A stretch of DNA of 64,000 nt from NCBI RefSeq assembly GCF_001192795.1, contig NZ_DF968181.1, positions 337,475 to 401,474 on the forward strand. The letters run 5' to 3'. Below, piece after piece: positions 1 through 64,000 of this stretch (position 1 is the stretch's first letter; the number at the start of each line of letters is the position of its first letter). The notes under the pieces are model-generated. The model searched no databases. It was not told the origin of the DNA and worked only from the letters and a program-made list of their open reading frames with translations. This DNA is from Flexilinea flocculi. Its GTDB lineage: Bacteria; Chloroflexota; Anaerolineae; Anaerolineales; Anaerolineaceae. The translations under genes and the position numbers were made by a program.

Positions 1-112
1 GCATAAAAGCTGAACGAAAAGAAAAAAACAAAAAAAGACGAAAGTCAAAGCAAAAACCGAGTGAAGTAAGAAAGAAAAAGAACAGAAAAAAGATCTGTTC
101 CTTACATCACGT
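1..112 (+). other. rRNA spacer and 23S leader
   Basis: A-rich spacer upstream of 23S rRNA. It contains no tRNA in the visible part. Positions 93-112 are complementary to 3041-3060 over 20 bp, with one G-U pair. This forms the long double-stranded stem that brackets precursor 23S rRNA and is normally cut by RNase III. The 16S gene would lie to the left of the window. Confidence 0.8.
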
Positions 113-3040
<2,928 letters not shown>

Positions 3041-3123
3041 ACGTGATGTAAGGAACAGGTCGGTTTTCTGTAAAAGGAAAAAAGGATACTACATACTGAG
3101 ATTCAGTGAAAGAAGAAATAGAA

Positions 3124-3258
3124 AGTCATGTTGGTGACCAGAGGGACGTGGGTATACCCGGAAACATCTCGAACCCGGAAGTCAAGCGCGTCAACGCCGA
3201 TGGTACTTGGAGGGCGACCTCCTGGGAGAGTAGGTCATTGCCAACATGACTTTTTTTT
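3124..3258 (+). terminator. rrn operon terminator using 5S helix I
   Basis: The base-paired ends of 5S (agtcatgttgg with ccaacatgact) are followed directly by eight T residues at 3251-3258. The closing stem of 5S therefore seems to double as the intrinsic terminator stem of the rRNA operon. No separate terminator hairpin is visible downstream. Confidence 0.6.
3127..3249 (+). rRNA. 5S ribosomal RNA
   Basis: 5S rRNA, about 85 bases after 23S, in the usual 23S-5S order. The conserved internal stretch cgaacccggaagtcaagc at 3170-3187 and the late segment cgccgatggtac match the 5S family. Helix I is closed by the 11-base complement 3124-3134 / 3241-3251. Ends are approximate to within about 3 bases. 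Confidence 0.93.
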
Positions 3259-3409
3259 GTTAATACCATCCCCCCCATATATCCCCCCGTTTTGCTTGTG
3301 AAAAAATTGAATTAGTAACTACATTAAATTATTCTGAAAAAATTAGTAGATAATAATGCTATACTTTTTCATATGCGTGATAAATAAAAAATGAACCGGA
3401 GAGAAATAA

Positions 3410-4393
3410 ATGCTGAGTCATCGACATGATTTGATGTATGGTGATATTAAATTATTTACTGGTACAAGCTGTATCCCGTTGGCAAAAAAAATAGCAGAAT
3501 ATTTGAAAGTTCCGCTTTGTGATCGGGATATTATTGAATTTCCCAATGAAAATCTGTTTGTGCAATTGAAAAGCAGTGTACGTGGCCAGGACTGCTACGT
3601 GATTCAAACAACATCCAGACCGGTTCATCGAAATTTGATGGAATTATTGATATTAATCCAGACATTAAGATTGGATTCTGCCGCCAGAATTACTGCTGTC
3701 ATTCCATACCTATGTTATGCACGATCGGATAAGAAAGATCAGCCTCGTGTTCCGATAACAGCTCGATTAATTGCGGATATTGTCGAAGTTGCAGGTGCAG
3801 ACCGCTATATGATGGTGGATGTGCATGCGGGTCAGATACAGGGTTTTTTCAGCATTCCTGGCGATGCATTAACCGCTTATCACAAATTACTGGAATATCT
3901 GAAAAAATTGAAACCAGGTTTGACGAGCCCAGTTGTCGTTTCAACAGACCTGGGATTTGCAAAAAAAGCAAGGAATATTGCTGAAGTATTGGATTTACCG
4001 CTTGCTTTTGTTGAGAAACGACGAACAGGCAACGATGCAAAAGCAGAAGCGTTGACGGTTATCGGCGATGTCCAAAACCGGGATGTCATTCTGGTCGATG
4101 ATGAAATTGATACTGGCGGATCGATGGACAATGCGATTCGCATATTAACCAAAATGGGTGCGAAAGATGTATATGTGACTTTTGTTCATGCGGTGTTTTC
4201 TGGAAATGCTGCGGAACGATTGTCTGCTTCTCCGGCAAAAAGGTTTATCACAACGGATACAATCCCGATACCGGAAGCATCGAAACTCTTATTTGGCGAC
4301 CGATTAGTAATCCTCAGCGTAGCAGATTTATTAGGCGAAGTAATTGCACGTGCCAATCGCGGCATCAGTGTGGGAGCAATGTTTAACGAATAA
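3410..4393 (+). CDS. prs: Ribose-phosphate pyrophosphokinase (PRPP synthetase)
   Basis: Transfers pyrophosphate from ATP to ribose 5-phosphate, making PRPP for nucleotide, histidine, tryptophan and NAD synthesis in the cytosol. The 327-residue length fits class I enzymes. Visible signatures are YARSDKKDQPRVPI (catalytic flexible-loop region), DVHAGQIQGFF (residues ~137-147) and the PRPP-binding loop VILVDDEIDTGGSM (~222-235). The start is ATG with an upstream CCGGAGAG about 8 bases away. mutM follows after only 6 bases, so the two are probably cotranscribed. The pairing has no obvious functional logic. Identification is secure. Confidence 0.95.
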   Translation: MLSHRHDLMYGDIKLFTGTSCIPLAKKIAEYLKVPLCDRDIIEFPNENLFVQLKSSVRGQDCYVIQTTSRPVHRNLMELLILIQTLRLDSAARITAVIPYLCYARSDKKDQPRVPITARLIADIVEVAGADRYMMVDVHAGQIQGFFSIPGDALTAYHKLLEYLKKLKPGLTSPVVVSTDLGFAKKARNIAEVLDLPLAFVEKRRTGNDAKAEALTVIGDVQNRDVILVDDEIDTGGSMDNAIRILTKMGAKDVYVTFVHAVFSGNAAERLSASPAKRFITTDTIPIPEASKLLFGDRLVILSVADLLGEVIARANRGISVGAMFNE

Positions 4394-4399
4394 AATCCA

Positions 4400-5221
4400 A
4401 TGCCGGAACTTCCTGAAGTTGAAACATTTGTTCGTTCTCTAAAGTTTGGTGGAATGACCGGAGAACCAATTCTAAATCGGCTGATACAACATGCCGATTT
4501 ATTTTGGTATCGAACGTTAGCCTTCTCCGATGAAGGAGATAATTTTCTGTCATGGTTCCCTGGAAAAACGATTGAAGACATTACGCGCAGAGGCAAATAC
4601 ATAATTCTTTCAATTCCCCCGAAATTCCTGATCATTCATCTGCGAATGAGCGGCGATCTTCGTGTGGAATCGCAAAACTCTCAAATCAACAAAAAACATG
4701 ACCGTTTTCTTATCGAATTTTGTGACAGTTACCGGCTTGTCTTTAATGATCCGCGAAAATTTGGACGCATCTGGCTTATCAATCATCCGGAATATGTATT
4801 TCAAAAGCTTGGCATCGAACCGTTTTCTTCTTCTTTTACAGCAGCGTGGATGAAAGAAAATGCCCGAAAGAAAAAGAAAGTGATCAAGACGTTACTGTTG
4901 GATCAGACTTTCATTGCGGGTATTGGCAATATTTATTCAGACGAAGCCTTATACCGGGCGGGAATTCATCCCAATCGAAAAGCAGATGATTTATCCGATG
5001 CGGAAATAGATCAATTGACACATGCCATTCAAAATGTCCTGCAGGCTGGTATTGCGCAAAACGGAGCCAGTATTGATTGGGTTTATCGGGGTGGAAATTT
5101 TCAAAACCATTTTCAGGTATATCATCGCAGCGGTAAGCCTTGTTATCGTTGTGGCACTCTCATAGAAAGATCGGTCATTGGACAGCGATCTGCGCATTTT
5201 TGTCCAAATTGTCAGATTTAA
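4400..5221 (+). CDS. mutM: Formamidopyrimidine-DNA glycosylase (Fpg/MutM)
   Basis: Base-excision repair glycosylase/AP lyase that removes 8-oxoguanine and formamidopyrimidines. The 273-residue protein starts with the canonical MPELPEVET, so the catalytic Pro2 and Glu3 are intact. It has the helix-two-turn-helix stretch QTFIAGIGNIYSDEALY (~170-186) and a C-terminal zinc finger CYRCG...CPNC. The start lies 6 bases after prs with no strong Shine-Dalgarno, which suggests translational coupling. Its 3' end overlaps the convergent HAD gene by 4 bases. A second family member without Pro2 lies at 59595-60422; this one is the orthodox enzyme. Confidence 0.94.
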   Translation: MPELPEVETFVRSLKFGGMTGEPILNRLIQHADLFWYRTLAFSDEGDNFLSWFPGKTIEDITRRGKYIILSIPPKFLIIHLRMSGDLRVESQNSQINKKHDRFLIEFCDSYRLVFNDPRKFGRIWLINHPEYVFQKLGIEPFSSSFTAAWMKENARKKKKVIKTLLLDQTFIAGIGNIYSDEALYRAGIHPNRKADDLSDAEIDQLTHAIQNVLQAGIAQNGASIDWVYRGGNFQNHFQVYHRSGKPCYRCGTLIERSVIGQRSAHFCPNCQI

Positions 5222-5961
5222 AAGATTTTTTCAAAAGTTTTGATAATTTCGAGGACCTTTTTCAAAGAAGATGTTACAGCATCCGGTTTGCATAATGGTA
5301 GCATTAATTGCGATGAAACCGCATATCGATTGAACCAGATTGTGTGCATCCCTTTTTTGTATGCGCCCCAGATATCAGCCATAAAGGAATCTCCGACCAT
5401 CACACTTTCTGCGGGACTGCTTACCAATGAATATAACGCTAAATCAAAAATCTCCTGTCGAGGTTTTCGGTATCCTGTCTCTGCAGAAATGATCACACTT
5501 TGGAAGTATTTTTCGAGATGATATTTTTGTAGAAGCTGTCGGATATCTTCCGCATAGCTTGCATTGGTGATCAAACCGATTTTTAAATTCTGGTTTTGCA
5601 GCAGTTCCAAAGTGTCTATTGCATAATCAGTAAGGTACCAATTCGCTTCAGTACTTGCATAAAAAGCTTTTAAAGATTTTAAAATGTGTTCTTCTGGAAC
5701 ATGGCTGAAACCCATTTCCTCGAGAGTATGAGAAAGAATGATATCTGCGCTATGTTCGATATAATCCATTTCTCGCAAATTGTAATAATTCATCAGGTTT
5801 TGAAAATGCTTTTCCGCCAGCTCATTGGGATGGACAGGATAATTGAATGCTTGAAATGCTTCGGCTAATTTTTCACAGGCAATGCGAATGCTGTTGCTGT
5901 TTAACCGCTGGTTGTATAAGAGGGTGTTCCCAAGATCAAAGAATACAGTTCGGATCTTCAT
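5218..5961 (-). CDS. HAD-superfamily hydrolase with DxGNT motif
   Basis: A 247-residue cytosolic HAD-like protein. Motif I reads FFDLGNTLL (residues ~8-16), motif II LITNAS (~134-139), and the late motif VMVGDSFMADIWGA (~191-204), in the usual order with a helical cap between I and II. The nucleophile Asp is present, but the second Asp of the classical DxDGT is replaced by Gly (D-L-G-N-T). That variant is common in a HAD subgroup and leaves the reaction uncertain. Substrate cannot be read from sequence. Convergent with mutM (4-base overlap), it heads away from the divergent mannosyltransferase gene. Confidence 0.8.
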   Translation of the reverse strand: MKIRTVFFDLGNTLLYNQRLNSNSIRIACEKLAEAFQAFNYPVHPNELAEKHFQNLMNYYNLREMDYIEHSADIILSHTLEEMGFSHVPEEHILKSLKAFYASTEANWYLTDYAIDTLELLQNQNLKIGLITNASYAEDIRQLLQKYHLEKYFQSVIISAETGYRKPRQEIFDLALYSLVSSPAESVMVGDSFMADIWGAYKKGMHTIWFNRYAVSSQLMLPLCKPDAVTSSLKKVLEIIKTFEKIF

Positions 5962-5999
5962 TGCGTTATATCGTTAATGTTTCCTGTCAAAAAGTCTAC

Positions 6000-6125
6000 G
6001 AATATCTGATAATTTTACAATGATTTATGCCTTCTGTCTGGATTCTGAAATTCGAATGAAAGACTTGTTATTCAAATCAATCAGTCAAAAAGTATGTTCA
6101 TATTTCGAATTGCTGCTTTTTCAGC
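6000..6125. repeat. Intergenic repeat element, hairpin-less copy
   Basis: Between two divergent genes lie fragments of the dispersed intergenic repeat: attcgaatgaaagacttg followed by ttattcaaatcaatcag at about 6051-6085, and catatttcgaattgctg at about 6100-6116. These are the two conserved ends of the family without the central hairpin, which looks like a solo or deleted copy. The region must also hold promoters for both genes. Confidence 0.5.
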
Positions 6126-6144
6126 GGTAAAATTGTAGCTAATT

Positions 6145-7347
6145 ATGACAAGCTCAAAGATCGCACGAAAAATCAAGGATACCGCAGCTATCCAATGGAT
6201 TCGTTCCCATCAAGTTGTCTTTATCAGAATACTTGAAAGCTGGTGCCTGTCAAGAGCATTGCTTCTGATCATTGCATGGTTTTCTCCATATTTTGCGGGT
6301 AATCCGATCTATCAGAAATACATCGATCAAGGTTATTTTTTATCCCCAAAGTGGTGGATTGATATCTGGTGTCGATGGGACAGCAAATGGTATCTTTCTA
6401 TTGTGCAATATGGGTATACGATCCCGCAGGATATCAGCTCGCAATACAGTAATATTGCCTTTTTCCCGTTGTACCCGTATCTCATTAAAATATTCACTTT
6501 CTGGCTTCCTGATTCTCTGCAGACTGAAAGCTTTTTCCTTCTGACCGGACTGATGATTTCGAATATTTGTTTTATCCTGGCTCTGTTTGGTTTATACGAA
6601 TTAGGAAAAACTTTATTCGGAGAAGAATCAGCCAAAAAAGCTATACTGCTTTATTTGTGCATTCCTGCCGGATTCTACTTCTCAGCTTTTTACACGGAAA
6701 GCTTGTTTTTATTTTTGATCGTTTTTTCCCTCGTGTTTGCTGAAAAAAACGAATGGAGAGCGGCAGGATTTTTTTCCATGTTCGCCGCATTGACGCGGCC
6801 GCATGGAATCCTGATCCTGATTCCCCTGGGATGGATCTATCTCTCCAAAAAGAATTGGAAATTCAGATCAATTCGTTCTGACATCTGCTGGCTGCTCCTG
6901 GCGCCAATGGGTATTCTTGTATTCTTTTTTGGATTGTATCGCCTGACAGGTAATTTCTTTGTATTTTTTGAAGCACAAGGTTCCTGGGGACGTTCCATAG
7001 GGGTTTCATTCTTTTCAAGTTATTTTGAACCACTTTTTAATCGTTTCAATCGTATTGCCGTGATCGATACGCTGATGATTACGCTGTCATTCATCCTGAG
7101 TATTGTCTTATTGATAAAAATTCCCCAAAAAGCATATGGCATTTATGCATTATGCGCAACATTGATCCTGATTCTGACCGGCAACTTATTTTCGATGACG
7201 CGTTATACGGCTGCAATTTTCCCCATTTTCCTGTTCGCCGGCCACTTTTTGTCCAATCAAAAAGTATTCACGGCGATTTGCGGAATCTTTATTATCCTGC
7301 AAATTCTCTTTTTCAGCGGTTGGATTAATTATTATTGGATCGCATAA
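6145..7347 (+). CDS. PIG-V-like membrane mannosyltransferase
   Basis: Polytopic GT-C glycosyltransferase of 400 residues, expected to use a polyprenyl-phosphate sugar on the outer face of the membrane. It resembles the PIG-V/GPI mannosyltransferase 2 family. The signatures are WCRWDSKWYLSIVQYGY (~85-101, with the paired acidic/Trp motif), FFPLYPYLIKIF (~115-126), a YTESLFLFL segment (~187-195) and LTRPHGILILIP (~215-226). At least eight hydrophobic helices are visible. It sits alone between a divergent HAD gene and a downstream exporter. Substrate is unknown; protein O-mannosylation or envelope glycolipid synthesis are the likely roles. Confidence 0.8.
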   Translation: MTSSKIARKIKDTAAIQWIRSHQVVFIRILESWCLSRALLLIIAWFSPYFAGNPIYQKYIDQGYFLSPKWWIDIWCRWDSKWYLSIVQYGYTIPQDISSQYSNIAFFPLYPYLIKIFTFWLPDSLQTESFFLLTGLMISNICFILALFGLYELGKTLFGEESAKKAILLYLCIPAGFYFSAFYTESLFLFLIVFSLVFAEKNEWRAAGFFSMFAALTRPHGILILIPLGWIYLSKKNWKFRSIRSDICWLLLAPMGILVFFFGLYRLTGNFFVFFEAQGSWGRSIGVSFFSSYFEPLFNRFNRIAVIDTLMITLSFILSIVLLIKIPQKAYGIYALCATLILILTGNLFSMTRYTAAIFPIFLFAGHFLSNQKVFTAICGIFIILQILFFSGWINYYWIA

Positions 7348-7426
7348 AACAGACTCTTTATTCAATAAACTTGTCATGATCCATTTTTTGGTCTCTGGAT
7401 GATGACTGAAAAGGTGGATTCTTTTT

Positions 7427-8365
7427 GTGAGCAAAAAAAATACAGCATTCGGTATCATCGCAGTATTGCTCTGGGGTTCCAACATGGGATTTTCCAGAAT
7501 ATTGCTGGAATCTTTAGGCCCGTTCATGACAAGCAGCATCGAGATGATTTTTTCCGGCGGGGTATTAATCCTTTTAATGCTTTTTCAGCGGAAAAGCATT
7601 GCTTCGCTGCTACAGCTTCCAAAGGCCTATCTGATCAGTTGCAGTATATTATTCACAATCAACCATCTCGCTCTGAATTACGGTATTGCGTTATGTGAAA
7701 ACCGTTCACAAATTTTAATCATCACCGCATTAAATTACCTCTGGCCGATTTTAACGATTATTGTCTCAATCCCGATCTTGAAAAACCGGTTTCGAAAGCT
7801 ATATTTTTTCGCAGGTGTTGTGATTACGATTTTTTCTACAAGTTACATCTCGCTTCAGGGTGGCTCATTGGATCAGCGTTCGATTTTTTCTGATCGTTCG
7901 TGGATCGCTTATCTGAGTACTTTCATTGCAGCGGTCGATTGGGCTTTTTATTCTGCGTTTGTGACCAAATTTCTTGCAGGAAGAGAAAAGAGCGAAACGG
8001 CGCTGCCGCTTTTTATGCTGTTCGATGGCATTATTGCTCTGATTCTAAGCCTTGTGTTTCGGGAAAAATCGAATTGGACGATTGAAATATGGTTTCCGTT
8101 GCTCTATACAATCATATTCCCTTCGCTTTTAGCGTATCTATTTTGGGATCTCGGTATCAGCAGAGGAAATTCAAATCTCGTACGATTCTTTTCACTTTTC
8201 ACGGTTGTCCTGTCAACCATTTCATCATCGGTAATTTTGAAAATTCCTTTACGATGGGATGTTGTTCTGTGCAGTTTTTTGTTGTTCCTGGGGGCTTACG
8301 TTACACAAAAGTCAATATTACACCGAGGGCATGAGAAAGTCACTTCAGGTCAAACCGGAGAATAA
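7427..8365 (+). CDS. DMT/EamA exporter, YddG-like
   Basis: Ten-helix drug/metabolite transporter of 312 residues. Several stretches follow the YddG (aromatic amino acid exporter) subgroup rather than generic EamA: LLWGSNMGFSRILLESLGP near the N-terminus, NYLWPILTI (~103-111), an AYLSTFIAAVDWAFY segment (~160-174), and AYLFWDLGISRGN (~232-244). The start is GTG, preceded by AAGGTGG nine bases upstream. It lies 79 bases after the mannosyltransferase gene with no terminator between, so cotranscription is possible. Substrate assignment to aromatic amino acids is inference from similarity. Confidence 0.75.
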   Translation: MSKKNTAFGIIAVLLWGSNMGFSRILLESLGPFMTSSIEMIFSGGVLILLMLFQRKSIASLLQLPKAYLISCSILFTINHLALNYGIALCENRSQILIITALNYLWPILTIIVSIPILKNRFRKLYFFAGVVITIFSTSYISLQGGSLDQRSIFSDRSWIAYLSTFIAAVDWAFYSAFVTKFLAGREKSETALPLFMLFDGIIALILSLVFREKSNWTIEIWFPLLYTIIFPSLLAYLFWDLGISRGNSNLVRFFSLFTVVLSTISSSVILKIPLRWDVVLCSFLLFLGAYVTQKSILHRGHEKVTSGQTGE

Positions 8366-8383
8366 TACAGTACGTTACAGTGT

Positions 8384-8494
8384 TTAAATTTTGTCATTCT
8401 GGTCACGATATGAATCGAATTTGTCCAGTTCTAATAAACTGATCGCTGACAGCATTGTAAATAAAAGAAAAAGTAATGACAAAATAACGTTCAT
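8384..8494 (-). CDS. Possible 36-residue membrane peptide
   Basis: A short open frame encoding about 36 residues: MNVILSLLFLLFTMLSAISL, then a charged tail (LELDKFDSYRDQNDKI). The hydrophobic first half could be a single membrane helix and the tail would be cytosolic or exposed. A GGAAG lies about 11 bases before the ATG, which is distant. It is convergent with the YddG-like gene. I do not recognise a family. The AT-rich setting makes a chance frame quite possible. Confidence 0.3.
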   Translation of the reverse strand: MNVILSLLFLLFTMLSAISLLELDKFDSYRDQNDKI

Positions 8495-8871
8495 TTATAT
8501 TCGGCTTCCGAATTTAATATTAATAAAAATTTATTTGTATTAATATAAATACGTAGGGCATTGGAAAAAGTTTCTTTATACGGGTAATCATTCAACGAAA
8601 TGAGATGTTTCCAAAACTATAAGAAGAAATATTTATAGCCCTTTAGTTTGTATGTTCCGCTCAAAAGTGTCTCTTTGATCACATTTAGTATTAATTCCAT
8701 CAATAAAATTTACCAATAAAGAATAAACAATCTTTTTCTTATAAACTCCTCCAAAAATTACATTTGCCGGAGTCATCCCCTACGTTCCATTGAAGAATCT
8801 GAGAATTTCACAAAATTGTCTTTCACTTCTTAGATTTATTCGAAAAGTTTCTTGTCGGTTTATTATTCGGT

Positions 8872-8877
8872 TATAAT
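8872..8877 (+). promoter_or_regulatory. Possible -10 box of the toxin locus
   Basis: TATAAT within ttcggttataataag, about 80 bases before the ATG at 8956. No good -35 hexamer sits at 16-18 bases. A closely similar string, ttcggtataataag, precedes the binding-protein gene at 43369, which supports promoter function weakly. Confidence 0.35.
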
Positions 8878-8955
8878 AAGAAACCGAAACGCTTTTTACC
8901 TGCAAATTGCAAAATGGAATAACGTTATTACAAAAAATTTTCAAAAGAGAGAATT

Positions 8956-10329
8956 ATGAAAAGAATTATCTGTACACTAATTTTCTTAATAGGATTGTTC
9001 GTATTCTGGGGAACGTTTTATCCGATTCAGACTTTTGCTGAAGACTTAACTAATCAGAATAATGCGGTTAGATATTATCTCGGTTCCCCAGTAAATACAG
9101 GTTGGGATGACGGTTATTCGGAAACAAACAAGATCGAATATAAAGATCCCCATTTTGGCTGGATACTTGGTAAATTTTTTGTAAGTGGATACACACGGGA
9201 AACAAAAGATGACAAAGACAATCCCGTATTTCTTAAAAATCCTGCTGATAAAGTTACTCTTTGGTTTAACCTTGAGCAAGACATGGATATGCTGAATAAC
9301 GATTCAACACTTTCTATCGCCGAAGATCAAAATGGTTTTGATGAATATTTTGGAATCACCAAAACCAATTTTGGTAGAGGCACTTTAATAACAAGGCATA
9401 CGGATTATCAGAATTTGCCTGGGAATCCTGTTCTTTATACAGATTTTTTGGCGGCAAAAACTTCATTGCTATCAGATACCGAGGTAGAACTTTTCGAAGA
9501 GGGTGATTATGAAATTGCATTGAACTATGAAATAAAGAAGAGCCCGATGGCCATTGCAGGGCATTCTATTTTGCCGACTTATACAAATTATAGAATCTTC
9601 TTTAGTTTTTCTGTTCGCAATGGAAACTGCATGATTTACCCACTAGATGTAATTACAAATAGTGAATTAATGAATAGTTCGATTACCGAAGATGGATTCT
9701 TTCTTGATCTGGCAAAATCTCGTTATCTTGATATCAATATCAAAAAGGAAGTTCTGAACGATAGCGCTGATGGATTAACTGAAGAGGTTCGATTCAACAT
9801 ACCTGCAAAAGATGGAGATCAATATACAGAAGAAGGAATCTACACTATTACGGTTAAAAATCGATATACCAATGAGACCACCACGAAGAAAATATATGTG
9901 GGTACCAATAATGTTCTCAAAGCTCTTGTTACCTCAAATCTTTCACTCAATGAAATAAAAGAACAACTTGCGGCTGGAGCTCAAGTCGCTGATGATGGTT
10001 CAATCATTCCACCACAAATTGTGCCCCCTACTGTAACAACAACCGATGCACAAACAGTAAGTGCCAAAGTAACTCAATCCCCAATTTATGAGAGAACAAC
10101 CCAATTAAAAACTGATTTTCAACCAGACAGCGAAAAAAGATTGAGGAATCGTGTGATTTGGTCTATTGTGATCCTTGTACCTGTTTGTGTACTGTGCATA
10201 TTTTTTATTCGAAAACGAAATGGTTTAAAAAAAGATTTATCAAATGATATAACGATTGTGGAAGATACAGTGAACGAGACAATGATCAATGACTTATCAA
10301 ATGATGAAAAAGAGGAATTCGACAAATGA
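8956..10329 (+). CDS. Surface protein, single-pass C-terminal anchor, toxin partner
   Basis: A 457-residue exported protein of unknown function. It has an N-terminal signal peptide (residues ~1-29, hydrophobic core IICTLIFLIGLFVFWG), a large extracellular region rich in Asp/Asn/Tyr, a Pro/Thr-rich linker (~350-375), a transmembrane helix (~397-416, WSIVILVPVCVLCIFFI) and a short acidic cytosolic tail. The body contains WFNLEQDMDML and GYDEYF-like stretches that look evolutionarily constrained. I have the impression, unverified, of similar proteins in gut Firmicutes. Its TGA overlaps the ATG of the downstream toxin-like lipoprotein by 4 bases, implying tight coupling and a joint role in display, export or target recognition. 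Confidence 0.75.
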   Translation: MKRIICTLIFLIGLFVFWGTFYPIQTFAEDLTNQNNAVRYYLGSPVNTGWDDGYSETNKIEYKDPHFGWILGKFFVSGYTRETKDDKDNPVFLKNPADKVTLWFNLEQDMDMLNNDSTLSIAEDQNGFDEYFGITKTNFGRGTLITRHTDYQNLPGNPVLYTDFLAAKTSLLSDTEVELFEEGDYEIALNYEIKKSPMAIAGHSILPTYTNYRIFFSFSVRNGNCMIYPLDVITNSELMNSSITEDGFFLDLAKSRYLDINIKKEVLNDSADGLTEEVRFNIPAKDGDQYTEEGIYTITVKNRYTNETTTKKIYVGTNNVLKALVTSNLSLNEIKEQLAAGAQVADDGSIIPPQIVPPTVTTTDAQTVSAKVTQSPIYERTTQLKTDFQPDSEKRLRNRVIWSIVILVPVCVLCIFFIRKRNGLKKDLSNDITIVEDTVNETMINDLSNDEKEEFDK

Positions 10330-11573
10330 AAAGAATCATTTCTTTACTCTTAGTCTTTATTTTCCTCTTGACTGGCTGTTTACCACAAAAATCTATAACA
10401 CAAGAAACTGCACATATAGTAACAATTGTTCCGACGCCTGAGAACACATTGTTTTTTCAAGATACAGAGGTCTCTCTATCTGAAAATGAGTCAGAGACAC
10501 AGACTGCTGCTGTAAGTTTTCCAAATTTGCGCGATTCTGCTCTTTTACCATATGTGGAGGAGGCTGTTTACAATGATTTGGTAACCGAGCTTGAAAGTGA
10601 TTCTTATTTTGTAGAAAATGTCCAGGCAATCTATGTTTCAAAAGAATACCTTGATGATCTGACTTCTAATTCTCGAAAGAATATCTATTTTGGATATACT
10701 CTCGAAGAAATTGAAGCCCAGTTCCAAGGTGAAAAGTTTATTTTTACATTGGGTGATGACGGACGGACAATTGTACAGAAATTTGAAAATTACAATGATA
10801 CTTACGAACAAGTCATAAGAAATTTGGCAACCGGTGCCGGTATCATACTCGTCTGTGTTACTGTCTCGGCTGTTACAAGTGGAATAGCTCCAGCTGTCAG
10901 TGTTATTTTAGCCATGTCGGCTAAAACAGGTACTGCAGTGGCCTTGTCTTCTGGCGTGCTCAGCAGTGTTGCCGCAGGAATTGTGACAGGGATAGAAACC
11001 AAAGACTTCGATGAGATGCTTAAGTCTGCCGTGCTTACAGGTAGTGAAAGTTTCAAATGGGGAGCGATTACCGGAACATTTTCAGGAGGAATCAGCGGTG
11101 CAAATGCGCTTTATGGAGCAGCACGAAATGGATTGACCATGAATCAAGCTGCAATAATTCAACGGGAATCAAAACTTCCATTGCCTTTTATCAAGAATTT
11201 TCATTCCGTGAAAGAATATACTGTGTATAAGGAAGCGAATTTGAAAATTGCAAAGGTCAATGGCAATTGGGCATACTTACAAGATATCGATTGGAATTAT
11301 GTTGGCCCTGATGGAAGAACCAATGTTGAACGAGTGCTTGCTGACTTGGCTCCGTTAGATCCAGAAGGAATCCCGTACGAGTTACATCACATCGGACAGA
11401 AGGCAGATTCTCCACTTGCGATACTGACTCAAAAACAACATCATAAAAATTTAGGAATTCTTCATAAGAATTTATCAAATACTGTAAGTGAAGTCGATCA
11501 TGGAACTGCTTGGATAAAACAAAAAAATTCGTTTTGGAAAAGCCTGCTTGATACATCTTTGAAAGGGAGTTAA
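10326..11573 (+). CDS. Lipoprotein toxin with C-terminal LHH-type HNH nuclease domain
   Basis: A 415-residue polymorphic-toxin-like protein. The N-terminus is a lipoprotein signal with lipobox LLTGC (Cys18). The middle has a Gly/Ala/Val-rich hydrophobic stretch (~160-215), as in translocation segments of other toxins. The C-terminus (~325-412) fits the LHH group of the HNH/ENDO VII nuclease fold: GPDGRTNVERVLADLAPLD, then YELHHIGQKADSPLAIL with the LHH catalytic motif, TQKQHHKNLGILH, and a closing W...W pattern. The predicted action is nucleic-acid cleavage in a competing cell. It overlaps the upstream surface-protein gene (ATGA), and the SUKH immunity gene follows after 2 bases. Delivery route is unknown. 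Confidence 0.83.
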   Translation: MKRIISLLLVFIFLLTGCLPQKSITQETAHIVTIVPTPENTLFFQDTEVSLSENESETQTAAVSFPNLRDSALLPYVEEAVYNDLVTELESDSYFVENVQAIYVSKEYLDDLTSNSRKNIYFGYTLEEIEAQFQGEKFIFTLGDDGRTIVQKFENYNDTYEQVIRNLATGAGIILVCVTVSAVTSGIAPAVSVILAMSAKTGTAVALSSGVLSSVAAGIVTGIETKDFDEMLKSAVLTGSESFKWGAITGTFSGGISGANALYGAARNGLTMNQAAIIQRESKLPLPFIKNFHSVKEYTVYKEANLKIAKVNGNWAYLQDIDWNYVGPDGRTNVERVLADLAPLDPEGIPYELHHIGQKADSPLAILTQKQHHKNLGILHKNLSNTVSEVDHGTAWIKQKNSFWKSLLDTSLKGS

Positions 11574-11575
11574 TT

Positions 11576-11965
11576 GTGTCAAAAATCGTATCAAAGATAT
11601 CTGCCATGCGGTCATTCAAAGGAATGATGCCAGCTACAGATGAGCAAATAACAACTGCTGAACAAAGGTTAGGGGTGCAATTTTCGCCTGAATACAGGGA
11701 ATATCTTTCCGCTTATGGAGCAGCTTCGGTCTTTGGACATGAACTAACCGGAATTTGTACCCTATCGCGTTTAAACGTTATCGAGGTTACGATATCTGAA
11801 CGTGTGGATAATCCATCTGTTCCGTTGAATTGGTATGTTATTGAAGAAACACATATCGATAGCATTGTCATTTGGCAAACGGAAACAGGTGAAATATTCC
11901 AATCAATTCCCAATATGCCACCATTGAAGCTATGTGATTCTCTTTCAGAGTACATTGATTTATGA
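11576..11965 (+). CDS. SUKH (SMI1/KNR4) family immunity protein
   Basis: A 129-residue cytosolic protein expected to neutralise the nuclease encoded just upstream. The N-terminal half carries the SUKH pattern: TDEQITTAEQRLGVQFSPEY (~21-40), then REYLSAYGAASVFGHELTGI. The second half has the alternating hydrophobic strands of the fold. The start is GTG, 2 bases after the toxin stop codon, with GGGAG nine bases upstream; the toxin and immunity genes are therefore coupled. SUKH proteins are the classic partner of nuclease toxins with HNH-type domains, so position and family agree. The specific pairing is inference. Confidence 0.85.
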   Translation: MSKIVSKISAMRSFKGMMPATDEQITTAEQRLGVQFSPEYREYLSAYGAASVFGHELTGICTLSRLNVIEVTISERVDNPSVPLNWYVIEETHIDSIVIWQTETGEIFQSIPNMPPLKLCDSLSEYIDL

Positions 11966-12322
11966 ACACATCATAGATTCGGTACAACCGATCAAGTTAA
12001 ACCTGAAGGTTTCTGAAAAGAACAGCTCATCGAAAAAATTGAACTTTATGTTGAAGAGGTTCATAAATAAGCATCCACAGTATTTATTATTTGACGCAAT
12101 AATTTGCAAGCGATATAGATGTATATCGACATATATCGATGTGTTTTTTGCGCTTATGCGCAAAAAACACTGAATCGAAAAATTGAATGAAGTCAAAACA
12201 GAAATAATATTCTAATATATTTTGCTTCGAGTATGACAACTCACCGGGAAAAACCGTGTCTTTTAAAATCATTGGTTTACAGTCTATTAACATAACAAAA
12301 TACTTTAGAGAAAGATAGAAAT
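11966..12322. other. Intergenic region with repeat hairpin
   Basis: 357 bases between the immunity gene and the GTPase gene. It holds a perfect 13-bp hairpin at 12141-12170 that belongs to the dispersed hairpin family, and an imperfect array of atatcga/tcgatat words at about 12112-12141. No convincing gene is visible. A -10-like sequence for the GTPase could not be chosen with confidence. Confidence 0.6.
12141..12170. repeat. Dispersed hairpin element copy A
   Basis: Arms GTGTTTTTTGCGC and GCGCAAAAAACAC pair perfectly around a TTAT loop. The loop-proximal TTTTGCGC/GCGCAAAA is the shared core of the family. Upstream tatttgacgcaata and downstream aatcgaaaaattgaatg are degenerate versions of the flanking ends. 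Confidence 0.75.
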
Positions 12323-13480
12323 ATGGAAAAAGGTAATGTATTAGTAATTGGTAATTCTGGCGTTGGTAAATCCACCCTAATTAATTCAGTTCTTGGTGAA
12401 GATCGTGCCAAAACTGGTTTTGGCACTTCTGGCTCAACTGGAGAATTAAAGATTTATCAAAATGATGTTGTTCCGTTTCGTCTTATCGATACAGTTGGAT
12501 TTGAACCATCATGGTTGAAAAGTAGAATGGCAATTAAAGCAGTAGAAAAATGGTCGAAAAAGAGTGTCAAAGAAGGAAACAAGGATACACAGATAAATGT
12601 GATCTGGTTTTGCATTGAAGGAACATCAAGCAAGTTATTCCCGGAAACAATAAATAACCTTTCTAAGGCCACAAAAATGTGGCCATCGATTCCCGTTATT
12701 GTTGTTATCACAAAATCCTACTCTGTTCCTGATCGCATTAAGAATACCGAAATGGTGCATAATGCTTTTGCGAAGCAGAATCGCAATTCAATTAATCTTA
12801 AGAAAGTCATCCCTGTCGTAGCAGAAACATTTACAATCAATGACAATGCGTACGCGGCACCAGAAGGAATTACTGACTTATTGGAAGCCACAAATGAGTT
12901 GCTGCCAGAAGGAATGAAGGCTGCTAAAATAGATATTGCACAATTTATCCTCGATCGTAAAAGAGTTTTTGCCCATAGTATTGTTGGGGTTGTTACAGCT
13001 GGGGCAGTTGTTGTGGGAGCTGTATCGCTTCCTTTTTCCGACGGATTAATTTTAGGTCCAACAGAAACCGGTTTAATTTATGGGCTTTCTCAAATTTATG
13101 GAATCAAAAAAGACGAGAAATCGAAGGATTTTTTTGATTCAATTATAAATGTCGGGACAGCAAGCATTGCCGCTAAAACTGCAATCAGCGCAATTAAAGC
13201 AATTCCAGGAATAAACATTGGAGCAGCCGTGTTGAATGCGATTATCGCTGGAAGCATCGTCGCTGCTTTGGGCGAAGGATCAATTTATGCGTTTGAACAG
13301 GTTTACTTGGGGAAGAAAACCGTTGAAGATATTGAATGGGTGAAAAACCTTTTGAATTCAAGACTATCAAATCAGTTCATTGACAAGGTTATGGAGGTCA
13401 TCAAGAATCTTTCGGATAAATCCGACAAGGATTCCATAATTAAAGCAATTCTGGATTTATTTTCATCTTCAAAAAAATAA
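12323..13480 (+). CDS. P-loop GTPase with membrane-active C-terminal domain
   Basis: A 385-residue GTPase of the Era/EngA-YfjP type. G1 is GNSGVGKST (residues ~10-18), G2 is in the GTSGSTGE region, G3 is DTVGFE (~59-64), and G4 is TKSY (~131-134), a variant of NKxD. The C-terminal half (~205-330) has Gly/Ala-rich hydrophobic helices (AHSIVGVVTAGAVVVGAV; GINIGAAVLNAIIAGSIVAA), like DUF697-type GTPases that associate with membranes. It stands alone after the toxin-immunity genes, 357 bases away. Whether it belongs functionally to that locus is open. Role unknown; stress or membrane remodelling is the family-level guess. Confidence 0.75.
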   Translation: MEKGNVLVIGNSGVGKSTLINSVLGEDRAKTGFGTSGSTGELKIYQNDVVPFRLIDTVGFEPSWLKSRMAIKAVEKWSKKSVKEGNKDTQINVIWFCIEGTSSKLFPETINNLSKATKMWPSIPVIVVITKSYSVPDRIKNTEMVHNAFAKQNRNSINLKKVIPVVAETFTINDNAYAAPEGITDLLEATNELLPEGMKAAKIDIAQFILDRKRVFAHSIVGVVTAGAVVVGAVSLPFSDGLILGPTETGLIYGLSQIYGIKKDEKSKDFFDSIINVGTASIAAKTAISAIKAIPGINIGAAVLNAIIAGSIVAALGEGSIYAFEQVYLGKKTVEDIEWVKNLLNSRLSNQFIDKVMEVIKNLSDKSDKDSIIKAILDLFSSSKK

Positions 13481-13503
13481 AGATAGTAAAGAATACCTGA
13501 ATT

Positions 13504-13761
13504 TTGAAATTACTGCCCATGAAAGTTTTTTGCTTCTTATTCATCGATTGTGATGATACCAGAGCGGAAAGGTTGTTAGGCACCTATAAATGGTCTGAGA
13601 CTAAGAATTTTATTGAATTCAATCCTTATACGGAATATAAAGATTCGTCAAATTGCCTTTTAATACGACTAACTGATACTAATTTGGGGCTGATTGAAAA
13701 CTTGATAACTCAAATATTGAGCGTAAAAATGTCTTTATTTTGTTATAAGCTCGATACTTAG
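13504..13761 (+). CDS. Small hypothetical protein
   Basis: An open frame of 85 codons from TTG, or about 80 from an in-frame ATG at 13519, lying 23 bases after the GTPase gene on the same strand. Neither start has a good ribosome-binding site. The product begins with MKVFCFLFIDCDDTRAERLL and continues with ordinary mixed composition rather than low complexity. I recognise no family. It could be a real accessory gene, a remnant, or a chance frame. Confidence 0.35.
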   Translation: MKLLPMKVFCFLFIDCDDTRAERLLGTYKWSETKNFIEFNPYTEYKDSSNCLLIRLTDTNLGLIENLITQILSVKMSLFCYKLDT

Positions 13762-13792
13762 GATGCAATTTTCGAATTGCTGCGAAAACGAA
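13762..13792. repeat. Fragment of dispersed intergenic repeat
   Basis: The short spacer between convergent genes reads gcaattttcgaattgctgcg. This matches the terminal gcaattcgaaat sequence of the repeat family in both orientations, as if only the two ends remained. Confidence 0.4.
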
Positions 13793-15265
13793 TCAGGGAT
13801 TGACCATTGGCAGAATCTGTGACCAGGTAAACCCGCCGTCTTCGGTTTTTACCATGGCATTTCTGCCCTGATATTCCACAATCCCCCAACCTATGACCGG
13901 TGTAATAAAATGCAGTTTACTTTTCCAGGCAGTGCGGGAGATGACATTCCAGTCGACACCGCCGTTGCTGGTATAAAGTATTTCATAATCCGAAGTTGCT
14001 CCCGGATCTGCAAGCTGAGAATACCACCCCTGGTAAATTCCGTAGAATTCGAGAGAACCATCTGCTTTGGGAAGCTGCATTGTCCGCCAGGATTTTCCCG
14101 CATCATAGGTCCAATAAATCACCGATAATGCCTTTTCAAGGGAACCGCCGGTGCAAGTCATTTTCGTCCAGGCATATTGATATTGAAAATCGACAAATTT
14201 TGGAGTGGTTAAAGAACATGTATAGGCGCCGCTGGAAAACAAATCGGTGGGAATGTTGTCACCTTCCGGTTTTGGAAGATTTACTTTCGTCCAGGTGTTA
14301 CCGCCATCCGTCGTCTGCCATAAAAATGTGTCAGGCTCATCGCGTGAGTTACTGCCGCTGATCCAACCTTCCAACGCATTCCGAAAAACAGCGCCATTTT
14401 TTCCACCTTTAGACGGAAGATTAATCGAATCGGATGAGACTCGCAGCGTCCAGCTTTCACCGCCATCATGGGTAGTATATAAACCAATATATTCGCGATC
14501 CTGATTCTTACCTAAATTGGCGAAAATCCATCCTATGGATGCATCGATAAAACCGATTGCGGCATTATTAAAATATTGGATGGTATAACCGGTAACCGGC
14601 AATTTTGAAGAATTCCACGTTACACCACCATCCGCTGTCATCCAAACATCCATCCCTGTTTGCGGTGTCCACTGATTGGTTTCCCAAAATAGTATCCATG
14701 CTCGATTCGCATCTAAAAAATAAGTGGAAATTTCTACATCTTTCCCCACATTTGCATAAATTGCTTCATAAGGCGTTACATTCTTCCAATTGACTCCTCC
14801 ATCGGAGGTTCTGACAACAATTTTTCCTTCACCCTGGGGAATTTTTCCGATACCCCACCCTTCAGCGCCATTAATCATTACCAGATCAAGAATGTCAATT
14901 GCAGTCATTTGCAAAATCTGTGTCGGCGCAAGATGAATAGGCGGCGTATTCGTGATTGCTGGTTCGGGTGGATTTGTCTGCCGCATCACGATTGTCGGTG
15001 TCGTATAAACGGTTGGTGAAGGAATTGTTGGAATGATCGGCTGCAGATCAAATATTCGGACCTTACAACCGGAAATTGAAATGGTAAATAAGACAACGAA
15101 CAAAAAAAAGCTTAAAGGTTTATGAAGACAAAGGTATTTCTTTGCAATATCTTTTTTGATAAATAATTTACGGGAAGCAAGGATGGCTCCTGCAAACTGA
15201 ATTTTGAGAAATTTTCGTCGGGATTTAATCGGATCAACCGTTTTTATCAACTTGATATTATTCAT
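13793..15265 (-). CDS. Lipoprotein with Ycf48-like Asp-box (BNR) repeats
   Basis: A surface-exposed predicted beta-propeller of about 490 residues. At least seven Asp-box motifs (S/T-x-D-G-G-x-x-W) recur, for example TSDGGVNW, TADGGVTW, THDGGESW, TTDGGNTW, TYDAGKSW and TEDGGFTW, as in photosystem-II-assembly Ycf48-like and sialidase-fold proteins. A hydrophobic segment LSFFLFVVLFTISISGC gives a lipobox. The chosen ATG (15265) overlaps the upstream methyltransferase stop, but puts the lipobox Cys unusually far in (~67), so the start could be downstream at a non-ATG codon. A Pro/Thr-rich linker follows the Cys. Binding partner unknown. Confidence 0.75.
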   Translation of the reverse strand: MNNIKLIKTVDPIKSRRKFLKIQFAGAILASRKLFIKKDIAKKYLCLHKPLSFFLFVVLFTISISGCKVRIFDLQPIIPTIPSPTVYTTPTIVMRQTNPPEPAITNTPPIHLAPTQILQMTAIDILDLVMINGAEGWGIGKIPQGEGKIVVRTSDGGVNWKNVTPYEAIYANVGKDVEISTYFLDANRAWILFWETNQWTPQTGMDVWMTADGGVTWNSSKLPVTGYTIQYFNNAAIGFIDASIGWIFANLGKNQDREYIGLYTTHDGGESWTLRVSSDSINLPSKGGKNGAVFRNALEGWISGSNSRDEPDTFLWQTTDGGNTWTKVNLPKPEGDNIPTDLFSSGAYTCSLTTPKFVDFQYQYAWTKMTCTGGSLEKALSVIYWTYDAGKSWRTMQLPKADGSLEFYGIYQGWYSQLADPGATSDYEILYTSNGGVDWNVISRTAWKSKLHFITPVIGWGIVEYQGRNAMVKTEDGGFTWSQILPMVNP

Positions 15266-16283
15266 AGCGGCCATCTTTTCTATGAACTTCAAGAATCACA
15301 ATTTTCGTTGAATGATTAAATGGAGCTGGGTCTGCCGGCATATGTTCCTGGTTGAATTCCCCTCCAAAAAAAGAGGTTGGCACAGGGATGAAGTCTTTGA
15401 TTTGTACAAAGCTATCTGTGCAGATTTTCTCCAATTGGGCTAAGTACTCCTTGCCGGAAAGGAATAAGGCGTTATTGATCGTAATAATATTTCCGCCCTC
15501 TGCAACTAAGGGGCGAATTTTATTGATCAATTTGATTCCATTTTGCAGCTGATCGACAATTCCGTCATCCGTCTTTGAAAAGAAAGGCGGATCGATAATC
15601 ACAGTATCAAACAAATTGTTATTTTGTCGTAAATCGGAAGCAACCCGAAAAAAATTGCCGGGAATTATCCGATATCTTTTTGGATCGATTTGATTGATTT
15701 TTGCTGTCTCCGAGAAAATTTGCAGAAAATGAGGATTCAGATCAGTTTGGATTACGAATTTCGCATTGCCAGCTAAAGCAGCCATTCCCAAACTGCCCGT
15801 GTAAGCAAATGTATTGAAAACCCTTTTACCGGCAGCGTTTTCTAACAGCCATTTTCGGAGAAGACTGCTGTCCAGGTAAAAACTGCAATCCCGATTTAGC
15901 TGCAAATTGATTTTATAACGAGTGTCCCATTCAGCAATCTCAACATCTGGCTGATTCCCAAATAATATTGTTCCCTGTTGCTTTTTCGGGTTTTTTGAAA
16001 AACGTTCCTTCAGCAGGATACATTTCAAGTCGGGGATCCAGTTTGCTGCATCTTCACCGATTGCAGTACTCAATGGATAAGCGTTTCCCTCCGTTTTATT
16101 GAAAGAGTGAATTACGAGTGTGCGACCATAAAGATCGATCGATATTTCCGGGAAACCTTCTGTAAAACCGTTGAATATTCTTAAAGCATTTTTTCCGTTT
16201 TCAAAAATTTGTTTTTCTCTTTTGAGAAAAGCTTTATGAAAAAGTTGTGAAAATGAAAGATTGTAAGAAGTTACTTGATCCAT
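15258..16283 (-). CDS. Class I SAM-dependent methyltransferase, RlmI/RlmK-like
   Basis: Predicted RNA (23S rRNA cytosine) methyltransferase of 341 residues, cytosolic. The SAM-binding motif reads FNTFAYTGSLGMAAL, followed by the acidic loop QTDLNPHFL and the catalytic-site motif TVIIDPPFF, in RlmI order. A start 33 bases upstream (16316) is possible, but that ATG lies inside a terminator hairpin (16303-16334), so ATG 16283 (MDQVTSYN) is preferred. Its 3' end overlaps the Asp-box lipoprotein start by 8 bases. The exact nucleotide target is not determinable here. Confidence 0.8.
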   Translation of the reverse strand: MDQVTSYNLSFSQLFHKAFLKREKQIFENGKNALRIFNGFTEGFPEISIDLYGRTLVIHSFNKTEGNAYPLSTAIGEDAANWIPDLKCILLKERFSKNPKKQQGTILFGNQPDVEIAEWDTRYKINLQLNRDCSFYLDSSLLRKWLLENAAGKRVFNTFAYTGSLGMAALAGNAKFVIQTDLNPHFLQIFSETAKINQIDPKRYRIIPGNFFRVASDLRQNNNLFDTVIIDPPFFSKTDDGIVDQLQNGIKLINKIRPLVAEGGNIITINNALFLSGKEYLAQLEKICTDSFVQIKDFIPVPTSFFGGEFNQEHMPADPAPFNHSTKIVILEVHRKDGRYE

Positions 16284-16302
16284 GTGATTTTCATTAAGCA
16301 AA

Positions 16303-16334
16303 AAAATCTCATTCACATGACAGAATGAGATTTT
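16303..16334 (-). terminator. Intrinsic terminator of the small membrane protein gene
   Basis: Perfect 12-bp stem (AAAATCTCATTC / GAATGAGATTTT on the reverse strand) with an 8-base loop, followed by T residues. It sits 22 bases after the stop of the 51-residue gene and before the methyltransferase. Confidence 0.75.
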
Positions 16335-16356
16335 GACAAGTTACGGGATCGGAAAA

Positions 16357-16512
16357 TTAGAATCGGAGGCTGGATAAAAGCATCGAAAATACAAGGAGTA
16401 AAGCGATGACAATCCCTATAATACTCATTGTACGGGCTCTTTTTTTCTGAGCATTCTTTTGCTGATTTTTTTCGCGTTGAATCTTGTCCTGTTTTGTTAC
16501 TTTCTTGTTCAT
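16357..16512 (-). CDS. 51-residue single-pass membrane protein
   Basis: A short gene shorter than most gene callers keep. The product has a strongly basic, Lys/Gln-rich N-terminus (MNKKVTKQDKIQREKNQQKN, then AQKKRARTM) and one C-terminal helix (SIIGIVIALLLVFSMLLSSL). A GAGGTAAC ribosome-binding site precedes the ATG by about 6 bases, and an intrinsic terminator follows, so transcription boundaries support it. Orientation by the positive-inside rule puts the charged part in the cytosol, where it could bind nucleic acid or acidic lipid. No family recognised. Confidence 0.7.
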   Translation of the reverse strand: MNKKVTKQDKIQREKNQQKNAQKKRARTMSIIGIVIALLLVFSMLLSSLRF

Positions 16513-16643
16513 TATGTTACCTCTGGATTATCGATTTCATCATCCCTTTAATGATTTCTGCGAAAAAATTCCCTGAAGGTCATAATCGGGATATGTTTTT
16601 TGGGAGAGTGCATCAGTCTTATAGTTCAATGAATAAAGGCAGC

Positions 16644-16991
16644 TTATTTTGAGCTCGCAACCGGTTCGGCAGATTTTGCTGCAGTCGACTGAGGAATATT
16701 GGCGCTTTCTGTTTTCACAGTTTTCTCAGCTTTCTTGCCAGTATCCGTCTTTTTTTCCGTTTCAGCAGCAGATCCGTCATGATTATTACCTGAAGATGTC
16801 ATTCCAGAAGGAGAGCGGTGATCTGTCGCATAAAAACCGGATCCTTTGAAAACAATTCCTACCGGGGAATAGACTTTTCTTAAGGTCATTTGTTTACACC
16901 GCGGACATACTTTTAATGCATCTTCCGAAAAATGTTGAAATACTTCGAATTTATTATTGCAATTATCACATTCATACGTGTAAGTTGGCAT
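16644..16991 (-). CDS. FmdB family zinc-ribbon protein
   Basis: A 115-residue cytosolic putative regulator of the FmdB/CxxC_CxxC_SSSS family. The N-terminal 55 residues match: MPTYTYECDNCNNKFEVFQ, then CPRCK, with two CxxC pairs (Cys8/11 and 32/35) that would bind one zinc, ending in the family's typical KGSGFYATDHRS. The remaining half is a low-complexity Ser/Thr/Lys/Ala tail. Despite the name, the regulatory role is poorly established in this family. It precedes the 51-residue gene on the same strand. Confidence 0.88.
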   Translation of the reverse strand: MPTYTYECDNCNNKFEVFQHFSEDALKVCPRCKQMTLRKVYSPVGIVFKGSGFYATDHRSPSGMTSSGNNHDGSAAETEKKTDTGKKAEKTVKTESANIPQSTAAKSAEPVASSK

Positions 16992-17116
16992 TTGTTCTTC
17001 CTCAATATAAGTTCACACTTTGTATATTCTGACCCCTAATCATACCAGCCAATTGTTTGAAAAACATTAACGGCGCAGCAGAAATCTATTAAGAATCTAT
17101 ACAACCTAAAATTATA

Positions 17117-19084
17117 TCAAAGTTTTTTGCCGATTTCCTTCCAGGTTTCAAATTCGCTGTCACCATCCAGGTCACCGGTGAAGAAATAGCCATCTCCATC
17201 CAACCAGTTTTTATAATTGAAGAAGAACATACCGTCGATACCCATTTTTATTGGATATTTATTTGTCGCGACATACCGCTCCATGGTTTCATCCCAGAGA
17301 TAAAACTCTCCTTTAACTTGAAACTTAGCGTTTTTAAATTTTGAAGCGTTCTCTTCGTTTGCAGCGGTAATCCAAATTCCGACTTGACTGTAATCATAAT
17401 CATGGAATATTACAAAATCGATCGGTTCTTTGATTTTTTCATCACCATCGAACGCAGTGAAGAATTTCAAGTTATACTCACCGTTTTTATCCGAAATTGT
17501 GAATTCGATTTCTGGTAAATGCGCAGGGTCGGACATGATTTCAAACGCTTCATATTCCACATCATTGTTTTCCCTATGTACCGGCGGATTATAAACGAAA
17601 TTGGGTTCTTTGTAAGACTCCAATACGTTTCTTAGTTTAAGCACCGTCCCCGGAGAAGTGATCTCAGCATCAAAAACGGCCTGATTGCTCCTTTCTTCGG
17701 GAGAGTTGATCCAAAGATAATACTTCAAGTCCGTTGGAAGCAGTGCTGACGATCGATAGACAGACCGGGTTACCGTTACACCAGGAATACTGTCATATTT
17801 TGTATCGCTCTCCCAGTCATATCCGGCTTTTTGATCAGCATCTGTTTCGACATAAATATTGATGTCTTTATCAACATAAATTTTATTGTAACTATTCTTA
17901 TCCGTATTATTGTCTGGTTTCGGTGTCGGAGTTGATGGTATCGGTTTAGGAGTAGCAGTCGAAATTCGCTGCGGTTCAAATTCAGTTTGTTCAGTTGGCT
18001 GAACCGTATCTGGAAATAACCAAGGCATCAGCAAATCATAGATAGAAGATGATGATTCTGAGTCATCCGGTGATTTGGATGAATCCTGTTCATCAGGAAA
18101 CAACCATGGACCAAAAATATCGTAAATGGAATCCGATGAGGAGCTGTCTTCGTCAGGAGTTTCAACGTCAGGATTTATCCATGGGATTGATACATCCGGG
18201 ATCGAATCGGGAATGTCGGCTCCCGAGTCCTCCGATGAAGAAGCCGGGCAAAAATCGCAATCGAATTTTCCCAATCTGGAATCAACAGGAGAAAGCTGAA
18301 AAGGATTCTTATTTCCTTTTCCATCGTAGACATCTTGCTGCATTCCAGCCATTGTCGCACCGGAGTAAGACCAGGAATTCTTTTTGGTATCGACTGTAAT
18401 ATATCGTTCCTCATCCGGGTAGTTATTGTCATAAACCATAATCCAATAGATTCCGTTACCTCGTTCTTCGACCGCATAGGCAGTAATCGCATGTCCGCCC
18501 GTCAGATTCTTTTTGAAAATTCCGATGGGAACAGTTCTGTTTGGATCTTTTTTAAACCATTTAATCAGTGTTTCTAATTGCGTATTTGGATCTTCCTCGA
18601 TTAGATGCCCATCCATAAACCATTGCGTGGCAAACCAGTAAGCCAATTCCCTTTGCAGTGGTGAATTATTTTCTAATTGAAGATTGTTGACTTTTTTTGC
18701 GCCAAAGTCTTCAGGTTTTTTGATCCCGTCATAAAAAAGTGTGCTAAGGACAGCCATTCCTTCGCAATGTCCTCCGGACATCGTCCGATTGACTTCATCC
18801 ATCCAGCTTTTCGCTACTTTCAGCAGTGTACAACTGCCATCCGCATTTATTTTTTTGCACACCTGATCGCCAAACATTCGACGCATTTCAATCGAGGTCA
18901 AGTTCTGCACTGAGGAACATGACCAGAAATTACTGCAGATCTGACCGCCATAGTTCTCAAATCCAAAGCCGTCAGCCTCGGGACGGAATCCTGTGTCTAC
19001 ATCGTAGTTTTTGGCGGAGACTGCTGAAAAAGCAATTCCGATCAATAAAAGAAAAGCGCACAGCAAGAATAATTTGTGTTTCAT
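17117..19084 (-). CDS. Secreted papain/transglutaminase-like cysteine protein, paralog 1
   Basis: A 655-residue exported protein with signal peptide (KLFLLCAFLLLIGIAFSAVSA). The N-terminal ~280 residues carry a Cys-His-Asp arrangement: SGGHCEGMAVLSTLFY (Cys), TGGHAITAYAVEE (His) and MVYDNNYPDEERY (Asp/Asn). That order fits the papain-like/C39/transglutaminase fold. A Ser/Asp/Pro/Thr-rich linker (~285-400) follows, with a Trp/Phe-Pro-Asp repeat (PWLFPD occurs twice). A C-terminal ~250-residue beta-rich domain ends in a Ca-binding-like DLDGDSEFE. The start at MKHK is favoured by AGGATGG seven bases before it. The neighbouring paralog suggests tandem duplication. Peptidase versus crosslinking activity is undecided. 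Confidence 0.65.
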   Translation of the reverse strand: MKHKLFLLCAFLLLIGIAFSAVSAKNYDVDTGFRPEADGFGFENYGGQICSNFWSCSSVQNLTSIEMRRMFGDQVCKKINADGSCTLLKVAKSWMDEVNRTMSGGHCEGMAVLSTLFYDGIKKPEDFGAKKVNNLQLENNSPLQRELAYWFATQWFMDGHLIEEDPNTQLETLIKWFKKDPNRTVPIGIFKKNLTGGHAITAYAVEERGNGIYWIMVYDNNYPDEERYITVDTKKNSWSYSGATMAGMQQDVYDGKGNKNPFQLSPVDSRLGKFDCDFCPASSSEDSGADIPDSIPDVSIPWINPDVETPDEDSSSSDSIYDIFGPWLFPDEQDSSKSPDDSESSSSIYDLLMPWLFPDTVQPTEQTEFEPQRISTATPKPIPSTPTPKPDNNTDKNSYNKIYVDKDINIYVETDADQKAGYDWESDTKYDSIPGVTVTRSVYRSSALLPTDLKYYLWINSPEERSNQAVFDAEITSPGTVLKLRNVLESYKEPNFVYNPPVHRENNDVEYEAFEIMSDPAHLPEIEFTISDKNGEYNLKFFTAFDGDEKIKEPIDFVIFHDYDYSQVGIWITAANEENASKFKNAKFQVKGEFYLWDETMERYVATNKYPIKMGIDGMFFFNYKNWLDGDGYFFTGDLDGDSEFETWKEIGKKL

Positions 19085-19165
19085 TTTCACCATCCTGTTT
19101 TCGCACTGCGAATCAAAGTCATCTCATTTGATCGAAGGGCAATTCCAAATTCCGAGTTACTGGTT

Positions 19166-21016
19166 TTAGCCCAGAGTTATGCTTGTTTCCAACTCAAAAT
19201 CACCATCAGCATCTTGCTCGATCGTCAAAATTCCGCTGTCCTGCCAGTCTAAATAATTGATATAAAAAGCTCCGTTTACATCCAGTTCAATTGGATTATC
19301 CGGGTTTGTGGATATTTGTTTTTCTCCATTCTCATCATAGATGAAAAATTCACCGCTGATCAGGAAAGAAGTGTCTTTAAACATTTCAGTTTCAGCATCA
19401 TCCGCTGCATAAATTTCAATTCCTAACTGACCTGAGTCATAATCATGATAGATCAGAAAATCGATATTGTTTTCGATTTCTTGACTGCCATTAAATTCGG
19501 TTTGAAATGCAAACCGATATTCACCAAATTCATCACTGATGACGAATTCAACACCTGGCAGGTAAGCAGGCGATGCAACCACTTCAAATGATTCATAACG
19601 AACATCATTTTCTTCATCATAGGTTGGAGGCGTATAAACAAAATTGGGGTATTCGTAGGATTCCAAAACATCCGTCAAATAGAGAATTGTTCCGGGCGAA
19701 GTGATATCGACATCGAATGTTGTCCATTCTTCTTTTTCCGGAGAATTCATCCATAAGTAATAAACCAGATCCGTTGGCAGTTTTGCTGTGCTGCGCTGCA
19801 TGGATCTTTTAATTTCGACGTTAGGAATTTGATCATAATTTTTCTCGTCTTCCCAATCGTAGCCGGATTTTAGACCGTCTTCTGTTTCAATATAGATATT
19901 AATAGCGGAGTTTACACCGATTTTATTAAAATCGATTTCCGGATTGCCCCAAAGATCTGGCGCCCCAACTTCCCAGGCTGAATCATCTTGCCAGGGACTT
20001 TTCTGTGGTGTCGCTGTCGGTCTACCCCAGGGACTGACTGGTTTCGTCGGTTCGCTTTCGGTTTGATCCCACGGTGACGGTCTGACTGGCATTGCTGTTG
20101 GACTTTCTTGCGTTGATTCAGCATCGGCGCCTCCTCCCCATGAGGACGCGGAAATTGCGGGGCAGAAATCGCATTCAAATTGTCCCAGGCGGGAATCTAT
20201 CGGAGCAAGTTGAAAAGGATTTGTATTCCCTTCTCCATCGTAAAGATCCTCAGCTAAATCGGACATTGTCGCCCCTGAGTATTGCCATGAATTTTGTTCT
20301 GTATCGATGATGATATAGCGTTCTTCATCCGGATAATTATTGTCATAAACCATAATCCAATAAATACCGTCATCCTTTTCTTCAATTGCATATGCAGTAA
20401 TCGCATGGCCATCGCTGAAATCTCGTTTGTAAATACCAATCGGGATTAATATGTTCGGATTGCTTTGATATGCATCAATCAGCCTTTGAAGCTGTGAATT
20501 TGGATCCTCTTCAATTAAATGGTCATCCATATACCATTGTGTTGCATACCAGTAGGCAATTTCATTTTGGAGGGCTTTATTTCCCTTCAGGTTGAGATCA
20601 TGTACGGATGAATCGCCAAAAGTGATCGGATTCTTCATTCCGGCATAAAAAAGCGAACTCAAAACCGCCATACCCTCGCAATGGCCATTCTCCATGGACT
20701 CATTGACCTCGTCCATCCAGCTTTCTGCTACTTTCAATAGTTCACAGCTGCCGTCGATGTTCAATTTGCGGCATACCTGATCGCCAAACATTCTCCGCAT
20801 TTCGACTGAAGTGAGATTTTCAATGGAAAATGTCTGATTGCAATAGGAATCACTGCATCCGTAATTTCCATAGTTTTCAAAACTGAATCCATTGATATTC
20901 GGTCTGAAACCAGTATCGATATCATAATGAGTCAAAGTCTGATTTGCAGATACTATTTGACTGCCGAATAATAAAACGATGAGGAATGAAAGCAACATGA
21001 CTGATTTCGATTTCAT
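19166..21016 (-). CDS. Secreted papain/transglutaminase-like cysteine protein, paralog 2
   Basis: A 616-residue paralog of the adjacent downstream gene, with the same plan. It has a signal peptide (VMLLSFLIVLLFGSQIVSA), Cys in GHCEGMAVLSSLFY, His in DGHAITAYAIEE and Asp in MVYDNNYPDEERY, then a Pro/Trp-rich linker with repeated SPW (RPSPWDQ, VSPWGRP, KSPWQDD), and the same C-terminal domain. The start at 21016 has AGGAG five bases upstream. A TATAAT on this strand at 21046-21041 lies close by, so the longer frame to 21076 is unlikely. The linkers are the most diverged part, while catalytic blocks and C-termini are conserved. Confidence 0.68.
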   Translation of the reverse strand: MKSKSVMLLSFLIVLLFGSQIVSANQTLTHYDIDTGFRPNINGFSFENYGNYGCSDSYCNQTFSIENLTSVEMRRMFGDQVCRKLNIDGSCELLKVAESWMDEVNESMENGHCEGMAVLSSLFYAGMKNPITFGDSSVHDLNLKGNKALQNEIAYWYATQWYMDDHLIEEDPNSQLQRLIDAYQSNPNILIPIGIYKRDFSDGHAITAYAIEEKDDGIYWIMVYDNNYPDEERYIIIDTEQNSWQYSGATMSDLAEDLYDGEGNTNPFQLAPIDSRLGQFECDFCPAISASSWGGGADAESTQESPTAMPVRPSPWDQTESEPTKPVSPWGRPTATPQKSPWQDDSAWEVGAPDLWGNPEIDFNKIGVNSAINIYIETEDGLKSGYDWEDEKNYDQIPNVEIKRSMQRSTAKLPTDLVYYLWMNSPEKEEWTTFDVDITSPGTILYLTDVLESYEYPNFVYTPPTYDEENDVRYESFEVVASPAYLPGVEFVISDEFGEYRFAFQTEFNGSQEIENNIDFLIYHDYDSGQLGIEIYAADDAETEMFKDTSFLISGEFFIYDENGEKQISTNPDNPIELDVNGAFYINYLDWQDSGILTIEQDADGDFELETSITLG

Positions 21017-21040
21017 GAGATCTCCTGTGTATAATTGAGG

Positions 21041-21046
21041 ATTATA
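21041..21046 (-). promoter_or_regulatory. Likely -10 box of the secreted protein gene
   Basis: CGGTATAAT on the reverse strand, 25 bases before the chosen ATG at 21016. It would give a short leader with the AGGAG site. No clear -35 is visible. Confidence 0.4.
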
Positions 21047-21076
21047 CCGTTTTTCTTTGAGCAGGAAAATTTTCAA

Positions 21077-21507
21077 AATTCTTTTTGTAAAATATTATTG
21101 AAAATTCACTTTGAAAACAGATAGTTCCATTAATTCCTTATTGTGAATTTTCTGAATTGGCGGAAAAGATAAAAAAATTCAATGTATCATAGTATGATTG
21201 ATTCACAAGAATTGACTAGTGGTTTGAATTATGAAAAGAATTATTTGTAGTTATGCTGTTTTACGTACTGCGCAAAAACAGCATAACTACTTTTTTTTTA
21301 TAATTATAAAATTTTTTCAAATTTCGAATTACAAATTTTTCTAAATAATTCTTGTGAAAAAACTCTGAATCATGAAATGAAAATATTTTTCGAATGATTC
21401 ATATTCATGATTTTTTTCAGAATTGTAAGAGTTATCCAGGCATCACAAAGGAATCCCTATTGTTTTGTACTTTCTTTATTAACGAAAATTTTTGAGGAAT
21501 TTAAAAC
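21077..21507. other. Divergent promoter region with hairpin element
   Basis: 431 bases between divergent genes. It contains repeat copy B (21247-21290), flanked by ttgaattatgaaaagaatt at about 21223 and tcaaatttcgaattac at about 21319. Several poly-A/T runs are present. No gene is visible. Confidence 0.6.
21247..21290. repeat. Dispersed hairpin element copy B
   Basis: Perfect 16-bp stem, GTAGTTATGCTGTTTT with AAAACAGCATAACTAC, around the loop ACGTACTGCGCA. A run of nine T follows on the plus strand, so it could also terminate transcription. The loop carries the family GCGCAAAA core. Confidence 0.8.
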
Positions 21508-23493
21508 ATGTATGATTTTTTCCGAAAACAAAGTGTTCTGGTCAGCATATTTCAATTTTTAATTATTTTTATAGTCGGAATAAGTATTTTTGATGATTAT
21601 GGTATTCATGTCGATGAATTAGCTGAGCGAAATACAGGTTTGATTACACTTAAATATGTATTAAACGACGTATTAAAAGTTCCTTCATTACCCGAGGAAT
21701 TGTTATTAACGCAAGATTTATTATCCTATAAAGACAAAGATTATGGCGTAGTGTTGCAAATGCCAACCGTCCTTTTTGAATATTTTATGAATTTTCGATT
21801 TGATGAGAAAACCATATTCAAAATTAGGCATTTTTGGCTTTTTATAAATTTTTACGTAGCAACAATATTTTTTTATATGTTCATTAAAAAGCGATTTCAA
21901 AATCCTTTTTTTTCAATCATTGCCGTCATCTTCCTTGTTCTGTCTCCCCGAATTTTTGCTGATGCTTTTTATAACAATAAAGATTTGCTATTCTTATCCT
22001 GGTTCATCATTTCATTGTATTTTTTTGTGCAGTTTATTTATTCTTCGACGATTTTAAATGGCTTCTTCCTGAGTATTACCATTGCATTATCATCGAACAT
22101 ACGAGTTGTCGGATTGATGATTTTATTTTTTTCCTGTTTATTCCTTTTGATTAAATTGATCAGAAAAAAAATCAAATTCAGCCGATTTATTCTATTAGCT
22201 TGCTTATTGATTGGAGTAACAGTGTCCCTTTGGATCCTCTTTTTACCGGCATCCTGGGAGAATCCAGCTAAGTATTTACTTAACGTGTTTAAAAGTTTCT
22301 CAAATTTTGACCATATCGAACCAGAAGTATATTTTGGAAAATTAGTGCCAAGTGATGCATTACCGTGGCACTATATCCTGGTATGGATCGGGATTACTAC
22401 ACCGATATTGTATTTATTTTTATTTCTCATCGGTCTTGTTTTTATAGTTTTTGTTGGGGAAAAGAAATTTTCTGAAGACTTTTTTCTTGATATCTGTATG
22501 CTATCGATGTTCTTGATACCAATCATAAGTGCCATTTTATTCCATTCCACATTATATAACGGTTGGCGGCATCTGTATTTTATTTATGTTCCCTTTCTAT
22601 ATATCGCTATTTACGGTTTTAAAAATTTATTGCATTCCAAATTTCATTTGATCAAACTGATTATCGGAACAGTGACATTCCTTTCACTTACCATAACGCT
22701 GATATGGATGATCAGGAATCATCCGTACCAAATGGTTTATTTCAATTTTTTAGCAAGAGAATATGCTGAAAATAATTTCGAGAAGGACTATTGGCGTTTG
22801 TCTTCAAGCGAATGTTTGAAATTTATTGTCGCCCAGGACAATAATTTACGAATCGATATCAGTGATTATGATGCAGTACTGCATGTTGCAAAATATGCTC
22901 TTCCAATCCAAGATCGTAATCGATTGTCAACAACATCCTATGGGTTTGGTGGTCATCCGTCAAAATATGTAATTGCTAATTATACGAATACTATTGGAAA
23001 TGAACTGCAGTTCCCTTTTTACACGCCGATTTATCATATAACTGTAGATCAAATGAAAATAGCTTCTGTCTTTCAAAGGGATCACACCGATGAACTGTGG
23101 TCACAAGATATGGTGACAGCAAGCAGAACTAATGTTAACGATAGCGAATCCCATTATGCATATGATGGTGACTTGAGTACAGGTTGGACAACAGGCAAAT
23201 TACAAAACAATAATGATTATTTGGATCTGCAATTTAATGCTTTCTATTCTTTAGATGGGATCACTTTTTATTTAGGAACAGATGATAATGAATGCCCATG
23301 GTCTTTACAACTTTTTTCCTCAGAGGATGGAATTTCATGGGAGCCCATCGAAATTACTTATCGTGGAGTATCTGACTATAAATTTATTAAGACAAAGACC
23401 AAATATTTACGACTAAAAAACTCGGAACCTTCCAAAGAGCATTCTTGGGCTGTCTATGAATTATTATTTCATGGAACACGAGAAACGGACTGA
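21508..23493 (+). CDS. GT-C membrane glycosyltransferase with discoidin-like tail, paralog 1
   Basis: A 661-residue polytopic protein. About ten hydrophobic helices fill residues ~10-405, with GT-C/GT39-like signatures: an acidic pair in the first loop (DDYGIHVDEL), SPRIFADAFYNNKDLLFLSW (~148-167) and YNGWRHLYFIYVPFLY (~350-365). A soluble C-terminal part ends in an F5/8-type C (discoidin) domain (~540-655; AYDGDLSTGWTTG, SSEDGISWEPI). It would transfer sugar from a lipid carrier outside the membrane, and the discoidin domain would bind glycan. Its last ~260 residues are nearly identical to paralog 2. Confidence 0.75.
   Translation: MYDFFRKQSVLVSIFQFLIIFIVGISIFDDYGIHVDELAERNTGLITLKYVLNDVLKVPSLPEELLLTQDLLSYKDKDYGVVLQMPTVLFEYFMNFRFDEKTIFKIRHFWLFINFYVATIFFYMFIKKRFQNPFFSIIAVIFLVLSPRIFADAFYNNKDLLFLSWFIISLYFFVQFIYSSTILNGFFLSITIALSSNIRVVGLMILFFSCLFLLIKLIRKKIKFSRFILLACLLIGVTVSLWILFLPASWENPAKYLLNVFKSFSNFDHIEPEVYFGKLVPSDALPWHYILVWIGITTPILYLFLFLIGLVFIVFVGEKKFSEDFFLDICMLSMFLIPIISAILFHSTLYNGWRHLYFIYVPFLYIAIYGFKNLLHSKFHLIKLIIGTVTFLSLTITLIWMIRNHPYQMVYFNFLAREYAENNFEKDYWRLSSSECLKFIVAQDNNLRIDISDYDAVLHVAKYALPIQDRNRLSTTSYGFGGHPSKYVIANYTNTIGNELQFPFYTPIYHITVDQMKIASVFQRDHTDELWSQDMVTASRTNVNDSESHYAYDGDLSTGWTTGKLQNNNDYLDLQFNAFYSLDGITFYLGTDDNECPWSLQLFSSEDGISWEPIEITYRGVSDYKFIKTKTKYLRLKNSEPSKEHSWAVYELLFHGTRETD
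22705..23493 (+). repeat. Near-identical duplicated segment, copy 1
   Basis: 789 bases encoding the C-terminal ~262 residues of paralog 1. They match 24753-25541 with only a handful of substitutions, visible as five amino-acid changes. Flanking upstream halves of the two genes are clearly diverged, so the boundary at about 22705 is abrupt. The similarity continues weakly into the spacer downstream. Confidence 0.92.
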
Positions 23494-23561
23494 TAGAATC
23501 ATATTTTTTGTCGTAAGGGCAAAACCTCATCAATCTTTCTAAGGAGAGCAAATAAAAAGAA

Positions 23562-25541
23562 ATGTCAAAAAATGAAATAGCCAAACAAAGAATTTTCTTG
23601 GTTTTATGCTTTGTTTTGATCTTCATCATCGGTTTATTGATTTATGATGATTATGGTGTGAGTGTTGATGAGTTGAAACAGGTCGATGCCGGACATGTGA
23701 TTTATAAGTATGTATCCGAACTGTTTAAAATAAATAACACAGATTTTAGTGATTTGCCGGACATTCACAATTATTACAACAAGTATTATGGCCAGGCTGT
23801 TACATTTCCAACAGTAATCCTTGAAGCAATAAAAGGATTCTCGATGGATACTAGCACGATTTTACGAGTGCGTCATCTTTGGAATTTTTTAAACTACTAC
23901 TTTGCAATTCTTTGTTTTTCCTTATTAATTCATAAACGGTTTTCTGATTGGAAAGTGACTATTACGGGTATTGTCATATTAATCCTGTCTCCGCGAATAT
24001 TTGCGGATGCTTTTTATAACGATCGAGACCTCATGTTCTTATCCTGGTTTATGATTACGATGTTTTTATTGAACTGTTTTATCAATAAATCCTCCATTTG
24101 GTTTAGCATTCTCCTAGGAATTTCAATTGCCATATCAATCACGATCCGTTATTTTGGACTTTGTTTTATTATTCCGTTGATTATCTATGCCTTTTCAACC
24201 GGAAAAAAATGCATAAGAAAAATTGTGGTTATTCTGATAACTTGTATCCTAACCTGGTATTTACTGACACCGGTTGCATGGGAAAATCCGGTCAAAGTAT
24301 TCTCCGCTGCGATAGAAAATTTCGTATTTTCTCATCAAAGACTTTCTGAAACGAAAGGGACAGGTATTACCTTATTCATGGGAAAATGGGTTTTAGAGTC
24401 TGACCTGCCCTGGTATTATTTGCCGGTATGGATAGTTATCACAACACCGATGGTATATATTCTTTTGTTTATTAGTGGTATTTATACTTTTTTACGAGAT
24501 AAATCCAAAAAGGTTTTTGAAAAGAATCATATACTTGACTACTCACAAATTATCATTTTGATCTTAACTCTGACAACTATAATGGTATTTCGACCGGTTC
24601 TCTATAATGGCTGGCGGCACTTTTATTTCCTCTATTGTCCGATAGTGTATTTTTCGTTGTATGGTTTTTCAGTAATAGCTAAAAGAACTTCCAGAAGTAT
24701 AAGAATTGGTCTATATATGCTACTGATCGTATCATTTCTTACTACTGGTTCGTGGATGATCAGGAATCATCCGTACCAAATGGTTTATTTCAATTTTTTA
24801 GCAAGAGAATATGCTGAAAATAATTTCGAGAAGGACTATTGGAGTTTGTCTTCAAGCGAATGTTTGAAATTTATTGTCGCCCAGGACAATAATTTGCGAA
24901 TCGATATCATTGATTATGATGCAGTACTGTATGTTGCAAAATATGCTCTTCCAATCCAGGATCGTAATCGATTGTCAACAACATCCTATGGGTTTGGTGG
25001 TCATCCGTCAAAATATGTAATTGCTAATTATACGAATACTATTGGAAATGAACTGCAGTTCCCTTTTTACACGCCGATTTATCATATAACTGTAGATCAA
25101 ATGAAAATAGCTTCTGTCTTTCAAAGGGATCACTCCGATGAACTGTGGTCACAAGATATGGTGACAGCAAGCAGAACTAATGTTAACGATAGCGAATCCC
25201 ATTATGCATATGATGGTGACTTGAGTACAGGTTGGACAACAGGCAAATTACAAAACAATAATGATTATTTGGATCTGCAATTTAATGCTTCCTATTCTTT
25301 AGATGGGATCACCTTTTATTTAGGAACAGATGATAATGAATGCCCATGGTCTTTACAACTTTTTTCTTCAGAGGATGGAATTTCATGGGAACCCATTGAA
25401 ATAACTTATCGTGGAGTATCTGACTATAAATTTATTAAGACAAAGACCAAATATTTACGACTAAAAAACTCGGAACCTTCCAAAGAGCATTCTTGGGCTG
25501 TCTATGAATTATTATTTCATGGAACACGAGAAACGGACTGA
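23562..25541 (+). CDS. GT-C membrane glycosyltransferase with discoidin-like tail, paralog 2
   Basis: A 659-residue paralog with the same architecture: acidic first loop DDYGVSVDEL, SPRIFADAFYNDRDLMFLSW, YNGWRHFYFLYCPIVYFS, and a C-terminal discoidin-like domain. Its first ~40 residues resemble paralog 3 (MSKNEIAKQRIF), its central membrane part is the most divergent of the three, and its last 262 residues match paralog 1 almost exactly. It lies 68 bases after paralog 1 with AAGGAG about 17 bases before the ATG. Function as above; the acceptor may differ because the membrane part differs. Confidence 0.75.
   Translation: MSKNEIAKQRIFLVLCFVLIFIIGLLIYDDYGVSVDELKQVDAGHVIYKYVSELFKINNTDFSDLPDIHNYYNKYYGQAVTFPTVILEAIKGFSMDTSTILRVRHLWNFLNYYFAILCFSLLIHKRFSDWKVTITGIVILILSPRIFADAFYNDRDLMFLSWFMITMFLLNCFINKSSIWFSILLGISIAISITIRYFGLCFIIPLIIYAFSTGKKCIRKIVVILITCILTWYLLTPVAWENPVKVFSAAIENFVFSHQRLSETKGTGITLFMGKWVLESDLPWYYLPVWIVITTPMVYILLFISGIYTFLRDKSKKVFEKNHILDYSQIIILILTLTTIMVFRPVLYNGWRHFYFLYCPIVYFSLYGFSVIAKRTSRSIRIGLYMLLIVSFLTTGSWMIRNHPYQMVYFNFLAREYAENNFEKDYWSLSSSECLKFIVAQDNNLRIDIIDYDAVLYVAKYALPIQDRNRLSTTSYGFGGHPSKYVIANYTNTIGNELQFPFYTPIYHITVDQMKIASVFQRDHSDELWSQDMVTASRTNVNDSESHYAYDGDLSTGWTTGKLQNNNDYLDLQFNASYSLDGITFYLGTDDNECPWSLQLFSSEDGISWEPIEITYRGVSDYKFIKTKTKYLRLKNSEPSKEHSWAVYELLFHGTRETD
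24753..25541 (+). repeat. Near-identical duplicated segment, copy 2
   Basis: Second copy of the C-terminal segment, displaced 2,048 bases from copy 1. Differences include cgtttg/agtttg, tcacacc/tcactcc and gctttc/gcttcc. The spacer after it (acaaagtcatattttttatcg) also resembles the spacer after copy 1. Confidence 0.92.
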
Positions 25542-25608
25542 CAAAGTCATATTTTTTATCGAAAAAGCAAAACCTTATCAATTTTTATAAGAAGAGCAAG
25601 TATACAAA

Positions 25609-27591
25609 ATGTCAAAAAATGGAATAACTAAACAAAGAATTTTCATGATTTTATGCTTTGCTTTAATCTTCATCATCGGTTTATCGATTTATGACGATTA
25701 TGGCATGAGTATTGATGAAGTATTTGAAAGGAATACTGGATTAATTACCCTGAAGTACGTATTAAAAGAAAAATTGAATATTGAATCATTGCCTGAGCAA
25801 ATCGAAAATGCAGGTGACTTATTATCCTATGAAGATAAAGATTATGGCGTTTTGCTGCAAATGCCCGTTTTACTTTTCGAATACGCGAATCAGTTTCGAT
25901 TCGATTTGAATACCGTGTTTCGGATTCGGCATCTATGGATTTTTCTGAATTTTTTTATTGCTTTAGTCTGTTTCTGCAAAATGACTCAAAGAAGATTTTC
26001 AAGTTGGACTTTATCGTTTCTTGGCGTTGTCTTTTTAATCATATCGCCGCGAATTTTCGCGGATGCATTCTACAACATCAAGGATTTGATGTTCTTTTCG
26101 TGGTTTACGATTACGTTGTTCATCTATATCGAATTCATTCTTTCGCCAGGAATTCTCCATTGTCTTCTCCTGGCGTTGGTCATCGCGATTTCATCGAATG
26201 TCCGGATTATCGGAATCATCGTTTTACCGTTTTCCTGTTTTTATCTGCTTTTTTTATTCATCAGAAAACGGATTCGTTTATCCCAGCTACTCGTTAAGGC
26301 TGCTTTGTTGATTGGAGTGACTGTCTTTTTCTGGATATTATTTCTGCCGGCTTCATGGGACAATCCGATTCGTTTTTTAATGGATTCTTATCAGCACTTC
26401 AGTCGATATGATTTTGATCTTCAAGAATTGTATTTTGGGAAACTCATTCCAAGCAATGCCAAACCCTGGCATTACTTGCCGGTTTGGATTGGGATTACAA
26501 CTCCAATTATTTATTTGGTTCTCTTTTTTTTGGGAATCTTTTCATTTTTTCAACAACAAAAAAAGTTAAAAATTGAAAATCGCTGGATTGATCTCAGCTT
26601 CATCTGCTTTTTATTGATTCCAATCTTGATCGCAATTCTTAAAAAATCTACACTATATAACGGCTGGCGTCATTTCTATTTTATTTATTGCCCATTTATG
26701 TATTTCGTTTTATACGGATTTTTATTTATTAAAAATGTATCCAAACAGCGGTTCCGTTATCCTCTATATGCTGCATGTCTGTTTTCGTTGCTTATCAACG
26801 CCAGATGGATGGTCATCAATCATCCATATCAGATGATTTATTTTAATGAACTGATCAGGAATTCAGCGGATGTACTCTTTGAACGCGATTATTGGGCTTT
26901 ATCGACGCGGGAAAGCCTGGAATTTTTATTAAAATATGAGAAAGATCCTGCATTATTCGTCGGGGATTATCAATCATCGATCGATTTTACCCAATATTCA
27001 CTCAGGAAGAAAGATCGAGATCGGTTGATTATTAAACAATATCGAAAAGGGGTACAACCTCCAGCATATCTGGCTGCAAATTACTCTCGAATAATTGGTA
27101 ATGATTTGAATTTTCCATTTTATGATCGAATTTATAACGTCAAAGTGGATGATATGATCCTTTCTTCTGTATACCAGCGCAGCGTTGAAGATGAATTACC
27201 TGCCGGAAATATTGTATTTCATATACAAACAAATATTCATCAGGATATTGCAGCGAATCTGTTTGATAACGATTTCAGCACTGCATGGACTACTGGAAGA
27301 CTTCAAAACAATTCGGATTATCTGGAAATTGAATTTAAAAATCCTGTCACTTTGTGGGGTATGACCTATTATTTGGCAAGTGATGAGACCGATTTTCCCC
27401 GTTCATTGCAAATGTTTTCTTCGATGGATGGAATTCTATGGGAACCCATAGATATCGTCAGCGAGGATTTGACCGATTATACTTTTAATCAAAAACAGAT
27501 GAAGTTTCTAAAAATGAAAAACACGGAACAATCCGATCGCTTTTTGTGGTCGATGACTGAATTAGTTTTCCATGGAAGTACACAGGATTGA
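25609..27591 (+). CDS. GT-C membrane glycosyltransferase with discoidin-like tail, paralog 3
   Basis: A 660-residue paralog: DDYGMSIDEV, SPRIFADAFYNIKDLMFFSW, YNGWRHFYFIYCPFMYFV, then a discoidin-like C-terminus (LFDNDFSTAWTTG, SSMDGILWEPI). The membrane core is closest to paralog 1 (both have ERNTGLITLKYVL and a DKDYGV-LQMP stretch), its leader is closest to paralog 2, and its tail is clearly diverged from both. The acyl-CoA synthetase start lies 1 base after its stop, so the two are translationally coupled. All three genes probably form one transcript. Confidence 0.75.
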   Translation: MSKNGITKQRIFMILCFALIFIIGLSIYDDYGMSIDEVFERNTGLITLKYVLKEKLNIESLPEQIENAGDLLSYEDKDYGVLLQMPVLLFEYANQFRFDLNTVFRIRHLWIFLNFFIALVCFCKMTQRRFSSWTLSFLGVVFLIISPRIFADAFYNIKDLMFFSWFTITLFIYIEFILSPGILHCLLLALVIAISSNVRIIGIIVLPFSCFYLLFLFIRKRIRLSQLLVKAALLIGVTVFFWILFLPASWDNPIRFLMDSYQHFSRYDFDLQELYFGKLIPSNAKPWHYLPVWIGITTPIIYLVLFFLGIFSFFQQQKKLKIENRWIDLSFICFLLIPILIAILKKSTLYNGWRHFYFIYCPFMYFVLYGFLFIKNVSKQRFRYPLYAACLFSLLINARWMVINHPYQMIYFNELIRNSADVLFERDYWALSTRESLEFLLKYEKDPALFVGDYQSSIDFTQYSLRKKDRDRLIIKQYRKGVQPPAYLAANYSRIIGNDLNFPFYDRIYNVKVDDMILSSVYQRSVEDELPAGNIVFHIQTNIHQDIAANLFDNDFSTAWTTGRLQNNSDYLEIEFKNPVTLWGMTYYLASDETDFPRSLQMFSSMDGILWEPIDIVSEDLTDYTFNQKQMKFLKMKNTEQSDRFLWSMTELVFHGSTQD

Positions 27592-27592
27592 T

Positions 27593-29164
27593 ATGGAAAC
27601 AATACTATCGCTCTATGATAAACAAAAAAGGACATTGAATGGGACTGATACAGCAATTCGCTGGATCAATTCTTCTCTGACCTGTCAGCAGATTACCTGG
27701 GATGAAATCGAGAAGGAAAGCAATCGACGAGCTGCCTTTCTGGCGAAAAAGCAATGCCAACAAGGTGATCACGTCTTTATTTTTCTGCAATCCTCTCCGG
27801 AAATCTGGTTCTTTTTCCTCGGAGCTTTAAAGTGCGGCGCTGTCCCTTGTGTTTTATTCCCGAATTTTGGAGAGGATGCGATTCGATCCAGATTGATCAT
27901 CGGAAAGGCTGCGTATCTGATCACTGATTCATCTTTTGCAAAATTCGAAGAATTATTTCTATCGATTCCAACGATTCGTACAATTGTGTATATTGATGGT
28001 GCGGAAAAACCGCTGCCAAAACATGAAAGACTTCATCACTTTGATAGAGAATCTACCATCATCCCTGATAATTTCTTTTCAACAATCGTAAATCCGGATG
28101 ATCCTGCTTTTATGGTATTTACATCGGGATCTACCGGATTCCCGAAGGCTGTGATTCATGCGCATCGAATCGCTGAATCCATACAGCGGAGCATGCGGAA
28201 CGTACTTCAAATTGGAAAGGATGATCTGTTTTGGTGCACGGCTCATCCTGCCTGGATTACCGGAACCGTTTACAGTATTTTAGGTCCTCTGCTCTGTGGA
28301 ATCGAATCGGTACAGTATTCAGGTAATTTCCATGCAAAACGCTGGATGCCCATTCTTCAGAATCAAAGAGTAGCTGTCTGGTATTCGGCTCCAACGGCTT
28401 TTCGGTCTTTAATGCAAGAATCACCGGATTTCTACAAAGAATATGATTTCAGCGCTCTAAAAGAAATATTCAGTATTGGTGAACCATTAAATCCGGTTGT
28501 GTTTTTTTGGGGGAAAGCAATTTTCAATCGTGACATTCATGATACCTGGTTTCAGACAGAAGCTGGAACGATCCGAATTGCCAACATCCCTGGAAACGCC
28601 ATTAAACCTGGATTTATGGGAAAAGCTGTCGATGACGCTTTTCCTGTAATTCTGAATGAGCATAATCAATCAGTTCCTCCCAATGAGGTTGGCAGGTTAT
28701 GTCTTAAAGAAGGTTGGGAATCCTGCTTTATTGATTATTTTGAACAGCGATCTGCATTCGCTTCAAAATTCCAATCCGGTTATTATGAAACCGGAGATTT
28801 GGCTTATCAGGATGATGAGGGTTATTTTTGTTTTGTGGGTCGGGATGATGATGTGATTAATACTTCCGGCCATCTGGTCGGTCCCTTTGAAGTAGAAAGC
28901 GTATTGCTGTCTCAGGATGAAATCGCTGATGTCGGTGTTGTGGCAGCGCCGGATGATCTCTTGTATGAGAAAGTGGCAGCTTTCATTGTTCTTAAAAATG
29001 GTTTTATATGGAATGACAAACTGGAAAGTAAAATGCGGATTGCAGTGACCAGCCACCTATCTCCGATAGCCACGCCAAAATTATTTATCATTGTTGATGA
29101 GATCCCAAGAAATAATGCCGGCAAAATCCTGAGGAATGTGCTGCGAGAACGACTAAAAACATAG
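27593..29164 (+). CDS. AMP-forming acyl-CoA synthetase
   Basis: A 523-residue ANL-superfamily ligase that activates a carboxylate as acyl-AMP and transfers it to CoA. Visible motifs are the phosphate loop FTSGSTGFPKAVIHAH (~178-193), an aromatic/acidic motif DTWFQTEAGT (~312-321), TGDLAYQDDEGYFCFVGRDD (A8 hinge, ~401-420) and the C-terminal catalytic Lys in NNAGKILRNVL (~507-517). It is closest to the acetyl-/medium-chain group; substrate unknown. The start was chosen at 27593 because ACAGGA lies just upstream and the ATG falls 1 base after the glycosyltransferase stop. Coupling to sugar transferases is unexpected and may point to sugar or lipid acylation. Confidence 0.85.
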   Translation: METILSLYDKQKRTLNGTDTAIRWINSSLTCQQITWDEIEKESNRRAAFLAKKQCQQGDHVFIFLQSSPEIWFFFLGALKCGAVPCVLFPNFGEDAIRSRLIIGKAAYLITDSSFAKFEELFLSIPTIRTIVYIDGAEKPLPKHERLHHFDRESTIIPDNFFSTIVNPDDPAFMVFTSGSTGFPKAVIHAHRIAESIQRSMRNVLQIGKDDLFWCTAHPAWITGTVYSILGPLLCGIESVQYSGNFHAKRWMPILQNQRVAVWYSAPTAFRSLMQESPDFYKEYDFSALKEIFSIGEPLNPVVFFWGKAIFNRDIHDTWFQTEAGTIRIANIPGNAIKPGFMGKAVDDAFPVILNEHNQSVPPNEVGRLCLKEGWESCFIDYFEQRSAFASKFQSGYYETGDLAYQDDEGYFCFVGRDDDVINTSGHLVGPFEVESVLLSQDEIADVGVVAAPDDLLYEKVAAFIVLKNGFIWNDKLESKMRIAVTSHLSPIATPKLFIIVDEIPRNNAGKILRNVLRERLKT

Positions 29165-29270
29165 CAGTATGATGGCTGAGTGCTCATTGAGATGAGAATC
29201 CTGATTCATTCCACCTGAGAAAATTCTGCGCGATTTTCACTGAATCAGTCCAAATGAAAAAACATAAAAA

Positions 29271-29295
29271 ATGGCTCGATTTTATGTCGAGCCAT
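29271..29295. terminator. Bidirectional terminator between acyl-CoA synthetase and pnp
   Basis: ATGGCTCGA / TCGAGCCAT stem with a 7-base loop. On the reverse strand six T residues follow, terminating pnp. On the plus strand tttta follows, about 110 bases after the synthetase stop. Confidence 0.75.
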
Positions 29296-29319
29296 CTTTT
29301 ATTCAGTTATTTTTCGTCC

Positions 29320-31569
29320 CTATCTTTTCGGAAACGAGTCATTTCTTCTGCGATCTTTGCTTCGATCGCCTCCGCTGTGTCCACCTCCGCTACGGCCTCC
29401 GCGATCATTTCTGTCGCCGCTGCCATTTCGGCTGCCGCCTGATTTCTTTGAATCAGCGGCGATGGCTTGTTCCAGCGTCCATCCTTCCAGGACTGCCTGA
29501 CGAGAAAGTCGGATTTTGCCGTTATCATCAATTCCGGTCACCATGACGGTTAATTCGTCTCCGACTGAAACAATATCCTCGACTTTGTTGACTCTCTCAG
29601 AATCAAGCTGAGAAATGTGTACCATTCCGTCTACATTGGGAAGAATTTCGACAAAAGCGCCAAAATCTGCTGTACGGACAACTTTGCCTGTGTAAATATT
29701 GCCTAAAACTGCAGTTTCAATCATCGATAAAATCTGATCACGCGCGGTTTCAGAATCACCGGAATTCGCTGCTGAAATATAAACCAACCCATTATCATCG
29801 ATATCGATTTTTGTATTGGTATTTTCCTGTAACGCTCGTATATTTTTTCCGCCTGGTCCAATGATTGCGCCAATTTTTTCAATCGGAATCTGCACCGATG
29901 TAATTCTGGGAACGTGCGGTTTCAAGTCCGGATTGGGACGAGGAATCACTTCCAGGATTTTTTCTAAAATCAGTTTCCGTCCTTCTCTTGCCTGAGCTAA
30001 CGCTTTGGTCATGATTTCTGTGGTAATTCCACGGATCTTGATATCCATTTGCAGAGCGGTAATTCCTTTTTCTGTACCGGTCACTTTGAAATCCATATCG
30101 CCAAGATGATCTTCAGCGCCCTGAATATCTGTCAGAATGACATAATTATCACCTTCTTTGATCAATCCCATGGCGACACCGGTTACTGGTGCCTTGATCG
30201 GTACACCCGTATCCATCAATGCCAATGTCGATCCACAGACGGATGCCATCGAGCTGGAACCATTTGAGCTTAATACTTCCGAAACAAGCCGGATTGTATA
30301 AGGAAACTCTTCTTCACTTGGAATTACTGGAACTAAAGCGCGTTCAGCCAATGCACCGTGACCGATTTCTCGTCGGCTTTGTCCGCCTAACTTCTTGGTT
30401 TCGCCAGTACAAAATGGCGGGAAGTTGTAATGATGCATATACCGTTTGTTGTCAATTGGAGAAAGCGTATCGATTTCCTGGGCATCCCGAGGCGTGCCAA
30501 GGGTGGCAATTGTTAGAACCTGCGTTTCTCCGCGAGTAAATAATCCGGTTCCATGAGCCCGAGGAAGAACACCGACCTCGCACCAGATTGGACGTACTTC
30601 GGTCAAATCGCGGCCATCAGGTCGCAAATGGCGATCCAGGATTCGGCTGCGAACCACTTTTTTGTATGCCTCTTCAAAGGCTTCTGCATATTGAGCTGCT
30701 TTTTCCTCATCTTCACCGGCAAAAAATTCGATGGTATCATTTTTGAGATCTTTCAATCCATCAGCAAGTTCTGCCTTTGTATGCGGTGAATCCAGCAGGT
30801 TTTCCATTGCCAGATTATATTTTTCGAATACAGCATCGATGGATGCTGGATCAATCGAGAACCGCGTAACTTCGCGTTTTGGTTTGCCAATTTCTGCAGC
30901 CATTCGCAGCTGAGCTTCTACGAGCGGTTGAATTGCCTGGTGTCCCAAAGCAATCGCTGTAATCATATCCGCTTCACTGATCTCGTTGGATCCGGCTTCG
31001 ACCATCAAGATCGCATCACTGGTTCCGGCAATCCGCAAATCAAGGTCAGAATCCTCCATCTGAGGGTAAGTCGGGTTGATGATGTATTCGCCATTGATTC
31101 TTCCGACGCGGACTGCGCCAACTGGTCCATTCCAGGGGATATCCGAAATCATAAGAGATGCGGATGCAGCGTTGATTGCCAACACATCCAATGGATTGTC
31201 AAAATCAGCGGAAAGACTGTACAGGATGACCTGCACTTCATTGCGAATATCTTCCGAAAAAAGCGGCCGCAGAGGACGGTCAATCAGACGACTGGTTAAA
31301 ATTACATCACCAGCCGGTCTGCCTTCACGACGGAAGAATGAACCGGGGATGCGTCCGCCGGCGTACATTCTTTCTTCATATTCAACAGTTAGCGGGAAGA
31401 AATCCTGACCCTCTTTCGTTTCTGAACTCATGGTCGCAGCGGAGAAAACAACCGATTCGCCTAATTGAATCGTGACTGCTCCGCCTGCCTGTCCGGCTAA
31501 TTTTCCGGACTCAAACGTGATCGTTTTACCGCCTACTTCAGCGGTAAATTTTTTTACTTCTGGTTTCAT
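29320..31569 (-). CDS. pnp: Polyribonucleotide nucleotidyltransferase (PNPase)
   Basis: Phosphorolytic 3'-5' exoribonuclease of mRNA decay, 749 residues, normally a trimer. Two RNase PH-like halves are present: the first includes FFRREGRPAGDVILTSRLID, and the second includes RAHGTGLFTRGETQVLT and GDMDFKVTGTEKGITALQMD. A KH domain follows (VQIPIEKIGAIIGPGGKNIR, ~556-575), then an S1 domain (GNIYTGKVVRTADFGAFVEI, ~624-643). The last ~45 residues are a Gly/Arg/Ser/Asp-rich RNA-binding-like tail. It lies downstream of rpsO, the usual bacterial order, but behind a terminator. A hairpin in its leader may be a processing or autoregulatory site. Confidence 0.96.
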   Translation of the reverse strand: MKPEVKKFTAEVGGKTITFESGKLAGQAGGAVTIQLGESVVFSAATMSSETKEGQDFFPLTVEYEERMYAGGRIPGSFFRREGRPAGDVILTSRLIDRPLRPLFSEDIRNEVQVILYSLSADFDNPLDVLAINAASASLMISDIPWNGPVGAVRVGRINGEYIINPTYPQMEDSDLDLRIAGTSDAILMVEAGSNEISEADMITAIALGHQAIQPLVEAQLRMAAEIGKPKREVTRFSIDPASIDAVFEKYNLAMENLLDSPHTKAELADGLKDLKNDTIEFFAGEDEEKAAQYAEAFEEAYKKVVRSRILDRHLRPDGRDLTEVRPIWCEVGVLPRAHGTGLFTRGETQVLTIATLGTPRDAQEIDTLSPIDNKRYMHHYNFPPFCTGETKKLGGQSRREIGHGALAERALVPVIPSEEEFPYTIRLVSEVLSSNGSSSMASVCGSTLALMDTGVPIKAPVTGVAMGLIKEGDNYVILTDIQGAEDHLGDMDFKVTGTEKGITALQMDIKIRGITTEIMTKALAQAREGRKLILEKILEVIPRPNPDLKPHVPRITSVQIPIEKIGAIIGPGGKNIRALQENTNTKIDIDDNGLVYISAANSGDSETARDQILSMIETAVLGNIYTGKVVRTADFGAFVEILPNVDGMVHISQLDSERVNKVEDIVSVGDELTVMVTGIDDNGKIRLSRQAVLEGWTLEQAIAADSKKSGGSRNGSGDRNDRGGRSGGGHSGGDRSKDRRRNDSFPKR

Positions 31570-31634
31570 TCTTTATCCTATTTCTCTCGTTTGGTCAGGG
31601 ACTGAAAACAGACGGGAAGATCATTAAACTATAT

Positions 31635-31671
31635 AACATCCTGAATTTCTAACCATGAATTCAAGGATGTT
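31635..31671 (-). promoter_or_regulatory. Leader hairpin upstream of pnp
   Basis: On the reverse strand AACATCCTTGAATTC pairs with GAAATTCAGGATGTT apart from a bulge, about 65 bases before the pnp start. By analogy with other bacteria, where PNPase autoregulates at a cleaved leader hairpin, this is a candidate control site. The analogy is inference. Confidence 0.4.
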
Positions 31672-31750
31672 TTCGAAATTCCAATCTAATTTCAATGCCT
31701 AACCGAAACGAGGCACCAAATTTTCAGGGGAAAACCCCTGGAGTTTAAAA

Positions 31751-31782
31751 AAGAGCAGATATTTGAAATTTTATCTGCTCTT
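31751..31782 (-). terminator. rpsO terminator
   Basis: Eleven-base-pair stem AAGAGCAGATA / TATCTGCTCTT followed by T residues on the reverse strand, 14 bases after the rpsO stop. A second small GC stem, aggggaaaacccct, lies just beyond at about 31728-31741. Read-through into pnp may still occur. Confidence 0.75.
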
Positions 31783-31795
31783 TCATCTCATAAAA

Positions 31796-32068
31796 CTATT
31801 TTAGACGCAGTCCGAGTTTTTCATTCAACGCAACGTAACTGGCATAATTTGATCGGCGTAAATAAGCCAGCAGCCGGCGTCTGTGTCCGACCATTTTTAA
31901 AAGTCCGCGACGCGATGATTCATCGTTTTTATTGGAACGAAGATGCTGCGTCAAATCAGCAATTCGCTTCGTTAACATGGCAATCTGTACTTCTACCGAG
32001 CCAGTATCGCCTTCGTGTTTTCCGAAATTATTCGAAAATTCCTGTTTTTGTTCCTTTGTCAAAGCCAT
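31796..32068 (-). CDS. rpsO: 30S ribosomal protein S15
   Basis: Primary 16S-binding small-subunit protein of 90 residues. The match is plain: [35 protein letters not shown], then [28 protein letters not shown]. The start was placed at MALTKEQ because GGAG lies eight bases upstream and family members begin here; a frame 13 codons longer lacks support. It is followed by a terminator and then pnp. Confidence 0.97.
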
Positions 32069-32179
32069 GACATTGCTCCTGATAAAATATTTTTTGCAAG
32101 TCTCCATTCTTCAAGGGATTCCTGAAGAAGGACCAGTCAATAGCCATTAGTATACCATAAAAAGGCGGCAGACTTATTA

Positions 32180-32290
32180 CAGCCCGGCAATTCGAAATAT
32201 TGACTTGCTATTTGAATAAAAATATCAAAACAACTAAGAAACCTCCCCATATTTCAATTCAGCTAATCTACAAATGGGGAAAATAACTGA
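32180..32290. repeat. Degenerate copy of dispersed intergenic repeat
   Basis: The spacer between rpsO and the HEAT-repeat gene holds attcgaaatattgacttgct at about 32191-32210, then atttgaata and cccatatttcaattcagct at about 32247-32265. These are the two family ends in order. The centre has no long hairpin, so this is a decayed or hairpin-less copy. The rest of the 312-base gap (32069-32380) shows nothing else. Confidence 0.55.
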
Positions 32291-32380
32291 TACTCGATAA
32301 CAGATGATTCGGTCTTGACGAATTGGATTGAATGCCAATAAAAATAATAAAAATAATCTGAAAGAGATATTACCATTTCC

Positions 32381-33190
32381 TCACTTAATGGGATGATTTC
32401 GCAATACTGTCTGAATCGACTGTCTGGTTGATTCGGGGAAATAAGGCAGCAGTTTTCTGGCTGTTCGAATGATTGGTTTGGATGGTTCCTGTTCCAGTTT
32501 CTGACGAACAAAAAAAATTGTTTCTATTTCAGATTTTTCCAATAAAGCCAGCAATAGATCAAAAAGATCAGACTGTAAAACCGGCGGTGTTTTCGGCAGG
32601 ATGCCTTCCAGCGTGTGAAAAATTCCGGGGAGGTTGATATAGGAAGGTTCTTCTGCCAGAATGATCAGTGCTTTCAATCCGATTGATTGGTCTTTTAAGA
32701 ATGTGCTTTGACACCATTCTTTTGCTTTTTCCAATAGTTTGTCTGGTTCATTTCTGCGAATGGTCAATGTTGCGTTCAGTAAAATCGTTTTTTCTGAGTA
32801 AACTTCGGAGGGTTCTTTTGCCCATTGTTCAATTCTTTGGAAAACCTCTTGTTGATGATCCAGTGGAATGTTCCCCAACATCTTAAATGCGACAATGTGC
32901 ATTTCATTGTTAGGGTCTTTCCATAAAAAGTCACAATTATTCAACGCCGCCTGTGGATGCTCACGAACAGTCTGATAAAGATCTACTTCCAAAGCGCGTA
33001 AAACTAGCGGTGGGACATGCAACTCTGATGATTGAATTGAAGAAGCTGCACCTTTTCCGGGTTTATACGAAAGATTCGAATACTGTTCGATTAACTTTTT
33101 CAAGTCTTTTCGGAAAGCTTCCGGATCCATAAAAGTCCAGAGAAGAGCATTGATTTGTTTTTTTAATTGAAGAAGATTTACAGCTGTCAT
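32381..33190 (-). CDS. HEAT-repeat protein, possibly DNA alkylation repair-like
   Basis: An all-helical cytosolic protein of 269 residues. The helical-pair layout and stretches such as VPPLVLRALEVDLYQTVREH, then LWKDPNNEMHIVAFKMLGNI, are reminiscent of AlkD-like HEAT repeat glycosylases. The typical catalytic Trp/Asp positions cannot be assigned by eye, so it may be a non-catalytic HEAT scaffold. No good Shine-Dalgarno precedes the ATG, and a start 20 codons later is possible. It lies behind the proS terminator on the same strand. Confidence 0.5.
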   Translation of the reverse strand: MTAVNLLQLKKQINALLWTFMDPEAFRKDLKKLIEQYSNLSYKPGKGAASSIQSSELHVPPLVLRALEVDLYQTVREHPQAALNNCDFLWKDPNNEMHIVAFKMLGNIPLDHQQEVFQRIEQWAKEPSEVYSEKTILLNATLTIRRNEPDKLLEKAKEWCQSTFLKDQSIGLKALIILAEEPSYINLPGIFHTLEGILPKTPPVLQSDLFDLLLALLEKSEIETIFFVRQKLEQEPSKPIIRTARKLLPYFPESTRQSIQTVLRNHPIK

Positions 33191-33202
33191 AAGAAAAATA
33201 AA

Positions 33203-33238
33203 AACTGCTGCAGTCAGTTTTCTCTTTCTGCAGCAGTT
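33203..33238 (-). terminator. proS terminator
   Basis: Perfect 11-bp stem AACTGCTGCAG / CTGCAGCAGTT with a T-run on the reverse strand, seven bases after the proS stop codon. Confidence 0.82.
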
Positions 33239-33244
33239 CCCGAA

Positions 33245-34693
<1,449 letters not shown>

Positions 34694-34749
34694 TTATTCT
34701 TTGAATTTTCAAACCATTATACTTTCAATTTGATCAGCGGATTTACTGT

Positions 34750-34880
34750 CTTAATTCGAAACATGAAAAGAATTCATAGTTGTTCCAATGGTTTTACGAG
34801 AAGCGCAAAACCATTGGAACAACAAATTTCCATTCTTTATTCGAAAAGTCAATCGAAATTTCAAATCGATGATTTTTCAT
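34750..34880. repeat. Dispersed hairpin element copy C
   Basis: Arms 34779-34795 (GTTGTTCCAATGGTTTT) and 34807-34823 pair perfectly over 17 bp around the loop acgagaagcgc. The left end shows taattcgaaacatgaaaag. The right end shows tattcgaaaagtcaatcg then aaatttcaaatcgatg. This is one of the best-preserved copies. The rest of the 299-base gap before the small acidic gene shows nothing else. Confidence 0.82.
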
Positions 34881-34992
34881 CCATATCGCACGGATTGTTT
34901 GAAATATCGACAAGAGTCTGGTATCAGCCTGCTGAAAATCTTCAAGTATGCCGAAATTTTTTAATGATTCGGATAACCAATAACGAGTTTTA

Positions 34993-35199
34993 TTATTTTA
35001 GTATTTCCAGCGCGAATTGAGCCGATTTGACTTGTTCAGCGTACCATCCGCTTTCTGAGGTCATTTTTTGAAGATGTTCTATACAGAGTTTTTGAATGGC
35101 TGGCGGGACCGTCAGAAATGCATTCATTATTTCTTCCGGATTTCGTGAAAAGATGGCAGCCCAGAACTGTTCTAATTGTTCTTCTTCCTGATTATCCAT
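34993..35199 (-). CDS. Small acidic helical protein
   Basis: A 68-residue protein of unknown function: MDNQEEEQLEQFWAAIFSRN, then PEEIMNAFLTVPPAIQKLCI and a final EHLQKMTSESGWYAEQVKSA-type stretch. It is acidic, probably all-helical, with no membrane segment and one Cys. AAGGAAAA lies just before the ATG, supporting translation. Composition is protein-like, with Trp, aromatic and charged residues spaced as in helices. It stands between two hairpin-element copies and is transcribed away from the aminotransferase gene. Confidence 0.6.
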   Translation of the reverse strand: MDNQEEEQLEQFWAAIFSRNPEEIMNAFLTVPPAIQKLCIEHLQKMTSESGWYAEQVKSAQFALEILK

Positions 35200-35254
35200 G
35201 TTTTTTTCCTTTTGTTATTTTCCAATTATGCTGAATTTTACCATTGGAAAAAAT

Positions 35255-35400
35255 TTATTCATCAGGACCCAGCACTTCGAAATATGGGAAGGGTTCATTG
35301 TTGTTGAAATGCTTTTGAGCCTTACGCAAAAATATTTCAACAATATTTTTTTTGATTCAAATAGTAAGCTGATATTTGAATTACTGTTTTTTTCAGGATA
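35255..35400. repeat. Dispersed hairpin element copy D
   Basis: Arms 35301-35316 (TTGTTGAAATGCTTTT) and 35328-35343 pair with two imperfections around the loop gagccttacgc. Flanks are acttcgaaatatgggaagg on the left and gatatttgaattactg on the right, matching the family ends. It lies in the divergent spacer. Confidence 0.78.
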
Positions 35401-35452
35401 CCAAAATTTCATGATATAAAAAGGAGGATGTTTGATTTTCTGGAGGAACTTT

Positions 35453-36622
35453 ATGAATCGTTTTCAATCTCGCAAAATGACTCAGATGTCGCAGTCTGAA
35501 ATTAGAAATATGTCGCTGGAATGTGCACGAGTGGGGGGAATTAATCTTTCCCAGGGTATATGTGATCTTAAGCTGCCGGATATTCTGGCAGGCAGCGCGT
35601 ATCAGGCCATATTGGACGATCATAATCACTATACGCGGTTTGACGGTATTGATTTACTGCGGGAGCAAATTGCGCAAAAATCAATGAAATTTAACCATAT
35701 ACAGGTTGATGCTAAAAAAAATATTATTGTCAGTGCTGGTGCCACTGGCGCCTTCTATAGCGCCTGTTTTGCACTGTTAAACCCGGGCGATGAGATGATC
35801 CTTTTTGAACCCTATTATGGATATCACGAAGCCACTCTGATCGCGTTGGATATTGTTCCTGTATATGCGACATTAACTCCTCCGGAATGGGACATTCACT
35901 TTGACCAATTAGAATCACTGATCACTGAGAAAACAAAAGCCATTTTGATCAATACACCGTCGAATCCATGTGGTAAGGTCTTCTCAGCAGATGAATTGGA
36001 GAAGATAGCCGATTTTGCAATTGAGAAGGATTTATTGATATTTACCGATGAGATTTATGAATATATTACCTATGACGGAAAACAGCATGTCAGTTTAGGA
36101 AGCCTGAAGAACGCTGCTGAACGGACGGTTACGGTTTCCGGCTATTCGAAGACTTTCAGCATTACCGGCTGGAGAATCGGGTATACAATCGCCGATGAGG
36201 CAATGACTGCATTGATTGGCAGCGCCAATGACCTTATCTACGTCTGTGCCCCGGCTCCCTTGCAACATGCGGTAGCGGCTGCTATCTCCAATTTAACGGA
36301 TGATTTCTATGCAGAAATGCGCATAGGCTATCAACAAAAAAGAGATTTGTTTTGCGGAATGCTGTCAGATGTCGGACTGACTCCCTATGTTCCACAGGGT
36401 GCCTATTATGTACTGGCTGATATGTCAAAAATCCCCGGTGAAAACAGCAAGGATAAGGCGATGTGGTTCCTAAAAGAAACTGGAATTGCATCCGTTCCAG
36501 GTGAAGCATTTTATAAAGACACAGTCGGAAAAACGCTTGCCCGGTTCTGTTTTGCCAAAGATATCCATATGATTGAAAAAGCGTGTGACTTAATTAAAAC
36601 AAATTCGAAAAAATGGTTATGA
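35453..36622 (+). CDS. Class I/II pyridoxal-phosphate aminotransferase
   Basis: A 389-residue fold-type I aminotransferase, cytosolic. Visible are the N-terminal INLSQGICDLKLPD, SAGATGAFYSACFALLNPGD (cofactor phosphate region), NTPSNPCGKVF (~170-180), DEIYEYITYDG (Asp that contacts the pyridine N) and the Schiff-base Lys in VSGYSKTFSITGWRIGY. A terminal Arg in TLARFCFAKD binds the substrate carboxylate. TGGAGG seven bases before ATG 35453 sets the start; a TTG at 35432 behind AAGGAGG is an alternative. It could act on aspartate, kynurenine or methionine-type substrates; the specific one is unknown. Confidence 0.88.
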   Translation: MNRFQSRKMTQMSQSEIRNMSLECARVGGINLSQGICDLKLPDILAGSAYQAILDDHNHYTRFDGIDLLREQIAQKSMKFNHIQVDAKKNIIVSAGATGAFYSACFALLNPGDEMILFEPYYGYHEATLIALDIVPVYATLTPPEWDIHFDQLESLITEKTKAILINTPSNPCGKVFSADELEKIADFAIEKDLLIFTDEIYEYITYDGKQHVSLGSLKNAAERTVTVSGYSKTFSITGWRIGYTIADEAMTALIGSANDLIYVCAPAPLQHAVAAAISNLTDDFYAEMRIGYQQKRDLFCGMLSDVGLTPYVPQGAYYVLADMSKIPGENSKDKAMWFLKETGIASVPGEAFYKDTVGKTLARFCFAKDIHMIEKACDLIKTNSKKWL

Positions 36623-36656
36623 GTCAACCACTTTTTTAAACAAATCGATTAGCGAA

Positions 36657-36718
36657 AAAGGATTGTTGATCAGTTATTTGAGTAATACGACGAAAGAATA
36701 AACAATCAATAATCCTTT
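36657..36718. repeat. Dispersed hairpin element copy E
   Basis: Outer arms AAAGGATTGTTGAT (36657-36670) and ATCAATAATCCTTT (36705-36718) pair with one G-U. A second inner stem, TTATT/AATAA, closes a loop containing tgagtaatacgacgaaag. The right flank catatttcgaac matches the family end. It lies about 35 bases after the aminotransferase stop. Confidence 0.65.
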
Positions 36719-36815
36719 CCATATTTCGAACAAACGATAAAAAAATTACACATCGAATACTGAAAATGGAATTATATTTTCATAAAAAATTACTGGTATT
36801 CATCTATATAATCAT

Positions 36816-36843
36816 TTTAAATCTATTTAAATCTATTTAAATC
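36816..36843 (+). repeat. Ten-base tandem repeat upstream of patatin gene
   Basis: The unit atctatttaa occurs twice in full with partial units either side (ttttaaatctatttaaatc...). It ends about 15 bases before the ATG, directly next to the AAGGAAG ribosome-binding site. Copy-number change here would alter leader spacing. Confidence 0.7.
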
Positions 36844-36857
36844 ATAAGGAAGTACTC

Positions 36858-38024
36858 ATGGAAGACGGTTACGGATTGGTGCTTTCAGGCGGCGGAACAA
36901 AGGGTGCCTATGAAGTTGGCGCCTGGAAAGCGTTGAAAAAGATGAATATTCCCATTTCAGCAATTGTGGGAACATCGATTGGAGCAATTAACGGTGCATT
37001 GATGCTTCAGGATGATCAGCGAAAAATTGAAAGAATATATTCGAAGATTCAAATGTCTGATATCTTTGAAACCAGTGAAGCTATCGACCCGTCAAAAAGT
37101 TTATTCAGTCTGGACAATATACGCGGCTTGATCAAAGAGTATGTTTTGCAACGAGGATTGGACACAGCCCCTTTGGAAAAAATGATCCGGACGAATATCG
37201 ATTTGGACAAAATCTATCAATCAGAAATCGACTTTGGTATTGTCACTTATTCCATTAAAGAATTAACTGCAATTGAAAGATTTAAAAATGAAATACCTAA
37301 AGAAGAAATGGTTAAATTTTTATTAGCTTCTGCGAGTTTCCCGATTTTCAAACCTCAAAAATTGGAAGGGAAGCGGTTTATTGACGGTGGTGTTTATGAT
37401 AATATGCCGATTAATATGCTGCTGAAAAAAGGATATAAAAAAATAATCGTAATCGATATTGCGGGGATGGGGATTCGCAGAAAACTTGAGAAAAATCAGG
37501 ATGTTTACGTGAAAATGATTCGCTGCAGCGAGGATTTAGGCGGAACCTTTGATTTTGATCAGGAAAGAATTCAACGAAATCTCAAGATGGGTTATCTGGA
37601 CACATTACGCGCATTCCAAAAACTTCAGGGTCACTATTATTTCTTTTCTCCGAGATCTTTTCGTCAACTATTAGAAAATTTTAACCTGGATGTAATTTAT
37701 GGCCTCGAAACTGCGGCAAAAATATATAGTCTTGACCGTTATAAAATTTATACAGCAGATGAATTCTTAAAGACATTGATGGAATCGCATGCGAATGCGC
37801 AAAAACGATATAAAAGTTTACGCAATAAAGCTATGCTGGGAAAATTGGTTCAAAATCCTCGGAAAATTCCAGAAATGCTGGATAATGGTCTGATTGTAGT
37901 CTGGTTTGAAGAAATGATTGAAACCTGGCCAGGTCAGGAATTCAGCCGGATTGCAAAAATGTTTGACGAATATACATTAGCCGGCACTGCGATGATTGAA
38001 TTGCAGAATTATTTGCTGGAATAA
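36858..38024 (+). CDS. Patatin-like phospholipase
   Basis: A 388-residue lipid acyl hydrolase with a Ser-Asp dyad. The oxyanion motif is GGGTKGAYEVGAW (residues ~10-22), the nucleophile elbow is GTSIGAING (GxSxG, ~40-48), and the catalytic Asp is in DGGVYDNMP (~174-182). All key residues are intact. No signal peptide is visible, so it is probably cytosolic or peripherally bound to membrane. The C-terminal ~200 residues are helical and unassigned. AAGGAAG precedes the ATG. A bidirectional terminator follows. Substrate unknown. Confidence 0.88.
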   Translation: MEDGYGLVLSGGGTKGAYEVGAWKALKKMNIPISAIVGTSIGAINGALMLQDDQRKIERIYSKIQMSDIFETSEAIDPSKSLFSLDNIRGLIKEYVLQRGLDTAPLEKMIRTNIDLDKIYQSEIDFGIVTYSIKELTAIERFKNEIPKEEMVKFLLASASFPIFKPQKLEGKRFIDGGVYDNMPINMLLKKGYKKIIVIDIAGMGIRRKLEKNQDVYVKMIRCSEDLGGTFDFDQERIQRNLKMGYLDTLRAFQKLQGHYYFFSPRSFRQLLENFNLDVIYGLETAAKIYSLDRYKIYTADEFLKTLMESHANAQKRYKSLRNKAMLGKLVQNPRKIPEMLDNGLIVVWFEEMIETWPGQEFSRIAKMFDEYTLAGTAMIELQNYLLE

Positions 38025-38044
38025 CGAGTTAATCGATATTTTAA

Positions 38045-38100
38045 CGAACCTTTCGAAAAAAGCACATTGAGTAAACTTCTGCTTTATTTCGAATTACTTA
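38045..38100. repeat. Fragments of dispersed intergenic repeat
   Basis: tttcgaaaaaagcac at about 38053 and tttatttcgaattactta at about 38083 match the family ends without a central hairpin. They lie between the patatin stop and the shared terminator. Confidence 0.4.
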
Positions 38101-38119
38101 GGAATTATCAAAGATAAAA

Positions 38120-38147
38120 AAACAGTCCGGTTTTTGCCGGACTGTTT
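38120..38147. terminator. Bidirectional terminator
   Basis: AAACAGTCCGG / CCGGACTGTTT stem (11 bp) with a T-rich loop and T residues on both sides. It sits between the convergent patatin and EF-G-like genes and serves both. Confidence 0.85.
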
Positions 38148-38154
38148 TTGATCG

Positions 38155-40227
38155 TTATTTTTCGCTTTCTTTCTTTTCTTTTTCTTGAGCGCTGATAATT
38201 TCCTGTGTAATATGAGGCGGTACATTTTCGTAGGATGAAAATTCCATCTCAAATACGCCGCGGCCTCCGGTCATTGATCGAAGTTGCGTTGTATATCGCT
38301 GCATCTCAACCAGCGGAACAGAAGCTGTTACAGTACTTGCCCCTTTAACAGTATCCATACCCAGAATACGCGCTCTGCGTGTATTTAGGTCGCCCATCAC
38401 ATCGCCCATATATTCTTCAGGGACCGTAATCCGTACCGTGTAAATCGGTTCTTCCAAAACAGGGGCGGCATCAGCAAAAGCCAGTTTGAAGGCTTCGCGT
38501 CCTGCTGTTTCAAAAGCGATCGGTTTCGAGTCAACCGGGTGCTCCTTGCCATCGAATACGGAAACATACACTCCATGAATCGGGAATCCGGCAAGAACAC
38601 CTTCTTTCATGACGTTGCGGATACCTTTTTCGATAGCAGGAATATAGCTGGCGCTGATGGCTCCACCGAAGATGTCATTATGAATTTCAAATTCAGCTTC
38701 TCGATTCGGTTTTATGCGCAGATGAACTTCGCCGAATTGGCCGGAACCACCGGATTGTTTCTTGTGGCGATACATCGCTGATGCTTCTTTTGTAATGGTT
38801 TCCTGGAATGGCACACGCGGTTCTTTAATCAGTAAATTTACCTGGAATTTGCTTTCAGCACGGCGGATTGCAACATCAATATGCTGATCGCCCATACCCT
38901 GTAAAACAGTTTGGTTGGTAGCCATTTCGTTGTACCAGGAAAGGGTCATGTCTTCTTCACAAAGACGAGTCAGCGTCGGGCTGATTTTCGTAGAGTCAGC
39001 CTGTGTTTTCGGAAATACAGCGACACGATATAGTGCGCTTGGGAATTGTGGAATCGGCAGGATCAGCGGATTGTTCTTGTCGCAGAATGTATTGCTGGTA
39101 ACGGTCTCACTGAGCTTTGAAACGCAGCAAATATCTCCGGCATGAATTGTTTTGACTGGATAATTGTCTTTCCCGGATGGAACATAGAGGTTGCCATACC
39201 GTTCTTCGACGGATCGGGAATTGTTCCAGATTCTGGAATCCGAAGTCAATTGACCGGAATAAATGCGCAGATATGTCTGCTTTCCAACAAATGGATCTGC
39301 TGTGGTTTTCCATACATAGGCAGCTAACGGACCGGAGTCTGCACATTTCAGCACGACATCCGCATCATTTTTTCCCTTTGCGATAACTTGTTTTGCTTCT
39401 GTCGGATTGGGCATCAAGTTGACAAATGCATCCAAAATCGGCGCAATCCCAAGTTCAGCTCCTGCTGCAGCACAGAAAACCGGGACAAAACTGCCGGCTT
39501 TCACAGCTTTTGAAAATCCGCGCAAAATCTCTTCATCTGTCAGCTCCATCGTTTCAAAGAATTTTTCCATCAATTCTTCTTCGCCTTCAGCAGCAGCTTC
39601 TGTCAATGCCGTATGAAGTTCTTGCGCTTCCTGTTGATATTCTTCAGGAATTTCAACCACCTGATTAGAGGCTCCATCATATGCTTTCATGGATAGAATA
39701 TCGATGACACCTCTGAATTCAAGCTTTTCACCCCATGGGATTTGTGTTGGAATCAGGCGAACATCGGTATATTCAGCCAGGGTTGCCAGTGCTTTTTTGA
39801 AGTCAGCATTTTCACGATTCATTTTATTGATGACGACAATTCGCGGCAGATTGAATTTTTCAGTGTATTTCCAGGCAATCTCTGTTCCGACTTCCCGTCC
39901 TGATACAGCGTCTAATAAGATACATGCGCCGTCTGCAACACTTAGAGCCGAAATCACTTCGCCAATAAAATCGTTGTATCCTGGGGTATCCAGCACATTG
40001 ATTTTTGTATCTTTGTATTCTACTGGAATTACAGAACTGTAAAGCGAAATCGTTCGACGTTTCTCTTCATCATCAAAGTCTGAAACCGTTGTTCCATCTT
40101 CAATTTTTCCGATACGGGTAGTTGCGCCTGTAAAATGAAGAAAAACTTCAGACATCGTGGTTTTACCGGCACTGCTGTGGGATACGAGTGCGATGTTACG
40201 AATCGATTCGGTTGAATACTCTTTCAT
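38155..40227 (-). CDS. EF-G-like translational GTPase (FusA2 type)
   Basis: A 690-residue five-domain protein of the EF-G family, but of the divergent EF-G-like group rather than the main fusA. G1 is SHSSAGKTT (~16-24), G3 is DTPGYNDF (~79-86) with Tyr where canonical EF-G has the GTPase-activating His, and G4 is NKMN (~135-138). Domain IV/V stretches are present (GQFGEVHLRIKPN; RARILGMDTV; TGGRGVFEMEF). Members are thought to act under stress, in ribosome rescue or recycling; the role here is unknown. The gene stands alone, with no tRNA or ribosomal protein genes nearby. Confidence 0.88.
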   Translation of the reverse strand: MKEYSTESIRNIALVSHSSAGKTTMSEVFLHFTGATTRIGKIEDGTTVSDFDDEEKRRTISLYSSVIPVEYKDTKINVLDTPGYNDFIGEVISALSVADGACILLDAVSGREVGTEIAWKYTEKFNLPRIVVINKMNRENADFKKALATLAEYTDVRLIPTQIPWGEKLEFRGVIDILSMKAYDGASNQVVEIPEEYQQEAQELHTALTEAAAEGEEELMEKFFETMELTDEEILRGFSKAVKAGSFVPVFCAAAGAELGIAPILDAFVNLMPNPTEAKQVIAKGKNDADVVLKCADSGPLAAYVWKTTADPFVGKQTYLRIYSGQLTSDSRIWNNSRSVEERYGNLYVPSGKDNYPVKTIHAGDICCVSKLSETVTSNTFCDKNNPLILPIPQFPSALYRVAVFPKTQADSTKISPTLTRLCEEDMTLSWYNEMATNQTVLQGMGDQHIDVAIRRAESKFQVNLLIKEPRVPFQETITKEASAMYRHKKQSGGSGQFGEVHLRIKPNREAEFEIHNDIFGGAISASYIPAIEKGIRNVMKEGVLAGFPIHGVYVSVFDGKEHPVDSKPIAFETAGREAFKLAFADAAPVLEEPIYTVRITVPEEYMGDVMGDLNTRRARILGMDTVKGASTVTASVPLVEMQRYTTQLRSMTGGRGVFEMEFSSYENVPPHITQEIISAQEKEKKESEK

Positions 40228-40329
40228 TATTTCGTCCTTCTGAAAATATTAACTGGCAAGCAGTCAAATGATATATTTCTTAGCCAATCAATTTTATTTG
40301 AATAAGTTCATCTTGTCAAAGGCAGTTAA

Positions 40330-40415
40330 TCCATCCGAAATATGGGGAGGGGTTTTTATAGAATGATGTTTTTGTGCAAAGCGCAAAAACATCATTCCAA
40401 TACGAAATTCCAGTG
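40330..40415. repeat. Dispersed hairpin element copy F
   Basis: Perfect 14-bp arms GAATGATGTTTTTG (40361-40374) and CAAAAACATCATTC (40384-40397) enclose TGCAAAGCG. Left flank atccgaaatatggggag and right flank aatacgaaattcc are degenerate family ends. Confidence 0.8.
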
Positions 40416-40464
40416 AAACATACAATGAAACTGCCCGGGAAAATTGATTCGATCTGATTCATTA

Positions 40465-40508
40465 ATAAAAAATATGGATTCTCTTATAGACTTCAAAGAA
40501 AATCCATA
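40465..40508 (-). terminator. uraA terminator
   Basis: On the reverse strand TATGGATT pairs with AATCCATA. An inner TCTT/AAGA extends the stem, and six T residues follow. It lies 36 bases after the uracil permease stop. Confidence 0.65.
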
Positions 40509-40543
40509 CTGTCAATTAATCCATATGAAAATCAGAGGAATGA

Positions 40544-41932
40544 TTAGGCATTCTCATTTTCTGAAACCGGAGCGGATTTTTGCCCGATATTGAGGATCTG
40601 GTTGAGTAAAATTCCGAAAATGGCGGCTCCGGCAATGCATGGAACCTGAAGGCCGAAGAACGGAATGCTTCCGCCAAATGCATATTGTCCACCGACACCG
40701 ATGACAATGATGCTTGCGATGAGCGCAATGCTTTTCGATTCAAAAAAGCTGACCTTTTTGTCGACCATGATGGCAATACCCTGGGCAGCGATGGCACCGA
40801 AAAGAAAGATTTCCAACCCACCGATAACGGCTGTCGGGATTGCGTAAATCGCGTTGATCAACGGTGTGAAGCAGGAAATGACCATGGCGATAATGGCAGC
40901 GCCGATTAGAACCGGTACGGAGAAAACTTTTGTGATGGTCATCGCGCTGATATTTTCACCGTAATTTGTTCCGGCAGGACCGCCGATCATGGCAGAAACA
41001 ATATCACCGATACCGTCGCCGATCAGATTTAAGCCTAATTTATCCGCAATATTGTAGCGCTTTCCGGATCCTTTGATTTTTGCCAGATTATTGACATAAA
41101 TATCCAACTGATAGACATGCGCTGTGGATTCCGGGATTGTTGCGATCGCAATCGGCATGATTGCCGCTACTGCCGCCCAGGACGGTTTGGGCAGTGTGAA
41201 AATCGGGAGGGCAAAAATGCCACTGTTTACACTTTCTGAAAGTGAGCGAAAGAAATTAATTCCGGTAATTTTCCCCAGAACGAAGGCAACAATACATCCG
41301 GCAATCGGTCCGAAGAGCAGCGTGAGCTGGCTGCCAAAACCTTTTAGATAAACGGAAAGGAGGATTGTTGTCAGTAATGTTACCAGTGAAATGATCCATG
41401 CCAGATTGCTGGCAAGCGCTGCAGATGTTTCCGCTACTCCGGTCGGAACTGCGCAGGCATCTTTCAGTGCATTGGCTGCCAGTGTCAAACCGATTGCCAT
41501 GGCAATCGGACCGGTGATGGTAGCCGGGAGTACTTTTTCAATGGATTCTCTGCCAAATCGCTTGACGATAATACCGGCAACAATCGAAACCAGACCAGAC
41601 ATTACAATACCGAATTGTGCAACCCGGATCTGTCCGGATAAATCCGCGCCGGCAGCTGCTTCGGCTGCCATAATTCCTGCAATTGCGGAAATATATGAAA
41701 AACTGGATCCGTAATAAAGCGGCAGTTGTCTTCCGGTGATCAGAATGAAACAAAGCGTTGCCAGACCACTGGCGAAAATTGTTGTTGAAATTCGGAAGTT
41801 GGTAATAAGAGCCACGGCAACGGTTGCCGGGAACATTACGACGACTTGCTGGAGCGCATATAATACCAGCTTGATAAAGGGGGGACGTTCGTCCGGCAAA
41901 TAACCTAAGGTCTGAACATTTTGTTTCATCAT
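40544..41932 (-). CDS. uraA: Uracil/xanthine permease (NCS2 family)
   Basis: Proton-coupled nucleobase importer of 462 residues with about 12-14 membrane helices. The family motifs are SSFSYISAIAGIMAAEA, a central acidic PESTAHVYQLD (~264-274), and AGTNYGENISAMTITKV (~320-336), which carries the NCS2 substrate motif. GAGGAG lies five bases before the ATG. The gene follows pyrR after 33 bases, and both should be controlled by the upstream attenuator. That context makes uracil the likely substrate. Confidence 0.9.
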   Translation of the reverse strand: MMKQNVQTLGYLPDERPPFIKLVLYALQQVVVMFPATVAVALITNFRISTTIFASGLATLCFILITGRQLPLYYGSSFSYISAIAGIMAAEAAAGADLSGQIRVAQFGIVMSGLVSIVAGIIVKRFGRESIEKVLPATITGPIAMAIGLTLAANALKDACAVPTGVAETSAALASNLAWIISLVTLLTTILLSVYLKGFGSQLTLLFGPIAGCIVAFVLGKITGINFFRSLSESVNSGIFALPIFTLPKPSWAAVAAIMPIAIATIPESTAHVYQLDIYVNNLAKIKGSGKRYNIADKLGLNLIGDGIGDIVSAMIGGPAGTNYGENISAMTITKVFSVPVLIGAAIIAMVISCFTPLINAIYAIPTAVIGGLEIFLFGAIAAQGIAIMVDKKVSFFESKSIALIASIIVIGVGGQYAFGGSIPFFGLQVPCIAGAAIFGILLNQILNIGQKSAPVSENENA

Positions 41933-41965
41933 ACTTTCTCCTCAATCGATTTAAAACGAAAATAA

Positions 41966-42538
<573 letters not shown>

Positions 42539-42553
42539 TCACAGCTTTGGTAC

Positions 42554-42650
42554 AAAAAAAATCTTGTCAGATGAACTATGATCTGGCAAGATTTTCTGAA
42601 TCCAAACTCGCAAAAGGCTTATTTCAATCTTGCCGATATCACAGTATCGC
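42554..42650 (-). promoter_or_regulatory. PyrR-type attenuator with terminator and antiterminator
   Basis: On the reverse strand a terminator stem AATCTTGCCAGAT / ATCTGACAAGATT is followed by eight T (42561-42554), 31 bases before the pyrR ATG. Upstream, GGCAAGATT (42634-42626) is a perfect 9-base complement of the terminator's 5' arm (42593-42585) and would form a competing antiterminator. A further small stem CGATA/TATCG just upstream overlaps the antiterminator region and could be the PyrR-bound anti-antiterminator. The consensus PyrR-binding loop is not obvious. Confidence 0.75.
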
Positions 42651-42714
42651 GCTTAAAGATATAATTTAAAAAAAATTATATCATGAAAAATCGATGCGAT
42701 TACAAATTTCAGTA

Positions 42715-42845
42715 ATTCGAAAAATTGACTTATTGTTCCAATCAATCAGGAAAAACTTGATGTTGTGATGATGTTACGTGAAGCGTTATCATCATCACAA
42801 CATAAAAAATCCTGCCCATATTTCGAATTGCGGTACAAATTTGCG
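42715..42845. repeat. Dispersed hairpin element copy G
   Basis: A nearly full-length copy. Left end cagtaattcgaaaaattgac followed by an atcaatcaggaaaaac tract; arms ATGTTGTGATGATG (42760-42773) and CATCATCACAACAT (42790-42803), perfect over 14 bp; loop ttacgtgaagcgttat; right end cccatatttcgaattgcgg. Left and right ends are inverted repeats of each other (about aattcgaaa-at). Confidence 0.85.
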
Positions 42846-42849
42846 GTAA

Positions 42850-42985
42850 ATTGACAATTGAAGAAGCCTGTTGAGAAAAAAGAGAAATATCATGATTGTG
42901 TCGTTCTTGCGAAATGCGCAAAACCATAAGAACAGCAATAATTACTTTCTTTATGCGAAAAGTCAATCAAAATATTGAATTGTTG
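42850..42985. repeat. Dispersed hairpin element copy H, left arm deleted
   Basis: GTTCTT (42903-42908) pairs with AAGAAC (42928-42933), but the left arm lacks the bases that would match CAAAACCAT before the right arm. It reads gttcttgcgaaatgcgcaaa, as if about eight bases were lost. Right flank tatgcgaaaagtcaatcaaa then atattgaattgttg matches copies C and K. It is a tandem neighbour of copy G. Confidence 0.75.
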
Positions 42986-43215
42986 ATAAGTAGAGAATCA
43001 TGATTTATGGTATACTGAAATTTAATCAATGAGTTTCTTTATGTAATACGAAGAAATTAATATTTCTCATTTATAAATTGGAAAGCGAAATGCTTTTATT
43101 GATCAACCTGAGCTATCACTGCATTTTCTTTTCCTTACATTCAAAGTGTTTTTTCGACATGACGATTTATTTTACTGTCCCGGAATTTACTTCACGGATT
43201 GATACTTGAATTCGG

Positions 43216-43221
43216 TATAAT
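43216..43221 (+). promoter_or_regulatory. Possible -10 box of the ABC importer operon
   Basis: TATAAT in ttcggtataataag, nearly the same string as upstream of 8956. It lies about 150 bases before the ATG at 43369. No good -35 is visible at normal spacing. Confidence 0.35.
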
Positions 43222-43368
43222 AAGATTTTATTGGTGGCAAATCGGATGATCATGAAGTGTATTATCCCTGAGATGGATTACGATCAGAACATCAGATATT
43301 TCAGGTAATTAATGGTGTATCAGACACCATGTTAACATTTCAAAAATTCTATCGGAGGAAAAGAAAAA

Positions 43369-44490
43369 ATGAAAAAAGCAATTTTTGTTTCAATAATTGC
43401 GGTTATGCTGGTTGCAGCATTGGCAGGTTTTGCTCCGGCAAAACAAGATGACTTTGTCATCGGGATCATGACAGGAACGGTCTCTCAAGGAGAGGAAGAA
43501 TTCCGCGCTGCTCAAAATGCCGCAGCGAAGTACCCCGGCAAAATCATTACCGCAACGTACCCTGACAACTTCTCCAGCGAAGTTGAAACGACTGTTGCTC
43601 GAACCCTGGAATTGGCTTCCAATGGTGCAGATTTAATCGTTTTTGTTCAATCTGTTCCGGGTACTGCAGCAGCGATCGATAAAGTTCATGAAATTTATCC
43701 GGATTTCCCGTTCATCACTGGTGTTCCGGCAGAAGCTCCGGAAGTAATTTCACCCAAAGCCGGCGTTATCCTCAGCGCTGATGAAATTGCCATGGGAACG
43801 ACCATTATTGAGCAGGCAGCGAAAATGGGCGCAAAAACATTTGTTCATTATTCCTTCGCCCGCCATATGAGCTACCCAACCATTGTGGAACGCCATAAAC
43901 TGATGCAGGAAAAATGCGCAGAGCTTGGAATTCAATTCGTCGATGCAACCGCCCCGGATCCTACCGGTGATGCAGGTGTGACTGGTGCACAGCAATTCAT
44001 TCTTGAAGACCTTCCTCGCCAGGTGGAAAAATACGGTAAAGAGACAGCATTCTTCAATACCAACTGCGGTATGCAGCCTGCAATGATTCAAGCTGTTCTT
44101 GCAACCGGAGCCTACTATCCGCAGCAGTGCTGCCCATCCCCGTACCATGGTTATCCGGATGCATTGGGAATCGAAATTCCGGAAGACAAACAGGGTAATG
44201 TCGAATTCATCGTCGAACAAATCACCAAGAAAATTGCTGAAGCCGGTATGACGGGTCACTTTTCAACCTGGCCGGTTCCGATCAATATGGCTATGATTGG
44301 CGCTGGTGTTGAATATGGTTTCGATTATTTGAATGGCGAAATCGACTCCTTGGCTGACATGGATCATTGGAAGAAACTGCTGGATGAACAAGCCGGTGGA
44401 GAAGGCAAGATTAAGATTTCACCTTTGACCTTAGATGGCGTAACTTATGACAACTACTTCATGCTGTTGTCTGACTATATTACCTTCTAA
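43369..44490 (+). CDS. DUF3798-like ABC substrate-binding protein
   Basis: A 373-residue exported protein with a signal peptide (AIFVSIIAVMLVAALAGFAPA) but no lipobox Cys. The mature part has the periplasmic-binding-protein I-type alternation, starting FVIGIMTGTVSQGEEEFRAA and continuing with GADLIVFVQSVPGT and a conserved-looking FNTNCGMQPAMIQAV. It appears closest to the DUF3798 family, whose ligand is unknown. Cys residues CG and QQCCPSPYHGYP (~249-260) are unusual for an exported anaerobe protein. It heads an operon with an ATPase and two permeases, so it should be the receptor of that importer. Confidence 0.8.
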   Translation: MKKAIFVSIIAVMLVAALAGFAPAKQDDFVIGIMTGTVSQGEEEFRAAQNAAAKYPGKIITATYPDNFSSEVETTVARTLELASNGADLIVFVQSVPGTAAAIDKVHEIYPDFPFITGVPAEAPEVISPKAGVILSADEIAMGTTIIEQAAKMGAKTFVHYSFARHMSYPTIVERHKLMQEKCAELGIQFVDATAPDPTGDAGVTGAQQFILEDLPRQVEKYGKETAFFNTNCGMQPAMIQAVLATGAYYPQQCCPSPYHGYPDALGIEIPEDKQGNVEFIVEQITKKIAEAGMTGHFSTWPVPINMAMIGAGVEYGFDYLNGEIDSLADMDHWKKLLDEQAGGEGKIKISPLTLDGVTYDNYFMLLSDYITF

Positions 44491-44536
44491 GAAAAAGAGT
44501 AAATCCTCAATAAATTGTCTGATTTTTAAAAATGAT

Positions 44537-44564
44537 TATATCCGTCCGTTTTCGGACGGATATA
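44537..44564 (+). terminator. Attenuating terminator after the binding-protein gene
   Basis: Perfect 12-bp stem TATATCCGTCCG / CGGACGGATATA with TTTT loop, then aaatcttttt. Placed between the binding protein and the ATPase gene, it would lower transporter expression relative to the receptor. Confidence 0.7.
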
Positions 44565-44696
44565 AATCTTTTTGTGGGGTAAGTATCTTAAATTTTTATA
44601 AGTTTTTTATTCATTGAAGCTTTTTTTTTGACAGTAAAAAAAAGCGCTTCAATAAATAAAAATAAAATTCTTTATCTTTTGTTTTGGAGGTATCCT

Positions 44697-46301
44697 TTGG
44701 AACCTGAATATATCCTGAAAATGGAAAAAATTTCCAAAGAATATTTTGGCAATCAAGTGTTGAAAAATGTTTCGCTGCTGGTTAAAAAAGGTGAAATTCA
44801 CGCCCTGGTCGGTGAAAATGGGGCAGGAAAATCGACACTGATGAACATCTTATTCGGAATGCCGGTAATTCATTCAACGGGAGGATTTAATGGCTCTGTC
44901 AGTTTGGATGGAAAACCGGTTGAAATTGCTTCGCCGCTGGCAGCGATGGAAAATGGTATTGGCATGGTTCACCAGGAATTCATGCTCATTCCCAGCTTCA
45001 CAATCACCGAGAATATCAAAATAGGCCGCGAAATCTGCAATCCGGGATTTGCAAGCAGATTATTGCGTACAAAATATCTCGAAAAAATCAATATGGTGAA
45101 AATGGCTCAAGATTCCAGAATCGCTCTGGATCATGTTGGCATGGGAATTGATGAATACGCACGCGTTGCCGGTCTGCCGATTGGTTATCAGCAATTTATT
45201 GAGATTGCACGGGAAATTGACAAAACCGGAATTAAAGTCCTGGTTTTTGATGAACCGACCGCAGTGTTGACTGAATCCGAAGCCAATCAGTTAATGAATG
45301 TGATGCGCAGAATTGCCTCCGAAGGAATTTCAATCATCTTCATAACGCATCGTTTGGAAGAAGTGATGGCTGTCGCAGATACGATCACTGTCCTACGCGA
45401 TGGCGAACTGGTGGGAATACGCAAGAATCACGAAACATCCGTGGAAGAGTTGGCTGAGATGATGATCGGGCGGCATATTGAAAGCATGGCAGGCAAGGAA
45501 ACGACCGATCGTGATATCCGTTTTGATAAACTGGCTCTTGAAACGAAAAATTTTTATGTCGACATGCCCGGAGAATATGTCAAAGGGATTAATCTCGAAG
45601 TACGGCAGGGAGAAATTTTCGGTATCGGCGGATTAGCTGGCCAAGGGAAAATTGGTATCCCCAACGGAATTATGGGATTGTTTCCTGCAGAAGGACAGGT
45701 GAAACTGTTTGGCAAAGAACTGAACCTGAACAACATGGGTGAAGCATTAAAGAATCAAGCTGCCTTTGTGTCCGAAGATCGGCGTGGCGTTGGTTTGCTG
45801 CTGGAGGATTCCATTGAGTTAAACATCGTCTTTTCTGCAATGCAGACGCAAAACCAATACCTGAAAAAAATTGGATTTCTGACACAGATCAATAAGACCG
45901 AAATTCATGATTTTGCCCAGCGAATGATCAAAACGCTGGATATCCGTTGTACGGGTTCAAAACAGCACGTTGGAAGCTTATCCGGCGGAAATCAACAAAA
46001 AGTATGTCTGGCAAAAGCGTTGGCGTTAAATCCGCGTATACTGTTTGTCTCAGAACCGACCCGTGGCATCGATATTGGTGCAAAAAAACTGGTTTTAAAT
46101 GAATTGTTAAAATTGAATCGGGAAAAAGGGGTTACCATTGTGATGATTTCCAGTGAACTGGTTGAATTGCGATCAATCTGCGATCGGATTGCCATCGTTT
46201 CCGATGGCAAATTGGTCCAGATCCTTCCTCCGGATGCCAGCGATGTCGATTTTGGTCTTGCGATGTCTGGCACACACACAAAGGAGGTTGCAAATGACTG
46301 A
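44697..46301 (+). CDS. Dual-domain ABC transporter ATPase (RbsA/BmpA-associated type)
   Basis: A 534-residue protein with two fused nucleotide-binding domains, energising the importer at the inner membrane face. Domain 1 has Walker A GENGAGKST (~40-48) and Walker B VLVFDEPTA, with an off-consensus signature (LPIGYQQFIEIA). Domain 2 has a degenerate Walker A (GLAGQGKIG), a good signature LSGGNQQKV and Walker B reading ILFVSEPTRGID, with Ser in place of the usual Asp. This asymmetry suggests one functional hydrolysis site. The start is TTG, chosen because GGAGG lies six bases upstream; a longer TTG frame (44628) has no such site. Confidence 0.85.
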   Translation: MEPEYILKMEKISKEYFGNQVLKNVSLLVKKGEIHALVGENGAGKSTLMNILFGMPVIHSTGGFNGSVSLDGKPVEIASPLAAMENGIGMVHQEFMLIPSFTITENIKIGREICNPGFASRLLRTKYLEKINMVKMAQDSRIALDHVGMGIDEYARVAGLPIGYQQFIEIAREIDKTGIKVLVFDEPTAVLTESEANQLMNVMRRIASEGISIIFITHRLEEVMAVADTITVLRDGELVGIRKNHETSVEELAEMMIGRHIESMAGKETTDRDIRFDKLALETKNFYVDMPGEYVKGINLEVRQGEIFGIGGLAGQGKIGIPNGIMGLFPAEGQVKLFGKELNLNNMGEALKNQAAFVSEDRRGVGLLLEDSIELNIVFSAMQTQNQYLKKIGFLTQINKTEIHDFAQRMIKTLDIRCTGSKQHVGSLSGGNQQKVCLAKALALNPRILFVSEPTRGIDIGAKKLVLNELLKLNREKGVTIVMISSELVELRSICDRIAIVSDGKLVQILPPDASDVDFGLAMSGTHTKEVAND

Positions 46302-47352
46302 TCGACTCAAATCAGTTTACCAAAGTCTGGGTTTGCCCCGTATCATTATTATCCTGTTTTTCTTCGCTTTATTGATCAGCGCGGGTTTGCTCGGCTTGAA
46401 TGTTCCATCCATGTTTGGAGATGTCCTGGTTCGGGTTGGAATGAATGGCGTCCTTGTTCTGGCGATGATTCCTTCAATTCAATGCGGTATTGGATTGAAT
46501 TTTGGACTTTCCATCGGAATTATTGCCGGTCTTCTCGGCGGTGTGACAAGTATTCAATTAGGACTGACAGGGTTTACCGGATTTACTTTTGCGATAGCGC
46601 TCGGTGTTTTGCTTTCGATTCCGCTTGGAATTTTATATGGCATGTTGTTGAACCGGATTAAAGGCGCGGAGATGACCGTCTCAACCTATGTCGGTTTTTC
46701 AGTCATTGCACTGATGAACATCTTCTGGCTGTTGATCCCGTTTAATAGTCCATCCCTGATTTTCGCCATTGGTGGCGGACTACGCGTCACAGTGGATCTT
46801 TCTTCTTTTTATAAACACATATTAAATGATTTTCTCGCATTCAATATCAATACGCCATCCGGCGTCATCACTTTCCCGACTGGCTTGTATCTCTTTTTAG
46901 CGTTATGCTGTTTTCTTGTCTGGCTGTTTCTGCGATCAAAGCCTGGAATCGCGATGTCCGCTGCCGGAATTAACGGAAAATTCGCGCTGGCAGCCGGTAT
47001 CAATGAGAATAAAACCAGGATTCTGGGAACCACATTATCCACAGCGCTTTCTGCAGTAGGTATTATCGTTTATGCGCAAAGTTATGGCTTCTACCAGCTT
47101 TATAACGCACCTTTGATGATGAGTTTTGCGGCAGCCGCCGGTGTCTTGATCGGAGGGGCAAGTGTCACACGCTCGAAGATTTTTCATGTTCTGATCGGAA
47201 CGTTTCTGTTCCAGGGTTTATTAGTACTGGGTTTGCCTGTTGCGAACCAGTTGATGCCTGAAGGAAATCTGTCGGAAGTGATTCGAATTATTGTATCGAA
47301 TGGCATCATTCTTTATGCCCTCACAAAATCACAAGGGGGAAAAAATGAATAA
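46294..47352 (+). CDS. ABC transporter permease 1 (ribose/nucleoside-type)
   Basis: A 352-residue membrane subunit with about eight to ten helices, of the BPD_transp_2 family. Family stretches are GLNFGLSIGIIAGLLGG, the coupling segment LLNRIKGAEMTVSTYVGF, and GINENKTRILGTTLSTALSA, then AAAGVLIGGASV. The start is ATG 46294, behind AAGGAGG, overlapping the ATPase stop by 8 bases. A longer frame from 46153 runs through the ATPase gene and is rejected. It pairs with permease 2 to form the channel. Confidence 0.87.
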   Translation: MTDRLKSVYQSLGLPRIIIILFFFALLISAGLLGLNVPSMFGDVLVRVGMNGVLVLAMIPSIQCGIGLNFGLSIGIIAGLLGGVTSIQLGLTGFTGFTFAIALGVLLSIPLGILYGMLLNRIKGAEMTVSTYVGFSVIALMNIFWLLIPFNSPSLIFAIGGGLRVTVDLSSFYKHILNDFLAFNINTPSGVITFPTGLYLFLALCCFLVWLFLRSKPGIAMSAAGINGKFALAAGINENKTRILGTTLSTALSAVGIIVYAQSYGFYQLYNAPLMMSFAAAAGVLIGGASVTRSKIFHVLIGTFLFQGLLVLGLPVANQLMPEGNLSEVIRIIVSNGIILYALTKSQGGKNE

Positions 47353-48676
47353 CACAACAGGAAAACGCATTATTAATTTTATTTTTGATTATAAAGTTCC
47401 GATTTTGTTCCTGGCACTCAGCGTTGCTGGCGTCTTAGTATCGAAACAATCGTTAAACTTTTTGTTTTTAGAATTGCTTGCCCGATTTGGCCGCGATACG
47501 TTTCTTGTAATTGCGCTGATTATCCCGGTAATTACCGGAATGGGTTTAAACTTCAGTATTGTTGTCGGGGCGATGGCTGCCCAAGTCGCTGTTTTCTTCG
47601 TAACAAACTGGCTTCAGACGGGGATTCCAACCTGTCCAGCTCCTCTGGCTTTTCTGTTGTGCGTGCTTTTATGCACTCCGCTTGCGATTCTATTTGGCTG
47701 GCTGGCAGGAAAACTGTTCAACAAGATCAAAGGCGCTGAGATGATCGGCGGTTTAATCCTCGGATATTTTTCGGATGGTTTGTATCAGTTTTTCTTCCTG
47801 TTTGTATTAGGCGGCATTATTCCGATTGCCAATAAAACGCTGATGCTGGCGACTGGAATCGGTGTTAAGAACTCTGTCGATCTGGCGACAAACAAAAAGT
47901 TTACCGGTTTGAAATATTCTGTTGATAATATTCTCAAACTTCCTCTGGTGGATTGTCTGAAATATTTATTCGTAGCCGTTGTGTTGTATGGCATCGTGAT
48001 GGCAATTCTGCAGAAAGTAAAAGGCAAGAAACTTATTACGTCAAAGTATTGGGTGCTTTTGGCAGTCAGTACCATTTTCTTCGGCTTGTCATTTCTGCCA
48101 TCTTTTATTAAATTCGCGGAAATCCTGCGAATCCCGGTCGTGACGTATCTCCTGATTGGCGGATTATGCCTTTTCATTGAGTGGCTTTTAAAAACACGAT
48201 TAGGACAGAACATGCGCGCTGTCGGACAGAATCGTGTCGTTGCGAATTCTGCCGGTATCGATGTTGACCGGACACGTGTGATCGCGATCATCATTTCCAC
48301 GGTTCTTGCCTCCTATGGGCAATTGTTATACATCCAGAATCTGGGCGTTTTCACTACGTACGGCGCTCATACCAACGTCGCACTGTATTCCATCGCGGCG
48401 CTTCTGGTAGGCGGAGCTTCGGTTTACAAAGCTACTGTCAAACAAGCCATTGTCGGTGTTCTGTTATTCCATACCTTGTTTATTGTGTCCCCATTGGCAG
48501 GTCAGACCTTGATGAATGATGCGATGATCGGTGAATATTTCCGCGTCTTCATCTGCTATGGTGTGATCGCCATGTCCCTGGTCATGCATGCCTGGAAGAA
48601 GAAAAAAGAAAAGAAAACCTTGGATGCTGGCGGAGACACCCCCGCTGCATCTGCAGATTTGTTGGAAAGTAAATAA
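47345..48676 (+). CDS. ABC transporter permease 2 (ribose/nucleoside-type)
   Basis: A 443-residue partner permease, longer than permease 1. Shared features are GMGLNFSIVVGAMAAQVA, KLFNKIKGAEMIGGLILGYF and the AALLVGGASVYKA stretch, with an extra ~80 residues in the middle (~180-260) and a charged C-terminal tail. The start at 47345 overlaps the permease 1 stop by 8 bases and follows AAGGGGG. The set of one receptor, one dual ATPase and two permeases is typical of ribose/nucleoside importers; the substrate here is unknown. Confidence 0.87.
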   Translation: MNNTTGKRIINFIFDYKVPILFLALSVAGVLVSKQSLNFLFLELLARFGRDTFLVIALIIPVITGMGLNFSIVVGAMAAQVAVFFVTNWLQTGIPTCPAPLAFLLCVLLCTPLAILFGWLAGKLFNKIKGAEMIGGLILGYFSDGLYQFFFLFVLGGIIPIANKTLMLATGIGVKNSVDLATNKKFTGLKYSVDNILKLPLVDCLKYLFVAVVLYGIVMAILQKVKGKKLITSKYWVLLAVSTIFFGLSFLPSFIKFAEILRIPVVTYLLIGGLCLFIEWLLKTRLGQNMRAVGQNRVVANSAGIDVDRTRVIAIIISTVLASYGQLLYIQNLGVFTTYGAHTNVALYSIAALLVGGASVYKATVKQAIVGVLLFHTLFIVSPLAGQTLMNDAMIGEYFRVFICYGVIAMSLVMHAWKKKKEKKTLDAGGDTPAASADLLESK

Positions 48677-48681
48677 CGATT

Positions 48682-48708
48682 GAGTTCCCTCTCTGAGGGA
48701 ACTTTTTT
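48682..48708 (+). terminator. ABC importer operon terminator
   Basis: AGTTCCCTC / GAGGGAACT stem with a 3-base loop, followed by seven T. It sits six bases after the permease 2 stop. One of the strongest terminators in the window. Confidence 0.9.
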
Positions 48709-48714
48709 TACTCC

Positions 48715-48815
48715 TCAATCGAAAAAACAATTTATTGATCTTATAGTTTGCGCTTAGTGCAAATTATAAGATCAATAATGAATTCTTTTCATATTTCGAA
48801 ATACAGTTCTTTTGG
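48715..48815. repeat. Dispersed hairpin element copy I
   Basis: Twenty-base arms at 48732-48751 and 48759-48778 (TTATTGATCTTATAGTTTGC with one G-U pair) enclose gcttagt. Left flank aatcgaaaaaac and right flank cttttcatatttcgaaatac are family ends. The rest of the 301-base gap (48677-48977) holds the terminator and a ggtatgataag -10-like string at about 48838. Confidence 0.82.
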
Positions 48816-48977
48816 TTCTTTTCAAACCACAAAAAAAGGGTATGATAAGAACAAATTCTTTCATTGATCATTGACCTTATTCCGAAAATCTGATTAATCC
48901 TGTGAGACATTCGCAGCCGTTGGATCAGATTTCAGGATCGATGGAATCTTGATCAATGAACAATAACAGGTGAAAAT

Positions 48978-49481
48978 ATGGAAACGATGTGGGCACCCTG
49001 GAGAGGCGATTATATAACCGGCACCGTGGATCATGAAAAGACGAAATCTGAGGAATGCGTTTTCTGCGAAGCGCAAAAGGTCCAGGCAGATCGGGATCGC
49101 TATATCATTCATCGCGGGAAAAATGCCTTTGTGATACTAAATCTTTATCCGTATAATAACGGACATATGATGATTATCCCTAATTGCCACATCTGCAGAC
49201 CGGAAATGATGGATGCTGAAACGCGCTGCGAGGTGATGGATCTGATCATCAAAGCAGAGGTCGTTCTCAACAAGGTATATAAACCGCACGGGATCAATAT
49301 AGGCGCTAACATCGGCGCCGCTGCCGGCGCAGGCATTGCACAGCATATGCATTTTCATATTCTGCCCAGATGGAATGCGGATGTGAATTTCATGACGGCC
49401 GTGGCGAATACGCGCGTAATTCCCGAGTCTTTGGAAATATCCTGGACTAAAATTCGGGATGCATGGAATGAGATTCCTTGA
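48978..49481 (+). CDS. HIT-family nucleotide phosphorylase/hydrolase
   Basis: A 167-residue histidine-triad protein. The active-site motif is QHMHFHILPRW (~124-134), and the substrate-binding region is NLYPYNNGHMMIIPNCHI (~55-72). The N-terminal WAPWRGDYI and CVFCEAQK (CxxC) resemble the bacterial AP4A phosphorylase-type branch, which cleaves diadenosine tetraphosphate. Cytosolic. No partner genes nearby point to a pathway. Biochemical direction (phosphorylase versus hydrolase) is inference. Confidence 0.88.
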   Translation: METMWAPWRGDYITGTVDHEKTKSEECVFCEAQKVQADRDRYIIHRGKNAFVILNLYPYNNGHMMIIPNCHICRPEMMDAETRCEVMDLIIKAEVVLNKVYKPHGINIGANIGAAAGAGIAQHMHFHILPRWNADVNFMTAVANTRVIPESLEISWTKIRDAWNEIP

Positions 49482-49627
49482 TCTTACGTGAACTAAGCAG
49501 ATAAGATTTTCAGGTCGGCTGTAATCTAAAAATCGAGACAAATAACAATTGACGAAAAACCTGGCAGTGCTTATAGTTATTTTACACGTCAAAAAATCAG
49601 AAAAAATCTGAAGGGAGTGTCAACGAA

Positions 49628-49882
49628 ATGGATTATTCAATGATCAGTAAAATGGAAAAAGCCAAAAAATATGCCAAGGAAAGGGAGCGTTTTATTTTCA
49701 AATCCTTTCAAGTTTCAGTGGAGGGATCCAACGGTCCGCATCTTGTCACATATGATGGCGGGAAGTGGAGTTGTGATTGCAGCTTTTTCCAAACAAGAGG
49801 CCGCTGCAGCCATACCATGTCGTTAGAAATTATTCTGGAAGGCATGGTTGACATCGCCTACGAGGATCAACAAAAAGAATAA
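49628..49882 (+). CDS. Small SWIM zinc-finger protein
   Basis: An 84-residue protein. The C-terminal half has the SWIM pattern CxCx(n)CxH: WSCDCSFFQTRGRCSHTMSL (~50-69), predicted to bind one zinc and contact DNA or protein. The N-terminal half is basic/charged and probably helical, followed by a FQVSVEGSNGPHLVTYDGGK strand region. GAAGGGAG lies about nine bases before the ATG. SWIM domains usually occur inside larger ATPases or transposases; here it is free-standing, and role unknown. Confidence 0.8.
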   Translation: MDYSMISKMEKAKKYAKERERFIFKSFQVSVEGSNGPHLVTYDGGKWSCDCSFFQTRGRCSHTMSLEIILEGMVDIAYEDQQKE

Positions 49883-49891
49883 ATACATTGA

Positions 49892-49914
49892 ACAGCTTGA
49901 ATTCCTCAAGCTGT
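49892..49914 (+). terminator. Terminator after the SWIM gene
   Basis: ACAGCTTGA / TCAAGCTGT stem (9 bp) followed by ctttat, nine bases after the stop codon. The T-tail is weak. Confidence 0.55.
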
Positions 49915-50219
49915 CTTTATCAATCAATTCATGAATTGCTATCACTTCATGCGTGTTTTGCGTGAGTGCTTTTGGATTCCGTTTTGACGGAAAACAAACA
50001 GGCTTTTTTTTTCTTTTTACCCGGTCATCCGATATTTAAAAAAAGCCTTTTCCAGATTTTGAAATATACTTATAAACCACATTTGTTTGCAGATTTATCA
50101 GAATTCCTCTGAATTTATTCCATAAAAAAGGATATTCTGATTTAAAATTAATCCATCCTTTTGTATAATAAAAAATACAAATCAGAAAAAGCTGCAAGAG
50201 AAAATAAGGAGATGAGACA
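49915..50219. other. Intergenic region, AT-rich inverted repeats
   Basis: About 305 bases with an aattcatgaatt palindrome at about 49926, a degenerate cacttcatgcgtgttttgcg region that may be a decayed hairpin element, and a loose pairing of aggcttttttt (50000) with aaaaaaagcct (50038). A ttgtataataaa string at about 50160 may be the -10 for the glutaredoxin-like gene. No gene seen. Confidence 0.4.
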
Positions 50220-50498
50220 ATGAGAACGATCATGTATGGCAGCAAGATATGTCCTGACAGCCGAAATATGCTGGAACTTTTCGAGAAAAATGATATTATG
50301 GTAGATTTCCGCGATATTACTGCAGATATTGCCCATCTGAAAGCTTTTATCAATTTGCGGGAAGGAAATCCTGTTTTTGATAAAGCCCGTTTGACCAATA
50401 AAATAGGAATTCCGTTTTTTATTCTTCCTGATGGCACGCAGACCATTGATGAAGCACAGGCGTTGTTTGAGCTCATGAAGGGAGGAAATGAAAAGTAA
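50220..50498 (+). CDS. Glutaredoxin-related thioredoxin-fold protein
   Basis: A 92-residue thioredoxin-fold protein. The active-site region is YGSKICPDSRNML, with a single Cys (CPDS, so the second redox Cys is replaced). Typical family blocks follow: VDFRDITADIAHLKAFINLR and the cis-Pro loop GIPFFILPDG. Monothiol members can use glutathione or another low-molecular thiol, or handle iron-sulfur clusters; which applies is unknown. AAGGAG lies ten bases before the ATG. It is followed by a terminator-like hairpin. Confidence 0.75.
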   Translation: MRTIMYGSKICPDSRNMLELFEKNDIMVDFRDITADIAHLKAFINLREGNPVFDKARLTNKIGIPFFILPDGTQTIDEAQALFELMKGGNEK

Positions 50499-50532
50499 AC
50501 GTTCAGATCAGCCATGAGATTCAATCATTGAT

Positions 50533-50595
50533 AGCCTATTTATCAGGGTACATGTCGTTTCTATTTTGCAGAAAACCTGATTTGTAGGCTTTTTA
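50533..50595 (+). terminator. Terminator after the glutaredoxin-like gene
   Basis: AGCCTA...ATCAGG pairs with CCTGAT...TAGGCT with a small interior loop, then ttttta. The large loop (about 30 bases) makes it moderate. Confidence 0.5.
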
Positions 50596-50628
50596 GTTGT
50601 CCGAAACAGTTATTTGTCCTTGAATATA

Positions 50629-51078
50629 TTAAAAAATATTGGCAGTAATGATTTTCCCAATTTCTTCTAATGTGCGCTCATCTTCTGCTGAAAACCGATT
50701 AAATTGTGTACTATCAAGATCCAGAACACCAATGATTCGATGGCTTTTGTTATACAGAGGGATCACCAGTTCCGAATTGGATGCATTGTCACAGGCGATA
50801 TGGCCTTCAAACTGATGGACATCCGGCACATTGATCGTTTGTTGTCGCAAAAACGCATTACCGCAAACGCCTGATCCAATCTGGATATGGCTGCATGCTG
50901 GTCTCCCCTGAAAAGGTCCAAGTACCAACTCCTGATTTTTGAATAAGTAGAATCCAACCCAATTTAAATCCTGGAAATTTTCCATGATAAATGCGGAAGC
51001 ATTGGCCAGCGCTGCGGTTTGATCGGTTTCACCTTCAAGAAGGCTGGATATCTGCAGTAATAAAGTCTGAGTGTTCAT
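50629..51078 (-). CDS. msrC: Free methionine-(R)-sulfoxide reductase (GAF-type)
   Basis: Reduces free Met-R-sulfoxide, a cytosolic oxidative-damage repair enzyme, 149 residues or fewer. The three conserved Cys are in the expected places: PACSHIQIGSGVCG (two) and GHIACDNASNSELVIPLY (one). WVGFYLF and the closing GVLDLDS also match the GAF fold. ATG 51078 is preferred: CAGGAG lies ten bases upstream, inside the longer frame to 51102. Its neighbour at 50220 is a thiol-redox protein, a sensible functional pairing though convergent. Confidence 0.9.
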   Translation of the reverse strand: MNTQTLLLQISSLLEGETDQTAALANASAFIMENFQDLNWVGFYLFKNQELVLGPFQGRPACSHIQIGSGVCGNAFLRQQTINVPDVHQFEGHIACDNASNSELVIPLYNKSHRIIGVLDLDSTQFNRFSAEDERTLEEIGKIITANIF

Positions 51079-51139
51079 GAATCGGTTTTCTCCTGAGATC
51101 ATTGGTAAATCGACAGATCATTCTCTTTGTTTGAACCCG

Positions 51140-52309
51140 TTAAATTTTTTTCATTCGTAATAGAAAGAAAAGTGAAAGCAATAAAAAACCGGATAAAAAG
51201 ATCGTATATGCGCCAATTCCGGCTCGATCAAACGCAGTGCCAGCAATCAGCGGGATCACCATGGCTCCACTGCCCAGCATCCCCAATAAAAATCCGGTTG
51301 ACAATCCAGTCAGCGGTAACTTGTTTTCGACAAAGACTAAGATTGTCGCATAAACGGGCGCTGTCCCGAAACCGATCAGAAATGCTGTAATCAGGAATAT
51401 CATCAGATTCGGGATTATCGGAATGCACAAGCTGCTGATGAATGTTAACATGACAGCCCCGATAAGGATCTTTTCTGCTTTGATTTTTCGAATGAGGTAA
51501 ATATTGATCAATCTTCCAAAGAATGATCCGGCGCCAAATGCCGTTGATATACTCGCTGCAGTAGCTTCATCCGATATTCCGGATCGAAAAACCAGGGAAG
51601 GTCCCCAATTTGAAAATCCGCATTCACTGCCGACTTCAAAAAACAGAAAAATCGCTGCTGATAATAAAATCGGATTGAAGATTGTTCTTTTCAAAGATGG
51701 ATTGACATCCGGTACCGATTCGACGGACATCCTATTGTTTTTTGTCGGATTTTTCAATCGGACGATCATCAATCCAAAAGGTATTGATATCAATCCAAAA
51801 ATCAGAACAATTTCGGAAAAACGGTCGTATTTCCGGATCGAATATCCAACCAGTATTGGTGCAATCATTAATCCGAGACTGCAGCAGGCAAACATTAGAT
51901 TCATTGCCTGACCGGCACGATCTTTCAGAGTCCATAGAATTCCGGTATTGCATCCAATGTCCATAATCGCGCTGAGAAATCCGGATAAAATCAGAGCAAT
52001 TACTAAAAACGGAAAAAACTCGACTCTTGGAAACAAAAACGCAAAAAATACCAGCAAAAGGCAATTGAGCGCCAAAATTTTATTGCCTGCGAATCTGTCA
52101 AAAAGCTTTCCCAGAAATAGTGTAGTGATCACGTAAATCAGATAGCGGATTGATAATGCTGCAGCGATCATCGAAAGGGATGCGCCGGTTTGATCTGCAA
52201 GGCGATTAACAACGGGAGGAATACATCCATATACTAATGCACCGGAAAATTGCAAAGCACAATAAGAAATGGTTGCGATAAATTCATTTCGATTGACAGA
52301 TTTCAGCAT
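51140..52309 (-). CDS. Major facilitator superfamily transporter
   Basis: A 389-residue twelve-helix secondary transporter. The loop 2-3 region reads LGKLFDRFAGNKIL, a version of the MFS A-motif (GxLaDrxGrk). Two six-helix halves are separated by a charged stretch (KNPTKNNRMSVESVPDVNPS, ~185-205). The ATG at 52309 overlaps the upstream gene's stop in ATGCTGA, so translation is coupled; AAGGGGAG lies just before. Substrate unknown. The coupled glycosyltransferase-like gene raises the possibility of a sugar or lipid cargo. Confidence 0.82.
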   Translation of the reverse strand: MLKSVNRNEFIATISYCALQFSGALVYGCIPPVVNRLADQTGASLSMIAAALSIRYLIYVITTLFLGKLFDRFAGNKILALNCLLLVFFAFLFPRVEFFPFLVIALILSGFLSAIMDIGCNTGILWTLKDRAGQAMNLMFACCSLGLMIAPILVGYSIRKYDRFSEIVLIFGLISIPFGLMIVRLKNPTKNNRMSVESVPDVNPSLKRTIFNPILLSAAIFLFFEVGSECGFSNWGPSLVFRSGISDEATAASISTAFGAGSFFGRLINIYLIRKIKAEKILIGAVMLTFISSLCIPIIPNLMIFLITAFLIGFGTAPVYATILVFVENKLPLTGLSTGFLLGMLGSGAMVIPLIAGTAFDRAGIGAYTIFLSGFLLLSLFFLLRMKKI

Positions 52310-53799
52310 TTCTCCCCTTTGCACTCAGAGGTCACTTTCCACCCATCGCAGAAAAAAATAATCAGACATCCTGCCATAATGATGAACAGCGGAATCAGAC
52401 TCATCCAGGAGTCCAGGTTGAACCATAGCTTGCCGAGATTTGGATTGAATTTCCCGGACAGGAGTTGTTGAAGGCAATAGCTATAAATATTGGAATATGC
52501 AAAAAAACCGGAGGATGCAATATTTGCGACCATGTCATCCGGAACCAGCATATTGCTCGCTGCTGCAACCAGCATCTGCCCGCATGAGATCATGCATAGG
52601 ATAATCCAGGGGACTTTAAACCGTTCAGGCACAAAGATCATCAACAGGCTGAAGAACGGCAGGACCGGGATCAGGTGTCGAGGCCCGAGTGAGTATCCGC
52701 CCCACCACATATAATAACCTGACAGGATGACAAGGTAAAAAATGATCATTGAGACTGCCAGAGTGGCTTCAAAACGGTATTGTCTTGTGCGAAAAAAATG
52801 CCGGATACCACTGAATGCGGCAAACAAAACGGGGGATTGCCAGAAAATACCCATCAGCGGGTGAAAAGTTGTATAGAAAAGAACCTGAAAATCAGGCCAG
52901 CCAATCCCTGCCAGACCCTGGCTCATGGAAGTCTGAAAAAATTCATTTTCCAAATGAGCGTACCCCATTGAAAAAAAACTTCCAAAACAATACCGGTTAT
53001 AAGAAAGTTGCAGCAAAAGCGGAATCAAAAATCCTATCATCGGGAAGACGATGGGTTCCCAATGGCTGAATCGCTCTTGCTGCCTGATCACGATAATGGT
53101 ATACAGGCACAAAAAAGCGATGATGATTGCAGTTGGGTATTCGCTGATCAAAGCCCATCCAGAAAGTAACCCGATCAGGAAGAAATATCCTTTTTCTTTT
53201 TTTTGAGGTTTTTCTTTTAGGAAAAAAATCAAATAGAAAGATGTGAACAGAAGGGCTGCTGAAAACGAATGGCTGAATAAAACGATCGAATATGGAAAAA
53301 TCATGGTTCCGAGTTCGATGGAAACTGCCGTTAGAAATGACCGGAAACGGTTCTTCGACACGTACAGACAGAAAAGATATATTAAACTTCCTGTAAAAGC
53401 CGATGGCAGACCAACAAGAAGTATTGTTAAAATCGCCTTGGCGGTAAATGGATCGGGAAAACCGAATAATTGGCGCATCCAGAATAACGGATAATAAAGA
53501 ATAATTCCCAGGATTGCCGGCCCGATAGCTTTATCCGAATAATAATGGCCGTTGTAATAGGACCTGTCTTCCGTATAGGTGTCAGGTTCGTTGCAATAGT
53601 TGTCGATATAGAAGTGACCCTGTTCAACGACTGAAAAGATCAACCCGAAACGGGAATTCGCATTCCAGTAACCATCCTGAAGAAAATATGAAAACACAGA
53701 CAGAAATAACAAGAATAATATCGCGGCATCCCGCAGAGAATTCTTTGGATGGCAGATTAATGGTTCAGCATGGTTGGAATTGCAAGGTGAAAAAATCAT
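52303..53799 (-). CDS. Polytopic membrane glycosyltransferase-like protein
   Basis: A roughly 498-residue protein with about ten helices. The first extracytoplasmic loop contains WNANSRFGLIFSVVEQGHFY and YYNGHYYSDKAIGPAILG, an arrangement seen in GT-C-like proteins where the acidic residues bind a lipid-linked sugar. Near the C-terminus, YMWWGGYSLGPRHLIPVLPF also fits. The start is uncertain: ATG 53799 (MIFSPC) or GTG 53874, neither with a clear Shine-Dalgarno. Overlaps the MFS gene by 7 bases. Not close in sequence to the three paralogs at 21508-27591. Confidence 0.65.
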   Translation of the reverse strand: MIFSPCNSNHAEPLICHPKNSLRDAAILFLLFLSVFSYFLQDGYWNANSRFGLIFSVVEQGHFYIDNYCNEPDTYTEDRSYYNGHYYSDKAIGPAILGIILYYPLFWMRQLFGFPDPFTAKAILTILLVGLPSAFTGSLIYLFCLYVSKNRFRSFLTAVSIELGTMIFPYSIVLFSHSFSAALLFTSFYLIFFLKEKPQKKEKGYFFLIGLLSGWALISEYPTAIIIAFLCLYTIIVIRQQERFSHWEPIVFPMIGFLIPLLLQLSYNRYCFGSFFSMGYAHLENEFFQTSMSQGLAGIGWPDFQVLFYTTFHPLMGIFWQSPVLFAAFSGIRHFFRTRQYRFEATLAVSMIIFYLVILSGYYMWWGGYSLGPRHLIPVLPFFSLLMIFVPERFKVPWIILCMISCGQMLVAAASNMLVPDDMVANIASSGFFAYSNIYSYCLQQLLSGKFNPNLGKLWFNLDSWMSLIPLFIIMAGCLIIFFCDGWKVTSECKGEKC

Positions 53800-53908
53800 G
53801 GATTTATTTTGCCACAACAATCTTATGGAAGAAGTGAATGATAAGGGAACACAAAGCCTGTGACTGTAAATCACATAATTATAGACACCGCTTTTGTATT
53901 ATTAATCT

Positions 53909-53954
53909 ATCAGGCTGAGTAAGCTTTTTATTGAGATTGCTTACTCAGCCTGAT
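53909..53954 (-). terminator. Long hairpin after the malic enzyme gene
   Basis: Perfect 16-bp stem ATCAGGCTGAGTAAGC / GCTTACTCAGCCTGAT with a 14-base loop containing A/T runs. No T-run follows on the reverse strand. It lies 24 bases after the malic enzyme stop. A comparable T-in-loop hairpin follows ygfK. Confidence 0.55.
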
Positions 53955-53978
53955 GGAAATGATTCCGAATGGATAACC

Positions 53979-55154
53979 TCAGATTCTGGCGACACCGGTT
54001 CTTCTGGCAGCTTCGGCTACTGCAGCTGCTACGGCTTTACCGACTCGTGGATCAAACGCACGCGGAATGATATATTCGGGTGACAGTTCCTCTTCGCTGA
54101 TCAAGTCTGCCAGCGCGTGTGCAGCAGCAAATTTCATTTCTTCATTGATATCCGATGCGCGCACATCAAAAGTCCCGCGGAAAATTCCCGGGAATGCCAG
54201 AACGTTATTGATCTGATTGGGATAATCGGAGCGGCCTGTTGCTACGATTTTTGCACCGCCAGCTTTTGCATCATCCGGGAAGATTTCCGGTGTCGGATTG
54301 GCGCAGGCAAAAATGATTGCGTCTTTTGCCATGGTTCTGACCATCTCTGTGGATACAACGCCGGGAGCTGATACACCAATAAAGATATCCGCACCGACCA
54401 GCGCATCCGCCAGACTTCCGGTTTTTTTGCCGCGATTGGTCTCCAGTGCCATTTCTTCTTTGATCGGATTCATGCCATCTTTCCTGCCCTCATAGATGAT
54501 ACCTTTCCGATCACATAAAACCAGGTTGTGAAAACCATATTCCAACAGCAACCGACTTATGGAAATCGCTGCTGCGCCTGCGCCGCTGACGACGATGTTG
54601 ACGTCTTCTTTCTTTTTCCCGACGACTTTGAGCGCATTGATCAAACCCGCCAGTGTGATGACAGCGGTTCCATGCTGGTCATCATGAAAAATGGGAATGT
54701 CACATTTTTCTTTCAGTTTCTTTTCGATTTCAAAACAACGCGGAGCTGAAATGTCTTCCAGATTGACTCCTCCGAAACTGCCGGAAATCAGATAAATCGT
54801 ATTGACGATCTCATCTACATCTTTGCTTTTAATGCAGAGCGGAAATGCGTCGACATCACCGAACGATTTAAATAAAACACATTTGCCTTCCATAACCGGC
54901 ATACCGGCTTCCGGGCCTATATCCCCCAAACCCAGAACTGCTGTGCCATCTGTGACGACCAGACATAAATTATGACGGCGGGTTAAGTCATAACTTAGAT
55001 TGACATCCTTCTGAATTTCAAGGCACGGCTGAGCGACGCCCGGCGTATATGCCAAAGACAGATCCTCTTTGGTTTTAACAGGGACTTTCGATACAACTTC
55101 AATCTTGCCCTTCCATTCCTTGTGCAGTCTTAAAGATTCTTTTGCGTAATCCAT
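53979..55154 (-). CDS. NAD(P)-dependent malic enzyme
   Basis: Oxidative decarboxylation of malate to pyruvate with NAD(P)H production, 391 residues, the compact bacterial form without a phosphotransacetylase domain. Visible: SLAYTPGVAQPCLEI (~30-44), GTAVLGLGDIGPEAGMPVME, metal/malate site FHDDQHGTAVITLAGLINAL (~155-174) and a Rossmann motif VVSGAGAAAISISRLL (~184-199). Cytosolic. Supplies pyruvate and reducing power in a fermenter. No regulator is nearby. NAD versus NADP preference cannot be read by eye. Confidence 0.93.
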   Translation of the reverse strand: MDYAKESLRLHKEWKGKIEVVSKVPVKTKEDLSLAYTPGVAQPCLEIQKDVNLSYDLTRRHNLCLVVTDGTAVLGLGDIGPEAGMPVMEGKCVLFKSFGDVDAFPLCIKSKDVDEIVNTIYLISGSFGGVNLEDISAPRCFEIEKKLKEKCDIPIFHDDQHGTAVITLAGLINALKVVGKKKEDVNIVVSGAGAAAISISRLLLEYGFHNLVLCDRKGIIYEGRKDGMNPIKEEMALETNRGKKTGSLADALVGADIFIGVSAPGVVSTEMVRTMAKDAIIFACANPTPEIFPDDAKAGGAKIVATGRSDYPNQINNVLAFPGIFRGTFDVRASDINEEMKFAAAHALADLISEEELSPEYIIPRAFDPRVGKAVAAAVAEAARRTGVARI

Positions 55155-55229
55155 ATGCTTCTTCTTTCTGTTGGCTAAGTGGGAACGCTTTTGTCAGGTT
55201 CTCATTTTTGTAAATATTTTGTAGTTATT

Positions 55230-55952
55230 TTAAATGACAGGTTCTGCTTTTGGAAGTGTCAAAAAATATTGATACAAGTCATCAAAACTTCCCTGAGGAA
55301 CTCTCGATATATCTTTCATAGAGGGATTGATGACAAAGTCTGACAATAAATAGGTCTGCATACCGATTTCTGCTGCACACATATCTTCGTCAACATCATT
55401 GCCAACCATCAGACAATCTGAAGCGTCTCTTCCTAATTGGCTGAGAATCATCCGATAATAGTATAAATTCGGTTTGCAAAAATTTGAGTTTTCATAGGTT
55501 GTAATGAGCGTAAAGTCATCCGCATTCAGTTCAGCCCAATTGATTCTTTGTTTTGTCGCAATGGATGGAAAAACTGGATTTGTTGCTGCTACGATGGAAT
55601 ATCCCTTTTTTTTCAGAATTTGAATACATTTTTGTGCAAATGGATTCGGTTTTGCTGCTTTGCGGATCTCATTAAATTCGTTTTGATAGAAAGCGTTGAA
55701 TTCTGATTCATAATCACGAATTTTGTTATCTAATAAAGTGCTGAACACTTGCCAGAAGCGTTCTTCATTTTTCATTTGCCCGTCATTTGAAATCATAGCG
55801 TCCGTTCCGGCAAGCAGCGCTTTGGTAAAACGATCAGGTTCATAACCCAATTGTGCAAATTTTTTTGCGATCTTCGACATGTATTCATGGAAAAAGACCT
55901 TATTTTCAATCGGGAGCAATGTCCCGTCCAGGTCGAATAGTACCGTATTCAT
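55230..55952 (-). CDS. HAD-superfamily hydrolase
   Basis: A 240-residue phosphatase-like HAD protein with the full motif set: LFDLDGTLLP (residues 5-14, both catalytic Asp present), AATNPVF (motif II, ~122-128), a Lys in FCKPNLYYY and MVGNDVDEDMCAAEIGMQTY (motif IV, ~182-201). A helical cap lies between motifs I and II. GAGGAG precedes the ATG. Contrast with the HAD at 5218-5961, which lacks the second Asp. Substrate unknown. Confidence 0.85.
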   Translation of the reverse strand: MNTVLFDLDGTLLPIENKVFFHEYMSKIAKKFAQLGYEPDRFTKALLAGTDAMISNDGQMKNEERFWQVFSTLLDNKIRDYESEFNAFYQNEFNEIRKAAKPNPFAQKCIQILKKKGYSIVAATNPVFPSIATKQRINWAELNADDFTLITTYENSNFCKPNLYYYRMILSQLGRDASDCLMVGNDVDEDMCAAEIGMQTYLLSDFVINPSMKDISRVPQGSFDDLYQYFLTLPKAEPVI

Positions 55953-56437
55953 CCATACTCCTCATTCTGTAATTTATTCAGGCTTAATTCTAAACCAGTA
56001 ATTCGGTTTATAGACTTGCTATTCGAATCAATCGGGAAAAAGTTGATGTTGAAATGATTTTGCGCTTTGCGCAAAATCAAAAGGACAATAAATAAATTCT
56101 TTTCATATTTTTCAGTGTTGAGCTTTCTATATATCAAATTATAAATTTCATATCGATATTTCGATTTACTGTTGGTTGAGGATCAGGATTTTGGGAATTA
56201 TAAGCAGGTGTTTTAATTGTAAGACAATAGCCAAAAACATTGCATTTTCGATCTTGTAATGATAAACTGAGTTTGATAATCTTTCATAAATTCAATTCTT
56301 GATGTTGTCCGGAAAAATGTGAAATACCTTTTTAATATCGCATACACAAATCATTTCGTAAGTTCCAAATCGCAGGTGAGAGCATTTGCTCCAACCCTGT
56401 TCTGAATTCTTGAAAAAGAAAAAAAGGAGAAGATACA
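55953..56437. other. 485-base divergent intergenic region with repeat copy
   Basis: Holds repeat copy J (about 55985-56115), then about 320 AT-rich bases without an evident gene. A gtaatgataaactgag string at about 56254 may include a -10 for the large flavoprotein gene at 56438. aaaaggagaag lies just before that ATG. Confidence 0.5.
55985..56115. repeat. Dispersed hairpin element copy J
   Basis: Left end cagtaattcggtttatagac then ttgctattcgaatcaatcgg and gaaaaagttgatgttgaaa. Core stem TGATTTTGCGC (56055-56065) / GCGCAAAATCA (56069-56079) with TTT loop. The outer arms have lost pairing. Right end ttcttttcatattttt is family-like. Confidence 0.75.
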
Positions 56438-59425
56438 ATGAGTGATCGAATGACTTGCATACCCTTTCCACAGTTACTTAACTGGGTATTGGATGAATTT
56501 CGAACAAAGGAAACTGTTTTTGGTGTTCATACTCCGTATACGACAGGCAGCGAAACTCCCTTGGAAATTTTCGGCAGAAAATTGGAAACACCCATTGGAC
56601 CTGCTGCCGGTCCTCATACACAATTAGCGCAAAATATCATTGCATCCTATTTTGCCGGTGGTCGTTTCTTTGAGGTTAAAACAGTACAAAAATTAGACGG
56701 CGATGATTTACCGGTGTCGAAACCTTGTATTAAAGCCGATGACGAAGGCTATAATGTCGAATGGTCTACAGAATTATATGTTCCTCAGGCTCAAGATGAA
56801 TATATAAAAGCGTGGGTGATACTTCACCTAATCGCGAAGGAATTCCAGCTTGGGGCTCAGGACGGTTTTCAATTTAATATGAGTGTCGGATATGATTTGG
56901 CAGGTATAAAAACCGAAAAAATCAATACGTTCATCGACTCCATGATGGAAGCCAAGGACACTGACAGTTTTAAAAACGCAATTGCGTATGCAAAAAACAA
57001 TCTGGAAAAATTCTCACGGGTAACCGAAAAAGATATCGATGCTATTCCTTCAGCGATCTGTAATTCTGCAACTATTTCCACACTGCATGGCTGCCCTCCG
57101 CAGGAGATTGAAAGCATTGCGAATTATTTAATTCTTGAAAAACATTTAAACACTTTTGTGAAATGCAATCCGACATTACTGGGATATGAATTTGCCAGGA
57201 ATACATTGGATTCAATGGGATACGATTATCTGGTATTCGGTGAATTCCATTTTAACGATGATCTACAATACAAAGATGCCATCCCGATGTTTAAGCGGCT
57301 GATGGCTTTGGCAGACAGCCAAGGACTATCATTCGGTGTTAAGATCACGAATACATTCCCTGTAGAAATTAAGCAAAATGAACTTCCGGGTAATGAAATG
57401 TATATGTCCGGGAAAGCCCTATTCCCGCTTTCAATTTCTTTGGCAGCGAAACTCTCTCAGGATTTGGATGGCAAACTTCGGATATCTTATTCCGGTGGTG
57501 CCGACTTTTTCAATCTTGCGAAAATCGTCAAAGCGGGTGTATGGCCGGTTACGATGGCTACAACTTTGCTCAAGCCAGGTGGATATCAGCGATTAAAACA
57601 ATTGGCTGAACTTCTGAGAGATCAGGGATATCAGCCGTTTCAGGGAATTGATGTCGAGGCGATCACGAAGATTGCAAAAGCGTCTGTTTCGGATCCGCAT
57701 TACACAAAATCTATTAAGATCCCTCCTGTCAGAAAAACAAAGACGCAAGTTCCATTGGTTGACTGTTTTTTCGCTCCCTGTGAACAGGGATGTCCAATTC
57801 ATCAGGATGTTGCCACTTATATGAAGCTGGCCAGTGAAAAGGACTATACTGGTGCGTTGAAAGTTATCCTGGACAAAAATCCGCTGCCTTTTATTACGGG
57901 CACTGTATGTGCTCATAACTGTATGACTATGTGTACGCGAAATTTCTATGAATCTCCGGTACATATTCGAAACGTCAAGCTGGAATGTGCACAAAAAGCT
58001 TATCAACAAGTTTTAGAAGCATTGACTCCAGTTGGGAAAATCAACAAAAAAGCTGCCATTGTCGGCGGTGGTCCTGCCGGTATAGCTGCAGCTTTCTATC
58101 TCGCAAGGGCAGGCGTCAACGTTACAATATTTGAAAAGCGAAAAACACTGGGCGGAATAGTGACTTGGACAGTACCCGATTTCCGTATTGACTATCATGT
58201 GGTTGAAAAAGATGTAGCGTTCATTGAAAAACTGGGTGTAAAAATTCAAACCGATACAGAAATCCGGTCGATTGATGATTTGAAAAAACAGGGATTTGAC
58301 GCGGTTATCATCGCTGTCGGGGCTTACAAACCGGGATTATTGAAAATTGAAGGCTGCGAACCGCTGAATGCATTGACTTTTATGGAAGAATTTAATCAAA
58401 CACAGGGAAAAATTTCTTTGGGTAAAAATGTCGTCGTGATTGGTGGTGGTAATACGGCAATGGATACCGCACGGGCTGCAAAGAGAACGCATGGAGTCGA
58501 AAATGTGTATCTGGTCTATCGGAGAACCAAACGCTACATGCCCGCGGATGAAGAGGAATTGTTGATGGCGGTTGAAGATGGTGTCCAATTTAAGGAATTG
58601 CTGGCGCCTTCAAAATGGGAACAAGGAGCATTAATTTGCCGTAAAATGACCTTAGGCGAGCTGGATGCCTCAGGGCGCAGGAGCGTTATAGAAACTACTG
58701 AGACGGTTACTATTCCTGCAGATTCTGTCATTGCGGCTATTGGAGAGCAAGTTCCGACAGAATTTTACACGATGAATGGTATTGCTGTCGATCAAAAAGG
58801 GAAGCCGTTGGTAAATTCCGATACACTGGAAACGAATTTGTCCGATGTTTATGTTGTGGGAGATGGACTGTATGGGCCTGCAACGATTGTGGAAGGCATT
58901 CGGGATAGTATGAAGGCGGCCGAAGCGATCATCGGATACAAGGCGTCTTCAAATTGTGCACAGAAAAATACAAAAGCATTGGTTTTCCAGAAAAAAGGCG
59001 TCATTACAGAATCAAAACCTGATCATCCGGAAAGTGATCGTTGTCTGTCCTGTTCTACCGTTTGTGAACGTTGTGTGGATGTTTGTCCGAATCGGGCGAA
59101 CATTTCTGTTGTTGTTCCGGGAATGGAAATGGCTCAAATTGTTCATATCGATTCAATGTGCAACGAGTGCGGCAATTGCGGAACTTTTTGTCCATATGAC
59201 AGCGCTCCCTATAAAGACAAGTTCACGCTTTTTGCGAATGACGCGGATATGAAGAACAGCACCAATGAAGGTTTTATCGTGCTGGATCCTGCCGGAACCC
59301 GGTTCAAATTGCGTCTGGATGGAACTGAGCGTGATATGGTTGCAGGTGATCCTTCAGTACCTTCTGCGATTATGGCGATAATGTCAGCAGTGTGTCAGGA
59401 TTATCCCTATTTGATCTTTAAATAA
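56438..59425 (+). CDS. ygfK: YgfK-type iron-sulfur flavoprotein oxidoreductase
   Basis: A 995-residue multidomain electron-transfer enzyme, annotated in other bacteria as putative selenate reductase subunit YgfK; the true reaction is unclear. N-terminal ~430 residues form a dihydroorotate-dehydrogenase-like barrel (TPIGPAAGPHTQLAQNIIAS). A cysteine-rich Fe-S region follows (CFFAPCEQGCPIHQDVATYM and GTVCAHNCMTMCTRNFYESP). Then come an FAD site (AAIVGGGPAGIAAAFYLARA) and an NAD(P)H site (VVVIGGGNTAMDTARAAKR), resembling glutamate synthase small-subunit. The C-terminus has two ferredoxin clusters (CLSCSTVCERCVDVCPNRAN; CNECGNCGTFCPYDSAPYKD). The usual purine-catabolism partners (ssnA, xdh) are absent here. 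Confidence 0.9.
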   Translation: MSDRMTCIPFPQLLNWVLDEFRTKETVFGVHTPYTTGSETPLEIFGRKLETPIGPAAGPHTQLAQNIIASYFAGGRFFEVKTVQKLDGDDLPVSKPCIKADDEGYNVEWSTELYVPQAQDEYIKAWVILHLIAKEFQLGAQDGFQFNMSVGYDLAGIKTEKINTFIDSMMEAKDTDSFKNAIAYAKNNLEKFSRVTEKDIDAIPSAICNSATISTLHGCPPQEIESIANYLILEKHLNTFVKCNPTLLGYEFARNTLDSMGYDYLVFGEFHFNDDLQYKDAIPMFKRLMALADSQGLSFGVKITNTFPVEIKQNELPGNEMYMSGKALFPLSISLAAKLSQDLDGKLRISYSGGADFFNLAKIVKAGVWPVTMATTLLKPGGYQRLKQLAELLRDQGYQPFQGIDVEAITKIAKASVSDPHYTKSIKIPPVRKTKTQVPLVDCFFAPCEQGCPIHQDVATYMKLASEKDYTGALKVILDKNPLPFITGTVCAHNCMTMCTRNFYESPVHIRNVKLECAQKAYQQVLEALTPVGKINKKAAIVGGGPAGIAAAFYLARAGVNVTIFEKRKTLGGIVTWTVPDFRIDYHVVEKDVAFIEKLGVKIQTDTEIRSIDDLKKQGFDAVIIAVGAYKPGLLKIEGCEPLNALTFMEEFNQTQGKISLGKNVVVIGGGNTAMDTARAAKRTHGVENVYLVYRRTKRYMPADEEELLMAVEDGVQFKELLAPSKWEQGALICRKMTLGELDASGRRSVIETTETVTIPADSVIAAIGEQVPTEFYTMNGIAVDQKGKPLVNSDTLETNLSDVYVVGDGLYGPATIVEGIRDSMKAAEAIIGYKASSNCAQKNTKALVFQKKGVITESKPDHPESDRCLSCSTVCERCVDVCPNRANISVVVPGMEMAQIVHIDSMCNECGNCGTFCPYDSAPYKDKFTLFANDADMKNSTNEGFIVLDPAGTRFKLRLDGTERDMVAGDPSVPSAIMAIMSAVCQDYPYLIFK

Positions 59426-59451
59426 TCATCCATTTCGGATTTCGAGAAAAC

Positions 59452-59494
59452 AACGAATAGTCCGCCGTTTTTTTTATGCGGCGGACTATTCGTT
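59452..59494. terminator. Hairpin with poly-T loop after ygfK
   Basis: Perfect 16-bp stem AACGAATAGTCCGCCG / CGGCGGACTATTCGTT enclosing ttttttttatg. The T-run is in the loop rather than after the stem, so termination mode is uncertain. It lies 26 bases after the stop. Confidence 0.6.
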
Positions 59495-59594
59495 TGTAAC
59501 ATGTGGACTTCTATGAAATATAGGGAACAGCCTCGATTTTATTTTTTCAAATTTTCCAACAGTCTTGTGAGAGTGCTGATATGTTTTTAAATGT

Positions 59595-60422
59595 TCAGAC
59601 TTCCGGTTGGCAGGTTGGACAAAAATAAACCGATCCGCCTAAATATGCTTGCTTAATAATCTGATTGCCGCAATTTGGACACGGATTCTGAAAGGTCAAG
59701 CTGGACAAGCGTGTCTGATATCTGCCTGATTGCCCAAACAAATCCTTCTCAGTGTTTCTTCCACCCAGCTCAGTCATTTCTCTTAGCGTGGTTTTTAATG
59801 AGGTGTATAGACGTTCGATGTCAGCAGCAGACAGGTTTTCTATTTTTGTTCGCGGATTGACTTGCGCATTGAAGAGAATATCCTGAAGACAACCATTACC
59901 AAGTCCCGGAATCCGTTGTTCTGTTGCCAGAAACGCTTTGGCGCTTAATGTTTGTTTTGTGTTGTGAAGAATTTTCTGAAAATATATAAAATTAAAAGCA
60001 TCCGAGAGCGGTGAAGGTTTTTCCATCGCCGTAATGTAATAAGGACTCTCGTTTTCTCCATCTTGAAAGAGCCATAATCCGCCGTACATCTGAACGGTAC
60101 AGACAATGCTCGAATGATCCTCTAATTGGATATGCAATTGGTGCTTTTGCGGAACTGGATTCCCTTCTGCAAGGTAACGTATATTCACGCCGTCATTGAA
60201 AAGCAAACGTAAATTATCACAGGAAATCTGAACAAATCCGGCAATCGCTTCCGCTTTTAAAAATTTTTTATGGAAAAGCCGATCCGGGTATCTGGCTGGA
60301 TCGTCAAAGAAAAAAGCAAATTTGTGCGGAGATGTATTGACAATCACGTTGGTGATTGTCTTTTGAAGGACAGTTGCTTCAATTTGTTTCGATAGGGTTA
60401 CTGCTTCCGGAATTTCAATCAT
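59595..60422 (-). CDS. Fpg/Nei-family protein lacking catalytic Pro2
   Basis: A 275-residue homolog of endonuclease VIII/Fpg. Ordered features are an N-terminal MIEIPEAVTL, a GLGNGCLQDILFNAQVNPRT helix-two-turn-helix region (~190-209), and a zinc finger CPNCG...CPTC at the C-terminus. The start at 60422 is set by GAGG five bases upstream and by the family N-terminus. Position 2 is Ile, not the catalytic Pro of MPELPE-type enzymes, while Glu3 is kept. It may have lost glycosylase chemistry or use another nucleophile. I recall similar MIEIPEA proteins in Firmicutes, unverified. Confidence 0.8.
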   Translation of the reverse strand: MIEIPEAVTLSKQIEATVLQKTITNVIVNTSPHKFAFFFDDPARYPDRLFHKKFLKAEAIAGFVQISCDNLRLLFNDGVNIRYLAEGNPVPQKHQLHIQLEDHSSIVCTVQMYGGLWLFQDGENESPYYITAMEKPSPLSDAFNFIYFQKILHNTKQTLSAKAFLATEQRIPGLGNGCLQDILFNAQVNPRTKIENLSAADIERLYTSLKTTLREMTELGGRNTEKDLFGQSGRYQTRLSSLTFQNPCPNCGNQIIKQAYLGGSVYFCPTCQPEV

Positions 60423-60439
60423 GTCTGCCTCTATTTTTG

Positions 60440-60560
60440 CAGTAATTCGAAAATTAAAAAAATTCATTGTTGTTCTTATGATTCTGAGAGAAGCGCAAAA
60501 TCATAAGAAAGAAAAATTTTCTTGATTATTTCGAAAAGTCAATCATATTTCGAATTGCCT
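60440..60560. repeat. Dispersed hairpin element copy K
   Basis: Left end gcagtaattcgaaaattaaa. Arms TTCTTATGATT (60473-60483) and AATCATAAGAA (60499-60509) around ctgagagaagcgcaa. Right part tatttcgaaaagtcaatcat and atttcgaattgcc. The element begins about 18 bases upstream of the glycosylase-like start codon, so its transcript leader would contain it. Confidence 0.85.
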
Positions 60561-60615
60561 TATTTCTTTCTATCTTTTATCGATACGCTTTTTTGTGCAG
60601 TGGGATTCTCAAAAA

Positions 60616-61479
60616 TTAAATCGTTAATAAAAGAGAAAGCGTTCCTGCAACGATCAAAAATAAACCAATGGTGCTTTTTCGATTTAATTTTTCTTTCAGG
60701 AAGATATACGCAAAAATTACTGTTAAAAGAATACTCAGCTTGTCAATGGGCACAACGATACTTGCCTGTCCATCTTTAAGTGCACGATAATAACATAGCC
60801 AGGATGCTCCGGTCGCAATACCGGAAAGACAAAGAAAGATCCATCCTCTTTTTTCAATGGTTTTAATGGTATGCTGCTTTCCTGTGATGAAAACGATTAA
60901 CCAGGCCATAATCACAACGACAATGGTTCGCAAAGCTGTTCCTAAATTGGATTCAACTCCCTGGATACCAATTTTCCCTAAGATGGAGGTCAAACTGGCA
61001 AACACCGCTGAGAGTGCTGCATAAATCAGCCATCGTTTATCTGTGGCTTTTACTTCGCTTTGTTTTTTGGTAATCATCAAGTAGGTTCCAATTCCAATGA
61101 CGATCATTCCGATCAATTTAATAAGCGTGATTTTTTCTCCCAGGATAACAAATGCCAGGAGCATTGTCAGAATGATACTGGACTTATCAACGGGTGTGAC
61201 TTTATTGACATCTCCGAGCTGCAGAGCGCGAAAATAGCATAGCCAGGAAGCCCCGGTTGCCAATCCGGACAAACCCAGGAAAAGATAGGTTTTTCCATTA
61301 ATGTCTTGTATTGTGGTGTGTGAACCGACCAGGAAAACCATCAGCCATGAAAAAAGTAAAACGACAACGGTGCGAATGGCTGTTGCGACATTTGAATCCG
61401 TGTTTCTGATTCCAATTTTTGCAAGAATTGCAGTAATCCCTGCAAACAGGGCTGATCCAAAAGCAAATAAAATCCACAT
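60616..61479 (-). CDS. EamA-family drug/metabolite transporter
   Basis: A 287-residue ten-helix membrane protein with internal duplication. The two EamA halves carry matching stretches: GLATGASWLCYFRALQLGDVN in the first and GIATGASWLCYYRALKDGQA in the second, and ATAIRTVVVLLFSWLMVF versus GTALRTIVVVIMAWLIVF. The start at MWILFAFGS is preferred to a frame 32 codons longer because the duplicated unit begins there. Substrate unknown. Distinct from the YddG-like gene at 7427. Confidence 0.85.
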   Translation of the reverse strand: MWILFAFGSALFAGITAILAKIGIRNTDSNVATAIRTVVVLLFSWLMVFLVGSHTTIQDINGKTYLFLGLSGLATGASWLCYFRALQLGDVNKVTPVDKSSIILTMLLAFVILGEKITLIKLIGMIVIGIGTYLMITKKQSEVKATDKRWLIYAALSAVFASLTSILGKIGIQGVESNLGTALRTIVVVIMAWLIVFITGKQHTIKTIEKRGWIFLCLSGIATGASWLCYYRALKDGQASIVVPIDKLSILLTVIFAYIFLKEKLNRKSTIGLFLIVAGTLSLLLTI

Positions 61480-61534
61480 AATTCGTATTCCAATACTCTG
61501 ATATTTAGATTGTTTTTTCAAATCAAAAAAAGAG

Positions 61535-61589
61535 ATCTTATTATATGCATGTATTGATGTAAAGCATAAATACATGTATATAACAAGAT
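61535..61589. repeat. Dispersed hairpin element copy L
   Basis: Twenty-one-base arms 61535-61555 and 61569-61589 pair with one A-C mismatch and one G-U. The loop is gatgtaaagcata. Flanks (aatcaaaaaaag; tttttcgagttgctg) are degenerate family ends. It lies between the HD-GYP stop-side neighbour and the EamA gene on the reverse strand. Confidence 0.7.
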
Positions 61590-61617
61590 TTGATTTTACT
61601 CATTTTTCGAGTTGCTG

Positions 61618-64000
61618 TTAGTATTCCTCCAATAATTCCAAAAAAACCTCGACAATATTCGGATCGAAATGTTTCCCGGATTGTTCTCGGATATACTCTT
61701 TTGCTTTTTCAGGTGTCCAGGCTTTCCGATAAGGTCGGTCTGAGGTTAACGCATCATAGACATCGACGATCGCAAACAGACGGGCTGCCAGCGGGATCTG
61801 ATCCCCTTTCAATTTACGCGGATATCCGGTGCCATCCCATTTTTCATGATGGCAGTAAGGAATGTCAAGGCAGGTATGAAGGTATTCAATGGGTACCAGC
61901 ATATTAAAGGCAAATTGTGGATGCCTCTGCATGATTCTCCATTCATCCTCCGTAAGGTGCCCCGGTTTCGATAAAATTCTGTCCGGAACGCCAAGTTTTC
62001 CGATGTCATGTAACATGGCTCCTCTTTGAATGAAAAGCAGTTGTTCGTTTTTAAAACCAAGCCGATTTGCCAGGTGAATTGCCAGATTGGTTACTCGTTT
62101 CGTATGGTTCTCTGTCTCTTCATCGCGCATGTCCATTGCTTTTGACCAGCCTTCAATTGTCAAATCATAAGCCTTCAGCAACTCCTGATTGGCTTGCTGA
62201 ACACTGTTGTAAAGCTGGTAAGTTTTTACTGCAATAGCAGTTTGATTGGCGATAATTTTCAAAAATCGGACCCAGTTGGTATCCGGCTGTAGTGGACTGC
62301 GGTGTAATAATTCCAAAACACCAATTAACTGCGAATCCGCTATCAGCGGTATTCCGAAGTACTCTCGAAATCCTTCCTCATTCATTGTGTCTAATAGAAA
62401 TTCGTTAATGCCGGGTTCATCAAAGTTGACGTGTAATATTTGACGATTGAGGGCTGTATTCCCCGCCAGGCTTTCTCCGAGGAGAATTCTTCTTGGTAAG
62501 TGCGATTCGTCATAATAACCCGTTTGACAGGCACATTCCAGAATTTCTTCTTCCGAACGGTACAGGAAGAGAACTGCGGCATCCACTTTTAAACCAGTAA
62601 CGACCTGATTAATGATCATGCTGTACGTGTTTTGAGCTTCCATATGTTCAATAACGGCTGTGTCAATTGTTGCCAGTGTCGTCAATTCAAAAATCCTCTG
62701 TTGCGTTTCGGAAAAGAGTTTCCCATTTTGAATACTGAGGCCAACCTGGTTTGCAACCACACTTAGCCATTCTATGTCTTCAGACTGAAAATCACGTTCC
62801 TGATGACATTGCAGTTCAATAATACCGATCGGTTGATCATCAATGACCAAAGGCAGCTGGCAAATGATTTTAATATTATGAATTTCAGGATTTTTGAAAA
62901 AATAGACTCCGTTATGAATCTGTTCCGGACTGGCCAAAACAATAGGACTTCTCATACCAATTGCCAGTTGATATTCAGGTGATGATTGATGAAATTCGGT
63001 CGATGCGGAAAATTCCGGATTCAGTAAAATTTGTTGATCAGATGTGTGGATGATTTCCAGTTTCTGATTCTCTTTATCAATTAATGCCACTGAAAAAGTC
63101 CTGCAGCCAAGTATATTCACAAAGAAATTCTCGGCGATACTACAGATTCGAGATAATTCCCGATAATTTGCAAGCTCTCGCCCTAATGCTGCGATCTGTT
63201 CCTGACGTTTTAAGTGAACTTTTAGAGATTCCGTGGAGGCTTTGATCTCAGTGATGTCCCAGGCCAAATCTGCGAGACGTGAGACAATTTGAACATCACG
63301 CTCTGAATAATCAACCGGTTTATTGCCAACGCCGATAATCGCAACGATTTTATTATTCCTTATAACTGGCACAACTAATTCGCGCTCGATATTTACATGA
63401 CCTTCCGGCATGCCCTTTTTATGGGGCAGATCGGAAAAATGATTATGGATAACTGGTTTTCGTTCCCAAACACAATCGACCCAAACACCTGCCTGACTGA
63501 TTTTGTAACGAGGTTGATAATTCTGAACATGGCAATATTGTTCGATCGTACGTTTTGACCAGGCTCTCAGTGATATGTTTTCCTGATTATCTGAAAGAAA
63601 ATGGAAAAAACCAACCTGGCTTCCTGTTAATTTTTCGATTTCATCCAATGTTTCCTGAAGCAGTTCCTGAAGACTGTGGTTGATGGAAAAATCATGCAAA
63701 CGCAACCGCGATTGCATAATGTTTTCATTTTGCCGTTGTTCTGTGACATCTTCTTTGATTGCGACAAATTGCCGGATTTCACCATTTTCATGGATCACCG
63801 GAGTGATGGTCAGTTTTTCAGAATAAAGCTGACCATCTTTCCTGCGATTAATAACTTCACCCTGCCAACTCTTTCCGGAAAGAATATCCTCCCACATTTT
63901 CTGATAGAAGTGCGAGTCCTGAACACCCGATTTCACCAAATCACCGGGTTTCTTACCATATGCTTCATCAAACGTATATCCGGTTAATTTTGTAAATGCC
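61618..64000 (-). CDS. PAS-GAF-HD-GYP signalling protein (5' end off window)
   Basis: The visible ~793 residues are the C-terminal part of a larger sensor; the frame stays open to the window edge (AFTKLTGYTFDEAYGKKPGD). From the N-terminal side: a PAS domain (ends FVAIKEDVTEQRQ), about three GAF-like domains (for example the stretches near LSLRAWSKRTIEQYCHVQNY and GIIELQCHQERDFQSEDIEW), then an HD-GYP phosphodiesterase domain. The last has HDIGKLGVPDRIL and HHEKWDGTGYP, with the metal ligands intact. It should hydrolyse cyclic di-GMP in response to redox or ligand signals. No matching GGDEF gene lies in the window. Confidence 0.9.
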   Translation of the reverse strand, partial: AFTKLTGYTFDEAYGKKPGDLVKSGVQDSHFYQKMWEDILSGKSWQGEVINRRKDGQLYSEKLTITPVIHENGEIRQFVAIKEDVTEQRQNENIMQSRLRLHDFSINHSLQELLQETLDEIEKLTGSQVGFFHFLSDNQENISLRAWSKRTIEQYCHVQNYQPRYKISQAGVWVDCVWERKPVIHNHFSDLPHKKGMPEGHVNIERELVVPVIRNNKIVAIIGVGNKPVDYSERDVQIVSRLADLAWDITEIKASTESLKVHLKRQEQIAALGRELANYRELSRICSIAENFFVNILGCRTFSVALIDKENQKLEIIHTSDQQILLNPEFSASTEFHQSSPEYQLAIGMRSPIVLASPEQIHNGVYFFKNPEIHNIKIICQLPLVIDDQPIGIIELQCHQERDFQSEDIEWLSVVANQVGLSIQNGKLFSETQQRIFELTTLATIDTAVIEHMEAQNTYSMIINQVVTGLKVDAAVLFLYRSEEEILECACQTGYYDESHLPRRILLGESLAGNTALNRQILHVNFDEPGINEFLLDTMNEEGFREYFGIPLIADSQLIGVLELLHRSPLQPDTNWVRFLKIIANQTAIAVKTYQLYNSVQQANQELLKAYDLTIEGWSKAMDMRDEETENHTKRVTNLAIHLANRLGFKNEQLLFIQRGAMLHDIGKLGVPDRILSKPGHLTEDEWRIMQRHPQFAFNMLVPIEYLHTCLDIPYCHHEKWDGTGYPRKLKGDQIPLAARLFAIVDVYDALTSDRPYRKAWTPEKAKEYIREQSGKHFDPNIVEVFLELLEEY

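Follow-up and report, generated by a model that had tools for sequence, protein, structure and literature searches.

Three adjacent genes of Flexilinea flocculi, all encoding membrane glycosyltransferases with a discoidin-like tail, are mosaics of one another, and the explanation we favour, with a probability of roughly two in three, is that homologous recombination swaps the membrane cores of these GT-C enzymes between conserved ends, combined with a recent conversion of the tail between two of the three genes. The core has been replaced at two other loci of the genome (g4 and C2:654k), and the genes are mosaics with definable edges and with segments of different relative age. Exchange between paralogous glycosyltransferases is already known; here it takes in the entire membrane core, with unusually consistent cut points.

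The genes and their products

The window, i.e. the whole 64,000 bp stretch that was analysed (positions 337475–401474 of contig C3, NZ_DF968181.1), belongs to a source genome (G000) of 3.51 Mb in three contigs. The first-pass annotation had placed three glycosyltransferase genes here, and all three open reading frames exist on the forward strand; g1 (21508–23493, 661 aa), g2 (23562–25541, 659 aa) and g3 (25609–27591, 660 aa). The gene g2 is a mosaic with a g3-like leader, a different core type and a g1-like tail. Its leader (23560–23671, right edge at codon 37) consists of the first transmembrane helix and the loop DDYGVSVDE and is matched by the g3 leader (25607–25718), while its membrane core (23673–24752) is of a separate type found also in C3, a gene of the sister species Flexilinea sp. 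MO118. The membrane core of g1 (codons 38–399, 21619–22704) is of the same type as that of g4, a fourth, unlinked paralog with a discoidin tail (G000:C2:414464–416413).

The AlphaFold model of g1 (pLDDT 93, pTM 0.89) consists of a GT-C part, a soluble C-terminal domain and a CBM32-like domain, and its closest structural matches are ALG12 (Z 25.4 over 427 residues), Pmt1-Pmt2 (Z 24.0) and ArnT (Z 23.3), with CBM32 structures matching at Z ~15 over 130 residues. As judged from this model, g1–g3 are GT-C membrane glycosyltransferases with a CBM32-like discoidin (F5/8C) domain. The residues D30, D36 and E37, situated between helix 2–27 and helix 37–55, are conserved in at least 90% of 38 sequences, and by analogy with the family this acidic motif of the first external loop is a candidate for a catalytic role. 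The trio thus resembles the GT-C superfamily (ALG12, PMT, ArnT, STT3/PglB) in its predicted fold (Z 23–25) and its first-loop acidic motif but differs from the solved members in the C-terminal discoidin/CBM32-like domain, in an identity of only ~10% and in falling below the cut-off of Pfam PMT_2 (PF13231, 26.1 bits; g1 20.0, g2 24.1 and no match for g3). A profile search of solved structures left the membrane part unmatched and matched the tail to F5/8C domains. For PF00754 (cut-off 28.2 bits) g1 and g2 score above the threshold (31.9 and 34.0) and g3 just under it (27.5), and the only F5/8C domains over the cut-off in the genome are those of g1, g2 and g4. A form of ~530 residues lacking the discoidin domain is widespread in bacteria, and the discoidin-tailed form, among the sequences compared, turned up in no genome outside this genus. 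A literature search found no report on these glycosyltransferase genes.

Other genes of the window deserve mention. The lipoprotein-like ORF at 10326–11573 on the forward strand, which may encode a toxin, has an LHH nuclease domain at its C-terminus (PF14411, E 2e-18), and a GTPase ORF (12323–13480) follows it. On the reverse strand lie two tandem paralogs (17117–19093 and 19166–21076, 48% aa identity to each other) with no match in Pfam or NCBIfam, in which the conserved sequences GHCEGMA and GGHAITAYAV resemble a papain-like cysteine/histidine pair. A homologue in genome G008 (L042:4166–5158, 63% aa over 289 residues) adjoins the glycosyltransferase pair there in divergent orientation, so that the association with glycosyltransferases is conserved.

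Mosaic structure in the window

When g1 and g2 are aligned from codon 400 to the stop codon, a block covering the soluble C-terminal domain and F5/8C (22705–23493 in g1, 24753–25541 in g2, offset 2048), 12 differences are found in 789 nt, seven of them synonymous and five changing an amino acid, which is exactly the count of about five in the last 262 residues given in the first-pass annotation. The left edge was said to be abrupt and is so, as identity begins at the TGG of codon 400 (break interval 400–400) with the flanks CTGATA and GGTTCG just outside. The duplication passes the stop codon and continues through the intergenic gap (23494–23561 between g1 and g2, 25542–25608 between g2 and g3; 53 of 68 aligned columns match) into the start of the gene that follows (110 nt, up to codon 37), the nucleotide identity being 98.5% in the tail, 78% in the gap and 89% in the leader. 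The tail-gap-leader segment is accordingly present twice, in register, at a spacing of 2048 bases. At synonymous and intergenic, presumably neutral, sites the gap and the leader have diverged further (0.22 and 0.24) than the tail (0.04–0.06; gap versus tail, Fisher p 4e-5). Since tail, gap and leader differ in age, the simplest reading involves at least two events, which would be an older duplication of tail, gap and leader and a later homogenisation of the g1 and g2 tails.

The synonymous divergence (dS, Nei-Gojobori) between g1 and g2 is ~0.05 in the tail and 1.9–2.8, i.e. saturated, in the core, and uniform divergence along the genes is thereby ruled out. Positive selection acting on the cores alone was also considered and rejected because the synonymous sites of the cores are likewise saturated. 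The leader of g2 is, as had been noted, closest to that of g3 (78% aa identity), with a dS of 0.29 in the leader and saturation elsewhere. For the core of g1 the earlier statement of closest relationship to g3 holds within the trio (55/47% aa to g3 versus 39/29% to g2) but not genome-wide, where g4 is the nearest relative (67/54% aa); a grouping of the g1 and g3 cores to the exclusion of g4 was not rejected by the AU test (p-AU 0.2). The nearest relative of the g2 core is that of MO118 C3 (68/61% aa).

In a GENECONV-like permutation of the variable sites the g1/g2 fragment scored 400 (best of 10,000 permutations 30.5) and the g2/g3 leader 37 (best 13.3), the observed scores being reached in none of the 10,000 permutations. 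Cores and tails of 24 genus members were also treed separately, and the tails of g1 and g2 grouped with support 100/100 while their cores fell on opposite sides of a fully supported branch. AU tests rejected a g1+g2 core clade (p-AU 2e-47), a g4+C3 core clade (7e-6) and a g2+C3 tail clade (2e-5), and the stem trees did not discriminate between placements of g4 and C3 (p-AU 0.46). Taken together, the permutation and AU tests reject a common history for all segments of the trio. Conflicts of the same kind between core and C-terminal trees were found in genomes G001 and G007.

The tail shared by g1 and g2 (the T tail) suits either gene, g1 alongside g4 as much as g2 alongside C3, and the alignments are best read as a recent conversion of the tail between these two genes, in which either could have been the donor. 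Ectopic (interlocus) gene conversion in duplicated genes (reviewed in PMC3924818) leaves sharply bounded tracts that cover less than the whole gene and have a synonymous divergence far below that of the surroundings. Such a tract is found here too, that of g1/g2 lying between otherwise divergent paralogs. What is found here in addition is an exchange of cores between species at two other loci.

Core replacement at two other loci

The genome holds seven homologues, g1–g4 and three tail-less genes, all of them whole-length open frames, and these were compared with those of MO118 (G010), a metagenome-assembled genome (MAG) with a coverage of ~2.3. At the window locus MO118 has the g3 orthologue alone, with the same neighbours on either side, and g3 is the sole member of the trio with an intact syntenic orthologue there (77.6% aa). 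Just upstream of this orthologue a decayed tail relic was found (L061:5787–5858; local score 44, while 99% of shuffles reach 27 or less). An upstream gene was thus probably lost in MO118, and as the relic is closest to the T tail, a tail of this type was already present ahead of g3 when the two species diverged, which fits both directions of the g1/g2 tail transfer. In g3 itself the codons 531–661 (F5/8C) show a dS of 0.31 to the MO118 orthologue compared with ~1.0 elsewhere, possibly a further exchange.

At the g4 locus the flanking genes are the same in the two species and 4 kb of sequence match at 93% nt identity up to codon 37, after which the identity drops to ~53% in the core and resumes at 90% from codon 480. 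The core of C3, the MO118 gene at this locus, shows 35% aa identity to g4 and 61–68% to g2. The second case is the tail-less locus C2:654k (654b), which compared with MO118 C44a has a leader of 89%, a core of 56% and a C-terminal stem of 97% nt identity. The core tree still places these two cores next to each other, with a support of only 15, and the case for a swap here therefore rests not on topology but on synonymous divergence and on branch length (path of 1.42 for the core, 0.024 for the stem). Among 69 pairs screened, g1/g2, 654b/C44a and g4/C3 stood out at the top, and a control pair (C3:2155k and MO118 C43) diverged nearly uniformly along the gene. In a downstream tail-less gene (L058:3588–5378 compared with L057:3216–5006) the synonymous divergence is 0.06 at the start and climbs to 0.6 near the end, as if the block exchanged at that locus stopped inside the gene.

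The baseline dS between the two species is 0.83–1.06 around the window and 0.12–0.34 around the g4 locus (L046:2486–9372 on G000:C2, compared with L044). The low values suggest that a larger stretch, the g4 region itself, was recently exchanged between the two lineages.

The left breaks are situated at codon 37 (32–39) for g2/g3, 37 (35–41) for g4/C3 and 38 (36–40) for 654b/C44a, all just after the DDYGxxxDE loop and, in the g1 model, between the D30/D36/E37 loop and the second helix. On the right the break is at codon 400 exactly for g1/g2, inside the final membrane helix (380–404 in the model), ~10 codons before the equivalent tryptophan for 654b/C44a (~390 in g1 numbering) and at codon 480 for g4/C3; the right edge is thus in the last membrane helix and once ~80 codons further on, a variation that counts against the favoured reading. 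The recurrent left edge may have been kept by selection for joints that work, or may simply mark where the DNA is conserved.

Alternative explanations and relation to known systems

That only the discoidin tail is copied between neighbours, the cores diverging as old paralogs, agrees with the g1/g2 tail being the youngest event and with the edges of the tract, one where the last membrane helix ends and the other at the stop codon. At g4 and C2:654k, however, leader and tail are near-identical between the species and the core is what differs, and at g4 the flanks are near-identical as well. As leader and flanks match between species, tail conversion alone cannot produce this pattern and is considered an unlikely account of the whole. 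Unequal crossing-over in a tandem array, with g2 as a fusion gene and no later conversion, would explain the in-register duplication and its spacing, and the relic in MO118 indicates that the gene copy number varies at the locus; a single event would however leave a single age, at odds with the younger tail, and this explanation is improbable.

Less credible still is a programmed variation system, in which the cores would be switched at short conserved sites by a dedicated recombinase or from silent cassettes. The left edge recurring in three pairs would suit it, as would the short inverted repeat GGATGAT-CAGGA-ATCATCC that coincides with the tail edge of g1/g2, but the repeat is accounted for by the WMIRNHP codons, the genome search returned whole-length homologues and no silent core fragments, and no recombinase is found among the ORFs beside g1–g3. 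As a site-specific signal the repeat was rejected, being absent from the junctions of the other recombinants. An assembly artefact, i.e. a collapsed or chimeric repeat, is given the lowest probability of all. Both between-species swaps come from the one MAG, where low coverage makes a chimeric contig possible, a point against the preferred reading, although the reading frames are open across all junctions. In the window a collapse is unlikely because the tail copies differ at 12 scattered sites, all frames being open, and the unique sequence between the copies permits one order of the pieces.

Core exchange between conserved ends, the preferred reading, would proceed as follows. The exchanged block would be the core, from the DDYGxxxDE loop to the last helix with WMxxNHP (about codons 38–400), while the N-terminal leader and C-terminal tail stay at the locus and provide the homology for a recombination that presumably needs no dedicated recombinase. 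An older event in the window would have duplicated the tail-gap-leader segment on either side of a g2-type core; the tails of g1 and g2 would have become near-identical afterwards. A swap would change the lipid-linked sugar or the acceptor used while retaining the tail, for which glycan binding is predicted. Of the earlier proposal of a tail exchange between paralogs the recombination is strongly supported, but the module that moves at the two other loci is the core, and the g1/g2 identity reads, from the alignments, as one recent tail conversion in a family in which it is the cores that are exchanged. More tentatively, and with the odds somewhat against it, the Flexilinea GT-C core may be a recombinational cassette with fixed boundaries, one right behind the catalytic loop and one where the last membrane helix ends, moving within and between species as a natural combinatorial system for surface glycans in which each locus would retain leader and tail and acquire a new catalytic specificity.

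The products of futA and futB in Helicobacter pylori are not known to be GT-C membrane enzymes. These paralogous fucosyltransferase genes form chimeras via homologous recombination, which contributes to altered surface glycans (PMC2583950), and the trio is alike in that paralogous genes for surface-glycan transferases recombine into chimeras. The futA/futB exchanges take in fairly short tracts, operate on a within-host timescale and involve phase variation (PMC2583950), whereas the trio, known from sequence alone, encodes polytopic GT-C enzymes in which the entire core is swapped at repeated positions. In the Neisseria oligosaccharyltransferase PglO, alleles and laboratory chimeras have mapped parts that influence the target choice (PMC9239064). 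Both sets of chimeras are GT-C enzymes joined at conserved stretches, those of PglO being made in the laboratory and those of the trio family natural.

If the preferred reading is true, nature has already found functional GT-C joints, the core being replaceable at two positions with the gene left intact, and these would be testable joints for locating donor and acceptor choice within enzymes that are hard to study. O-antigen and capsule genes elsewhere diversify by shuffling, and the reading would suggest that the surface glycans of Anaerolineaceae diversify through shuffling of cores.
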